Of a stretch of DNA of 30,877 nucleotides, positions 1 to 30,877 are shown in pieces. The translations under genes and the position numbers were made by a program. Under the pieces are notes generated by a model. It saw only the letters and a list, made by a program, of their open reading frames with translations, was not told the origin of the DNA and did no database searches. Position 1 is the stretch's first letter, and each line of letters begins with the position of its first letter. Source of the DNA: a virus; the IMG/VR virus record IMGVR_UViG_3300017917_003361, positions 1 to 30,877 of that record; one strand, given 5' to 3'.

Positions 1-1620
1 AATTTAAAAAAAGCAAATACTGCAATTGAGTTTACTGAAGAACAAATTCTTGAGTTTCTTAAATGTAAACAGGATCCAGTTTATTTTGCCAGAAACTATA
101 TTAAAATTGTTTCTCTTGATCATGGTCTAGTTCCTTTTGAAATGTATCCTTTCCAGGAAAAACTCATTAGAAACTTCCATGCTCATCGATTTAATATTTG
201 TAAGATGCCTCGTCAGACAGGTAAATCTACAACTTGTGTTTCATATTTGTTACATTATGCAGTCTTTAACGACAATGTTAATATAGCTATTCTAGCAAAC
301 AAAGCGTCTACTGCTGGAGATCTATTAAGCAGATTACAACTTGCTTATGAGAACCTTCCAAAGTGGATGCAACAAGGCATTATTGCCTGGAACAAACGAT
401 CTATGGAGTTAGAAAATGGCTCAAAAATTATTGCTGCTTCTACTTCTGCCTCTGCGGTACGTGGTGGCTCTTACAATATTATATTCCTGGACGAATTTGC
501 GTTTATTCCTAACCATATTGCTGACGAGTTCTTCGCTTCTGTTTATCCTACTATTTCATCTGGTCAATCTACAAAGGTAATTATTGTTTCTACCCCACAT
601 GGTATGAACCATTTCTACCGAATGTGGCACGACGCAGAAAGAGAAAAGAATGAATATATTCCAACGGAAGTTCACTGGTCTGAAGTTCCTGGAAGGGACA
701 CTAAATGGAAAGCACAAACAATTGCAAACACTTCTGAACAACAGTTCAGAGTTGAATTTGAATGTGAATTCTTAGGATCTGTTGATACTTTGATTGCACC
801 ATCTAAACTCAAAGCGATGGTTTATGATGATCCAGTGAAAAATAATGGAAGTCTATGTATATACAATGAACCAGATGAAATGCGAGATTATATTATAACT
901 GTTGATGTTGCTCGTGGCGTATCTAAAGACTACTCTGCTTTTGTAGTATTTGATATTACTACATTCCCGTATAAGGTTGTAGCAAAATATAGGAACAATG
1001 AAATAAAACCAATGCTATTTCCATCTGTTATCGAAGAAGTAGGAAGAGCATATAATAATGCTTATATTCTTTGTGAAGTTAATGACATTGGAGATCAAGT
1101 TGCTTCAATTTTAAATTTCGATCTTGAATATGAGAATATGCTTATGTGTTCAATGCGGGGACGTGCTGGGCAAATTGTTGGAACTGGATTTTCTGGAAAG
1201 AAAACTCAACTTGGTGTGAAGATGAGTTCTACTACAAAAAAAATTGGATGCTCAAACTTAAAAACTTTGATTGAGGATGACAAACTTATTATAACAGATT
1301 ATGACACCATTAGTGAGTTAACAACATTTATTCAGAGAAAACAATCATTTGAAGCAGAAGAAGGATGTAATGATGACTTAGCGATGTGTCTTGTAATTTT
1401 CTCTTGGTTAGTAGCTCAAGATTATTTCAAAGAAATGACGGATCAAGATGTTCGTAAAAGAATTTATGAAGAACAAAGAAATCAAATTGAACAAGATATG
1501 GCACCATTTGGATTTATTAGCGATGGATTAGATGGTTTCGGTGATGAAATAGATAAAAATGGAGATTTGTGGAAAGTTGATGAATATGGAGATAGATCTT
1601 ATATGTGGGAATACCATTGA
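1..1620 (+). CDS. 17: Terminase large subunit gp17 (5'-partial)
   Basis: Packaging motor ATPase and nuclease that translocates DNA into proheads and cuts headful ends. The frame is open from base 1, and the residues before the first internal Met (position 142) still resemble gp17 (PVYFARNYIKIV, then GLVPFEMYPFQ), so the true start is upstream of the window. The ATPase part shows a Walker A-like PRQTGKST (208-231), Walker B IIFLDEF (near 478-498) and a coupling motif STPHG (near 589-603). The C-terminal RNase H-like nuclease shows acidic residues in TVDVARG, LCEVNDIG and NDDLAM, fitting the three catalytic acids of T4 gp17. It is followed by a late promoter and gp18, as in T4. Confidence 0.96.
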   Translation, partial: NLKKANTAIEFTEEQILEFLKCKQDPVYFARNYIKIVSLDHGLVPFEMYPFQEKLIRNFHAHRFNICKMPRQTGKSTTCVSYLLHYAVFNDNVNIAILANKASTAGDLLSRLQLAYENLPKWMQQGIIAWNKRSMELENGSKIIAASTSASAVRGGSYNIIFLDEFAFIPNHIADEFFASVYPTISSGQSTKVIIVSTPHGMNHFYRMWHDAEREKNEYIPTEVHWSEVPGRDTKWKAQTIANTSEQQFRVEFECEFLGSVDTLIAPSKLKAMVYDDPVKNNGSLCIYNEPDEMRDYIITVDVARGVSKDYSAFVVFDITTFPYKVVAKYRNNEIKPMLFPSVIEEVGRAYNNAYILCEVNDIGDQVASILNFDLEYENMLMCSMRGRAGQIVGTGFSGKKTQLGVKMSSTTKKIGCSNLKTLIEDDKLIITDYDTISELTTFIQRKQSFEAEEGCNDDLAMCLVIFSWLVAQDYFKEMTDQDVRKRIYEEQRNQIEQDMAPFGFISDGLDGFGDEIDKNGDLWKVDEYGDRSYMWEYH

Positions 1621-1631
1621 TTTCAGGAATT

Positions 1632-1639
1632 TATAAATA
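1632..1639 (+). promoter_or_regulatory. T4-type late promoter before gp18
   Basis: Exact TATAAATA octamer, the T4 late-promoter core recognised by a gp55-type sigma, 12 bp after the gp17 stop and 39 bp before the gp18 start. No -35 element is expected for this class. It would drive the gp18-gp19(-gp20) tail and portal genes late in infection. Confidence 0.8.
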
Positions 1640-1678
1640 ATTTTAGTCTAAAATTAGGGTTACTGTAGGGAGTTTAGA

Positions 1679-3874
1679 ATGGCACTTCAGTTAGCATCTC
1701 CAGGTATTCGTGTAAGAGAGATAGATCTAACCCGTGGCGGCGTAAATGCAACACTAAACGTCGCTGCAGGTCTTGCAGCACCTTTTAAAAAGGGTCCTGT
1801 TAATGAAATTGTAAGAATTGCAAATGAAAAAGAATTAGTTGAAACTTTTGGTGGTCCTGGTGCTGGTCTAACTGACTATCACTATGAAAGTTGGTACGCA
1901 GCATCAAACTTCTTATCATATGGTGGTCAACTAGACGTAGTTAGAGCAGGTGGTGGAGAATTAAACAACGCAAATGCTGGTGTTGGAATTGGATCAACAA
2001 CTCTACGTGTTGATAATTTTGATGATTATAATAACAATCATATTTCTGATAATTCTTTTTATTGGGCAGCAAAAAATCCAGGTAACTGGGCAGAAAATAT
2101 TAAAGTTTGTGTAATTGACGCAGCAGCTGATCAAAGAATTTCTGGAATTTTAACAACTTCAGTTGGAGTTGGAGTAACTATCGTTTCTCATGGACTTCAA
2201 GTTGGATATGCAGTAACTCAGGCATTGAGTGGCGTTTCAATTGGTATTGGAACAACTGCTGCTGCATCTGGTTATCTTAAAGGAGTTATTACTGGAGTTG
2301 GTGCTAGTTTTGTTGATGTAAAAGTTGTAAGTTATGTAAACAACGGAATAGAAACAAAGGTAGATTATCAACCAAATTCGCTATATCAGTTTACATCACA
2401 GGAAATTGGAATTTCCTCTTCGACGTTAGGTGATGTAGGTTTCATGACGGGAACCAAATCACCAACAGATTGGTATGATCAGCAAAATATTTTAACAAGT
2501 GTTGTTGATGGTGGTTCAGATTCAACTACAATTTCTTGGAGATCAGTTCTTCCAAAACCAACAACCAATTCATATGTATCTGAAAGAAATGGACGTAATG
2601 ATGGTTTAAACATTGTCGTAATTGATGCAGTAGGATCAGTTACTGGAACTGTTGGATCAATTTTAGAAAAATTCAATAATCTTTCAAAAGCAAGAGATAC
2701 TGAAGTTTCCCCACAAAAATCAGTTTACTATAAAGATTATATTGCATTAAATTCAGAATATATTTACGCAGGTTTATCGCCAGTAAATTCTACTGATTCA
2801 TATTGGGGAACAAGATCACGCCCAAGTGGATTTAGCAGTGGAGTTACTGCAATTACTGCATCTGCAGGATCATGGGGACAAGAGGCAAGAGATATTATCT
2901 TTTCTTCCATTGGCAATGCTACTTATAAACTAACTGGTGGTAAAGATTATCAAGGAATTGGATATTTTGATGCTCCACTTGGAGATCTTTTATCTGCTTA
3001 TGATAAACTTGCAGATCCTGTAAACAGTGACATCAGATTTTTACTGCAAGGTGGTGCTCATAAATCAAAAGAAGAGGAGCAAGCAAAAGCAAATAAATTA
3101 ATTTCAATTTGTGAAGGACGTAAGGATTGCGTTGCGTTTATTTCACCAAATAGAGATAGTGTTGTAAACGTACTAAATTCAAGTACACAACTTTCTAATA
3201 TTTTATCATTCTTTGCACCACTTACTTCATCATCTTATGTTTTATTTGATAGTGGATATCAGTACGTATATGATCGTTTTAATAAGAGATTTACATATAT
3301 TCCTTGCTCAAATGATGTAGCGGGTTTATGTGTAAGAACTGACAGAGATCAATTTCCATGGTTCTCTCCAGCAGGATCAAATAGAGGTTCTCTAAATTTT
3401 GCAGTAAAACTTGCATTTAATCCTGGTCAAGATGAAAGAGATAGATTATATTCTAATAGAATTAATCCAATCATCGCATCATCTGGTGCTGGAATTATTC
3501 TCTTTGGAGACAAAACAGGATTAACATTTGAAAGTGCATTTGATCGTATCAATGTAAGACGCTTATTTATTACAATTGAAAAAGCAATTGAAAATGCTGC
3601 TAGGGCACAATTATTCGAATTAAATGATGCTGGAACTAGATCAAACTTTGTAAATATTGTTGAACCATACTTACGTGATGTTCAGGCAAAACGTGGTGTA
3701 ACTGATTTTCTAGTTGTTTGTGATGAAACAAACAACACACCTGATGTGATTGATCGTAATGAGTTCATTGCCGATATCTATGTAAAACCAGCAAGATCGA
3801 TTAACTTCATCGGTCTAACGTTTGTAGCCACGAGAACGGGAGTTTCGTTCTCCGAAATCGTCGGCACCGTTTGA
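1679..3874 (+). CDS. 18: Tail sheath protein gp18
   Basis: Contractile tail sheath subunit, 731 aa, slightly longer than T4 gp18 (about 660 aa). The N-terminus (ASPGIRVREIDLT) is the typical sheath start that swaps strands with neighbouring subunits. The C-terminal part (RGVTDFLVVCDETNNTPDVID, then DIYVKPARSINFI) is the conserved sheath core. The middle (residues about 90-380) is rich in short Gly-Ile/Val-Gly runs and is probably the variable, surface-exposed protrusion domains. A GGGAG ribosome site lies about 8 bases before the ATG, and a late promoter is just upstream. gp19 follows after 18 bp. Confidence 0.95.
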   Translation: MALQLASPGIRVREIDLTRGGVNATLNVAAGLAAPFKKGPVNEIVRIANEKELVETFGGPGAGLTDYHYESWYAASNFLSYGGQLDVVRAGGGELNNANAGVGIGSTTLRVDNFDDYNNNHISDNSFYWAAKNPGNWAENIKVCVIDAAADQRISGILTTSVGVGVTIVSHGLQVGYAVTQALSGVSIGIGTTAAASGYLKGVITGVGASFVDVKVVSYVNNGIETKVDYQPNSLYQFTSQEIGISSSTLGDVGFMTGTKSPTDWYDQQNILTSVVDGGSDSTTISWRSVLPKPTTNSYVSERNGRNDGLNIVVIDAVGSVTGTVGSILEKFNNLSKARDTEVSPQKSVYYKDYIALNSEYIYAGLSPVNSTDSYWGTRSRPSGFSSGVTAITASAGSWGQEARDIIFSSIGNATYKLTGGKDYQGIGYFDAPLGDLLSAYDKLADPVNSDIRFLLQGGAHKSKEEEQAKANKLISICEGRKDCVAFISPNRDSVVNVLNSSTQLSNILSFFAPLTSSSYVLFDSGYQYVYDRFNKRFTYIPCSNDVAGLCVRTDRDQFPWFSPAGSNRGSLNFAVKLAFNPGQDERDRLYSNRINPIIASSGAGIILFGDKTGLTFESAFDRINVRRLFITIEKAIENAARAQLFELNDAGTRSNFVNIVEPYLRDVQAKRGVTDFLVVCDETNNTPDVIDRNEFIADIYVKPARSINFIGLTFVATRTGVSFSEIVGTV

Positions 3875-3878
3875 TAAT

Positions 3879-3884
3879 AGGAGG
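3879..3884 (+). promoter_or_regulatory. Strong Shine-Dalgarno site for gp19
   Basis: AGGAGG in the 18-bp gp18-gp19 gap, with 8 bases to the ATG. It is one of the strongest ribosome sites in the window, which suits the high copy number of the tube protein. Confidence 0.75.
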
Positions 3885-3892
3885 AAAAAACA

Positions 3893-4525
3893 ATGCCATT
3901 ACAAAACACAAACATCTTCAATACTCCTAATAATGAAAGAACAATTGACAATTTTAAGTCAAGACTTGTTCAAGGTGGTGCTAGACCAAATCTATTTGAA
4001 GTAGAAATGAATTTTCCAGCTGATGCTGGAATTTTTGCTGAACTAAGTGATACTTCACATAGAATGTTAATTAAAGGTGCTCAACTTCCAGCATCAAATA
4101 TTGCTGAAGTTATCGTTCCTTTTCGTGGCAGACAATTAAAAGTTGCTGGCGATAGAAGATTTGATCCATGGACAATTACGGTTATTAATGATGGTGATTT
4201 TAAATTAAGAGAAGCATTTGAAAAATGGTCTAATTACATCATCAAAGTTTCTGATGGTTCTGGAACAATTAATCCAGCTGATTATTTTGCAGATTGGGTT
4301 GTTACACAACTAGGAAGAGCAGCAACTGTTTCAACTCCTGGTAGTCAAAATAGTGCTCCACTTCCAGTAAAGCGTGCATATAAAATGTATGGTTGCTGGC
4401 CAAGTTCAGTTGGTGCTATTGAACTTTCCTATGATAGTGCAGATGTCATTGAAGAATTCCAAGTAACTATGCAGGTTCAGTGGTGGGAAGCTTATACGGG
4501 ATCAAATACCGATTCCGTAGTCTGA
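3893..4525 (+). CDS. 19: Tail tube protein gp19
   Basis: Inner tail tube subunit, 210 aa (T4 gp19 is 163 aa). Key matches to the family are ARPNLFEVEM near the N-terminus, the KVAGDRRFDPWTITVINDGDFKLREAFEKW block, and the C-terminal CWPSSVGAIELSYDS followed by EFQVTMQVQWWE. It stacks in hexameric rings inside the gp18 sheath. It lies between sheath and portal genes, the invariant T4 order, and has an AGGAGG ribosome site. The extra length comes mainly from an internal loop (around residues 120-160) and a short C-terminal tail. Confidence 0.95.
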   Translation: MPLQNTNIFNTPNNERTIDNFKSRLVQGGARPNLFEVEMNFPADAGIFAELSDTSHRMLIKGAQLPASNIAEVIVPFRGRQLKVAGDRRFDPWTITVINDGDFKLREAFEKWSNYIIKVSDGSGTINPADYFADWVVTQLGRAATVSTPGSQNSAPLPVKRAYKMYGCWPSSVGAIELSYDSADVIEEFQVTMQVQWWEAYTGSNTDSVV

Positions 4526-4531
4526 TAAATA
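4524..4531 (+). promoter_or_regulatory. Possible variant late promoter before gp20
   Basis: GATAAATA overlaps the gp19 stop and lies 22 bp before the gp20 ATG. It differs from the T4 late octamer only at the first base. A short inverted repeat (TCT/AGA) flanks it, probably by chance. Support is positional only. Confidence 0.4.
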
Positions 4532-4553
4532 GACCAAAGGGTTTTTTATAATA

Positions 4554-6200
4554 ATGGCGAAACTTTTTGGTTTTTCGATTGATGATGAAGAAAAAAAGTC
4601 TAAAGGCATAGTCAGTCCAGTTCCTCCAAATGATGAGGACGGGGCTGACTATTATCTTTCTTCAGGATTTTACGGGCAATATGTAGATATTGAAGGTGTT
4701 TTTAGGACAGAATTTGATATTATTAAGAAATATCGTGACATGGCATTGCACCCAGAGTGTGATACTGCCATTGAACATGTTGTAAATGAAGCCATTGTTT
4801 CCGATCTTAACGATAGTCCTGTAGAAATTGATCTTGATAATCTTCAGGTAAGTACTTCTTTAAAGAAAGTCATTAGAAATGAATTTAAATATGTAAAAGA
4901 TTTATTGGAATTTGATAAAAAATCTCATGAAATATTCAGAAACTGGTATGTTGATGGAAGAATTTATTATCATAAAGTAATTGATCTTCAAAAACCAGAT
5001 GAAGGCATCAAGGAAGTAAGATATATTGATGCTCTAAAGATGAAGCTCATGAGAGTTCGTCCAAACGATAAAAAAGCATTGCCAGCAAGACCATATAATG
5101 AGGATGTTACTTCAACTAAGGATGCTGATGTAGTTGAATTCTACACATACTATCCTGAAGGTGTAGCACAAAAGTACGGATCAGTATCAGGAAAAGGCAT
5201 AAAAATTGCAAAAGATGCAATTTGCCATGTTACTTCTGGTCTTGTAGATAGAAACAAGCATCTCAATCTTTCATATCTACACAAGGCAATTAAAGCACTC
5301 AATCAACTAAGAATGATTGAAGATAGTCTTGTAATCTACAGATTATCCCGTGCTCCTGAGCGTAGAATTTTTTATATCGATGTTGGTAATCTTCCAAAAG
5401 TAAAAGCGGAACAATATCTTCGTGATGTTATGTCTCGCTATCGTAACAAGTTAGTATATGATGCATCAACTGGTGAAATTAAAGATGATAAAAAATTCAT
5501 GTCTATGTTGGAAGATTTCTGGTTACCAAGACGCGAAGGTGGTCGTGGAACAGAAATTTCTACACTTCCTGGTGGACAAAACCTTGGTGAACTAACTGAT
5601 GTAGAATATTTTCAAAAGAAACTTTATAGATCTTTAAATGTTCCTGATAGTAGAATTGGATCTGATAGTGGATTTAATTTGGGTCGTTCATCAGAAATTC
5701 TACGTGATGAACTAATGTTTAGTAAATTTGTAGGACGCCTTAGAAAAAGATTTTCTGGATTATTTTTAGATCTTCTAAAGACACAATTAATTCTTAAAAA
5801 TATTGTAACTCTAGAAGACTGGGAGCAAATGGCAGAGCATATTCAGTTTGATTATTTGTATGATAATCATTTTGCAGAATTAAAAGATACTGAATTAATG
5901 AATGAGCGTCTCAATCTTATGGTTGCGATCGAACCTTATATTGGTACTTACTATTCAAGAGATTATGTAAAGCGTAAGGTTCTTCGCCAGACAGATGAAG
6001 AGATTATGGAAATGGAAGAAGAAATGGAAAGTGAAAATGAAATGGGCATAGGAGTTCCATTAGAAACTCAAAATGCAATTATGCAAGGACAGATGCAAAA
6101 TGATCTTGGTATGCGACAAACGGAACCAGATTTAGACAAAAAGAAAGATGGTGGATCAACTGAAGCACCACCAATAAATATTAAAAAAGCTAAGATATAA
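4554..6200 (+). CDS. 20: Portal vertex protein gp20
   Basis: Dodecameric portal at the unique capsid vertex: it nucleates prohead assembly and is the channel for DNA packaging and exit. At 548 aa it matches T4-like portals (T4: 524 aa). Recognisable blocks include HPECDTAIEHVVNEAIV, SRAPERRIFYIDVGNLPK (a hallmark of gp20), RDVMSRYRNKLVYDA, the WLPRREGGRGTEISTLPGGQ segment, and LNVPDSRIGSDSGFNLGRSSEILRDE. The C-terminus is acidic and low in complexity. gp20 is the usual marker gene for cyanomyovirus diversity. It is followed at once by a late promoter that overlaps its stop codon. Confidence 0.97.
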   Translation: MAKLFGFSIDDEEKKSKGIVSPVPPNDEDGADYYLSSGFYGQYVDIEGVFRTEFDIIKKYRDMALHPECDTAIEHVVNEAIVSDLNDSPVEIDLDNLQVSTSLKKVIRNEFKYVKDLLEFDKKSHEIFRNWYVDGRIYYHKVIDLQKPDEGIKEVRYIDALKMKLMRVRPNDKKALPARPYNEDVTSTKDADVVEFYTYYPEGVAQKYGSVSGKGIKIAKDAICHVTSGLVDRNKHLNLSYLHKAIKALNQLRMIEDSLVIYRLSRAPERRIFYIDVGNLPKVKAEQYLRDVMSRYRNKLVYDASTGEIKDDKKFMSMLEDFWLPRREGGRGTEISTLPGGQNLGELTDVEYFQKKLYRSLNVPDSRIGSDSGFNLGRSSEILRDELMFSKFVGRLRKRFSGLFLDLLKTQLILKNIVTLEDWEQMAEHIQFDYLYDNHFAELKDTELMNERLNLMVAIEPYIGTYYSRDYVKRKVLRQTDEEIMEMEEEMESENEMGIGVPLETQNAIMQGQMQNDLGMRQTEPDLDKKKDGGSTEAPPINIKKAKI

Positions 6201-6203
6201 ATA
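6196..6203 (+). promoter_or_regulatory. T4-type late promoter before the prohead core genes
   Basis: Exact TATAAATA octamer overlapping the gp20 stop codon, 22 bp before the ATG of the small acidic prohead gene. It would drive the gp67-like gene, the 188-aa gene and gp21. Confidence 0.75.
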
Positions 6204-6225
6204 AATACAGGCATTTTTACAAATT

Positions 6226-6423
6226 ATGGATTCTGCAGAATTAATTGATATGGTTGTTTCTGATGCACCTTCATCAGAAATTTCCGATTATATCAAAAGT
6301 CTTTTGTTTACTAAATCAAGCGAAAAAATTGATACTTTAAAACCAGAAGTATCTACTAGTTTATTTGGGGCAGAGGATAGTGATGAGGTTGAAGATGAAA
6401 TCGAAATCGAAGGGGAAGAATGA
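6226..6423 (+). CDS. Small acidic prohead core protein, gp67-like
   Basis: 65 aa with a very acidic C-terminal third (AEDSDEVEDEIEIEGEE). In T4, gene 67 encodes an 80-aa acidic prohead core protein directly after gene 20, so position, size and charge all fit. The sequence itself is too short to prove homology. The N-terminal half (ELIDMVVSDAPSSEISDYIKSLL) looks helical. The start is supported by a late promoter 22 bp upstream. The stop overlaps the next ATG (ATGA), suggesting translational coupling. The gp67 assignment is mainly inferred from context. Confidence 0.65.
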   Translation: MDSAELIDMVVSDAPSSEISDYIKSLLFTKSSEKIDTLKPEVSTSLFGAEDSDEVEDEIEIEGEE

Positions 6424-6986
6424 GCGCATCACAACCATTAAATTTATATCAAAATATTGGAAAATTATCTAGTGCTAATGCAAACTTTGTAACCAGTAGT
6501 CCTTTTATTGTTAGAACTGGTGTTCTTTTGGCAGTAGCATCAACATTAAGAGGTGGTGGAAGTATTGGTATTTGTAATACCACCACTGATGCTGGGATTG
6601 GATCAATTTTTGTAAATCAGCAAGACAATGTTTTGTATCGCTATGGACATCCAGCACAATCAGTTATTATTGGTATCGCAACTGGATCGTCTACGGTTCT
6701 TACATTAAATCACCCAGATACCAAATTGAGAGTTGGTGACTATATTCAAGTTGTTGGTGCTGGATCAACTTACGATACAAGTCTTCTGCATAAACAAATT
6801 ACTTCCATTTCTAGCCCACAACAATGGAATAATTATACAATGACAATTACGGTAAATGCAAATACAAGTTCTGGACATCATGCTTTTGTTGGAGTTGCAA
6901 CTGCAGCAAAATCTGTAATCTTCGTAATGGCACCAGAATCGGCATCTGGTTGTGATATGTTCATTCACGAGGTACAAATAGCATGA
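6420..6986 (+). CDS. Unrecognised beta-rich protein, probably virion or prohead associated
   Basis: 188 aa, not recognised from a named family. It sits where T4 has gene 68 (a prohead core protein), but it is not acidic or helical as gp68 is. It is rich in Gly, Ser, Thr and Val with short beta-like runs (SVIIGIATGSSTVLTLNHPD, then LRVGDYIQVVGAGSTYD), resembling bacteriophage surface or decoration domains. Similar GIGxTTLRVD-type runs occur in the gp18 protrusion region of this genome. It is coupled to its neighbours by overlaps at both ends (ATGA with the gp67-like gene, 4 bp with gp21), so a role in head assembly is likely but inferred. Confidence 0.6.
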   Translation: MSASQPLNLYQNIGKLSSANANFVTSSPFIVRTGVLLAVASTLRGGGSIGICNTTTDAGIGSIFVNQQDNVLYRYGHPAQSVIIGIATGSSTVLTLNHPDTKLRVGDYIQVVGAGSTYDTSLLHKQITSISSPQQWNNYTMTITVNANTSSGHHAFVGVATAAKSVIFVMAPESASGCDMFIHEVQIA

Positions 6987-7630
6987 AGCTAATTTCCGAA
7001 GAAATCGAAGCAGTAGATATTATCACCGAAGAAAAAGGTGGTAAAAAAATACTTTATATTCAAGGACCATTTCTCCAAGCTGAAGTAGTTAATCGCAATA
7101 AGCGTTGCTATAAACTTGATACCATGGTTAATGAAGTAAAGCGTTATACTGAAATCTTTATTGATAAAGGTCGTGCTCTTGGGGAATTAGGACATCCTGA
7201 TGGTCCACAAATTAATCTTGATCGTGTATCACATAAGATTGTTTCATTGACACAAGAAGGAAATAACTTTATTGGTAAAGCGCAAATTTTAAGCACACCA
7301 ATGGGTAAAATTGCATCTTCACTTATTAATGAAGGTGTAAAACTTGGTGTTTCTTCTAGAGGAATGGGATCTATCTATCAAAAAGATGGTATTAATTATG
7401 TTGGCGAAGATTTTATGTTAGCGACAGCTGCTGATATTGTAGCAGATCCTTCAGCTCCAGACGCTTTTATTGATGGTATTATGGAAGGAAAAGAATGGAT
7501 ATGGGATGGTGGAGTTCTTCGTGAAGTTCAATATGAGCAGATTAAGAAGACAATAAATACTTTGGTAGATAAAGATATTTTAGAAGCAAATAAATTACGT
7601 TTGTTTGGAAAGTTCTTATCAAATCTATAA
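6983..7630 (+). CDS. 21: Prohead core protease gp21
   Basis: Serine protease of the herpesvirus-assemblin type that cleaves scaffold and capsid proteins during head maturation. 215 aa, close to T4 gp21 (212 aa). Likely catalytic residues are His71 in LGELGHPDG and the Ser pair at 124-125 in LGVSSRGMGS, both in the positions typical of the family. T4 gp21 cleaves after (I/L)-x-Glu, and a matching LTE lies at residues 50-52 of the gp23 encoded downstream. It is located between the prohead core genes and scaffold gp22, as in T4. Confidence 0.94.
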   Translation: MKLISEEIEAVDIITEEKGGKKILYIQGPFLQAEVVNRNKRCYKLDTMVNEVKRYTEIFIDKGRALGELGHPDGPQINLDRVSHKIVSLTQEGNNFIGKAQILSTPMGKIASSLINEGVKLGVSSRGMGSIYQKDGINYVGEDFMLATAADIVADPSAPDAFIDGIMEGKEWIWDGGVLREVQYEQIKKTINTLVDKDILEANKLRLFGKFLSNL

Positions 7631-7632
7631 TT

Positions 7633-7640
7633 TATAAATA
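7633..7640 (+). promoter_or_regulatory. T4-type late promoter before gp22
   Basis: Exact TATAAATA octamer directly after the gp21 stop, 35 bp before the gp22 ATG. It is the third perfect late octamer in the head and tail module and would drive gp22 and probably gp23. Confidence 0.8.
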
Positions 7641-7675
7641 ATAACAGAAATTCTAGGTATTCTCGGAAAGAAAAA

Positions 7676-8773
7676 ATGACCGTTAATAACGAACTACATG
7701 AAATGGATAATCAGGTAACCCGTGGTGCTAAGCCTGCAGAAGCAATGCCAAAAGCACCCAATTATGTACCTGACGCTGGTTCTGTTGAGAATCTTGGCGG
7801 TCCAACTCCTCAGAATTCAAAACCAACTGATGATAGCAATAAGATGAAGACACCTTCAGCATCTTTTGCTCAATCGGGTGACGTTCAGTTCAAAGGTTCT
7901 TCGGGTAAAGTTCAACTACCTGGTCCTGCAGCATTAAAAGCAACTGGATATGGTCGTGGTGCTAATGAAGAAGTTGAGCAAGAAGAAGTTCTTGCTGAAA
8001 CTGAAGAACTAGAGGATCAAGTTGAAGATCAAGTTGAAGAAGACGAAGAAGAGGAAGAGGAAGATTTAGATCTAGAAGAAGATGTAAAAGCACTTCTAGA
8101 AGGTGAAGAACTTTCCGAAGAATTTGAAGAAAAAGCAAAGACAATTTTTGAAGCAGCAATTCGTTCTAAAATTGCTTCTTTAAAAGAAGCACTTGAGAAC
8201 CGTTATGCTTCAGCTCTTGTTGAACAAGTAGAAACAATCAAGAGCGAATTAATAGAGCGTGTTGATTCATATCTAGAATATGTTGCTAATGAATGGATCA
8301 ACGAAAATAGACTACAGGTTGAAACTGGACTAAGAGGTGAACTCTCAGAGTCCTTCATGACAGGTCTTAAGAATCTTTTTGAAGAGCATTATGTAGAAAT
8401 TCCTGAAGAAAAATACAATGTTCTTGAGGCTATGGTCGAGAAACTTGATGAAATGGAGACAAAACTCAACGAACAGATTGATACCAATATTGCTTTAACT
8501 AAGCGTTTATCGGAATCTGTTTCGGACAATATCCTAGATGAAGTAAGTGAGGGTCTTGCACTTTCCCAAAAAGAAAAACTAGCAAGTCTTGCTGAAGGTG
8601 TTGAGTTTGAAAGTGAGGAACAATACCGTGAAAAACTTGTTACGCTACGTGAAGCATATTTCGCTTCAAAGCCTGTAACCAATTCACAAGAAGTCATCTC
8701 AGAGGATGCAATTGCTGAAGATGTTTCTCCAGCAATGGCTGCATATCTCAATGCGTTGACTAAGTTCAACTGA
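7676..8773 (+). CDS. 22: Prohead scaffold core protein gp22
   Basis: Major internal scaffold of the prohead, degraded by gp21 during maturation. 365 aa, longer than T4 gp22 (269 aa). The first 95 residues are Pro/Gly/Ser-rich and look disordered. Residues about 97-155 are extremely acidic (long Glu/Asp runs), and the rest is predicted helical and coiled-coil (KSELIERVDSYLEYVANEWI, then KLDEMETKLNEQIDTNI), the usual scaffold build. It is placed between gp21 and gp23, as in all T4-like phages. A late promoter precedes it. Confidence 0.93.
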   Translation: MTVNNELHEMDNQVTRGAKPAEAMPKAPNYVPDAGSVENLGGPTPQNSKPTDDSNKMKTPSASFAQSGDVQFKGSSGKVQLPGPAALKATGYGRGANEEVEQEEVLAETEELEDQVEDQVEEDEEEEEEDLDLEEDVKALLEGEELSEEFEEKAKTIFEAAIRSKIASLKEALENRYASALVEQVETIKSELIERVDSYLEYVANEWINENRLQVETGLRGELSESFMTGLKNLFEEHYVEIPEEKYNVLEAMVEKLDEMETKLNEQIDTNIALTKRLSESVSDNILDEVSEGLALSQKEKLASLAEGVEFESEEQYREKLVTLREAYFASKPVTNSQEVISEDAIAEDVSPAMAAYLNALTKFN

Positions 8774-8783
8774 TTGATTTTTT

Positions 8784-8791
8784 TGTAAATA
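8784..8791 (+). promoter_or_regulatory. Possible variant late promoter before gp23
   Basis: TGTAAATA, one base away from the T4 late octamer, lies in the 49-bp gp22-gp23 gap, 31 bp before the gp23 ATG and upstream of a GGAG ribosome site (8811-8814). The spacing matches the perfect late promoters nearby. The mismatch makes it tentative. Confidence 0.4.
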
Positions 8792-8822
8792 CTAAACACT
8801 TTTCCAAGACGGAGTAACTCAA

Positions 8823-10226
8823 ATGTTCAATTCTTCTGCATTGCAGAGAAAGTGGGCTCCTCTTCTAGAGGCAGAAGGTCTTGATTCAATCAAAGACAGC
8901 CACAGAAGAGCAGTAACTGCTCAACTTCTCGAAAACCAAGAAAGATTTCTAAGAGAAGAGCGTGCTTTCCTAACTGAAGCACCTCCAACTGTAAATACTG
9001 ATCCTTCCGCAACTGGTAATCCAGGTTTCTCTGGTTCTGCTGCTGCTCCAGTTGCAGGTTTTGATCCAGTTCTAATCAGCCTAATTCGTCGTGCAATGCC
9101 TAACTTGGTCGCTTATGACCTAGCAGGTGTTCAGCCAATGAATGGTCCAACAGGTCTTATCTTTGCGATGAGAACCCGTTATGACAACCAGAGTGGTACT
9201 GAAGCATTCTTCAACGAACCAGATTCTGCATTCTCGGCTCAAAATAGTGCTGCTTCGCTAACTCAGGGCGATTACACTGGTGGTTCGGACGATGGCACCA
9301 GCGTTGGTTTTGGTACAACTGCACAAACAGGAACCAATCCATCGATCCTAAATGGTGGCGTATCAAACACCTACAATCTAGGTCAAGGTTTCAGTACTCA
9401 AGCACTAGAAGCACTTGGTGATAACACCACTTCTAATGACTTCCGTGAGATGGCTTTCTCGATCGAGAAAGTTAGCGTTACCGCAAGATCAAGAGCACTC
9501 AAGGCTGAGTACTCGTTAGAACTAGCACAAGACCTTAAGGCAATTCATGGTCTTGATGCTGAAGCTGAACTTGCAAACATCCTCAGCACCGAAATTCTTG
9601 CAGAAATCAACCGCGAGATCATCCGCACCATCTATAAGGTTGCAGAACCAGGTGCTCAGACCAACGTTGCAACCGCTGGTGTATTTGATCTAGACGTTGA
9701 CAGCAACGGTCGTTGGATGGTTGAGAAGTTTAAGGGTCTAATGTTCCAGCTAGAGCGTGATGCTAATGCTATCGCTCAGAGAACTCGTAGAGGAAAGGGC
9801 AATATCATCCTTTGCTCTGCTGACGTTGCTTCTGCACTCTCTGCTGCTGGTCAACTAGACTACACCCCAGCACTATCAGCAAATCTAAATGTTGATGACA
9901 CTGGAAACACCTTTGCAGGTACTCTAAACGGTCGCTTTAAGGTCTATATCGATCCATTTGCTGCAAACTTAAGTGCAGAGCAATACTACGTCATGGGTTA
10001 TAAGGGTTCAACACCTTATGATGCTGGTCTATTCTACTGCCCATACGTTCCTCTTCAGATGGTTCGTGCAGTTGGTCAGGATACTTTCCAACCAAAGATT
10101 GGCTTTAAGACACGCTACGGTATGGTTGCAAATCCATTCGCGGAAGGCACCGCTGTCGGAGCAGGTCGTATTGCCGAGAACACCAACCGTTATTACAGAA
10201 GAGTAAAGGTACAAAACCTAATGTGA
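8823..10226 (+). CDS. 23: Major capsid protein gp23
   Basis: HK97-fold major head protein, 467 aa (T4: 521 aa). Typical blocks are the N-terminal LQRKWAPLLEAEGLDSI, MPNLVAYDLAGVQPMNGPTGLIFAMR, and the C-terminal YYVMGYKGSTPYDAGLFYCPYVPLQ and RYGMVANPF. A gp21-type cleavage site LTE|A lies at residues 50-53, so a pro-segment of 52 residues is probably removed. The gene uses visibly more C- and G-ending codons than its neighbours, consistent with selection on a very highly expressed gene. A GGAG ribosome site sits 8 bases before the ATG, and a strong terminator follows directly. Confidence 0.98.
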   Translation: MFNSSALQRKWAPLLEAEGLDSIKDSHRRAVTAQLLENQERFLREERAFLTEAPPTVNTDPSATGNPGFSGSAAAPVAGFDPVLISLIRRAMPNLVAYDLAGVQPMNGPTGLIFAMRTRYDNQSGTEAFFNEPDSAFSAQNSAASLTQGDYTGGSDDGTSVGFGTTAQTGTNPSILNGGVSNTYNLGQGFSTQALEALGDNTTSNDFREMAFSIEKVSVTARSRALKAEYSLELAQDLKAIHGLDAEAELANILSTEILAEINREIIRTIYKVAEPGAQTNVATAGVFDLDVDSNGRWMVEKFKGLMFQLERDANAIAQRTRRGKGNIILCSADVASALSAAGQLDYTPALSANLNVDDTGNTFAGTLNGRFKVYIDPFAANLSAEQYYVMGYKGSTPYDAGLFYCPYVPLQMVRAVGQDTFQPKIGFKTRYGMVANPFAEGTAVGAGRIAENTNRYYRRVKVQNLM

Positions 10227-10243
10227 TCTATGATCACTTTATC

Positions 10244-10273
10244 AGGACCTCCTTACAAAGGGGGTCCTTTTTT
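10244..10273 (+). terminator. Rho-independent terminator after gp23
   Basis: Nine-pair stem (10244-10252 with 10260-10268, AGGACCTCC against GGGGGTCCT, one G-T wobble), 7-base loop, then a run of six T. It begins 17 bp after the gp23 stop and closes the late head gene block. Confidence 0.9.
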
Positions 10274-10317
10274 ATTGGATAATAATACATAGTAAAGCCT
10301 AGTTTGGCAATGTTTGT

Positions 10318-10392
10318 ATGTCTGTAATAATTATTTTTGGAACAGTAATATACCTAATCTATTGGGGACTTAATAACGCATACCCATCTTAA
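10318..10392 (+). CDS. Possible 24-aa membrane micropeptide
   Basis: ATG-initiated ORF of 24 codons whose product is almost entirely one hydrophobic segment (SVIIIFGTVIYLIYWGL) with a short polar end (NNAYPS). It lies between the gp23 terminator and the next small gene. No clear ribosome site is visible, and a short ORF in AT-rich DNA can be hydrophobic by chance. No family recognised. Confidence 0.3.
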   Translation: MSVIIIFGTVIYLIYWGLNNAYPS

Positions 10393-10410
10393 TTTAAAAG
10401 TGTATATCCA

Positions 10411-10605
10411 ATGGAACCGCATATTAAACAACGGTATTCTTTTGCAATGACTTGTTTTATAAGGTCTTATGGTAGACACGTTTTAAACGACGAATATATT
10501 AAACAATTTTGTAAACAATGGGCACATTGGGATGTTACTTCACCATTAGATGATACTGTAGATCAATATTTCCATTACGAATATAAGAATTGGAGAGGGT
10601 GCTAA
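10411..10605 (+). CDS. Hypothetical protein, 64 aa
   Basis: Not recognised. The product is rich in aromatic residues and His/Tyr (HWDVTSPLDDTVDQYFHYEYKNW), soluble, with three cysteines. It is followed without a gap by another small ORF (TAAATG junction), which supports a small operon. No strong ribosome site is visible. It is likely one of the small lineage-specific genes common after gp23 in cyanophages. Confidence 0.55.
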   Translation: MEPHIKQRYSFAMTCFIRSYGRHVLNDEYIKQFCKQWAHWDVTSPLDDTVDQYFHYEYKNWRGC

Positions 10606-10767
10606 ATGCCTAGAAATCAACTAACAAAATATCAAATAAAAACCGATGTTTTGAGAATAAAAAATTCTCTATATGAAGAGTACATAGATTATCAAACAGA
10701 TATTAAAAGTTTAGCTCACAAATATCTGAATATGGTATTGGATAAGATCGAAGAATATCGCTACTAA
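10606..10767 (+). CDS. Hypothetical protein, 53 aa
   Basis: The ATG follows the stop of the 64-aa gene directly. The product is basic at the N-terminus and predicted fully helical, with many Tyr, Lys and Glu residues (YEEYIDYQTDIKSLAHKYL, then LDKIEEYRY). No family recognised. The end-to-end junction with the upstream gene and an intact reading frame are the only support. Confidence 0.45.
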   Translation: MPRNQLTKYQIKTDVLRIKNSLYEEYIDYQTDIKSLAHKYLNMVLDKIEEYRY

Positions 10768-10770
10768 ATA
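10763..10770 (+). promoter_or_regulatory. Possible variant late promoter before the tail-tube-like gene
   Basis: ACTAAATA overlaps the stop of the 53-aa gene, 21 bp before the likely TTG start of a virion protein gene. It shares the TAAATA core of the late octamer but differs at the first two bases, so it is only a candidate. Confidence 0.3.
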
Positions 10771-10791
10771 GTCCTAGCTTGGGAAGCTGAC

Positions 10792-11358
10792 TTGTCCAAT
10801 AATCCTTGTACCCTACAGCAAGTTTCAAATAAAAACTTTCTGTCATTAGGTGGGTTTAAACTTATCATCAATAGATGTCCTAAGGTAGATTTTCTTTGCA
10901 ATAAGGCAAATCTACCTGGGATGACATTGGGCAGTGCAACACAGTCAACATATTTGAAAGATATTCCTGTTCCAGGAGACAAACTTAGATATGAAGATTT
11001 AACCATCAACTTTATAGTTGATGAAGAATTAGAAAATTATTACCAAATTTATCAGTGGATGACATCTCTTGGTTATCCACAATCTATTGCACAATACTCT
11101 GAATTACAAACTGGCAACAGATTTTATCCAAATGCAGATAGTAATGATCCGTATAGTGAAAGATCTGATGCTACATTACTGATTTTGAGCAGTAATTATC
11201 AAACTGCAGGAAAGGTAATTTTCAAAGACTTGTTTCCAACATTTCTTTCAGGAATTCCTTTTGATGCAACGTTGCAGGAACAGCAATACTATACCGCAAC
11301 TTGCACATTCCGCTATACTATTTTTAATTTGATTGATATTAATGGAAAAGAAGTCTAG
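10792..11358 (+). CDS. Tail-tube-fold virion protein, possibly gp3 (tail completion/sheath stabiliser)
   Basis: 188 aa. The pattern GGFKLIINRCPKVDFLCNKA, LPGMTLGSATQ, VPGDKLRYEDLTINFIVDEE and YYQIYQWMTSLGYP follows the gp19/gp54 type of tail tube fold and is common in marine T4-like phages. Its place after gp23 and before uvsY/uvsW fits the gene often labelled gp3 in cyanophages, but that name comes from memory of gene order rather than clear similarity to T4 gp3. No in-frame ATG exists upstream of the conserved region, so a TTG start (after GGGAAG at 10781-10786) is the best choice. The end overlaps uvsY by 17 bp. Confidence 0.65.
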   Translation: MSNNPCTLQQVSNKNFLSLGGFKLIINRCPKVDFLCNKANLPGMTLGSATQSTYLKDIPVPGDKLRYEDLTINFIVDEELENYYQIYQWMTSLGYPQSIAQYSELQTGNRFYPNADSNDPYSERSDATLLILSSNYQTAGKVIFKDLFPTFLSGIPFDATLQEQQYYTATCTFRYTIFNLIDINGKEV

Positions 11359-11791
11359 TGTTTCACTGGAAGTTATCCAGGAAATGTGGCAAAAAGATGG
11401 GGTAATTAATCAAGACGAACTTGATACAGAAAGTCTAAAAATTCCTCAATTACACGCCAAATATTACCAACTATATAATACTATACTGTTACTTCGCAAA
11501 CAAGCAGAGCAACAGTATAGTAGTATTCTTTTAGATCGTAGAAAATTTTACATGGGAAAAGCGGAAACGCAAGTCTATATTGATGAACCCTTTCCATACA
11601 AAGTCAGAGACAAAGAAGATCTAAAACTTTATCTTGAAGCAGATGAAAAAATCAGCAAGATAAAATTAAAGATCGATTATTACGATACAATGCTCAGATA
11701 TCTTGAAGAAATTCTGAAGCAAATTTCTAACAGAACCTACCAGATAAAAAACGCAATTGAATGGCGAAGGTTCACTGCTGGGTATGGCTGA
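11342..11791 (+). CDS. uvsY: Recombination mediator UvsY
   Basis: Loads UvsX recombinase onto single-stranded DNA covered by single-strand binding protein. 149 aa from the ATG at 11342 (T4 UvsY: 137 aa). A TTG nine bases earlier is possible but less likely. The fold is all helical and charged. The C-terminus (YQIKNAIEWRRFTAG) closely resembles the T4 UvsY end (FAIKHIQDMRAFEAG), and the LKIDYYDTMLRYLEEIL segment fits the family. It sits directly before uvsW, its partner in recombination repair. It overlaps the upstream virion gene by 17 bp and uvsW by 8 bp. Confidence 0.85.
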   Translation: MEKKSSVSLEVIQEMWQKDGVINQDELDTESLKIPQLHAKYYQLYNTILLLRKQAEQQYSSILLDRRKFYMGKAETQVYIDEPFPYKVRDKEDLKLYLEADEKISKIKLKIDYYDTMLRYLEEILKQISNRTYQIKNAIEWRRFTAGYG

Positions 11792-13232
11792 TTTAATTAT
11801 AAGTAAGAAAAACGAAGTTTGGTTGAAGATTGAATGTGATCCTCACATCAAATATGAATTGCAAGATCAATTTACATTTGATGTTCCAAATGCAAAATTT
11901 ATGCCCCAGTATCGAAACAAATACTGGGATGGAAAAATTCGATTATTTAATATTGAAAATTCTGAAATTTATGTAGGATTAATTGATAAACTGCAGGTAT
12001 TTTGCGAAAGATATAATTATACTTTTGAATTTCAAAATAACAAATTTTACGGATTACCATATGAAGAGAATGATATGGTGTCTGAAGAGGGCGTCAAAGA
12101 CTACGTTACAAGCATCTCCAAGCATCCTCCACGCGATTATCAACTAGAGGGTATCTATGACGCACTAAAGCGTAACAGGCGTCTTCTGATCAGTCCTACG
12201 GGGTCTGGTAAGTCGTTAATGATTTATGCTGTTTGTAGATATCATGCAGAGACAGGTAGGAAAGTTTTGATTGTAGTTCCTACTACATCTTTGGTTGAAC
12301 AGATGTATAAAGATTTTGAGGACTATGGTTGGGACGCTGAAGGAAACTGTCATAAAATTTATTCGGGAAAGGAAAGAATAACTGATAAAAGTGTTGTAAT
12401 TACAACTTGGCAGTCCATTTATAAAATGGATAGAAAATGGTTTGCACCATATCAAGTTGTAATTGGTGACGAAGCTCATCAATTTAAATCTAAGTCATTG
12501 ATCAGTATCATGACAAAACTTGGTGATGCAAAATATCGTTATGGATTTACTGGTACATTAGATGGAACACAAACACACAAATGGGTTCTTGAAGGATTGT
12601 TTGGACCATCTTATAAAATTATCAATACAAAAGAATTACAAGATGCTGGATACTTAGCTAAATTAGGAATTAAAGTTTTATTACTAAAACACAATCCACA
12701 AAAATTTGAAACGTATGAAGATGAAGTTCAATATTTAATTGGACATGAAAAAAGGAATAAATTTATTAAAAATCTTGCACACGATATTAAAGGAAATACT
12801 TTAATACTTTTTAGTCGGGTCTCCGCACATGGGCAGGTTCTTTATGACCTCATAAATACTAGTGAGCGAAAGGTATTTTTTATCCACGGTGGTGTGGATG
12901 TTGAAGAACGAGAAGAAGTTAGAAGGATCACAGAACAAGAAAATAACGCGATCATTATTGCTTCTTTTGGAACATTTTCAACAGGCATCAACATTAAAAA
13001 TCTACATAACGTTATTTTCTCATCTCCAAGTAAATCTAGAATTAGAACATTACAATCAATTGGTAGAGTATTGAGAAAAAGCGAAAACAAACTTAAAGCA
13101 ACATTATATGATATAGCAGACGATTGTAAAAAGGGATCAAGAGCAAACTACACTCTAAATCATCTCATCGAACGTATCAAATACTACAACGAGGAGAAGT
13201 TTAATTATGAAATCATTCAAATCAAAATCTGA
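11784..13232 (+). CDS. uvsW: RNA-DNA and DNA helicase UvsW
   Basis: Superfamily 2 helicase that unwinds R-loops, regresses forks and migrates branches, shifting the phage from origin- to recombination-dependent replication. 482 aa from the ATG at 11784 (T4: 503 aa); the earlier TTG at 11757 would add nine unconserved residues. The N-terminal double-psi-barrel-like domain shows the hallmark FMPQYRNKYWDGKIRLF. Walker A SPTGSGKS is at 137-144 and DEAH at 229-232. Domain 2 carries FSTGINIKNLHNVIF and the arginine-finger motif QSIGRVLRK. The C-terminus (YNEEKFNYEIIQIKI) aligns with T4 UvsW. Confidence 0.96.
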   Translation: MADLIISKKNEVWLKIECDPHIKYELQDQFTFDVPNAKFMPQYRNKYWDGKIRLFNIENSEIYVGLIDKLQVFCERYNYTFEFQNNKFYGLPYEENDMVSEEGVKDYVTSISKHPPRDYQLEGIYDALKRNRRLLISPTGSGKSLMIYAVCRYHAETGRKVLIVVPTTSLVEQMYKDFEDYGWDAEGNCHKIYSGKERITDKSVVITTWQSIYKMDRKWFAPYQVVIGDEAHQFKSKSLISIMTKLGDAKYRYGFTGTLDGTQTHKWVLEGLFGPSYKIINTKELQDAGYLAKLGIKVLLLKHNPQKFETYEDEVQYLIGHEKRNKFIKNLAHDIKGNTLILFSRVSAHGQVLYDLINTSERKVFFIHGGVDVEEREEVRRITEQENNAIIIASFGTFSTGINIKNLHNVIFSSPSKSRIRTLQSIGRVLRKSENKLKATLYDIADDCKKGSRANYTLNHLIERIKYYNEEKFNYEIIQIKI

Positions 13233-13629
13233 TGATTTATACGATGAGTTTTACGCTTCAGTAAAACTTATCAGTGGTGAGGAAGTTCTTTGTCTTGTTA
13301 TAGTCGATAAAACAACAGACGAGCATATTATTATGGATAATCCAGTTATATGTAAAGAAATTCGTTCCCCTGGAACGAATATACCCGTTGGGTATAAATT
13401 TGAACCATGGATGAAATTGACAGATGAACAATGCTTTTTATTAGAAACTTCTAAAATTATTACAGTTAGTGAAATTAAAAATGATGATATTATTGAAACC
13501 TACAAACATATTGTAAATACTGGATTTAAACAATCTAATCCTGATATTAGTAAAGAGATGGGATACATTTCATCAGTAGATGATGCTAGAGTTCTCCTAG
13601 AGAAACTTTATAAAACTAAAAGTAACTAA
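13207..13629 (+). CDS. Sm-like (LSm/Hfq-type) protein, 140 aa
   Basis: The N-terminal half (YASVKLISGEEVLCLVIV, then HIIMDNPVICKEI) has the spacing of an Sm1 motif, a bent beta-sheet RNA-binding fold. As I recall, a crystal structure of an Sm-like protein of putative cyanophage origin has been reported, which supports this reading. After the sheet come FEPWMKLTDEQCFLLETSKIITVSEI and a helical tail. The same order (P-VI, PWM, S-I-T-V/I, helix) recurs in the 82-aa gene at 25723. It overlaps uvsW by 26 bp, with GAGGAG at 13191-13196. A role in RNA binding is inferred. Confidence 0.65.
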   Translation: MKSFKSKSDDLYDEFYASVKLISGEEVLCLVIVDKTTDEHIIMDNPVICKEIRSPGTNIPVGYKFEPWMKLTDEQCFLLETSKIITVSEIKNDDIIETYKHIVNTGFKQSNPDISKEMGYISSVDDARVLLEKLYKTKSN

Positions 13630-13671
13630 GCTATATCACTTTCAACCCTGACAGAGTTATTCTACTCATAT

Positions 13672-13700
13672 TTGATCATCCTGTCAAGCTGTGCTATAAT
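13672..13700 (+). promoter_or_regulatory. Sigma70-type extended -10 promoter before gp55
   Basis: TTGATC (13672-13677), 17-bp spacer, TATAAT (13695-13700) with an extended -10 TG (13692-13693). The predicted start of transcription is only about 10-16 bases before the gp55 ATG codons. Host RNA polymerase could make the late sigma factor before late promoters fire. The TGCTATAAT string recurs at 17726 and 28464. Confidence 0.8.
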
Positions 13701-13716
13701 TGATGAATGATTTGTA

Positions 13717-14190
13717 ATGATAATGACACGAAAAAGATCAGAGCATTATGTAAACAACAAAGAATTTCTTACTGCCATTGTTGCTTACAAACAGTCAATA
13801 AGAGATGCTGAGCAATTAGGAAAACAAAAACCAAGGATCACAAATTATCTTGGAGAATGTTTTCTTAAGATTGCAACACACCTATCATATAAACCAAATT
13901 TTGTCAATTACATGTTTAAAGATGATATGATTTGTGATGGAATTGAAAACTGTGTTCAGTATATTGATAATTTCAATCCAGAAAAATCTAGTAATCCTTT
14001 TGCATACTTTACTCAAATTATTCACTATGCTTTTCTTCGTCGTATTCAAAAAGAAAAAAAGCAATTAGAGATTAGACAAAAGATTATTGAAAGATCTGGA
14101 TATGACGAAGTTTTCGTCGCAGACGAAAGTGATAAGTCATCCGAGTACAATTCTATTAAAGACGCAGTTCAGTATCGCTTTAACCGATGA
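13717..14190 (+). CDS. 55: Late-transcription sigma factor gp55
   Basis: Small sigma70-family factor that directs host RNA polymerase to TATAAATA late promoters. 157 aa (T4: 185 aa). The N-terminus (HYVNNKEFLTAIVAYK) matches T4 (YVNNKELLQAIIDWK). The core NFVNYMFKDDMICDGIENCV, FNPEKSSNPFAYFTQIIHYAFLRRIQKEKK is the region 2-like DNA and core-binding part. Two start codons are close (13717 and 13723). The C-terminus ends near SIKDAVQYRFNR and lacks the hydrophobic clamp-binding tail known from T4 gp55. The gene is preceded by a good sigma70-type promoter and coupled to the next gene by ATGA. Confidence 0.93.
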   Translation: MIMTRKRSEHYVNNKEFLTAIVAYKQSIRDAEQLGKQKPRITNYLGECFLKIATHLSYKPNFVNYMFKDDMICDGIENCVQYIDNFNPEKSSNPFAYFTQIIHYAFLRRIQKEKKQLEIRQKIIERSGYDEVFVADESDKSSEYNSIKDAVQYRFNR

Positions 14191-14399
14191 GTAATTACGA
14201 GTGGATTGATGACTGTTTTCGAATTGAAAAAAAGAAGTGGGGAACATGGGCTTCTTTTGATAAAGAAGGAAAAGAAATAATTACTTCTCTAAATGAAGAA
14301 AATTGCATTACTGCAACACGATGGTATATACAAGCAAAACAAGATGGATTTCCAGAAATAACTGCCAAATATGAAGGGGAAGTTGGTGGAAAATTATGA
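14187..14399 (+). CDS. Hypothetical protein, 70 aa
   Basis: Unrecognised small soluble protein coupled by ATGA overlaps to gp55 and gp47. Aromatic and charged (YEWIDDCFRIEKKKWGTWAS, then ATRWYIQAKQDGFPE), with an alpha/beta look. Its position inside the gp55-gp47-gp46 block and its perfect overlaps make it a real gene. A function in late transcription or recombination cannot be assigned from sequence. Confidence 0.7.
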   Translation: MSNYEWIDDCFRIEKKKWGTWASFDKEGKEIITSLNEENCITATRWYIQAKQDGFPEITAKYEGEVGGKL

Positions 14400-15436
14400 A
14401 AGTAGCCATTATCACAGATCAACATTTTGGGTTTAAAAAAGGATCTAAACTGTATCATGATTTCTTTTTGAAATTTTATGATGAAGTATTTTTTCCAGAA
14501 TTGCAGAAACGTGGTATTACTACTGTCATCGATATGGGTGATACTTTTGACAGTCGTAAGACTATTGATTTTTGGTCTTTGGATTGGGCAAAGAAAAATT
14601 ATTTCGATCGTCTTAGAGACATGGGAATTGATCTCATCTCAGTTGTTGGAAATCATACTGCATTCTATAAAAATACTAACGAAATTAATACTATTGATCT
14701 TCTTTTACGAGAGTATAATAATATCAATGTTATTGTTGATGCACAGGAATTGACTGTTGGTGGTTTAAATGTACTATTTGTTCCTTGGGTAAACACTGAT
14801 AATACGGAATTTACTTATAACAAAATCAATGACACCAAAGCAAAAGTTGTTATGGGACATTTAGAACTCAATGGGTTCTATGCACATTATGGATATACCA
14901 TGGAAGATGGTGCAGACATTCTTCCCTATGAAAAATTTGACCGAGTATTTTCTGGACATTATCACACTCGCTCTGACAATGGAAGAATTTTCTACCTAGG
15001 TAATCCTTATCAAATGTTTTGGAATGATGTATATGATAAAAGAGGTTTTAATATCTTCGATACTGAAACGTATGAATTGGAACCAATTGATAATCCTTTC
15101 ACGTTATATGAGATCATTAACTATAATGACACTCCAAGACAACTATTTAAATTTAATGATTACACAAATAAAATAGTTAAAGTTGTTGTTAAACAAAAGA
15201 GTAACGAAAAGGAGTATGATCGCTTTCTAGATGCCTTAATGAAAGCAAATCCATATGATGTTAAGATTGTTGAGAAAATTGATAATATTTCTTTTGATGG
15301 TGAAATTGTTAATCAGACCGAAGATACTATGACACTGCTTGATAAGTATGTTGATGATTTGGAAACAGATCTAAATAAGTCTAAGATTAAAAGTCTAATT
15401 AAAAATATCTATCAGGAAGCGTGTGAGGTCATGTAA
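14396..15436 (+). CDS. 47: Recombination nuclease subunit gp47 (Mre11-like)
   Basis: Metallophosphoesterase nuclease subunit of the gp46/gp47 complex, the Mre11-Rad50 counterpart that resects DNA ends for recombination and degrades host DNA. 346 aa (T4: 339 aa). All phosphoesterase motifs are present: D8 and H10 (TDQHFG), D49 (DMGDTFDS), N86-H87 (GNHTAF), H155 (MGHLEL) and H188/H190 (SGHYHTRS). The C-terminal part should form the cap and gp46-binding regions. Starts inside the previous stop (ATGA) and ends at a TAATG junction with the DUF3110 gene. Confidence 0.96.
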   Translation: MKVAIITDQHFGFKKGSKLYHDFFLKFYDEVFFPELQKRGITTVIDMGDTFDSRKTIDFWSLDWAKKNYFDRLRDMGIDLISVVGNHTAFYKNTNEINTIDLLLREYNNINVIVDAQELTVGGLNVLFVPWVNTDNTEFTYNKINDTKAKVVMGHLELNGFYAHYGYTMEDGADILPYEKFDRVFSGHYHTRSDNGRIFYLGNPYQMFWNDVYDKRGFNIFDTETYELEPIDNPFTLYEIINYNDTPRQLFKFNDYTNKIVKVVVKQKSNEKEYDRFLDALMKANPYDVKIVEKIDNISFDGEIVNQTEDTMTLLDKYVDDLETDLNKSKIKSLIKNIYQEACEVM

Positions 15437-15699
15437 TGTATATCATTACAATTAAAGGAAAATCTGATGAGGGTGCATATGCAGTAAAAGATGAATACGG
15501 AGAAAAGGTTGTATTTTTATTTGAGGAAAAGGATGATGCAATAAGATATGCATTATTAATGGAAGAAGATGGATGTCCTGAAATGGATGTCATTCAAGTT
15601 AATGATGCAATTGCAATAGGTGCATGTGAAAAAGCTGGAGCAAAATATACTATAATTACTGAAGACGACATTGTAATTCCACCACGAGATAATGATTGA
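15436..15699 (+). CDS. DUF3110-like protein between gp47 and gp46
   Basis: 87 aa. The pattern GEKVVFLFEEKDDAIRYALLMEEDGCPEMDVIQVND, followed by CEKAGAKYTII, fits the small DUF3110 family known from cyanobacteria (an alpha/beta domain of unknown function). The assignment is from pattern memory, not a search. It is wedged between the two subunits of the recombination nuclease with a TAATG start and an 8-bp overlap into gp46, so all three should be made together. It could be a host-derived gene or an accessory factor of the complex. Confidence 0.65.
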   Translation: MYIITIKGKSDEGAYAVKDEYGEKVVFLFEEKDDAIRYALLMEEDGCPEMDVIQVNDAIAIGACEKAGAKYTIITEDDIVIPPRDND

Positions 15700-17404
15700 G
15701 TTTAAAGAAATTCGTTATAAAAATTTTCTTTCGTCAGGAAATCAATTTACATCAATTAAGTTAAATCAAAATACAAATACATTAATTGTTGGGCAAAATG
15801 GTGCTGGAAAGTCAACCATCCTTGATGCTTTGTGCTTTTCCTTATTCAATAAACCATTTAGAAAAATTAATAAAAATCAGATTATTAACTCTACAAATGA
15901 AAAAGATTGTGTAGTAGAAATTGAGTTCATTGTAAACCGAAACGAATATAAAGTTATTCGTGGTATCAAACCTGGCATTTTTGAAATTTATCAAAATGGT
16001 AAAAAATTAAATGAGGATGCTTCTGCACAGGACCAACAAAAAATGTTGGAGCAGAGCATACTCAAACTAAACTATAAATCTTTCACTCAGATCGTCATTC
16101 TTGGCAGCGCATCATTTGTCCCTTTCATGCAACTTCCTGCTGCTCATAGAAGAGAAGTAATTGAAGATCTATTAGATATTAAAGTATTTTCTTCTATGTC
16201 TGAAATTTTAAAAAGTAAAATTAAGGATGCTAAAGAAACTGTCAAAACTTTAGAGTTAAAAAAAGAAAGCATTGCTGATAAAATTGTAATGCAACAAAAC
16301 TTTATTAATCAAATTGAAGAGACTGGGCAAAATGATATCAAAAATAAACAAACACAAATATCTGAATTTGAAAAAGAAACTTTTAACTATAATGAAAGTA
16401 TCACCGTCCTTTTACAGGAAGTTGAGGAAAAGCAACAAGAAATAGAAAAATTTTCTGATGCTTCAGATACTCTTCGCAAACTTGGAACTTTTAAAGGTAA
16501 AATTGGAAATAAAAAACAAAATTCTAATGATGATCTAGAATTCTTTAAAGAACATTCGGTTTGCCCAACATGTACACAAACTATAGAAGAAAAATTTCGT
16601 GTAAATAAAATTGAAGAGCTCCAGCAAGTCTTAAATTCTTATGAAAGTAATCTTCAAGAAATTGAAGATACTATTAAAAAAGAAGAAGAACGAGAGCAAG
16701 CGTTCTTTGGACTTCAAAGGGAGATATCAAAATTGCAAAATGAAATTTCTCAAATCAACATTCGTATTTCTAACTCAAACAAATCGAAATCAAATCTTGA
16801 AAAAGAAATTCAAACAATTACCACCAGACTTGAAAATAAAAATATTGAACACGAAAAATTAAGTGAATATAAATCTGATTTAAGGCAAATACTTCTAGAT
16901 CTAGAACAACTTAAGGAAGATTATAGTTATTATCTTCAGGCAAATATTCTTCTAAAAGATGATGGTGTAAAGAGTAGTATTATCAAAAAATATTTGCCAC
17001 TTATTAATCAGCAAGTCAATAAGTACTTGCAGATGATGGATTTCTTCATCAATTTTACTTTGGATGAAGAGTTTAATGAGAAAATTCAAACCCCAATCCA
17101 CGAAAACTTTTCATATCCTTCGTTCTCTGAGGGAGAAAAGATGAGAATTGATTTGTCATTACTATTCACTTGGAGAGAAATTGCAAGATTGAAGAACAGT
17201 ATTTCGACTAATCTTTTAATCATGGACGAAGTATTTGATAGTTCTCTCGATGGTTTAGGAACAGATGAGTTCTTTAAGATTATTCGCTACGTGGTTAGTG
17301 ATGCCAATATCTTTATCATTTCTCATAAGAATGAATTGCACGAAAAGTTTGAAAATGTGCTAGAATTCCACAAGGTCAAGGGCTTCAGTCAGTTGAAGAC
17401 TTGA
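15692..17404 (+). CDS. 46: Recombination nuclease subunit gp46 (Rad50-like)
   Basis: SMC-like ATPase subunit that works with gp47. 570 aa (T4: 560 aa). Walker A GQNGAGKS is at 34-41. A coiled coil (about 165-290 and 300-430) is split by the zinc hook CPTC (291-294), which dimerises the coils. The ABC signature SFSEGEK is at 477-483 and Walker B LLIMDE at 508-513, followed by the D-loop (SSLD) and a switch His (SHK). The last codons overlap the -35 box of the hli promoter. Confidence 0.96.
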   Translation: MIEFKEIRYKNFLSSGNQFTSIKLNQNTNTLIVGQNGAGKSTILDALCFSLFNKPFRKINKNQIINSTNEKDCVVEIEFIVNRNEYKVIRGIKPGIFEIYQNGKKLNEDASAQDQQKMLEQSILKLNYKSFTQIVILGSASFVPFMQLPAAHRREVIEDLLDIKVFSSMSEILKSKIKDAKETVKTLELKKESIADKIVMQQNFINQIEETGQNDIKNKQTQISEFEKETFNYNESITVLLQEVEEKQQEIEKFSDASDTLRKLGTFKGKIGNKKQNSNDDLEFFKEHSVCPTCTQTIEEKFRVNKIEELQQVLNSYESNLQEIEDTIKKEEEREQAFFGLQREISKLQNEISQINIRISNSNKSKSNLEKEIQTITTRLENKNIEHEKLSEYKSDLRQILLDLEQLKEDYSYYLQANILLKDDGVKSSIIKKYLPLINQQVNKYLQMMDFFINFTLDEEFNEKIQTPIHENFSYPSFSEGEKMRIDLSLLFTWREIARLKNSISTNLLIMDEVFDSSLDGLGTDEFFKIIRYVVSDANIFIISHKNELHEKFENVLEFHKVKGFSQLKT

Positions 17405-17429
17405 CAAATTTTTATTTTTCCTATATAAT
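17401..17429 (+). promoter_or_regulatory. Perfect-consensus sigma70 promoter for hli
   Basis: TTGACA (17401-17406), 17-bp spacer, TATAAT (17424-17429): full agreement with the bacterial housekeeping consensus at both boxes and in spacing. The -35 box contains the gp46 stop codon. Transcription should begin near 17436, leaving a leader of about 20 bases before hli. Confidence 0.9.
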
Positions 17430-17456
17430 TTTGTTGTAATTCGTTACAAATCTTTG

Positions 17457-17675
17457 ATGACTGTAACATCTAATGAATTTGGCCAACAAAATATGTGGGC
17501 TAAAGAACCAACTATGTACATTGATAAAGGAGTTCAAGAACAAATGGATAAAGGTGTATACGAAACTCATAACGAGAAAGCAGAAAAACTAAATGGTCGC
17601 CTTGCAATGCTTGGCGTGATTGCAGCACTCGGTGCTTATGCACTGACTGGTCAGATTATTCCAGGAATTTGGTGA
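17457..17675 (+). CDS. hli: High-light-inducible protein (Hli)
   Basis: Single-helix chlorophyll a/b-binding-type thylakoid protein that protects photosystems during infection, a common cyanophage auxiliary gene. 72 aa from the ATG at 17457 (a TTG three bases earlier is less likely). The hallmark is E43-x-x-N46-G47-R48-x-A-M-x-G within AEKLNGRLAMLGVIAALGAY, where Glu/Asn ligate chlorophyll and Arg pairs with Glu, and the helix spans about 45-62. The N-terminal 40 residues are soluble. The gene is an isolated cassette with its own perfect sigma70 promoter and terminator. Confidence 0.96.
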   Translation: MTVTSNEFGQQNMWAKEPTMYIDKGVQEQMDKGVYETHNEKAEKLNGRLAMLGVIAALGAYALTGQIIPGIW

Positions 17676-17696
17676 AGTAAAGAAATACTTTTTGAG

Positions 17697-17724
17697 AAGG
17701 GGGGATTTTCAATCCCCCTTTTTT
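17697..17724 (+). terminator. Rho-independent terminator after hli
   Basis: A G6 run faces a C5 run (17697-17707 with 17711-17721, about 11 pairs with one G-T), a loop of 3-5 bases, then a T tract. It ends the hli transcript 21 bp after its stop. Its loop also holds the poor -35 box of the next promoter. Confidence 0.88.
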
Positions 17725-17734
17725 GTGCTATAAT
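17706..17734 (+). promoter_or_regulatory. Extended -10 promoter before the DUF3310/gp45 operon
   Basis: TATAAT (17729-17734) with an extended -10 TG (17726-17727). The best -35 is TTTTCA (17706-17711) at 17-bp spacing, lying in the loop of the hli terminator. The start of transcription near 17741 gives a leader of about 20 bases. The same TGTGCTATAAT occurs before gp55. Confidence 0.7.
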
Positions 17735-17760
17735 CTTATTGAACTTTATTATGAAAAGAG

Positions 17761-18240
17761 ATGACGCAGAGTTATTGGGAAGAAGATGGTATTAGCATAA
17801 CAGGAAATCCATACTCATCTTCAGATACTATTTTCTTTGGTGATATAGCAAAATATAATTTTGCAGGTCAACCAGGTTCATATCAATATTTTGGTAATAA
17901 TTCTTCCGATACAATTACTTTTGATTTAAAAATGTCCGATAATAACTTTTGGAAGTTTGGAGAAAACAAAACCCTAAAAGCAGTTGAAGATTATATCAAG
18001 AGTACTTACAATTCTCATTATGCTTCAGAGAATTCGAAAGTACAGGTTCTTGATATTATCGACGCTATTGGTGATGGCGTTCCTTTTTGTCGAGATAATT
18101 TGATCAAGTATTCTTCTCGTTTTGGTAAAAAAAATGGGATGTCTAAACTTGATGCATTGAAGATTATTCATTACGGCATTCTTCTTTATCACTTTGCTGG
18201 ATTTAATGGCGAACAAACACAAAATTATAATGAACGATGA
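17761..18240 (+). CDS. Protein with C-terminal DUF3310 domain
   Basis: 159 aa. Residues about 84-145 follow the DUF3310 pattern seen in many phages: a His-Tyr pair, a DIIDAIG helix, a Phe-Cys pair, then NLIKYSSRFGKKNG and a final helix (ALKIIHYGILLYHF). The N-terminal 80 residues are Asn/Ser/Phe-rich and unrecognised. DUF3310 is found fused to the nucleotide kinase of T7 gp1.7, so a nucleotide-metabolism link is possible, but no kinase motif is present here. The start at 17761 has an AAAGAG ribosome site. An out-of-frame ATG at 17751 gives only a short ORF. Coupled to gp45 by ATGA. Confidence 0.65.
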   Translation: MTQSYWEEDGISITGNPYSSSDTIFFGDIAKYNFAGQPGSYQYFGNNSSDTITFDLKMSDNNFWKFGENKTLKAVEDYIKSTYNSHYASENSKVQVLDIIDAIGDGVPFCRDNLIKYSSRFGKKNGMSKLDALKIIHYGILLYHFAGFNGEQTQNYNER

Positions 18241-18911
18241 AATTTTCTGATAAAACGATTAAAATTCTTCAAAACTTTACCTCAATCAATCAGTCACTGT
18301 TCTTTAAAGAGGGTAAAAAACTTCGTACAATTTCTCCGATGCAAAATGTATTTGCAGAAGCGGAAATTGAAGAATACATCCCAAAAGATTTTGCAATCTA
18401 CGATCTTCCTCAGTTTCTAAACACAGTTGGTCTTTATAAAGATCCTGATATTGATGTGTCTAGTGAAGAACGTTATGCAAGTATCAAAGAAGGAAAAGCA
18501 AATCGTTCTAAGTATTTCTTTTCAGATTCTAGTGTAATTATTGCACCACCAGATCGTGAAATGAAACTTCCTTCTCAGGAGGTTTGTTTTGTTCTGCAAG
18601 AAGATCAACTTCAGAAAATTTTAAAATCTTCTTCTATTCTAGGTCTTCCTGATTTTGCTGCTGTTGGTGAAGCAGGCGTGATTAAATTGGTTGTCAGTGA
18701 TCGTAAAAACGATACTTCTAACGAATACTCAATTGTTGTTGGTGAAACTGATATTGAGTTTTCATTCAACTTTAAAATTGAAAATATCAAATTAATTCCT
18801 GGTAGTTACGAAGTAGTGATTTCTGAAAAGAAACTTGCCAGGTTCTATAGTGAACGTTATAATCTTACTTACTTCATTGCACTCGAACCAGACTCCACTT
18901 ATGGAAATTAA
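18237..18911 (+). CDS. 45: Sliding clamp gp45
   Basis: Trimeric DNA polymerase processivity clamp, also the activator of late transcription in T4. 224 aa (T4: 228 aa). Family features include MKFSDKTIKILQNFTSINQSLFF, AEIEEYIPKDFAIYDLPQFLNTV and the C-terminal NLTYFIALEPDSTYG. It is loaded by gp44/gp62, encoded downstream but here separated by inserted genes. It begins in the ATGA of the DUF3310 gene, and its last 11 bases overlap the following methyltransferase gene. Confidence 0.96.
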   Translation: MKFSDKTIKILQNFTSINQSLFFKEGKKLRTISPMQNVFAEAEIEEYIPKDFAIYDLPQFLNTVGLYKDPDIDVSSEERYASIKEGKANRSKYFFSDSSVIIAPPDREMKLPSQEVCFVLQEDQLQKILKSSSILGLPDFAAVGEAGVIKLVVSDRKNDTSNEYSIVVGETDIEFSFNFKIENIKLIPGSYEVVISEKKLARFYSERYNLTYFIALEPDSTYGN

Positions 18912-19635
18912 ATTTGATAAAGATTATCTCTTTATTGAAAATTCTCCAAAACAAATTTTAAATTGGTATGGATTTGAATATGAAACTTCAGCTCATACTG
19001 ATGGTGGAATAGTTTCTGTTCATAGAGGTGTATTAACGTCTTTACATAGAATTTTCGGTAAAGATAAAGTTTGGGATAATGTTCTTGATTGGTGTGCTGG
19101 AGATGGTGGTGTTGGGATGATGCTTTTAGGTTCTAAACTTGCCAATAAAGTTAATTTTATGGAACCATATCGAAAGGCATTAGATAATTTGTATAAAAAT
19201 TTATCGACTAATAATATATCTGCAAATGTATTTGAGTTGGATAAGGTTGCAGATCTTACTGGAAAATATGATTTAGTTATTGCAAATCCACCACACAATA
19301 GAATTCCAACTCTTCAAAGAATGTATGAACTTGAATGGATAAGAAAAAATAGAATTTATCCTTTAAAGTATGAAGATGCATTGAATGATTTTAGAAAAAA
19401 AACTCCACATAGACAATTTGATTTCAATTGGAAAATTCATATTGAGTTTTTTGAAAATATTGAAAAAAATTTAAATCCTGGAGCCGATGTAGTTCTTATA
19501 GAAAATCCTTCTACTTTTAATCCGTTAATCTGGGAATGGGGAAAAACAAATCTTAAACTTGAATGTTGGATTGACAATAATCAAATAAAAGAGTTTACTT
19601 ATCCTCAGGTAATTTTGCATTTTAAATATGGGTAA
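18901..19635 (+). CDS. SAM-dependent methyltransferase with NPPH motif
   Basis: Rossmann-fold methyltransferase, 244 aa from the ATG at 18901. Motif I is VLDWCAGDGGVG (61-72), an acidic residue follows at E88 (VNFMEP), and motif IV is NPPH (129-132) in DLVIANPPHN. NPP-type motifs occur in enzymes that methylate amino groups of bases (N6-adenine, N4-cytosine, guanine N2 in RNA) or glutamine side chains. His in the fourth place is reminiscent of the RsmC/RlmG type, but the target cannot be told. It overlaps gp45 by 11 bp and the next gene by 8 bp. It is not a usual part of the T4 45-44 block. Confidence 0.7.
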   Translation: MEIKFDKDYLFIENSPKQILNWYGFEYETSAHTDGGIVSVHRGVLTSLHRIFGKDKVWDNVLDWCAGDGGVGMMLLGSKLANKVNFMEPYRKALDNLYKNLSTNNISANVFELDKVADLTGKYDLVIANPPHNRIPTLQRMYELEWIRKNRIYPLKYEDALNDFRKKTPHRQFDFNWKIHIEFFENIEKNLNPGADVVLIENPSTFNPLIWEWGKTNLKLECWIDNNQIKEFTYPQVILHFKYG

Positions 19636-20290
19636 ATTTACTTTTGCAAATAGTTTAGAAGGATTTGATAATCATATTTACAATTCTATTAGAGGGTATG
19701 ATTGTCTTTGGAATGATGTTTTAAAACTGTCTGAATATTTTGTTGAAGATCATACCAATATTGTCGATATAGGATGTTCAACGGGAAAACTTTTGCAAAG
19801 AATGCAAGAACAAAATTCTTTTTGTGAATGTACTTATATTGGTATTGAAAATGAAAAGAATTTTTTTTCCGAATTATTGAAAAAAAAATCTTATAAGTTT
19901 CGTCTTCATTTAGATGACGTTAGAAAATTTAATTTCTATAATTGCAGTTTAATAACATCAATCTTTACTCTTCAATTTCTTCCAATTAAAGATAGAGAAA
20001 CTTTATTTCAATCTGTTTACAATGGATTAAATTTTGGAGGTGCTTTTATTTTTGCTGAAAAAGTATTTTGTGAAAATCCCAGAATACAAGAAATGTTGAC
20101 GTTTATGCATTATGAGTATAAACGTCAATACTTTACTTCAGATCAAATCTTAGATAAAGAAAAAGAACTTAGACATCTTTTGAAACCAAATACTGAATTG
20201 GAAATTTTAGACATGTGTGCTAAAATGGGATTTAATGTTACTCCTTTCTGGAGAAATCATAATTTTATTGGGTTTATTGCAATTAAATGA
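19628..20290 (+). CDS. CmoA-like SAM enzyme (possible carboxy-SAM synthase)
   Basis: 220 aa class I SAM fold with motif I VDIGCSTG (46-53). From about residue 110 it resembles bacterial CmoA: FTLQFLP (113-119), YNGLNFGGAFIFAEK, MHYEYKR (160-166), an acidic helix, and a C-terminus FWRNHNFIGFIAIK. CmoA makes carboxy-SAM from SAM and prephenate, used by CmoB to modify tRNA wobble uridine. No CmoB-like gene is seen here. The arginine that holds the carboxylate in E. coli CmoA may be replaced (Lys in the KEK stretch near 177-179), so product identity is uncertain and a plain methyltransferase remains possible. It overlaps the previous gene by 8 bp and gp44 by 4 bp. Confidence 0.6.
   Translation: MGKFTFANSLEGFDNHIYNSIRGYDCLWNDVLKLSEYFVEDHTNIVDIGCSTGKLLQRMQEQNSFCECTYIGIENEKNFFSELLKKKSYKFRLHLDDVRKFNFYNCSLITSIFTLQFLPIKDRETLFQSVYNGLNFGGAFIFAEKVFCENPRIQEMLTFMHYEYKRQYFTSDQILDKEKELRHLLKPNTELEILDMCAKMGFNVTPFWRNHNFIGFIAIK
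20096..20128 (+). repeat. 11-bp perfect inverted repeat inside the CmoA-like gene
   Basis: TTGACGTTTAT (20096-20106) is mirrored by its reverse complement at 20118-20128 across an 11-base loop. It lies in the codons of the MHYEYKR motif. No T tract follows, so it is not a terminator. It may be chance in AT-rich coding DNA. Confidence 0.4.
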
Positions 20291-21243
20291 TTATGAACCG
20301 TGATGACTTTCTTTGGGTAGAAAAATATCGACCTAAGAAAATTGATGATTGTATTCTTCCAGATGCAATTAAATCTACTTTGAAGAACTTTGTAACTAAA
20401 AGAGAAATTCCAAATCTTCTTCTTGCTGGTCCTCCTGGAATTGGTAAAACTACGGTTGCAAAAGCTTTGTGCCATGAACTAAAATCAGATTTTTATGTAA
20501 TTAATGGATCAGATGAAGGAAGATTTTTGGATACGGTTAGAAACCAAGCAAAAAATTTTGCTTCGACCGTATCGCTTTCGGCAATGGACGCGAAGCACAA
20601 AGTCATTATTATTGACGAAGCTGACAACACAACCCACGACGTACAACTCTTACTACGGGCAAATATTGAGGCATTTTATAACAACTGCCGATTTATCTTC
20701 ACCTGCAATTATAAAAACAAAATCATTGAACCATTGCATTCAAGATGCGCTGTCATTGATTTTGCAATTAATGGGAAACAGAAACCAGCAATCGCAGCAC
20801 AATTCTTCAAGCGTCTCGGGACTATTCTTGAGGCAGAAAATGTCAAACATGATCCGAAAGTTCTTGTTGAAATAATCAATCAACACTTTCCCGATTGGCG
20901 TCGTATTCTAAATGAATGCCAACGCTATTCTGCTGGAGGGTCAATAGATACTGGTATTCTTAGTATTTTATCCAACACAAATACAAAGGAGTTGGTTGGA
21001 TATCTTGCAAAGAAAGAGTTTGCCAACGTTCGTAAGTGGATCGTACAAAACTTAGATAATGATCCTAATACTATCCTTCGTAACATTTATGATTGTATCT
21101 ATGATACACTCAAACCAAATTCTATTCCTGAAGCAGTTCTGATCATTGCTAAGTATCAATACCAAACTGCATTTGTTGCCGATCAGGAAATTAATCTTCT
21201 GGCAGCACTAACTGAAATTATGTGTAACTGTGAATTTAAATGA
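20287..21243 (+). CDS. 44: Clamp loader ATPase subunit gp44
   Basis: AAA+ subunit of the gp44/gp62 clamp loader that opens gp45 and places it on primed DNA. 318 aa (T4: 319 aa). Walker A GPPGIGKT is at 48-55, Walker B IIIDEAD at 107-113, and the arginine-finger SRC motif at 152-154 (LHSRCAVIDF). The N-terminal LWVEKYRPKKIDDCILP is the RFC-box start. Either of two Met codons (20287, 20293) could begin the protein. It overlaps its neighbours by 4 bp at each end. Its partner gp62 lies 2.4 kb downstream instead of adjacent as in T4. Confidence 0.96.
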   Translation: MIMNRDDFLWVEKYRPKKIDDCILPDAIKSTLKNFVTKREIPNLLLAGPPGIGKTTVAKALCHELKSDFYVINGSDEGRFLDTVRNQAKNFASTVSLSAMDAKHKVIIIDEADNTTHDVQLLLRANIEAFYNNCRFIFTCNYKNKIIEPLHSRCAVIDFAINGKQKPAIAAQFFKRLGTILEAENVKHDPKVLVEIINQHFPDWRRILNECQRYSAGGSIDTGILSILSNTNTKELVGYLAKKEFANVRKWIVQNLDNDPNTILRNIYDCIYDTLKPNSIPEAVLIIAKYQYQTAFVADQEINLLAALTEIMCNCEFK

Positions 21244-21875
21244 CTATTGAACCTGGAATGATTTTGCGTCCTTTCGGACCAGTATTATATAAAAGTAAAA
21301 TTTCTGAAAGTCTTCGTCAAGTAATTCTCGATGCAGCAGCAAATTCCGATATTGAAAACAATCATTTGCTTGCTGGCAATATTGATCGAGAAGTTGCATT
21401 TCATATGGATGTAGACAGTGTTAATGAACTTCAAGAATATCTTGGTGATTATTTAATTCAAATGAGCAAGGTTGGAATGTATACTCCACCTGAAGGTCAA
21501 GAATTAAAAAATATTCAACTCGATCGCCCTTGGGTTAATGTTCAGCGTAAAGGCGAATGGAACCCACCGCATATTCATGCTGGAGATTTTTCTTGTGTTA
21601 TCTATGCTCAAGTTCCAGAAGCATTGAAAGATGAATGGAAACATCCTTCTCAGAGAGGAAGAAATCCAACAGGAGGAATGATAGAATGGCAATATGGGCA
21701 ATGGGCTCCACACAACAATCATCGTTTCGGTCCTGTTCCTCCAGAAGAAGGCGACATCTATATGTTTCCTGCATGGTTAATTCATTATGTCTATCCTTTT
21801 AATAGTGATGTTGAACGAATTAGTTTTTCAACTAACTTTTTTTTGAGTTATGGATCAAAAGAAGACAACTCCTGA
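21240..21875 (+). CDS. Putative 2OG-Fe(II) oxygenase
   Basis: 211 aa. The double-stranded beta-helix signature is visible: a metal-binding His region NPPHIHAGDFSCVIYAQVP (H111/H113), then GDIYMFPAWLIHYVYPF with the distal His182, and Arg193 (VERISFSTNF) for 2-oxoglutarate. The pattern fits the TIGR02466-like phage group of putative oxygenases, frequent in cyanophages and of unknown substrate. It is coupled to gp44 by ATGA. Protein hydroxylation or base modification are both possible, and the sequence does not decide. Confidence 0.72.
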   Translation: MTIEPGMILRPFGPVLYKSKISESLRQVILDAAANSDIENNHLLAGNIDREVAFHMDVDSVNELQEYLGDYLIQMSKVGMYTPPEGQELKNIQLDRPWVNVQRKGEWNPPHIHAGDFSCVIYAQVPEALKDEWKHPSQRGRNPTGGMIEWQYGQWAPHNNHRFGPVPPEEGDIYMFPAWLIHYVYPFNSDVERISFSTNFFLSYGSKEDNS

Positions 21876-22068
21876 AAATGTTAGAGAAGCAAATTTTGGA
21901 TTGTTTCGCTCTAAAATGACTTTACCTTCTGCTGCTGAACATTGTGGCATGACACAGAAGGAAATGAAAATGACTTTTCGTGAATTTTTGAAGTATCATC
22001 CACCTGATTATGACAAACTTGAAAACACCACTTCGTTATCCTGGCGGGAAGTCGAGGGCGACAAATAA
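21850..22068 (+). CDS. Small HTH-like protein, 72 aa
   Basis: Not recognised as a named family. The middle (LPSAAEHCGMTQKEMKMTFREFL) reads like a helix-turn-helix recognition unit, so DNA binding is possible. It begins inside the oxygenase gene (26-bp overlap) and runs 59 bp into the dam gene in another frame. It is supported by an intact frame, a proper ATG and a protein-like composition. The overlaps are unusually long for this genome. Confidence 0.55.
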   Translation: MDQKKTTPENVREANFGLFRSKMTLPSAAEHCGMTQKEMKMTFREFLKYHPPDYDKLENTTSLSWREVEGDK

Positions 22069-22867
22069 AATTAGTCAATTCTTCCCAGATCTTTTTAACT
22101 ATCAAGAGTATCGTGAACCTTTCCTTGGAGGAGGATCTGTTGCAATTTATGTGACGCAGCAATATCCAAACTTAAATATTTGGGTAAATGACTTATACGA
22201 ACCACTTATTAATTTTTGGAAACAACTGAGGGATCGTGGAGATGAAATTGAGAAATACCTCAAAGATCTTAAACAAAGGTACAATAATCCAAATCGAGCC
22301 AAAGTTCTCTTTTTGGAAAGTAAAGAATATCTTAGCGCGGTTTCTAAACGAACTGATGATTTGCATCGTGCTATTTCTTATTATATTGTCAATAAGTGTT
22401 CTTTTTCTGGTTTAACAGAAAGTTCTTCATTTTCACCTCAAGCTTCAGAAAATAACTTTTCTATGCGTGGGATTGAAAAGTTGTCCGAATACTCTAAGAT
22501 AATTGAAAACTGGAAAATTACTAATTACTCATATAATGAGGTAATTGATTTTCGGAGTAGTGATAGTGCTTTTGTATATCTTGATCCTCCTTATGACATT
22601 AAGGATAATCTCTACGGGAATAAAGGATCAATGCACAAAGGATTTGATCACGATCAGTTTGCTATTGATTGTGATAATTCTTCACTTGATATGTTAATAA
22701 GTTACAACTCATCCCAATTGGTAAAAGATCGTTTTTCAAAATGGTCTGCAGTTGAGTTTGATCATACATATACTATGAGATCAACTGGAGAATATTTAAA
22801 AAACCAGAAGGATCGGAAAGAACTTCTTCTGCTAAATTACTCTGATGGGAAAGCACTATCTACTTAA
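22010..22867 (+). CDS. dam: DNA adenine methyltransferase (Dam, D12 class)
   Basis: N6-adenine DNA methyltransferase of the D12/Dam family, 285 aa (T4 Dam: 259 aa). LRYPGGKSR (8-16) and FLGGGSV (38-44) form the SAM site, VNDL (59-62) is the acidic loop and DPPY (191-194) the catalytic motif. The target is not decidable from sequence, though GATC, the usual Dam site, is common in the window and not avoided. It may protect phage DNA from host nucleases or mark it. The start at 22010 is required because the PGGKSR region begins at once. It overlaps the previous gene by 59 bp and speD by 23 bp. Confidence 0.92.
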   Translation: MTNLKTPLRYPGGKSRATNKISQFFPDLFNYQEYREPFLGGGSVAIYVTQQYPNLNIWVNDLYEPLINFWKQLRDRGDEIEKYLKDLKQRYNNPNRAKVLFLESKEYLSAVSKRTDDLHRAISYYIVNKCSFSGLTESSSFSPQASENNFSMRGIEKLSEYSKIIENWKITNYSYNEVIDFRSSDSAFVYLDPPYDIKDNLYGNKGSMHKGFDHDQFAIDCDNSSLDMLISYNSSQLVKDRFSKWSAVEFDHTYTMRSTGEYLKNQKDRKELLLLNYSDGKALST

Positions 22868-23171
22868 TCTTTATGGATGTCCATTTGATTTATTAGACAA
22901 TCTATTATTTCTGCAAGATCTTTTAGAAATCGCTGCAGAAAGTAGTGGTGCAACAATTATCCAAACAATTTCAAAAAAGTTTCATCCACAGGGAGTGACA
23001 GTAGTTTCTTTACTTTCTGAAAGTCATATTAGTATTCATACTTGGCCAGAAGAAGGTAAAGCTGCATGTGATATCTATACCTGTGGTAGCTCACATCCAA
23101 AAATAGGATGTGATATAATTATCCATCAACTTAAATCTAAATCCCATACATTATCCTATATTGAAAGATGA
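22845..23171 (+). CDS. speD: S-adenosylmethionine decarboxylase SpeD
   Basis: Pyruvoyl enzyme that decarboxylates SAM for polyamine (spermidine) synthesis; a known cyanophage auxiliary gene. 108 aa, close to the short bacterial/archaeal SpeH class (about 120-130 aa). The proenzyme cleaves itself between E59 and S60 in LLSESHISIHTWPE, creating the pyruvoyl group. H65 and C80 are the processing and catalytic residues at the same spacing as in the Thermotoga enzyme. It overlaps dam by 23 bp and the HNH gene by 4 bp. Confidence 0.94.
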   Translation: MGKHYLLNLYGCPFDLLDNLLFLQDLLEIAAESSGATIIQTISKKFHPQGVTVVSLLSESHISIHTWPEEGKAACDIYTCGSSHPKIGCDIIIHQLKSKSHTLSYIER

Positions 23172-23659
23172 TTATTCATTTGAATTCTGACTTTAAACCA
23201 GTCATTCGTTATGGAATAGAAATTCCTTATTATTATTGCAACATATTGGGACAAATTTTTAGTACTAAAACTAATAAATTTTTAGCACCTAAACCAAAAT
23301 GGTCGGCAAGACTTAAGGAAGAAGGAAATAGATTTAGGTGCTATTCATATATTCTTTCAATTCCTAAAGGATTGTTTGAGGATTATGATCATAGAGCAAG
23401 AGGTAAATCTCATTCTCCAGCTATATCAGTAGATGCTCATCGTGCGGTAATGGAAACTTGGAGACCTATTGATGAGTATCCTCCAGAAATGGTTGCAGAA
23501 TGTTGGGAAGAAACCCCAGAACCATCAAAAGAATGGATTAGGAAAACTGCTTATGTTGATCATATTGATGATAATCCTGCAAACAATCACGTAGATAATC
23601 TTCGTTGGGTTATGCCAATTGAAAATCAATCTTATAGAAAAGCAGCATTAAAAAAATGA
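23168..23659 (+). CDS. HNH homing endonuclease-like protein
   Basis: 163 aa. The C-terminal VDHIDDNPANNHVDNLRWVMPIEN (130-153) is a classic HNH_3-type homing nuclease motif with His132 and the Asn-rich metal and DNA-contact segment. The N-terminal YYYCNILGQIFSTKTNKFL resembles a NUMOD4-type DNA-binding start, and SVDAHRAVMETWRP is the usual linker before HNH. It is free-standing, with 4-bp ATGA overlaps into speD and gp62, so its insertion kept translational coupling intact. It may be a mobile gene that cleaves unoccupied alleles of this locus. Confidence 0.85.
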   Translation: MIIHLNSDFKPVIRYGIEIPYYYCNILGQIFSTKTNKFLAPKPKWSARLKEEGNRFRCYSYILSIPKGLFEDYDHRARGKSHSPAISVDAHRAVMETWRPIDEYPPEMVAECWEETPEPSKEWIRKTAYVDHIDDNPANNHVDNLRWVMPIENQSYRKAALKK

Positions 23660-24039
23660 TTGAACTTAAAGATTGGTTGAATAGTATCAATACTTCAAAA
23701 ATTAATTTAATTGATGAAGATCCTACATTAGAAAGTAAATACTTACCTTATATTGTCAATAGATGCCTATCTGGACATGTTGATGCTGTGATATTTTCTA
23801 ATGAAATGAATATTAATCATCACCTAGATAAGAAGTTACAGTATGATTTTTTACTAAATACTTTGAGATCGAAACGGAGATTTTCTCCGTGGATCAAAAA
23901 AGAAGAATTGAAGAACCTTGAATGTGTCAAATCTTACTATGGTTATAGTAATGAAAAAGCCAAGCAAGTTCTTTCTTTTCTAACAGAAGAACAACTATCG
24001 TTTATTAGAAAGAAACTTGATACTGGAGGATTAAAATGA
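23656..24039 (+). CDS. 62: Clamp loader small subunit gp62
   Basis: Non-ATPase subunit of the gp44/gp62 clamp loader. 127 aa, shorter than T4 gp62 (187 aa) but, as I recall, the usual cyanophage size. The middle (YDFLLNTLRSKRRFSPWIKKEE) corresponds to the T4 segment FNYLMAAVPRGKRYGKWAK, and position directly before regA matches T4 order. The stop overlaps regA (ATGA), and a GGAGG ribosome site for regA lies in its last codons. Confidence 0.85.
   Translation: MIELKDWLNSINTSKINLIDEDPTLESKYLPYIVNRCLSGHVDAVIFSNEMNINHHLDKKLQYDFLLNTLRSKRRFSPWIKKEELKNLECVKSYYGYSNEKAKQVLSFLTEEQLSFIRKKLDTGGLK
24025..24029 (+). promoter_or_regulatory. Ribosome site that fixes the regA start
   Basis: GGAGG, 6 bases before the ATG at 24036. 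It selects the longer RegA form rather than the internal Met at 24078 that aligns with the T4 start. Confidence 0.7.
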
Positions 24040-24464
24040 GTGTTGTCGTAGAGCCAGAATATCATTGGTCTCCCGATAAGATGGTTGAAGTTGTACTTGC
24101 AGAACCAGATGATTTTCTGAAGGTTCGTGAGACACTAACCAGGATCGGTGTTGCTTCAAGAAAAGAAAAAAAACTATATCAATCTTGCCACATTTTACAT
24201 AAGCAAGGCAAGTATTATATCGTTCATTTCAAAGAACTATTTGCATTAGATGGTAAGAAAGCAAATCTTAGCATCAATGATGTTCAAAGAAGAAATAGAA
24301 TTATTCAACTCCTAGCAGATTGGGGATTGATTGAAGTTATTAAACCAGATACCATTTCTGATATCGCACCACTTAATCAAATTAAAGTAATTGCATACAA
24401 AGAAAAGGGTGAATGGGTGTTGGAAACCAAATATAATATTGGTAAAAAACGAACTGAACAGTGA
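24036..24464 (+). CDS. regA: Translational repressor RegA
   Basis: RNA-binding repressor that blocks ribosome access to many early phage mRNAs, including its own and clamp genes in T4. 142 aa against 122 in T4. DFLKVRETLTRIGVASRKEK, LYQSCHILHKQGKYYIVHFKE and LLADWGLIEVI are near-identical to T4. Fourteen extra residues precede the Met that aligns with the T4 start, and a good GGAGG supports the longer form. It is the last gene before a terminator. Confidence 0.96.
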   Translation: MSVVVEPEYHWSPDKMVEVVLAEPDDFLKVRETLTRIGVASRKEKKLYQSCHILHKQGKYYIVHFKELFALDGKKANLSINDVQRRNRIIQLLADWGLIEVIKPDTISDIAPLNQIKVIAYKEKGEWVLETKYNIGKKRTEQ

Positions 24465-24478
24465 TAACCGAATACAAT

Positions 24479-24505
24479 AAGCGGGTTTTTACTACCCGTT
24501 TTTTT
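24479..24505 (+). terminator. Rho-independent terminator after regA
   Basis: Stem 24479-24486 with 24494-24501 (AAGCGGGT against ACCCGTTT, one G-T), 7-base loop, and seven T. It starts 15 bp after the regA stop and ends the gp45-to-regA operon. Confidence 0.85.
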
Positions 24506-24516
24506 ATTACTTGTTG

Positions 24517-24522
24517 TATAAT
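24517..24522 (+). promoter_or_regulatory. Candidate -10 box before hsp20
   Basis: Perfect TATAAT just after the regA terminator. No acceptable -35 is found at 16-18 bp, and the extended TG is not in the right place. It gives a leader of about 45 bases that carries AGAGGT (24565-24570) before the ATG. A promoter is expected here because of the terminator, so the box is plausible. Confidence 0.5.
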
Positions 24523-24574
24523 TAGTATTGTCGCCGCAAGGGACAGTAAACACTAGACGCTCAAAGAGGTCACC

Positions 24575-24958
24575 ATGTTTGGATCACATTCAATTACACT
24601 TAGCGTGCCTGAAACTAGGACATACTTAGATAGCATTTCAAATCAAAGCTATCCACCACATAATATCATTAAAACGAAGGATGGTATTAGACTTGAACTT
24701 GCTGTAGCAGGATTTTATAGTGATGAAATCAAAGTTTACACAGAAGAAGGTTGTATTCACGTAGAGGGCAATCGAGAAGAGACCAATGAAGAAGCAATTT
24801 CTTACCTTCATCGAGGATTAGCTTTCCGCAGATTTTCTCGTACTTGGAGAATGCCAGAAGATTTGCAAGTAGATAAAGTTGATCATAGAGATGGGTTGGT
24901 TATTATTGATTTTCGTAAGGTAATTCCTGAACATCAAAAAAGAAAAGATTACCTCTAA
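24575..24958 (+). CDS. Small heat shock protein Hsp20
   Basis: Alpha-crystallin-domain chaperone that holds unfolding proteins, common in cyanomyoviruses. 127 aa. The domain spans about 28-118: NIIKTKDGIRLELAVAGFYSDEIKVY, IHVEGNREE, then a dimer loop YLHRGLAFRRFSRTWRMPEDL and DGLVIIDFRK. A late IPEH follows in place of a clear I-x-I motif. It starts a new transcription unit after a terminator. A variant late-type box at its end precedes the next gene. Confidence 0.92.
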   Translation: MFGSHSITLSVPETRTYLDSISNQSYPPHNIIKTKDGIRLELAVAGFYSDEIKVYTEEGCIHVEGNREETNEEAISYLHRGLAFRRFSRTWRMPEDLQVDKVDHRDGLVIIDFRKVIPEHQKRKDYL

Positions 24959-24961
24959 ATA
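24954..24961 (+). promoter_or_regulatory. Possible variant late promoter after hsp20
   Basis: TCTAAATA overlapping the hsp20 stop, sharing the TAAATA core with late promoters. The next gene begins about 22 bp downstream. The first two bases differ from the T4 octamer. Confidence 0.25.
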
Positions 24962-24982
24962 CTTCAAAATGAATAAAGTGTT

Positions 24983-25726
24983 TTGTATAGTCGCATAAGA
25001 AAACATATTTCAGCGTCAGATTTGAGAAAAATAAATGAAAATTTGACGCTGAAATTTAGAGAACAACTAAATCCAACATTCTGGGAAGGTAATGTTCTGA
25101 AGTCAAATATCAGAACTGCCTTCCTTAGATTTGCTGATGCATTTGCAGAGTATGTTGAACTTGATAGTAAAGCAATCAAAGATGTATTGATGCTTGGTGG
25201 TAATGCTGGATACAATTACACACCATATTCAGACATTGATGTTCATCTAGTCGTAGATCCGAAATATCTTCCTCAGTGCGATCCTGAACTGCTGGACGAT
25301 TACTTTAAAGATAAAAAAACTTTATGGTCATTGACGCATGATGTAAAGGTTTATGGTGCAGATGTAGAACCTTATATTGAAAAACCTGGGATTACTAGAA
25401 GAAAAAGTCAAGGAGTTTATAGTGTATTAAAGAACAAGTGGGTTCAAAAACCACAGAAGTTTGAAGGAGAACTTGACGAAGCAGAACTAGAAAAGAAATC
25501 TAATAATATAAAAAATAAAATTGATACGTTGATCAGGGGCAACAATGAAACTGGATTACGTGCAATTCTAAAGAAACTAAACACCGCAAGGAATTCTTCT
25601 TTGGATAAGTTTGGCGAATATGGATTTGAAAATCTCGTGTTCAAAGAACTACGCAACAGTGGATACATTGACAAAGTGCGTAAGGCAGTGATAGAATTAA
25701 AGACACAGAAGCTGTCGTTGCCATGA
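24983..25726 (+). CDS. Putative nucleotidyltransferase (Pol-beta-like fold)
   Basis: 247 aa if begun at TTG 24983. GGNAGYNYTPYSDIDVHLVVD (72-92) is the G-S/G-x-D-x-D core of the nucleotidyltransferase superfamily: catalytic D84 and D86 with D92 as a likely third acid. The preceding FREQLNPTFWEGNVLKSNIR and the Lys-rich helical C-terminus resemble phage proteins of unknown substrate. No in-frame ATG precedes residue 70, and an in-frame stop (24974) limits the start to TTG 24983 or TTG 25022. A strong hairpin occupies codons 9-25. It is coupled to the next gene by ATGA. Confidence 0.65.
   Translation: MYSRIRKHISASDLRKINENLTLKFREQLNPTFWEGNVLKSNIRTAFLRFADAFAEYVELDSKAIKDVLMLGGNAGYNYTPYSDIDVHLVVDPKYLPQCDPELLDDYFKDKKTLWSLTHDVKVYGADVEPYIEKPGITRRKSQGVYSVLKNKWVQKPQKFEGELDEAELEKKSNNIKNKIDTLIRGNNETGLRAILKKLNTARNSSLDKFGEYGFENLVFKELRNSGYIDKVRKAVIELKTQKLSLP
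25007..25055 (+). repeat. 17-bp stem hairpin at the start of the nucleotidyltransferase gene
   Basis: ATTTCAGCGTCA (25007-25018) is perfectly complementary to 25044-25055. The pairing continues with one G-T and four A-T pairs to 25023/25039, closing a 15-base loop. No T tract follows, so it is not a terminator. It lies just inside the coding region, or in the leader if translation starts later, and could mask or shape translation. Confidence 0.75.
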
Positions 25727-25971
25727 TCAAAGTATTATTTTTGAAGACTAATGTTATTTTGATTAGTAGAATTGAGGAAGTACCATCTGAACTTGGTGAA
25801 CCAGATTGCAAACTAATCAAACCATTTGTAATTTCTGAGACTGGTCTAATTCCATGGATGAATGCATTCACAAACCAGTCAGAAATGATGATTCATTCTG
25901 ATAGTATTCTAACAATTGTGGATCCAAATAAAGAATTTTTGGACAAGTATCAATCGTTGACTGCTGAATGA
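25723..25971 (+). CDS. Second Sm-like protein, 82 aa
   Basis: Short beta-rich protein (KVLFLKTNVILISRIEEV, then CKLIKPFVISE) followed by LIPWMNAFTNQSEMMIHSDSILTIVD and a helix EFLDKYQSL. The order of P-x-VI, PWM, S-x-I-x-T-V/I and the final acidic helix matches the 140-aa Sm-like protein at 13207, indicating distant paralogues. An RNA-binding ring is inferred from the fold. It is coupled by ATGA to the genes on both sides, so it should be made together with DNA polymerase. Confidence 0.6.
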   Translation: MIKVLFLKTNVILISRIEEVPSELGEPDCKLIKPFVISETGLIPWMNAFTNQSEMMIHSDSILTIVDPNKEFLDKYQSLTAE

Positions 25972-28463
25972 GATATTATACAAACGTTCAAATGGTAGGG
26001 AACGAGTTTCTCGTTCGTGGATTTGAAAATGGAAAGAGCTTCATTGCTAGGGAAAGGTTCAATCCAACACTATTTGTTCCCAGCAAAAAGAAGACAAAGT
26101 ATAAAACTCTTGAAGGAAAGTATGTTCAGGAGATCCAACCTGGAACAGTAAGAGATTGTCGTGAGTTTATCAAGTCTCATGACAATGTAGAAGGATTTGA
26201 AATCTACGGAAATACAAGATATATCTATCAGTACATTTCAGAAAAGTATCCTGAAGATCATATCGAGTTTGATATCAAAAAGATGAAACTCGTGACGATC
26301 GACATTGAGGTTGCCTCTGAACGAGGATTTCCTACTGTCGCAAAGTGTGATGAGGAAATGCTTTGCATCACACTACAGAACTATGCAAACAAAAGGATTA
26401 TTACTTTTGGACAAGGTAAGTTCAAAAACGATGATCCCGATGTTCAATATGTTGAATGTAAAGATGAGTATGATCTTCTAAATCAGTTTCTTGGATATTG
26501 GCAAGTCAATACACCAGAAGTGATTACTGGATGGAACTGCACTTTGTATGACATTCCATATCTTGCAAAACGTATTGCAAGAGTTCTTGGAGAAAAGGCA
26601 GTAAAAATTCTTTCTCCTTGGGGTCTTGTCACAAATGAAGAAATTACTGTTACTGGTCGTCAACATCTAGTTTATGATATTGGCGGTATTACTGTTCTTG
26701 ATTATCTAGATCTTTATAAGAAGTTCACTTATAAAGCTCAGGAAAGTTATCGTTTAGATTACATTGGTGAAGTAGAACTCGGTAAAAAGAAACTAGACCA
26801 CTCTGAGTATGATACTTTCAAGGAGTTTTATACTAAGGATTGGCAAAAGTTTGTAGAATACAACATCCAAGACGTGCGACTAGTTGACGCACTTGAGGAA
26901 AAGATGAAACTAGTTGAACTAGCAGTTACCATGGCATTTGACGCTAAGGTAAACTTTCATGATGTGTTCTATCAGGTTCGTATGTGGGATATGATTATTT
27001 ACAATGATCTAAAGAAAAGGAATATTGTTATCCCACCCAAGAAAGATGAAAGTAAAAATGAAAAGTATGCTGGTGCTTATGTAAAAGAACCTATTCCTGG
27101 TGTTTATGATTGGATTGTGAGTTTTGACTTGAACAGTCTATATCCACACCTAATCATGCAATATAACATTTCACCAGAAACACTGCTTGATAGAAAGTTT
27201 CCTGGCGTTAGCGTTGATAAACTTCTGAATAAAGAAGTTGATCTTAGTCAACTTGATGGCGTAACTGTATGTCCCAATGGGGCACAGTTTACAACTAAGA
27301 AGCGTGGTTTTCTTCCAGTATTGATGGAGAGAATTTATAATGAACGTGTGATCTTCAAAAAGAAAATGTTGGAGGCAAAAAAAGAGTATGAGAAGAAGAA
27401 GACGAAATCACTGGAACGGGAGATTGCACGATGCAATAACATCCAGATGGCAAAGAAGATCCAACTCAACTCTGCTTATGGCGCTATCGGGAATAATTAT
27501 TTTCGTTACTATAAGTTGGATAATGCTGAGGCAATTACTCTCGGGGGTCAGCTCAGTATACGATGGATCGAAGCGAAAATGAATTCATATATAAACAAAA
27601 TCCTCAAGACTGATAATGTCGATTATGTGGTGGCTTCTGATACTGATAGCATATATCTCAATCTCGGTCCTTTGGTTGAAAGTGTATACGAGGGAAGAGA
27701 GAAAGATGCTGAAAGCATTGTTTCGTTCCTTGACAAGATCTGTCAGATGGAACTTGAAAAATATATTTCGAATTCTTATGAAGAACTGGCACAATACGTA
27801 AACGCTTATGAACAGAAGATGTTCATGAAGCGAGAAACAATCGCTGAGCGTGGCATCTGGACTGCAAAGAAAAGATACATTCTCAATGCTTGGGATATTG
27901 AAGGTGTTCGTTTTAACGAACCCAAATTGAAGATTATGGGAATTGAAGCGGTAAAATCTTCAACTCCTGCACCTTGTAGAACCATGATCAAAGATGCACT
28001 AAAGTTGATGATGAGTGGAACTGAAGATGATGTAATTGACTTTATTGAAAAGTCTAGAGTTCAGTTCAAAAAACTATCTCCAAGTGATATTGCATTTCCA
28101 CGTACAGTATCTGATGTTGATAAGTATAAGAGCAATCTTTCAATTTATGCAAAAGGAACTCCAATTCATGCAAGAGGAGCACTTTTATTTAATCACCACA
28201 TAAAAGACAAGAAACTTACTGAAAAGTATAATACTATCAATAATGGGGAAAAAATTAAATTTTGTTATTTAAAAAAACCAAATCCAATTCACGAAAATGT
28301 AATTTCATTTATTAATGAATTTCCAATAGAACTTGGTCTTATGAATTATATTGATTATGATTTACAGTTTGATAAAGCATTTTTAGAACCACTGAAGACA
28401 CTTCTTGACAGCATTGGATGGTCTGTGGAAAAGACTTCCACACTTGATAGTTTCTTTGTGTAA
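25968..28463 (+). CDS. 43: DNA polymerase gp43
   Basis: Family B replicative polymerase with proofreading, 831 aa (T4: 898 aa). Exo I is TIDIEVASE (D112, E114). Motif A is SFDLNSLYPHLI with catalytic D387, motif B KIQLNSAYGAIGN lies near 495-508, and motif C is ASDTDSIYL (D558, D560). The C-terminal tail STLDSFFV is a clamp-binding peptide, like the SLDFLFG end of T4 gp43. It is intact, without intein or intron in this window. Starts at ATGA with the Sm-like gene. A promoter for uvsX overlaps its last codons. Confidence 0.97.
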   Translation: MRYYTNVQMVGNEFLVRGFENGKSFIARERFNPTLFVPSKKKTKYKTLEGKYVQEIQPGTVRDCREFIKSHDNVEGFEIYGNTRYIYQYISEKYPEDHIEFDIKKMKLVTIDIEVASERGFPTVAKCDEEMLCITLQNYANKRIITFGQGKFKNDDPDVQYVECKDEYDLLNQFLGYWQVNTPEVITGWNCTLYDIPYLAKRIARVLGEKAVKILSPWGLVTNEEITVTGRQHLVYDIGGITVLDYLDLYKKFTYKAQESYRLDYIGEVELGKKKLDHSEYDTFKEFYTKDWQKFVEYNIQDVRLVDALEEKMKLVELAVTMAFDAKVNFHDVFYQVRMWDMIIYNDLKKRNIVIPPKKDESKNEKYAGAYVKEPIPGVYDWIVSFDLNSLYPHLIMQYNISPETLLDRKFPGVSVDKLLNKEVDLSQLDGVTVCPNGAQFTTKKRGFLPVLMERIYNERVIFKKKMLEAKKEYEKKKTKSLEREIARCNNIQMAKKIQLNSAYGAIGNNYFRYYKLDNAEAITLGGQLSIRWIEAKMNSYINKILKTDNVDYVVASDTDSIYLNLGPLVESVYEGREKDAESIVSFLDKICQMELEKYISNSYEELAQYVNAYEQKMFMKRETIAERGIWTAKKRYILNAWDIEGVRFNEPKLKIMGIEAVKSSTPAPCRTMIKDALKLMMSGTEDDVIDFIEKSRVQFKKLSPSDIAFPRTVSDVDKYKSNLSIYAKGTPIHARGALLFNHHIKDKKLTEKYNTINNGEKIKFCYLKKPNPIHENVISFINEFPIELGLMNYIDYDLQFDKAFLEPLKTLLDSIGWSVEKTSTLDSFFV

Positions 28464-28472
28464 TGCTATAAT
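28444..28472 (+). promoter_or_regulatory. Sigma70-type extended -10 promoter before uvsX
   Basis: TTGATA (28444-28449), 17-bp spacer, TATAAT (28467-28472) with extended -10 TG (28464-28465). The -35 box lies in the last codons of gp43. Transcription should begin near 28479, only about 13 bases before the uvsX ATG at 28492. It shares TGCTATAAT with the promoters at 13672 and 17706. Confidence 0.8.
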
Positions 28473-28491
28473 GGGGAAAAGAACTTCTAGT

Positions 28492-29535
28492 ATGGACTTT
28501 CTAAAAGATATTCTAAAAGAAATCAAAGACGAATACACAAACATCGCTTCGGATATTGTTGAAGAAGAAACTTATGTAGATACTGGGTCTTATATTTTCA
28601 ATGCATTGGTTAGTGGATCTATTTTTGGTGGTGTATCTGGCAATAAAATTACAGCTATTGCTGGAGAAACATCTACAGGTAAAACCTTTTTTAGTCTTGC
28701 TGTAGTAAAAAACTTTTTGGATAGTAATCCAGATAGTTATGTTCTGTATTTTGATACTGAAGCAGCAATTACTAAGTCACTTCTAGAAAGTCGTGGTGTT
28801 CCTACTGATAGATTAGTAGTCATTAATGTTGTAACAGTTGAGGAGTTTCGTAACAAGGCACTCAAGGCTGTAGATATATACTTAAAGAAACCTTTAGAAC
28901 AGCGCAAACCTTGTATGTTTGTGCTAGACTCATTGGGAATGTTATCCACAGATAAGGAGATTACTGATGCTCTAAGTGAAAAGCAAGTACGTGATATGAC
29001 TAAATCGCAACTTGTGAAGGGTGCATTTAGAATGCTAACTTTAAAACTTGGGCAGGCGAACATTCCTCTTATCGTTACCAATCATACCTACGATGTTATT
29101 GGCTCTTACGTTCCTACAAAAGAAATGGGTGGTGGTAGCGGGCTTAAGTATGCCGCTAGTACTATCATTTATCTCAGCAAGTCGAAAGAGAAGGAAGGAA
29201 CAGAAGTTGTTGGAAATATTGTCAAAGCAAAGACTAATAAATCGCGTTTGACAAGAGAAAACAAGCAAGTGGAAGTTCGTCTTTTCTATGATGAACGTGG
29301 TTTGGACCGCTATTATGGTCTGCTAGATCTTGGCGAAAAGCATGGTATCATCAAAAAGGTTGGGTCTAGATATGAAATAAATGGCACTACAGCATATGCC
29401 AAATCAATCTATGCTGAACCAGAAAAATATTTTACTGAAGAATTAATGCGGTATTTGGATGCTGCAGCAAAAATGGAGTTTACTTATGGCGGAGAGGGTT
29501 CCACTGACGATACTGAAGAATCTGCTCAATCGTGA
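28492..29535 (+). CDS. uvsX: RecA-like recombinase UvsX
   Basis: Strand-exchange recombinase, 347 aa from ATG 28492 (T4: 391 aa). The ATG at 28471 overlaps the -10 box and would not be on the transcript, so 28492 is chosen. Walker A GETSTGKT is at 58-65, Walker B CMFVLDS at 142-148 (D147), DNA-binding loop and ATP-sensing NHTYD and GGGSGLKYAA follow. The C-terminus is acidic and Ser/Thr-rich, as in recombinases that interact with single-strand binding proteins. It works with UvsY, UvsW, gp46 and gp47, all encoded here. It overlaps gp41 by 50 bp. Confidence 0.95.
   Translation: MDFLKDILKEIKDEYTNIASDIVEEETYVDTGSYIFNALVSGSIFGGVSGNKITAIAGETSTGKTFFSLAVVKNFLDSNPDSYVLYFDTEAAITKSLLESRGVPTDRLVVINVVTVEEFRNKALKAVDIYLKKPLEQRKPCMFVLDSLGMLSTDKEITDALSEKQVRDMTKSQLVKGAFRMLTLKLGQANIPLIVTNHTYDVIGSYVPTKEMGGGSGLKYAASTIIYLSKSKEKEGTEVVGNIVKAKTNKSRLTRENKQVEVRLFYDERGLDRYYGLLDLGEKHGIIKKVGSRYEINGTTAYAKSIYAEPEKYFTEELMRYLDAAAKMEFTYGGEGSTDDTEESAQS
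29475..29478 (+). promoter_or_regulatory. Ribosome site that supports the shorter gp41 start
   Basis: GGAG, 7 bases before ATG 29486. It favours this start over the ATG at 29459. Confidence 0.5.
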
Positions 29536-30868
29536 GGAATACACACGTAAAGTATTACCTTTCATTAAAGCAGAATATTTTGATGAGAGAACTGATAAGG
29601 TAATATTTGAAGAAATTGGTTCCTTCATTACCAAATATGATAGTCTTCCGCTTAAGGAAGTTTTATTCATCGAAATTGAAAAAAGAACAGATATAACTCA
29701 AGATGAGTTTAAGTTGTGCGAACAACTTATTGTATCACTTGAACCATCCGATGTAGATTTTCAATGGGCTCTTGACACTACTGAAGAGTGGTGTAAAGAA
29801 CGTGCTATTTACTTAGCATTGATGGAAAGTATTAAAATTGCTGACGGACAAGATGAAAAGAAAGGAAGAGATTCTATTCCTTCCATTTTATCGGATGCTC
29901 TAGCAGTTAGTTTTGATAACCATGTTGGGCATGATTACATAGATGATTACCAAGATCGCTACGCATATTATCACAGGGTCGAAAGTAAAGTCCCCTTTGA
30001 TCTTGAATACTTCAATAAGATTACTGCTGGTGGTGTCTCTAATAAAACTCTTAATATCGCACTTGCTGGCACTGGCGTCGGTAAATCTCTTTTTATGTGC
30101 CACTTCGCTTCCAGCGTTCTCGTTGCAGGAAAAAATGTTTTATACATTACACTTGAAATGGCAGAGGAAAAGATTGCAGAAAGAATTGACGCAAATCTTC
30201 TTAACACTAACATCAGGGAAATTAGTGAACTACCAAAGTCTACCTTCTTCAAAAAAATCAATGCACTCAGCTCACGTACCAATGGGAAACTGATTGTAAA
30301 AGAATATCCTACAGCATCTGCACACGTAGGTCATTTTAGATCTCTTCTTAATGAATTAGCATTGAAGAAGTCATTCAGACCAGATATTATCTTTGTGGAC
30401 TATTTGAATATTTGTGCTTCTTCTAGATATCGTTCAGCAGTTAATGTTAACTCATATTCTTATATTAAAGCAATTGCAGAGGAACTTCGCGGTTTGGCAG
30501 TAGAATTTGATCTTCCAATTGTGTCTGCCACACAAACTACCAGAAGTGGATTTACAAGTTCTGATCCAAATCTAACTGATACTTCTGAAAGTTTTGGTCT
30601 TCCTGCAACAGCAGACTTAATGTTTGCTCTTATTAGTAGTGATGAGTTAGAACAACTTGGACAGATTATGGTCAAACAATTAAAGAATAGATATAATGAT
30701 CCAACAATTAATAAAAGATTTGTTGTTGGTATTGATCGTACTAAGATGCGTCTCTATGATTGTGAACAATCCGCTCAAGATAATATTCTTGACAAGGGAG
30801 ACGATGAAGAGTATAATAATGATGATGATAAATCATCCAAAGCTAAATTCAGCGATTTTAAATTCTAA
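29486..30868 (+). CDS. 41: Replicative DNA helicase gp41
   Basis: DnaB-type hexameric 5'-3' helicase at the fork, partner of primase gp61. 460 aa from ATG 29486 (T4: 475 aa). The N-terminal VPLTILKNLL, then YTRKVLPFIKAEYF aligns with the T4 start. Walker A GTGVGKS is at 195-201, the Walker B region IIFVDYLNI has D305, and RSGFTSSDPN with DTSESFGLPATADLM is the family's loop and arginine-finger area. The C-terminus is acidic (DKGDDEEYNNDDDK), as in phage helicases that bind other replisome proteins. The next gene starts in the stop (TAATG). Confidence 0.95.
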   Translation: MAERVPLTILKNLLNREEYTRKVLPFIKAEYFDERTDKVIFEEIGSFITKYDSLPLKEVLFIEIEKRTDITQDEFKLCEQLIVSLEPSDVDFQWALDTTEEWCKERAIYLALMESIKIADGQDEKKGRDSIPSILSDALAVSFDNHVGHDYIDDYQDRYAYYHRVESKVPFDLEYFNKITAGGVSNKTLNIALAGTGVGKSLFMCHFASSVLVAGKNVLYITLEMAEEKIAERIDANLLNTNIREISELPKSTFFKKINALSSRTNGKLIVKEYPTASAHVGHFRSLLNELALKKSFRPDIIFVDYLNICASSRYRSAVNVNSYSYIKAIAEELRGLAVEFDLPIVSATQTTRSGFTSSDPNLTDTSESFGLPATADLMFALISSDELEQLGQIMVKQLKNRYNDPTINKRFVVGIDRTKMRLYDCEQSAQDNILDKGDDEEYNNDDDKSSKAKFSDFKF

Positions 30869-30877
30869 TGGCATTTG
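30868..30877 (+). CDS. Start of a further gene (3'-partial)
   Basis: An ATG sharing its A with the gp41 stop (TAATG) opens three codons (Met-Ala-Phe) before the window ends. The overlap style matches the other coupled genes. Too short to identify. Confidence 0.4.

Follow-up and report, generated by a model that had tools for sequence, protein, structure and literature searches.

Why should a very stable hairpin lie inside the coding sequence of a phage gene, just past a start codon that is not ATG? The stretch of DNA analysed here, called the window throughout, is a 30.9-kb virus record (30,877 nt) in which genes for Hsp20, a nucleotidyltransferase-like (NTase) protein and the gp43 DNA polymerase are clustered (Table 1). 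An earlier note on its sequence had reported the hairpin, here HP1, at the 5' end of the NTase gene, and had suspected a translational control element, either a leader ORF combined with the hairpin or occlusion of the ribosome, or else a processing site between hsp20 and the gp43 operon. Our comparison of the locus among relatives bears out the structured RNA and leaves no place for the leader ORF.

Table 1. Features of the NTase locus, in positions of the window
Feature	Position	Strand	Basis or remark
hsp20 gene	24575..24958	+	PHROG 432 Hsp20, E 3e-33; C-terminus kept among relatives
Late promoter box (T4 type), CTAAATA	24955..24961	+	Present in all 30 distinct leaders
HP0, leader hairpin (arms 24957-24964 / 24976-24983)	24957..24983	+	Leader folding comparison
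Nine-codon ORF	24969..24998	+	Not conserved; outside the RNA element
NTase gene, 247 aa	24983..25726	+	PHROG 36119, E 3e-50
TTG start codon of the NTase gene	24983..24985	+	Homology starts at this codon
HP1, coding hairpin, codons 9-25 (+25 to +73 from start)	25007..25055	+	Fold and comparison
HP2, second coding hairpin, codons ~34-48	25084..25124	+	Folding comparison

The locus and its relatives

Protein searches yielded about 100 relatives of the NTase, drawn from viral contigs and one single-cell-derived virus; cultured cyanophages have only distant homologues, with ~46% identity or less to the window protein and an ATG start in those examined. The relatives keep the GG..SDxDxH motif of the protein, which matches NTP_transf_2 weakly and under the Pfam cut-off, and gives weak nucleotidyltransferase-like matches in Foldseek (best E 0.012, CdnE and AadA/AAD(9)-type); a profile search of the PDB returned no significant match. 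Residues 1-17 have low confidence in the predicted protein model, and thus much of the HP1 5' arm probably codes for a flexible N-terminal tail.

Because a TATAAT-type sequence lies upstream of hsp20 in most lineages, and a scan between hsp20 and the NTase gene found no terminator, RNA reading through from hsp20 into the NTase gene is likely. In the L049/L060 group hsp20 appears to be preceded by a late-type box instead of the TATAAT-type sequence, so that the read-through RNA may there also be late. At 24516-24556 of the window, and at the same place in relatives of most lineages, the TATAAT-type sequence is followed by a short hairpin ahead of hsp20; it lies near the presumed 5' end of the hsp20 mRNA and has a UUCG or UACG loop in many lineages (TGTCGCC..GGGACA).

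Start codon, late promoter box and leader hairpin

The earlier note had found no in-frame ATG before the conserved domain and had left the start undecided between TTG codons at 24983 and 25022. The lack of an ATG was confirmed and both TTG codons exist, together with a third at 25043 that had gone unlisted, but the ambiguity disappears on comparison. Among ingroup relatives the codon aligned with TTG 24983 is always TTG or GTG, except for an ATG in L075, whereas TTG 25022 becomes TTA, TTT or CTT and is dismissed as a start. Read from this alignment, the translation start is TTG 24983, and we regard the question as settled. The start region has no clear Shine-Dalgarno sequence; in L027-L035 the GTG start follows directly upon a stop codon. 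The nine-codon ORF that had been proposed as a leader does exist, but its ATG 24969 is replaced by ACG in every close relative apart from L003, and the leader peptide was rejected.

The junction between hsp20 and the NTase gene is occupied by a late promoter box, of which the hsp20 stop codon forms part. Comparison shows the box to be conserved: it lies 5-25 nt upstream of the start in 30 of 30 distinct leaders, that is, in every relative with a readable leader. As it is retained in L105 and L109 despite altered flanking sequence, it is more than a mere hsp20 stop codon. The same box begins at -12 in Aeh1, and the T4 box spans -13 to -6 (PMC1524935); extrapolated from this spacing, with the box at -12 to -6, the late mRNA of the window is predicted to start at ~24967.

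Occlusion of the ribosome by the stem originally reported does not fit its position, since that stem begins 25 nt 3' of the start codon. Any occlusion would come from a different hairpin, HP0, which had been missed. Its 5' arm takes in the end of the late box plus a few nucleotides after it; the 3' arm lies over the ribosome-binding region or the start codon, and in the window extends to the first base of that codon. The arms vary in sequence by lineage while keeping the same place (ACTTC/GAAGT, CCTAA/TTAGG, ATACTAC/GTAGTAT, TACGA/TCGTA). When the 30 distinct leaders were set against shuffled versions, z averaged -1.9, with P<0.05 in 15 of them, and a Stouffer combination over 14 lineages gives P 3e-10, a value that is optimistic, as are all combined P values here, because the lineages are related and not independent. 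Two substitutions have weakened HP0 in the window itself (-3.0 kcal/mol, P 0.29), compared with -8.2 to -8.8 kcal/mol in most of its clade. RNA starting at ~24967 is predicted to lack the 5' arm of HP0, and the folds left in such leaders amount to 0 to -3.2 kcal/mol.

The coding hairpins

The 17-bp stem with a 15-base loop at HP1 was confirmed. Its arms, 25007-25023 and 25039-25055, pair without interruption over 17 positions (12 Watson-Crick pairs, then one G-U, then four more Watson-Crick) and enclose a loop of 15 nt, with a minimum free energy of -20.9 kcal/mol. The surrounding 131 nt fold to -30.6 kcal/mol, and comparison with 200 dinucleotide shuffles gives z = -6.1. The claim that such a stem lies far beyond chance was overstated as regards length alone. 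In a count that permits G-U pairs and loops of 4-30 nt, HP1 is the sole 17-pair stem of the real window, but the average for shuffled windows is 0.1 (one or more in 5 of 60 shuffles). Since the length of the stem is only moderately unusual, the finding rests on comparative evidence.

HP1 was rightly said not to be a terminator: a Rho-independent terminator has a G+C-rich stem followed by a T tract, but no T tract lies 3' of 25055, and the terminator scan did not list it. Nor is it an RNA known to Rfam, which gave no family match anywhere in the window at gathering score. The fold of the window also contains a long-range pair between CUCUAAAU (24953-24960) and AUUUAGAG (25054-25061); that form is not conserved and was not used further.

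Comparison among the ~100 relatives shows HP1 to be a conserved RNA structure in the NTase mRNA, kept in the sense RNA through codon choice. A hairpin occupies codons ~9-25 in nearly every lineage, while its pairs, loops and even registers differ: the window clade has an A-rich loop of 15 nt, the L027-L060 group a 12-bp stem with a GNRA-type loop, L106-L111 the pairing AAGCGUC/GACGCUU, and L115-L133 and L075-L077 a shifted register. When codons 6-30 of each distinct 5' sequence were set against 1000 synonymous versions, z fell between -2.4 and -6.1 for most lineages (-4.3 for the window). The shifted-register group is weak over these codons but reaches z -5 to -5.7 over codons 10-35 (L117, L075), and the synonymous test finds HP1 weak or missing in L105 and L109. 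Along the gene, mean z is -3.6, -3.4, -1.8 and -1.5 for sliding intervals that start at codons 0, 10, 20 and 30, and ~0 thereafter, the excess folding being limited to codons 1-55.

Randomising the synonymous codons over codons 8-42 in 18 lineages gave a mean z of -4.1 for the sense strand as against -2.4 for the antisense, the sense strand being the more constrained in 18 of 18. This asymmetry favours RNA and speaks against selection at the DNA level, and a DNA cruciform was discarded because the antisense strand is under less constraint; an overlapping gene was discarded as well, no other frame being conserved. In the register of the window 17 of 18 pairs are formed, compared with 10.3+-1.7 expected from synonymous codons, and over 37 distinct arm pairs the HP1 register is 75% paired, compared with 27-50% when slid by 1-3 columns. 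RNAalifold recovers a 9-bp HP1 core from 17 sequences, with two pairs changed on both sides. Core codons are fixed, whereas the same amino acids change codons elsewhere in the gene: codon identity is 0.85 at Leu21, where Leu codons average 0.30 over the gene, and ~0.85 at Ser10 and Ser12, compared with 0.51. Selection for an RNA element where the NTase gene begins is thus supported, in line with the control element suspected in the earlier note, since pairing is kept by different, compensating codons. Silent changes that break the stem, which would have pointed to selection on the protein only, are mostly lacking: TCA->TCG and CTG->TTG retain pairing, and CTG->TTA in L020-L022 yields one mismatch and one G-U.

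A second hairpin at codons ~28-50 is usual across lineages and is likewise maintained in the sense RNA through the choice of codons, and equivalents of HP2 are strong in many of them, especially L117, L075 and L049. The ATG-started outgroup homologues show no excess 5' structure at the place of HP1, although several have late boxes. L036-L042 lack the coding hairpin; ahead of their NTase gene lie a strong terminator-like hairpin, then TATAAATA, then an ATG start.

A proposed late switch and its rivals

We suggest, with roughly even confidence, that the NTase gene opens with a structured module for translation initiation that acts at the RNA level, in which HP0 provides a late switch and HP1 and HP2 provide insulation. 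As far as sequence comparison can tell, HP0 and HP1 probably let the NTase be translated only from late-infection messages. RNA reading through from hsp20 would fold HP0 and be poorly translated, and RNA begun at the late box would lack the HP0 5' arm and keep the start region open. HP1 and HP2, which start just past the footprint of the initiating ribosome, would fold the first coding segment onto itself, leaving it unable to pair with the start of the late message, which is weak, Shine-Dalgarno-poor and non-AUG. Silencing, late activation and insulation are the parts of this model that we infer.

Predicted opening costs of the start region are in line with such a switch, at 2-11 kcal/mol in the predicted late RNA compared with 7-20 kcal/mol in the read-through RNA. 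In 23 of 24 lineages the read-through cost exceeds the mean of controls with shuffled upstream sequence; in the window the late and read-through costs differ by merely 2.3 kcal/mol. In these folding models HP1 probably keeps the late start region unpaired, which is more open with the natural codons 7-46 than with synonymous versions in 21 of 23 lineages, a small effect (mean z -0.71); the same codons have no effect on the start region of the read-through RNA. Codon choice over codons 2-8 contributes little to the switch (mean z 0.6), and codon-level selection for their pairing with the promoter strand, tried as a further candidate, is weak (mean z -0.5). A stronger version, in which HP0 silences the read-through RNA and HP1 is specifically required for efficient initiation at the non-AUG, Shine-Dalgarno-less late start, seems to us doubtful; if it were true, HP1 would be a downstream hairpin of bacterial type that favours initiation at a non-AUG codon.

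Strong mRNA folding ~30-70 nt after start codons has been reported as a 'transition peak' for 43% of bacteria (PMC7063772), and HP1 might be an extreme instance of this genome-wide selection, evening out elongation near the start or raising expression, so that no switch specific to the gene need exist. HP1 resembles this peak in its position after the start, which its span of +25 to +73 fits, and in selection acting via synonymous codons; folding in the genome G001 is also mildly stronger at codons 12-60 (mean z -0.8 vs -0.47 overall). The peak, however, is a weak genome average, whereas HP1 is one very stable hairpin, far above that average, kept within a single gene family by compensating changes. 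Moreover, outgroup homologues with late boxes lack the HP1 signal, and HP0 would go unexplained, so that we consider this explanation unlikely, if still one to be reckoned with. Among the 154 ORFs of the related genome G001 the 5' end of the NTase gene takes 12th place for coding structure. Structure of this kind shows no association with late boxes across that genome (P=0.84), a point against the proposed module, and the idea that hairpins early in the coding sequence are common to late genes was abandoned.

It is rather improbable that HP1 guards the late mRNA at its 5' end against decay by a host enzyme of the RNase E type, or that a nuclease cuts at HP1 and so parts hsp20 from NTase-gp43 messages. 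Selection on sense RNA and proximity to the predicted late 5' end would suit either role, and structure counts more than loop sequence, as a shield would require. Yet HP1 is ~40 nt away from that end, and loops ranging from 15 nt and A-rich to GNRA match no specific cleavage site. This variability of loop sequence, loop length and even register tells also against an operator for a phage protein (NTase, gp43 or RegA) under autogenous control like the T4 gp43 and gp32 operators. T4-like phages do use such operators, gp43 is encoded two genes downstream, and a GUCAGA/UCUGAC core is near-invariant in several lineages. Like the gp43 operator of T4 and RB69, HP1 is a hairpin of a T4-like phage not far from gene 43. 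That operator, however, precedes the start of gene 43 by ~40 nt and has a conserved loop, while HP1 lies ~910 nt and two genes upstream, inside another gene, and agrees with it neither in position nor in a conserved loop; RegA sites lack structure and span the AUG. We therefore hold an operator to be very improbable. Finally, the stem could be a by-product of the protein sequence or of selection for a palindrome in DNA, given that the protein motif (I/K)-(S/K)-A-S-D-L...(L/I)-T-L-K/R-F recurs and that stem length by itself is only moderately unusual. The synonymous randomisation already disfavours this strongly, as does the contrast between sense and antisense strands, seen in 18 of 18 lineages, and we find it scarcely credible.

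Comparison with known systems

The nearest parallel to the proposed module is found in the T4 genes e, soc, 49 and I-TevI: in early RNA that reads through, the start is occluded, and RNA from the late promoter lacks the 5' arm of the hairpin (PMC3014915). At the NTase locus too, a late promoter sits right before the translation start, an occluding hairpin has its 5' arm upstream of the late RNA start predicted there, and the late RNA is predicted to be open. Across the NTase relatives, as in those T4 genes, a hairpin of the longer transcript covers the ribosome-binding region or start codon, weakly so in the window. Unlike the T4 genes, the NTase gene belongs to cyanophage-like myoviruses, has a non-AUG start with no clear Shine-Dalgarno sequence, carries an extra conserved hairpin within the coding sequence and is known from sequence. 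The hairpins of T4 genes 25 and 38 are likewise RNA structures near the start that are thought to aid initiation, but they lie between the Shine-Dalgarno sequence and the AUG, whereas HP1 is in coding sequence past the start.

These results suggest that the T4 device of a late promoter hidden in an occluding leader hairpin is also found in marine T4-like phages, on genes other than those known for it in T4. They further suggest that structure in coding sequence just past a weak start codon can be maintained by selection across tens of codons. The comparative signal yields exact silent mutations that can be tested.

Leader hairpins at other loci

Among leader hairpins at late boxes, that of the NTase gene takes 5th place out of 46 in G001 and 2nd place out of 30 in G002. 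The stronger cases in this ranking include a RusA-like Holliday junction resolvase, in whose leader a CCTCC just past the late box pairs with the Shine-Dalgarno sequence GGAGG (L138:6837-6870 in G001; L153:115-153 in S-PM2). This leader is a functional parallel of T4 gene 49, itself a resolvase. It is not a general cyanophage trait, being present in S-PM2 and G001 and absent from nine other cultured phages examined. Further inverted repeats between a late box and the start codon of other genes occur at G001:154463, 85835, 111371 and 112263 and at G002:104108, and a class of late-box leader hairpins may exist in these phages. As S-PM2 is cultured and has the parallel hairpin at its resolvase gene, the class is amenable to laboratory testing.

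The strongest synonymous-controlled coding fold of G001 (z -8.2, 30 randomisations) lies at codons 25-49 of a 310-aa ORF (G001:90656-91588, L138). In the window, at 10764-10792, a second CTAAATA box precedes a tail-tube-like gene with an apparent TTG start (10792) and a short inverted repeat in the leader.
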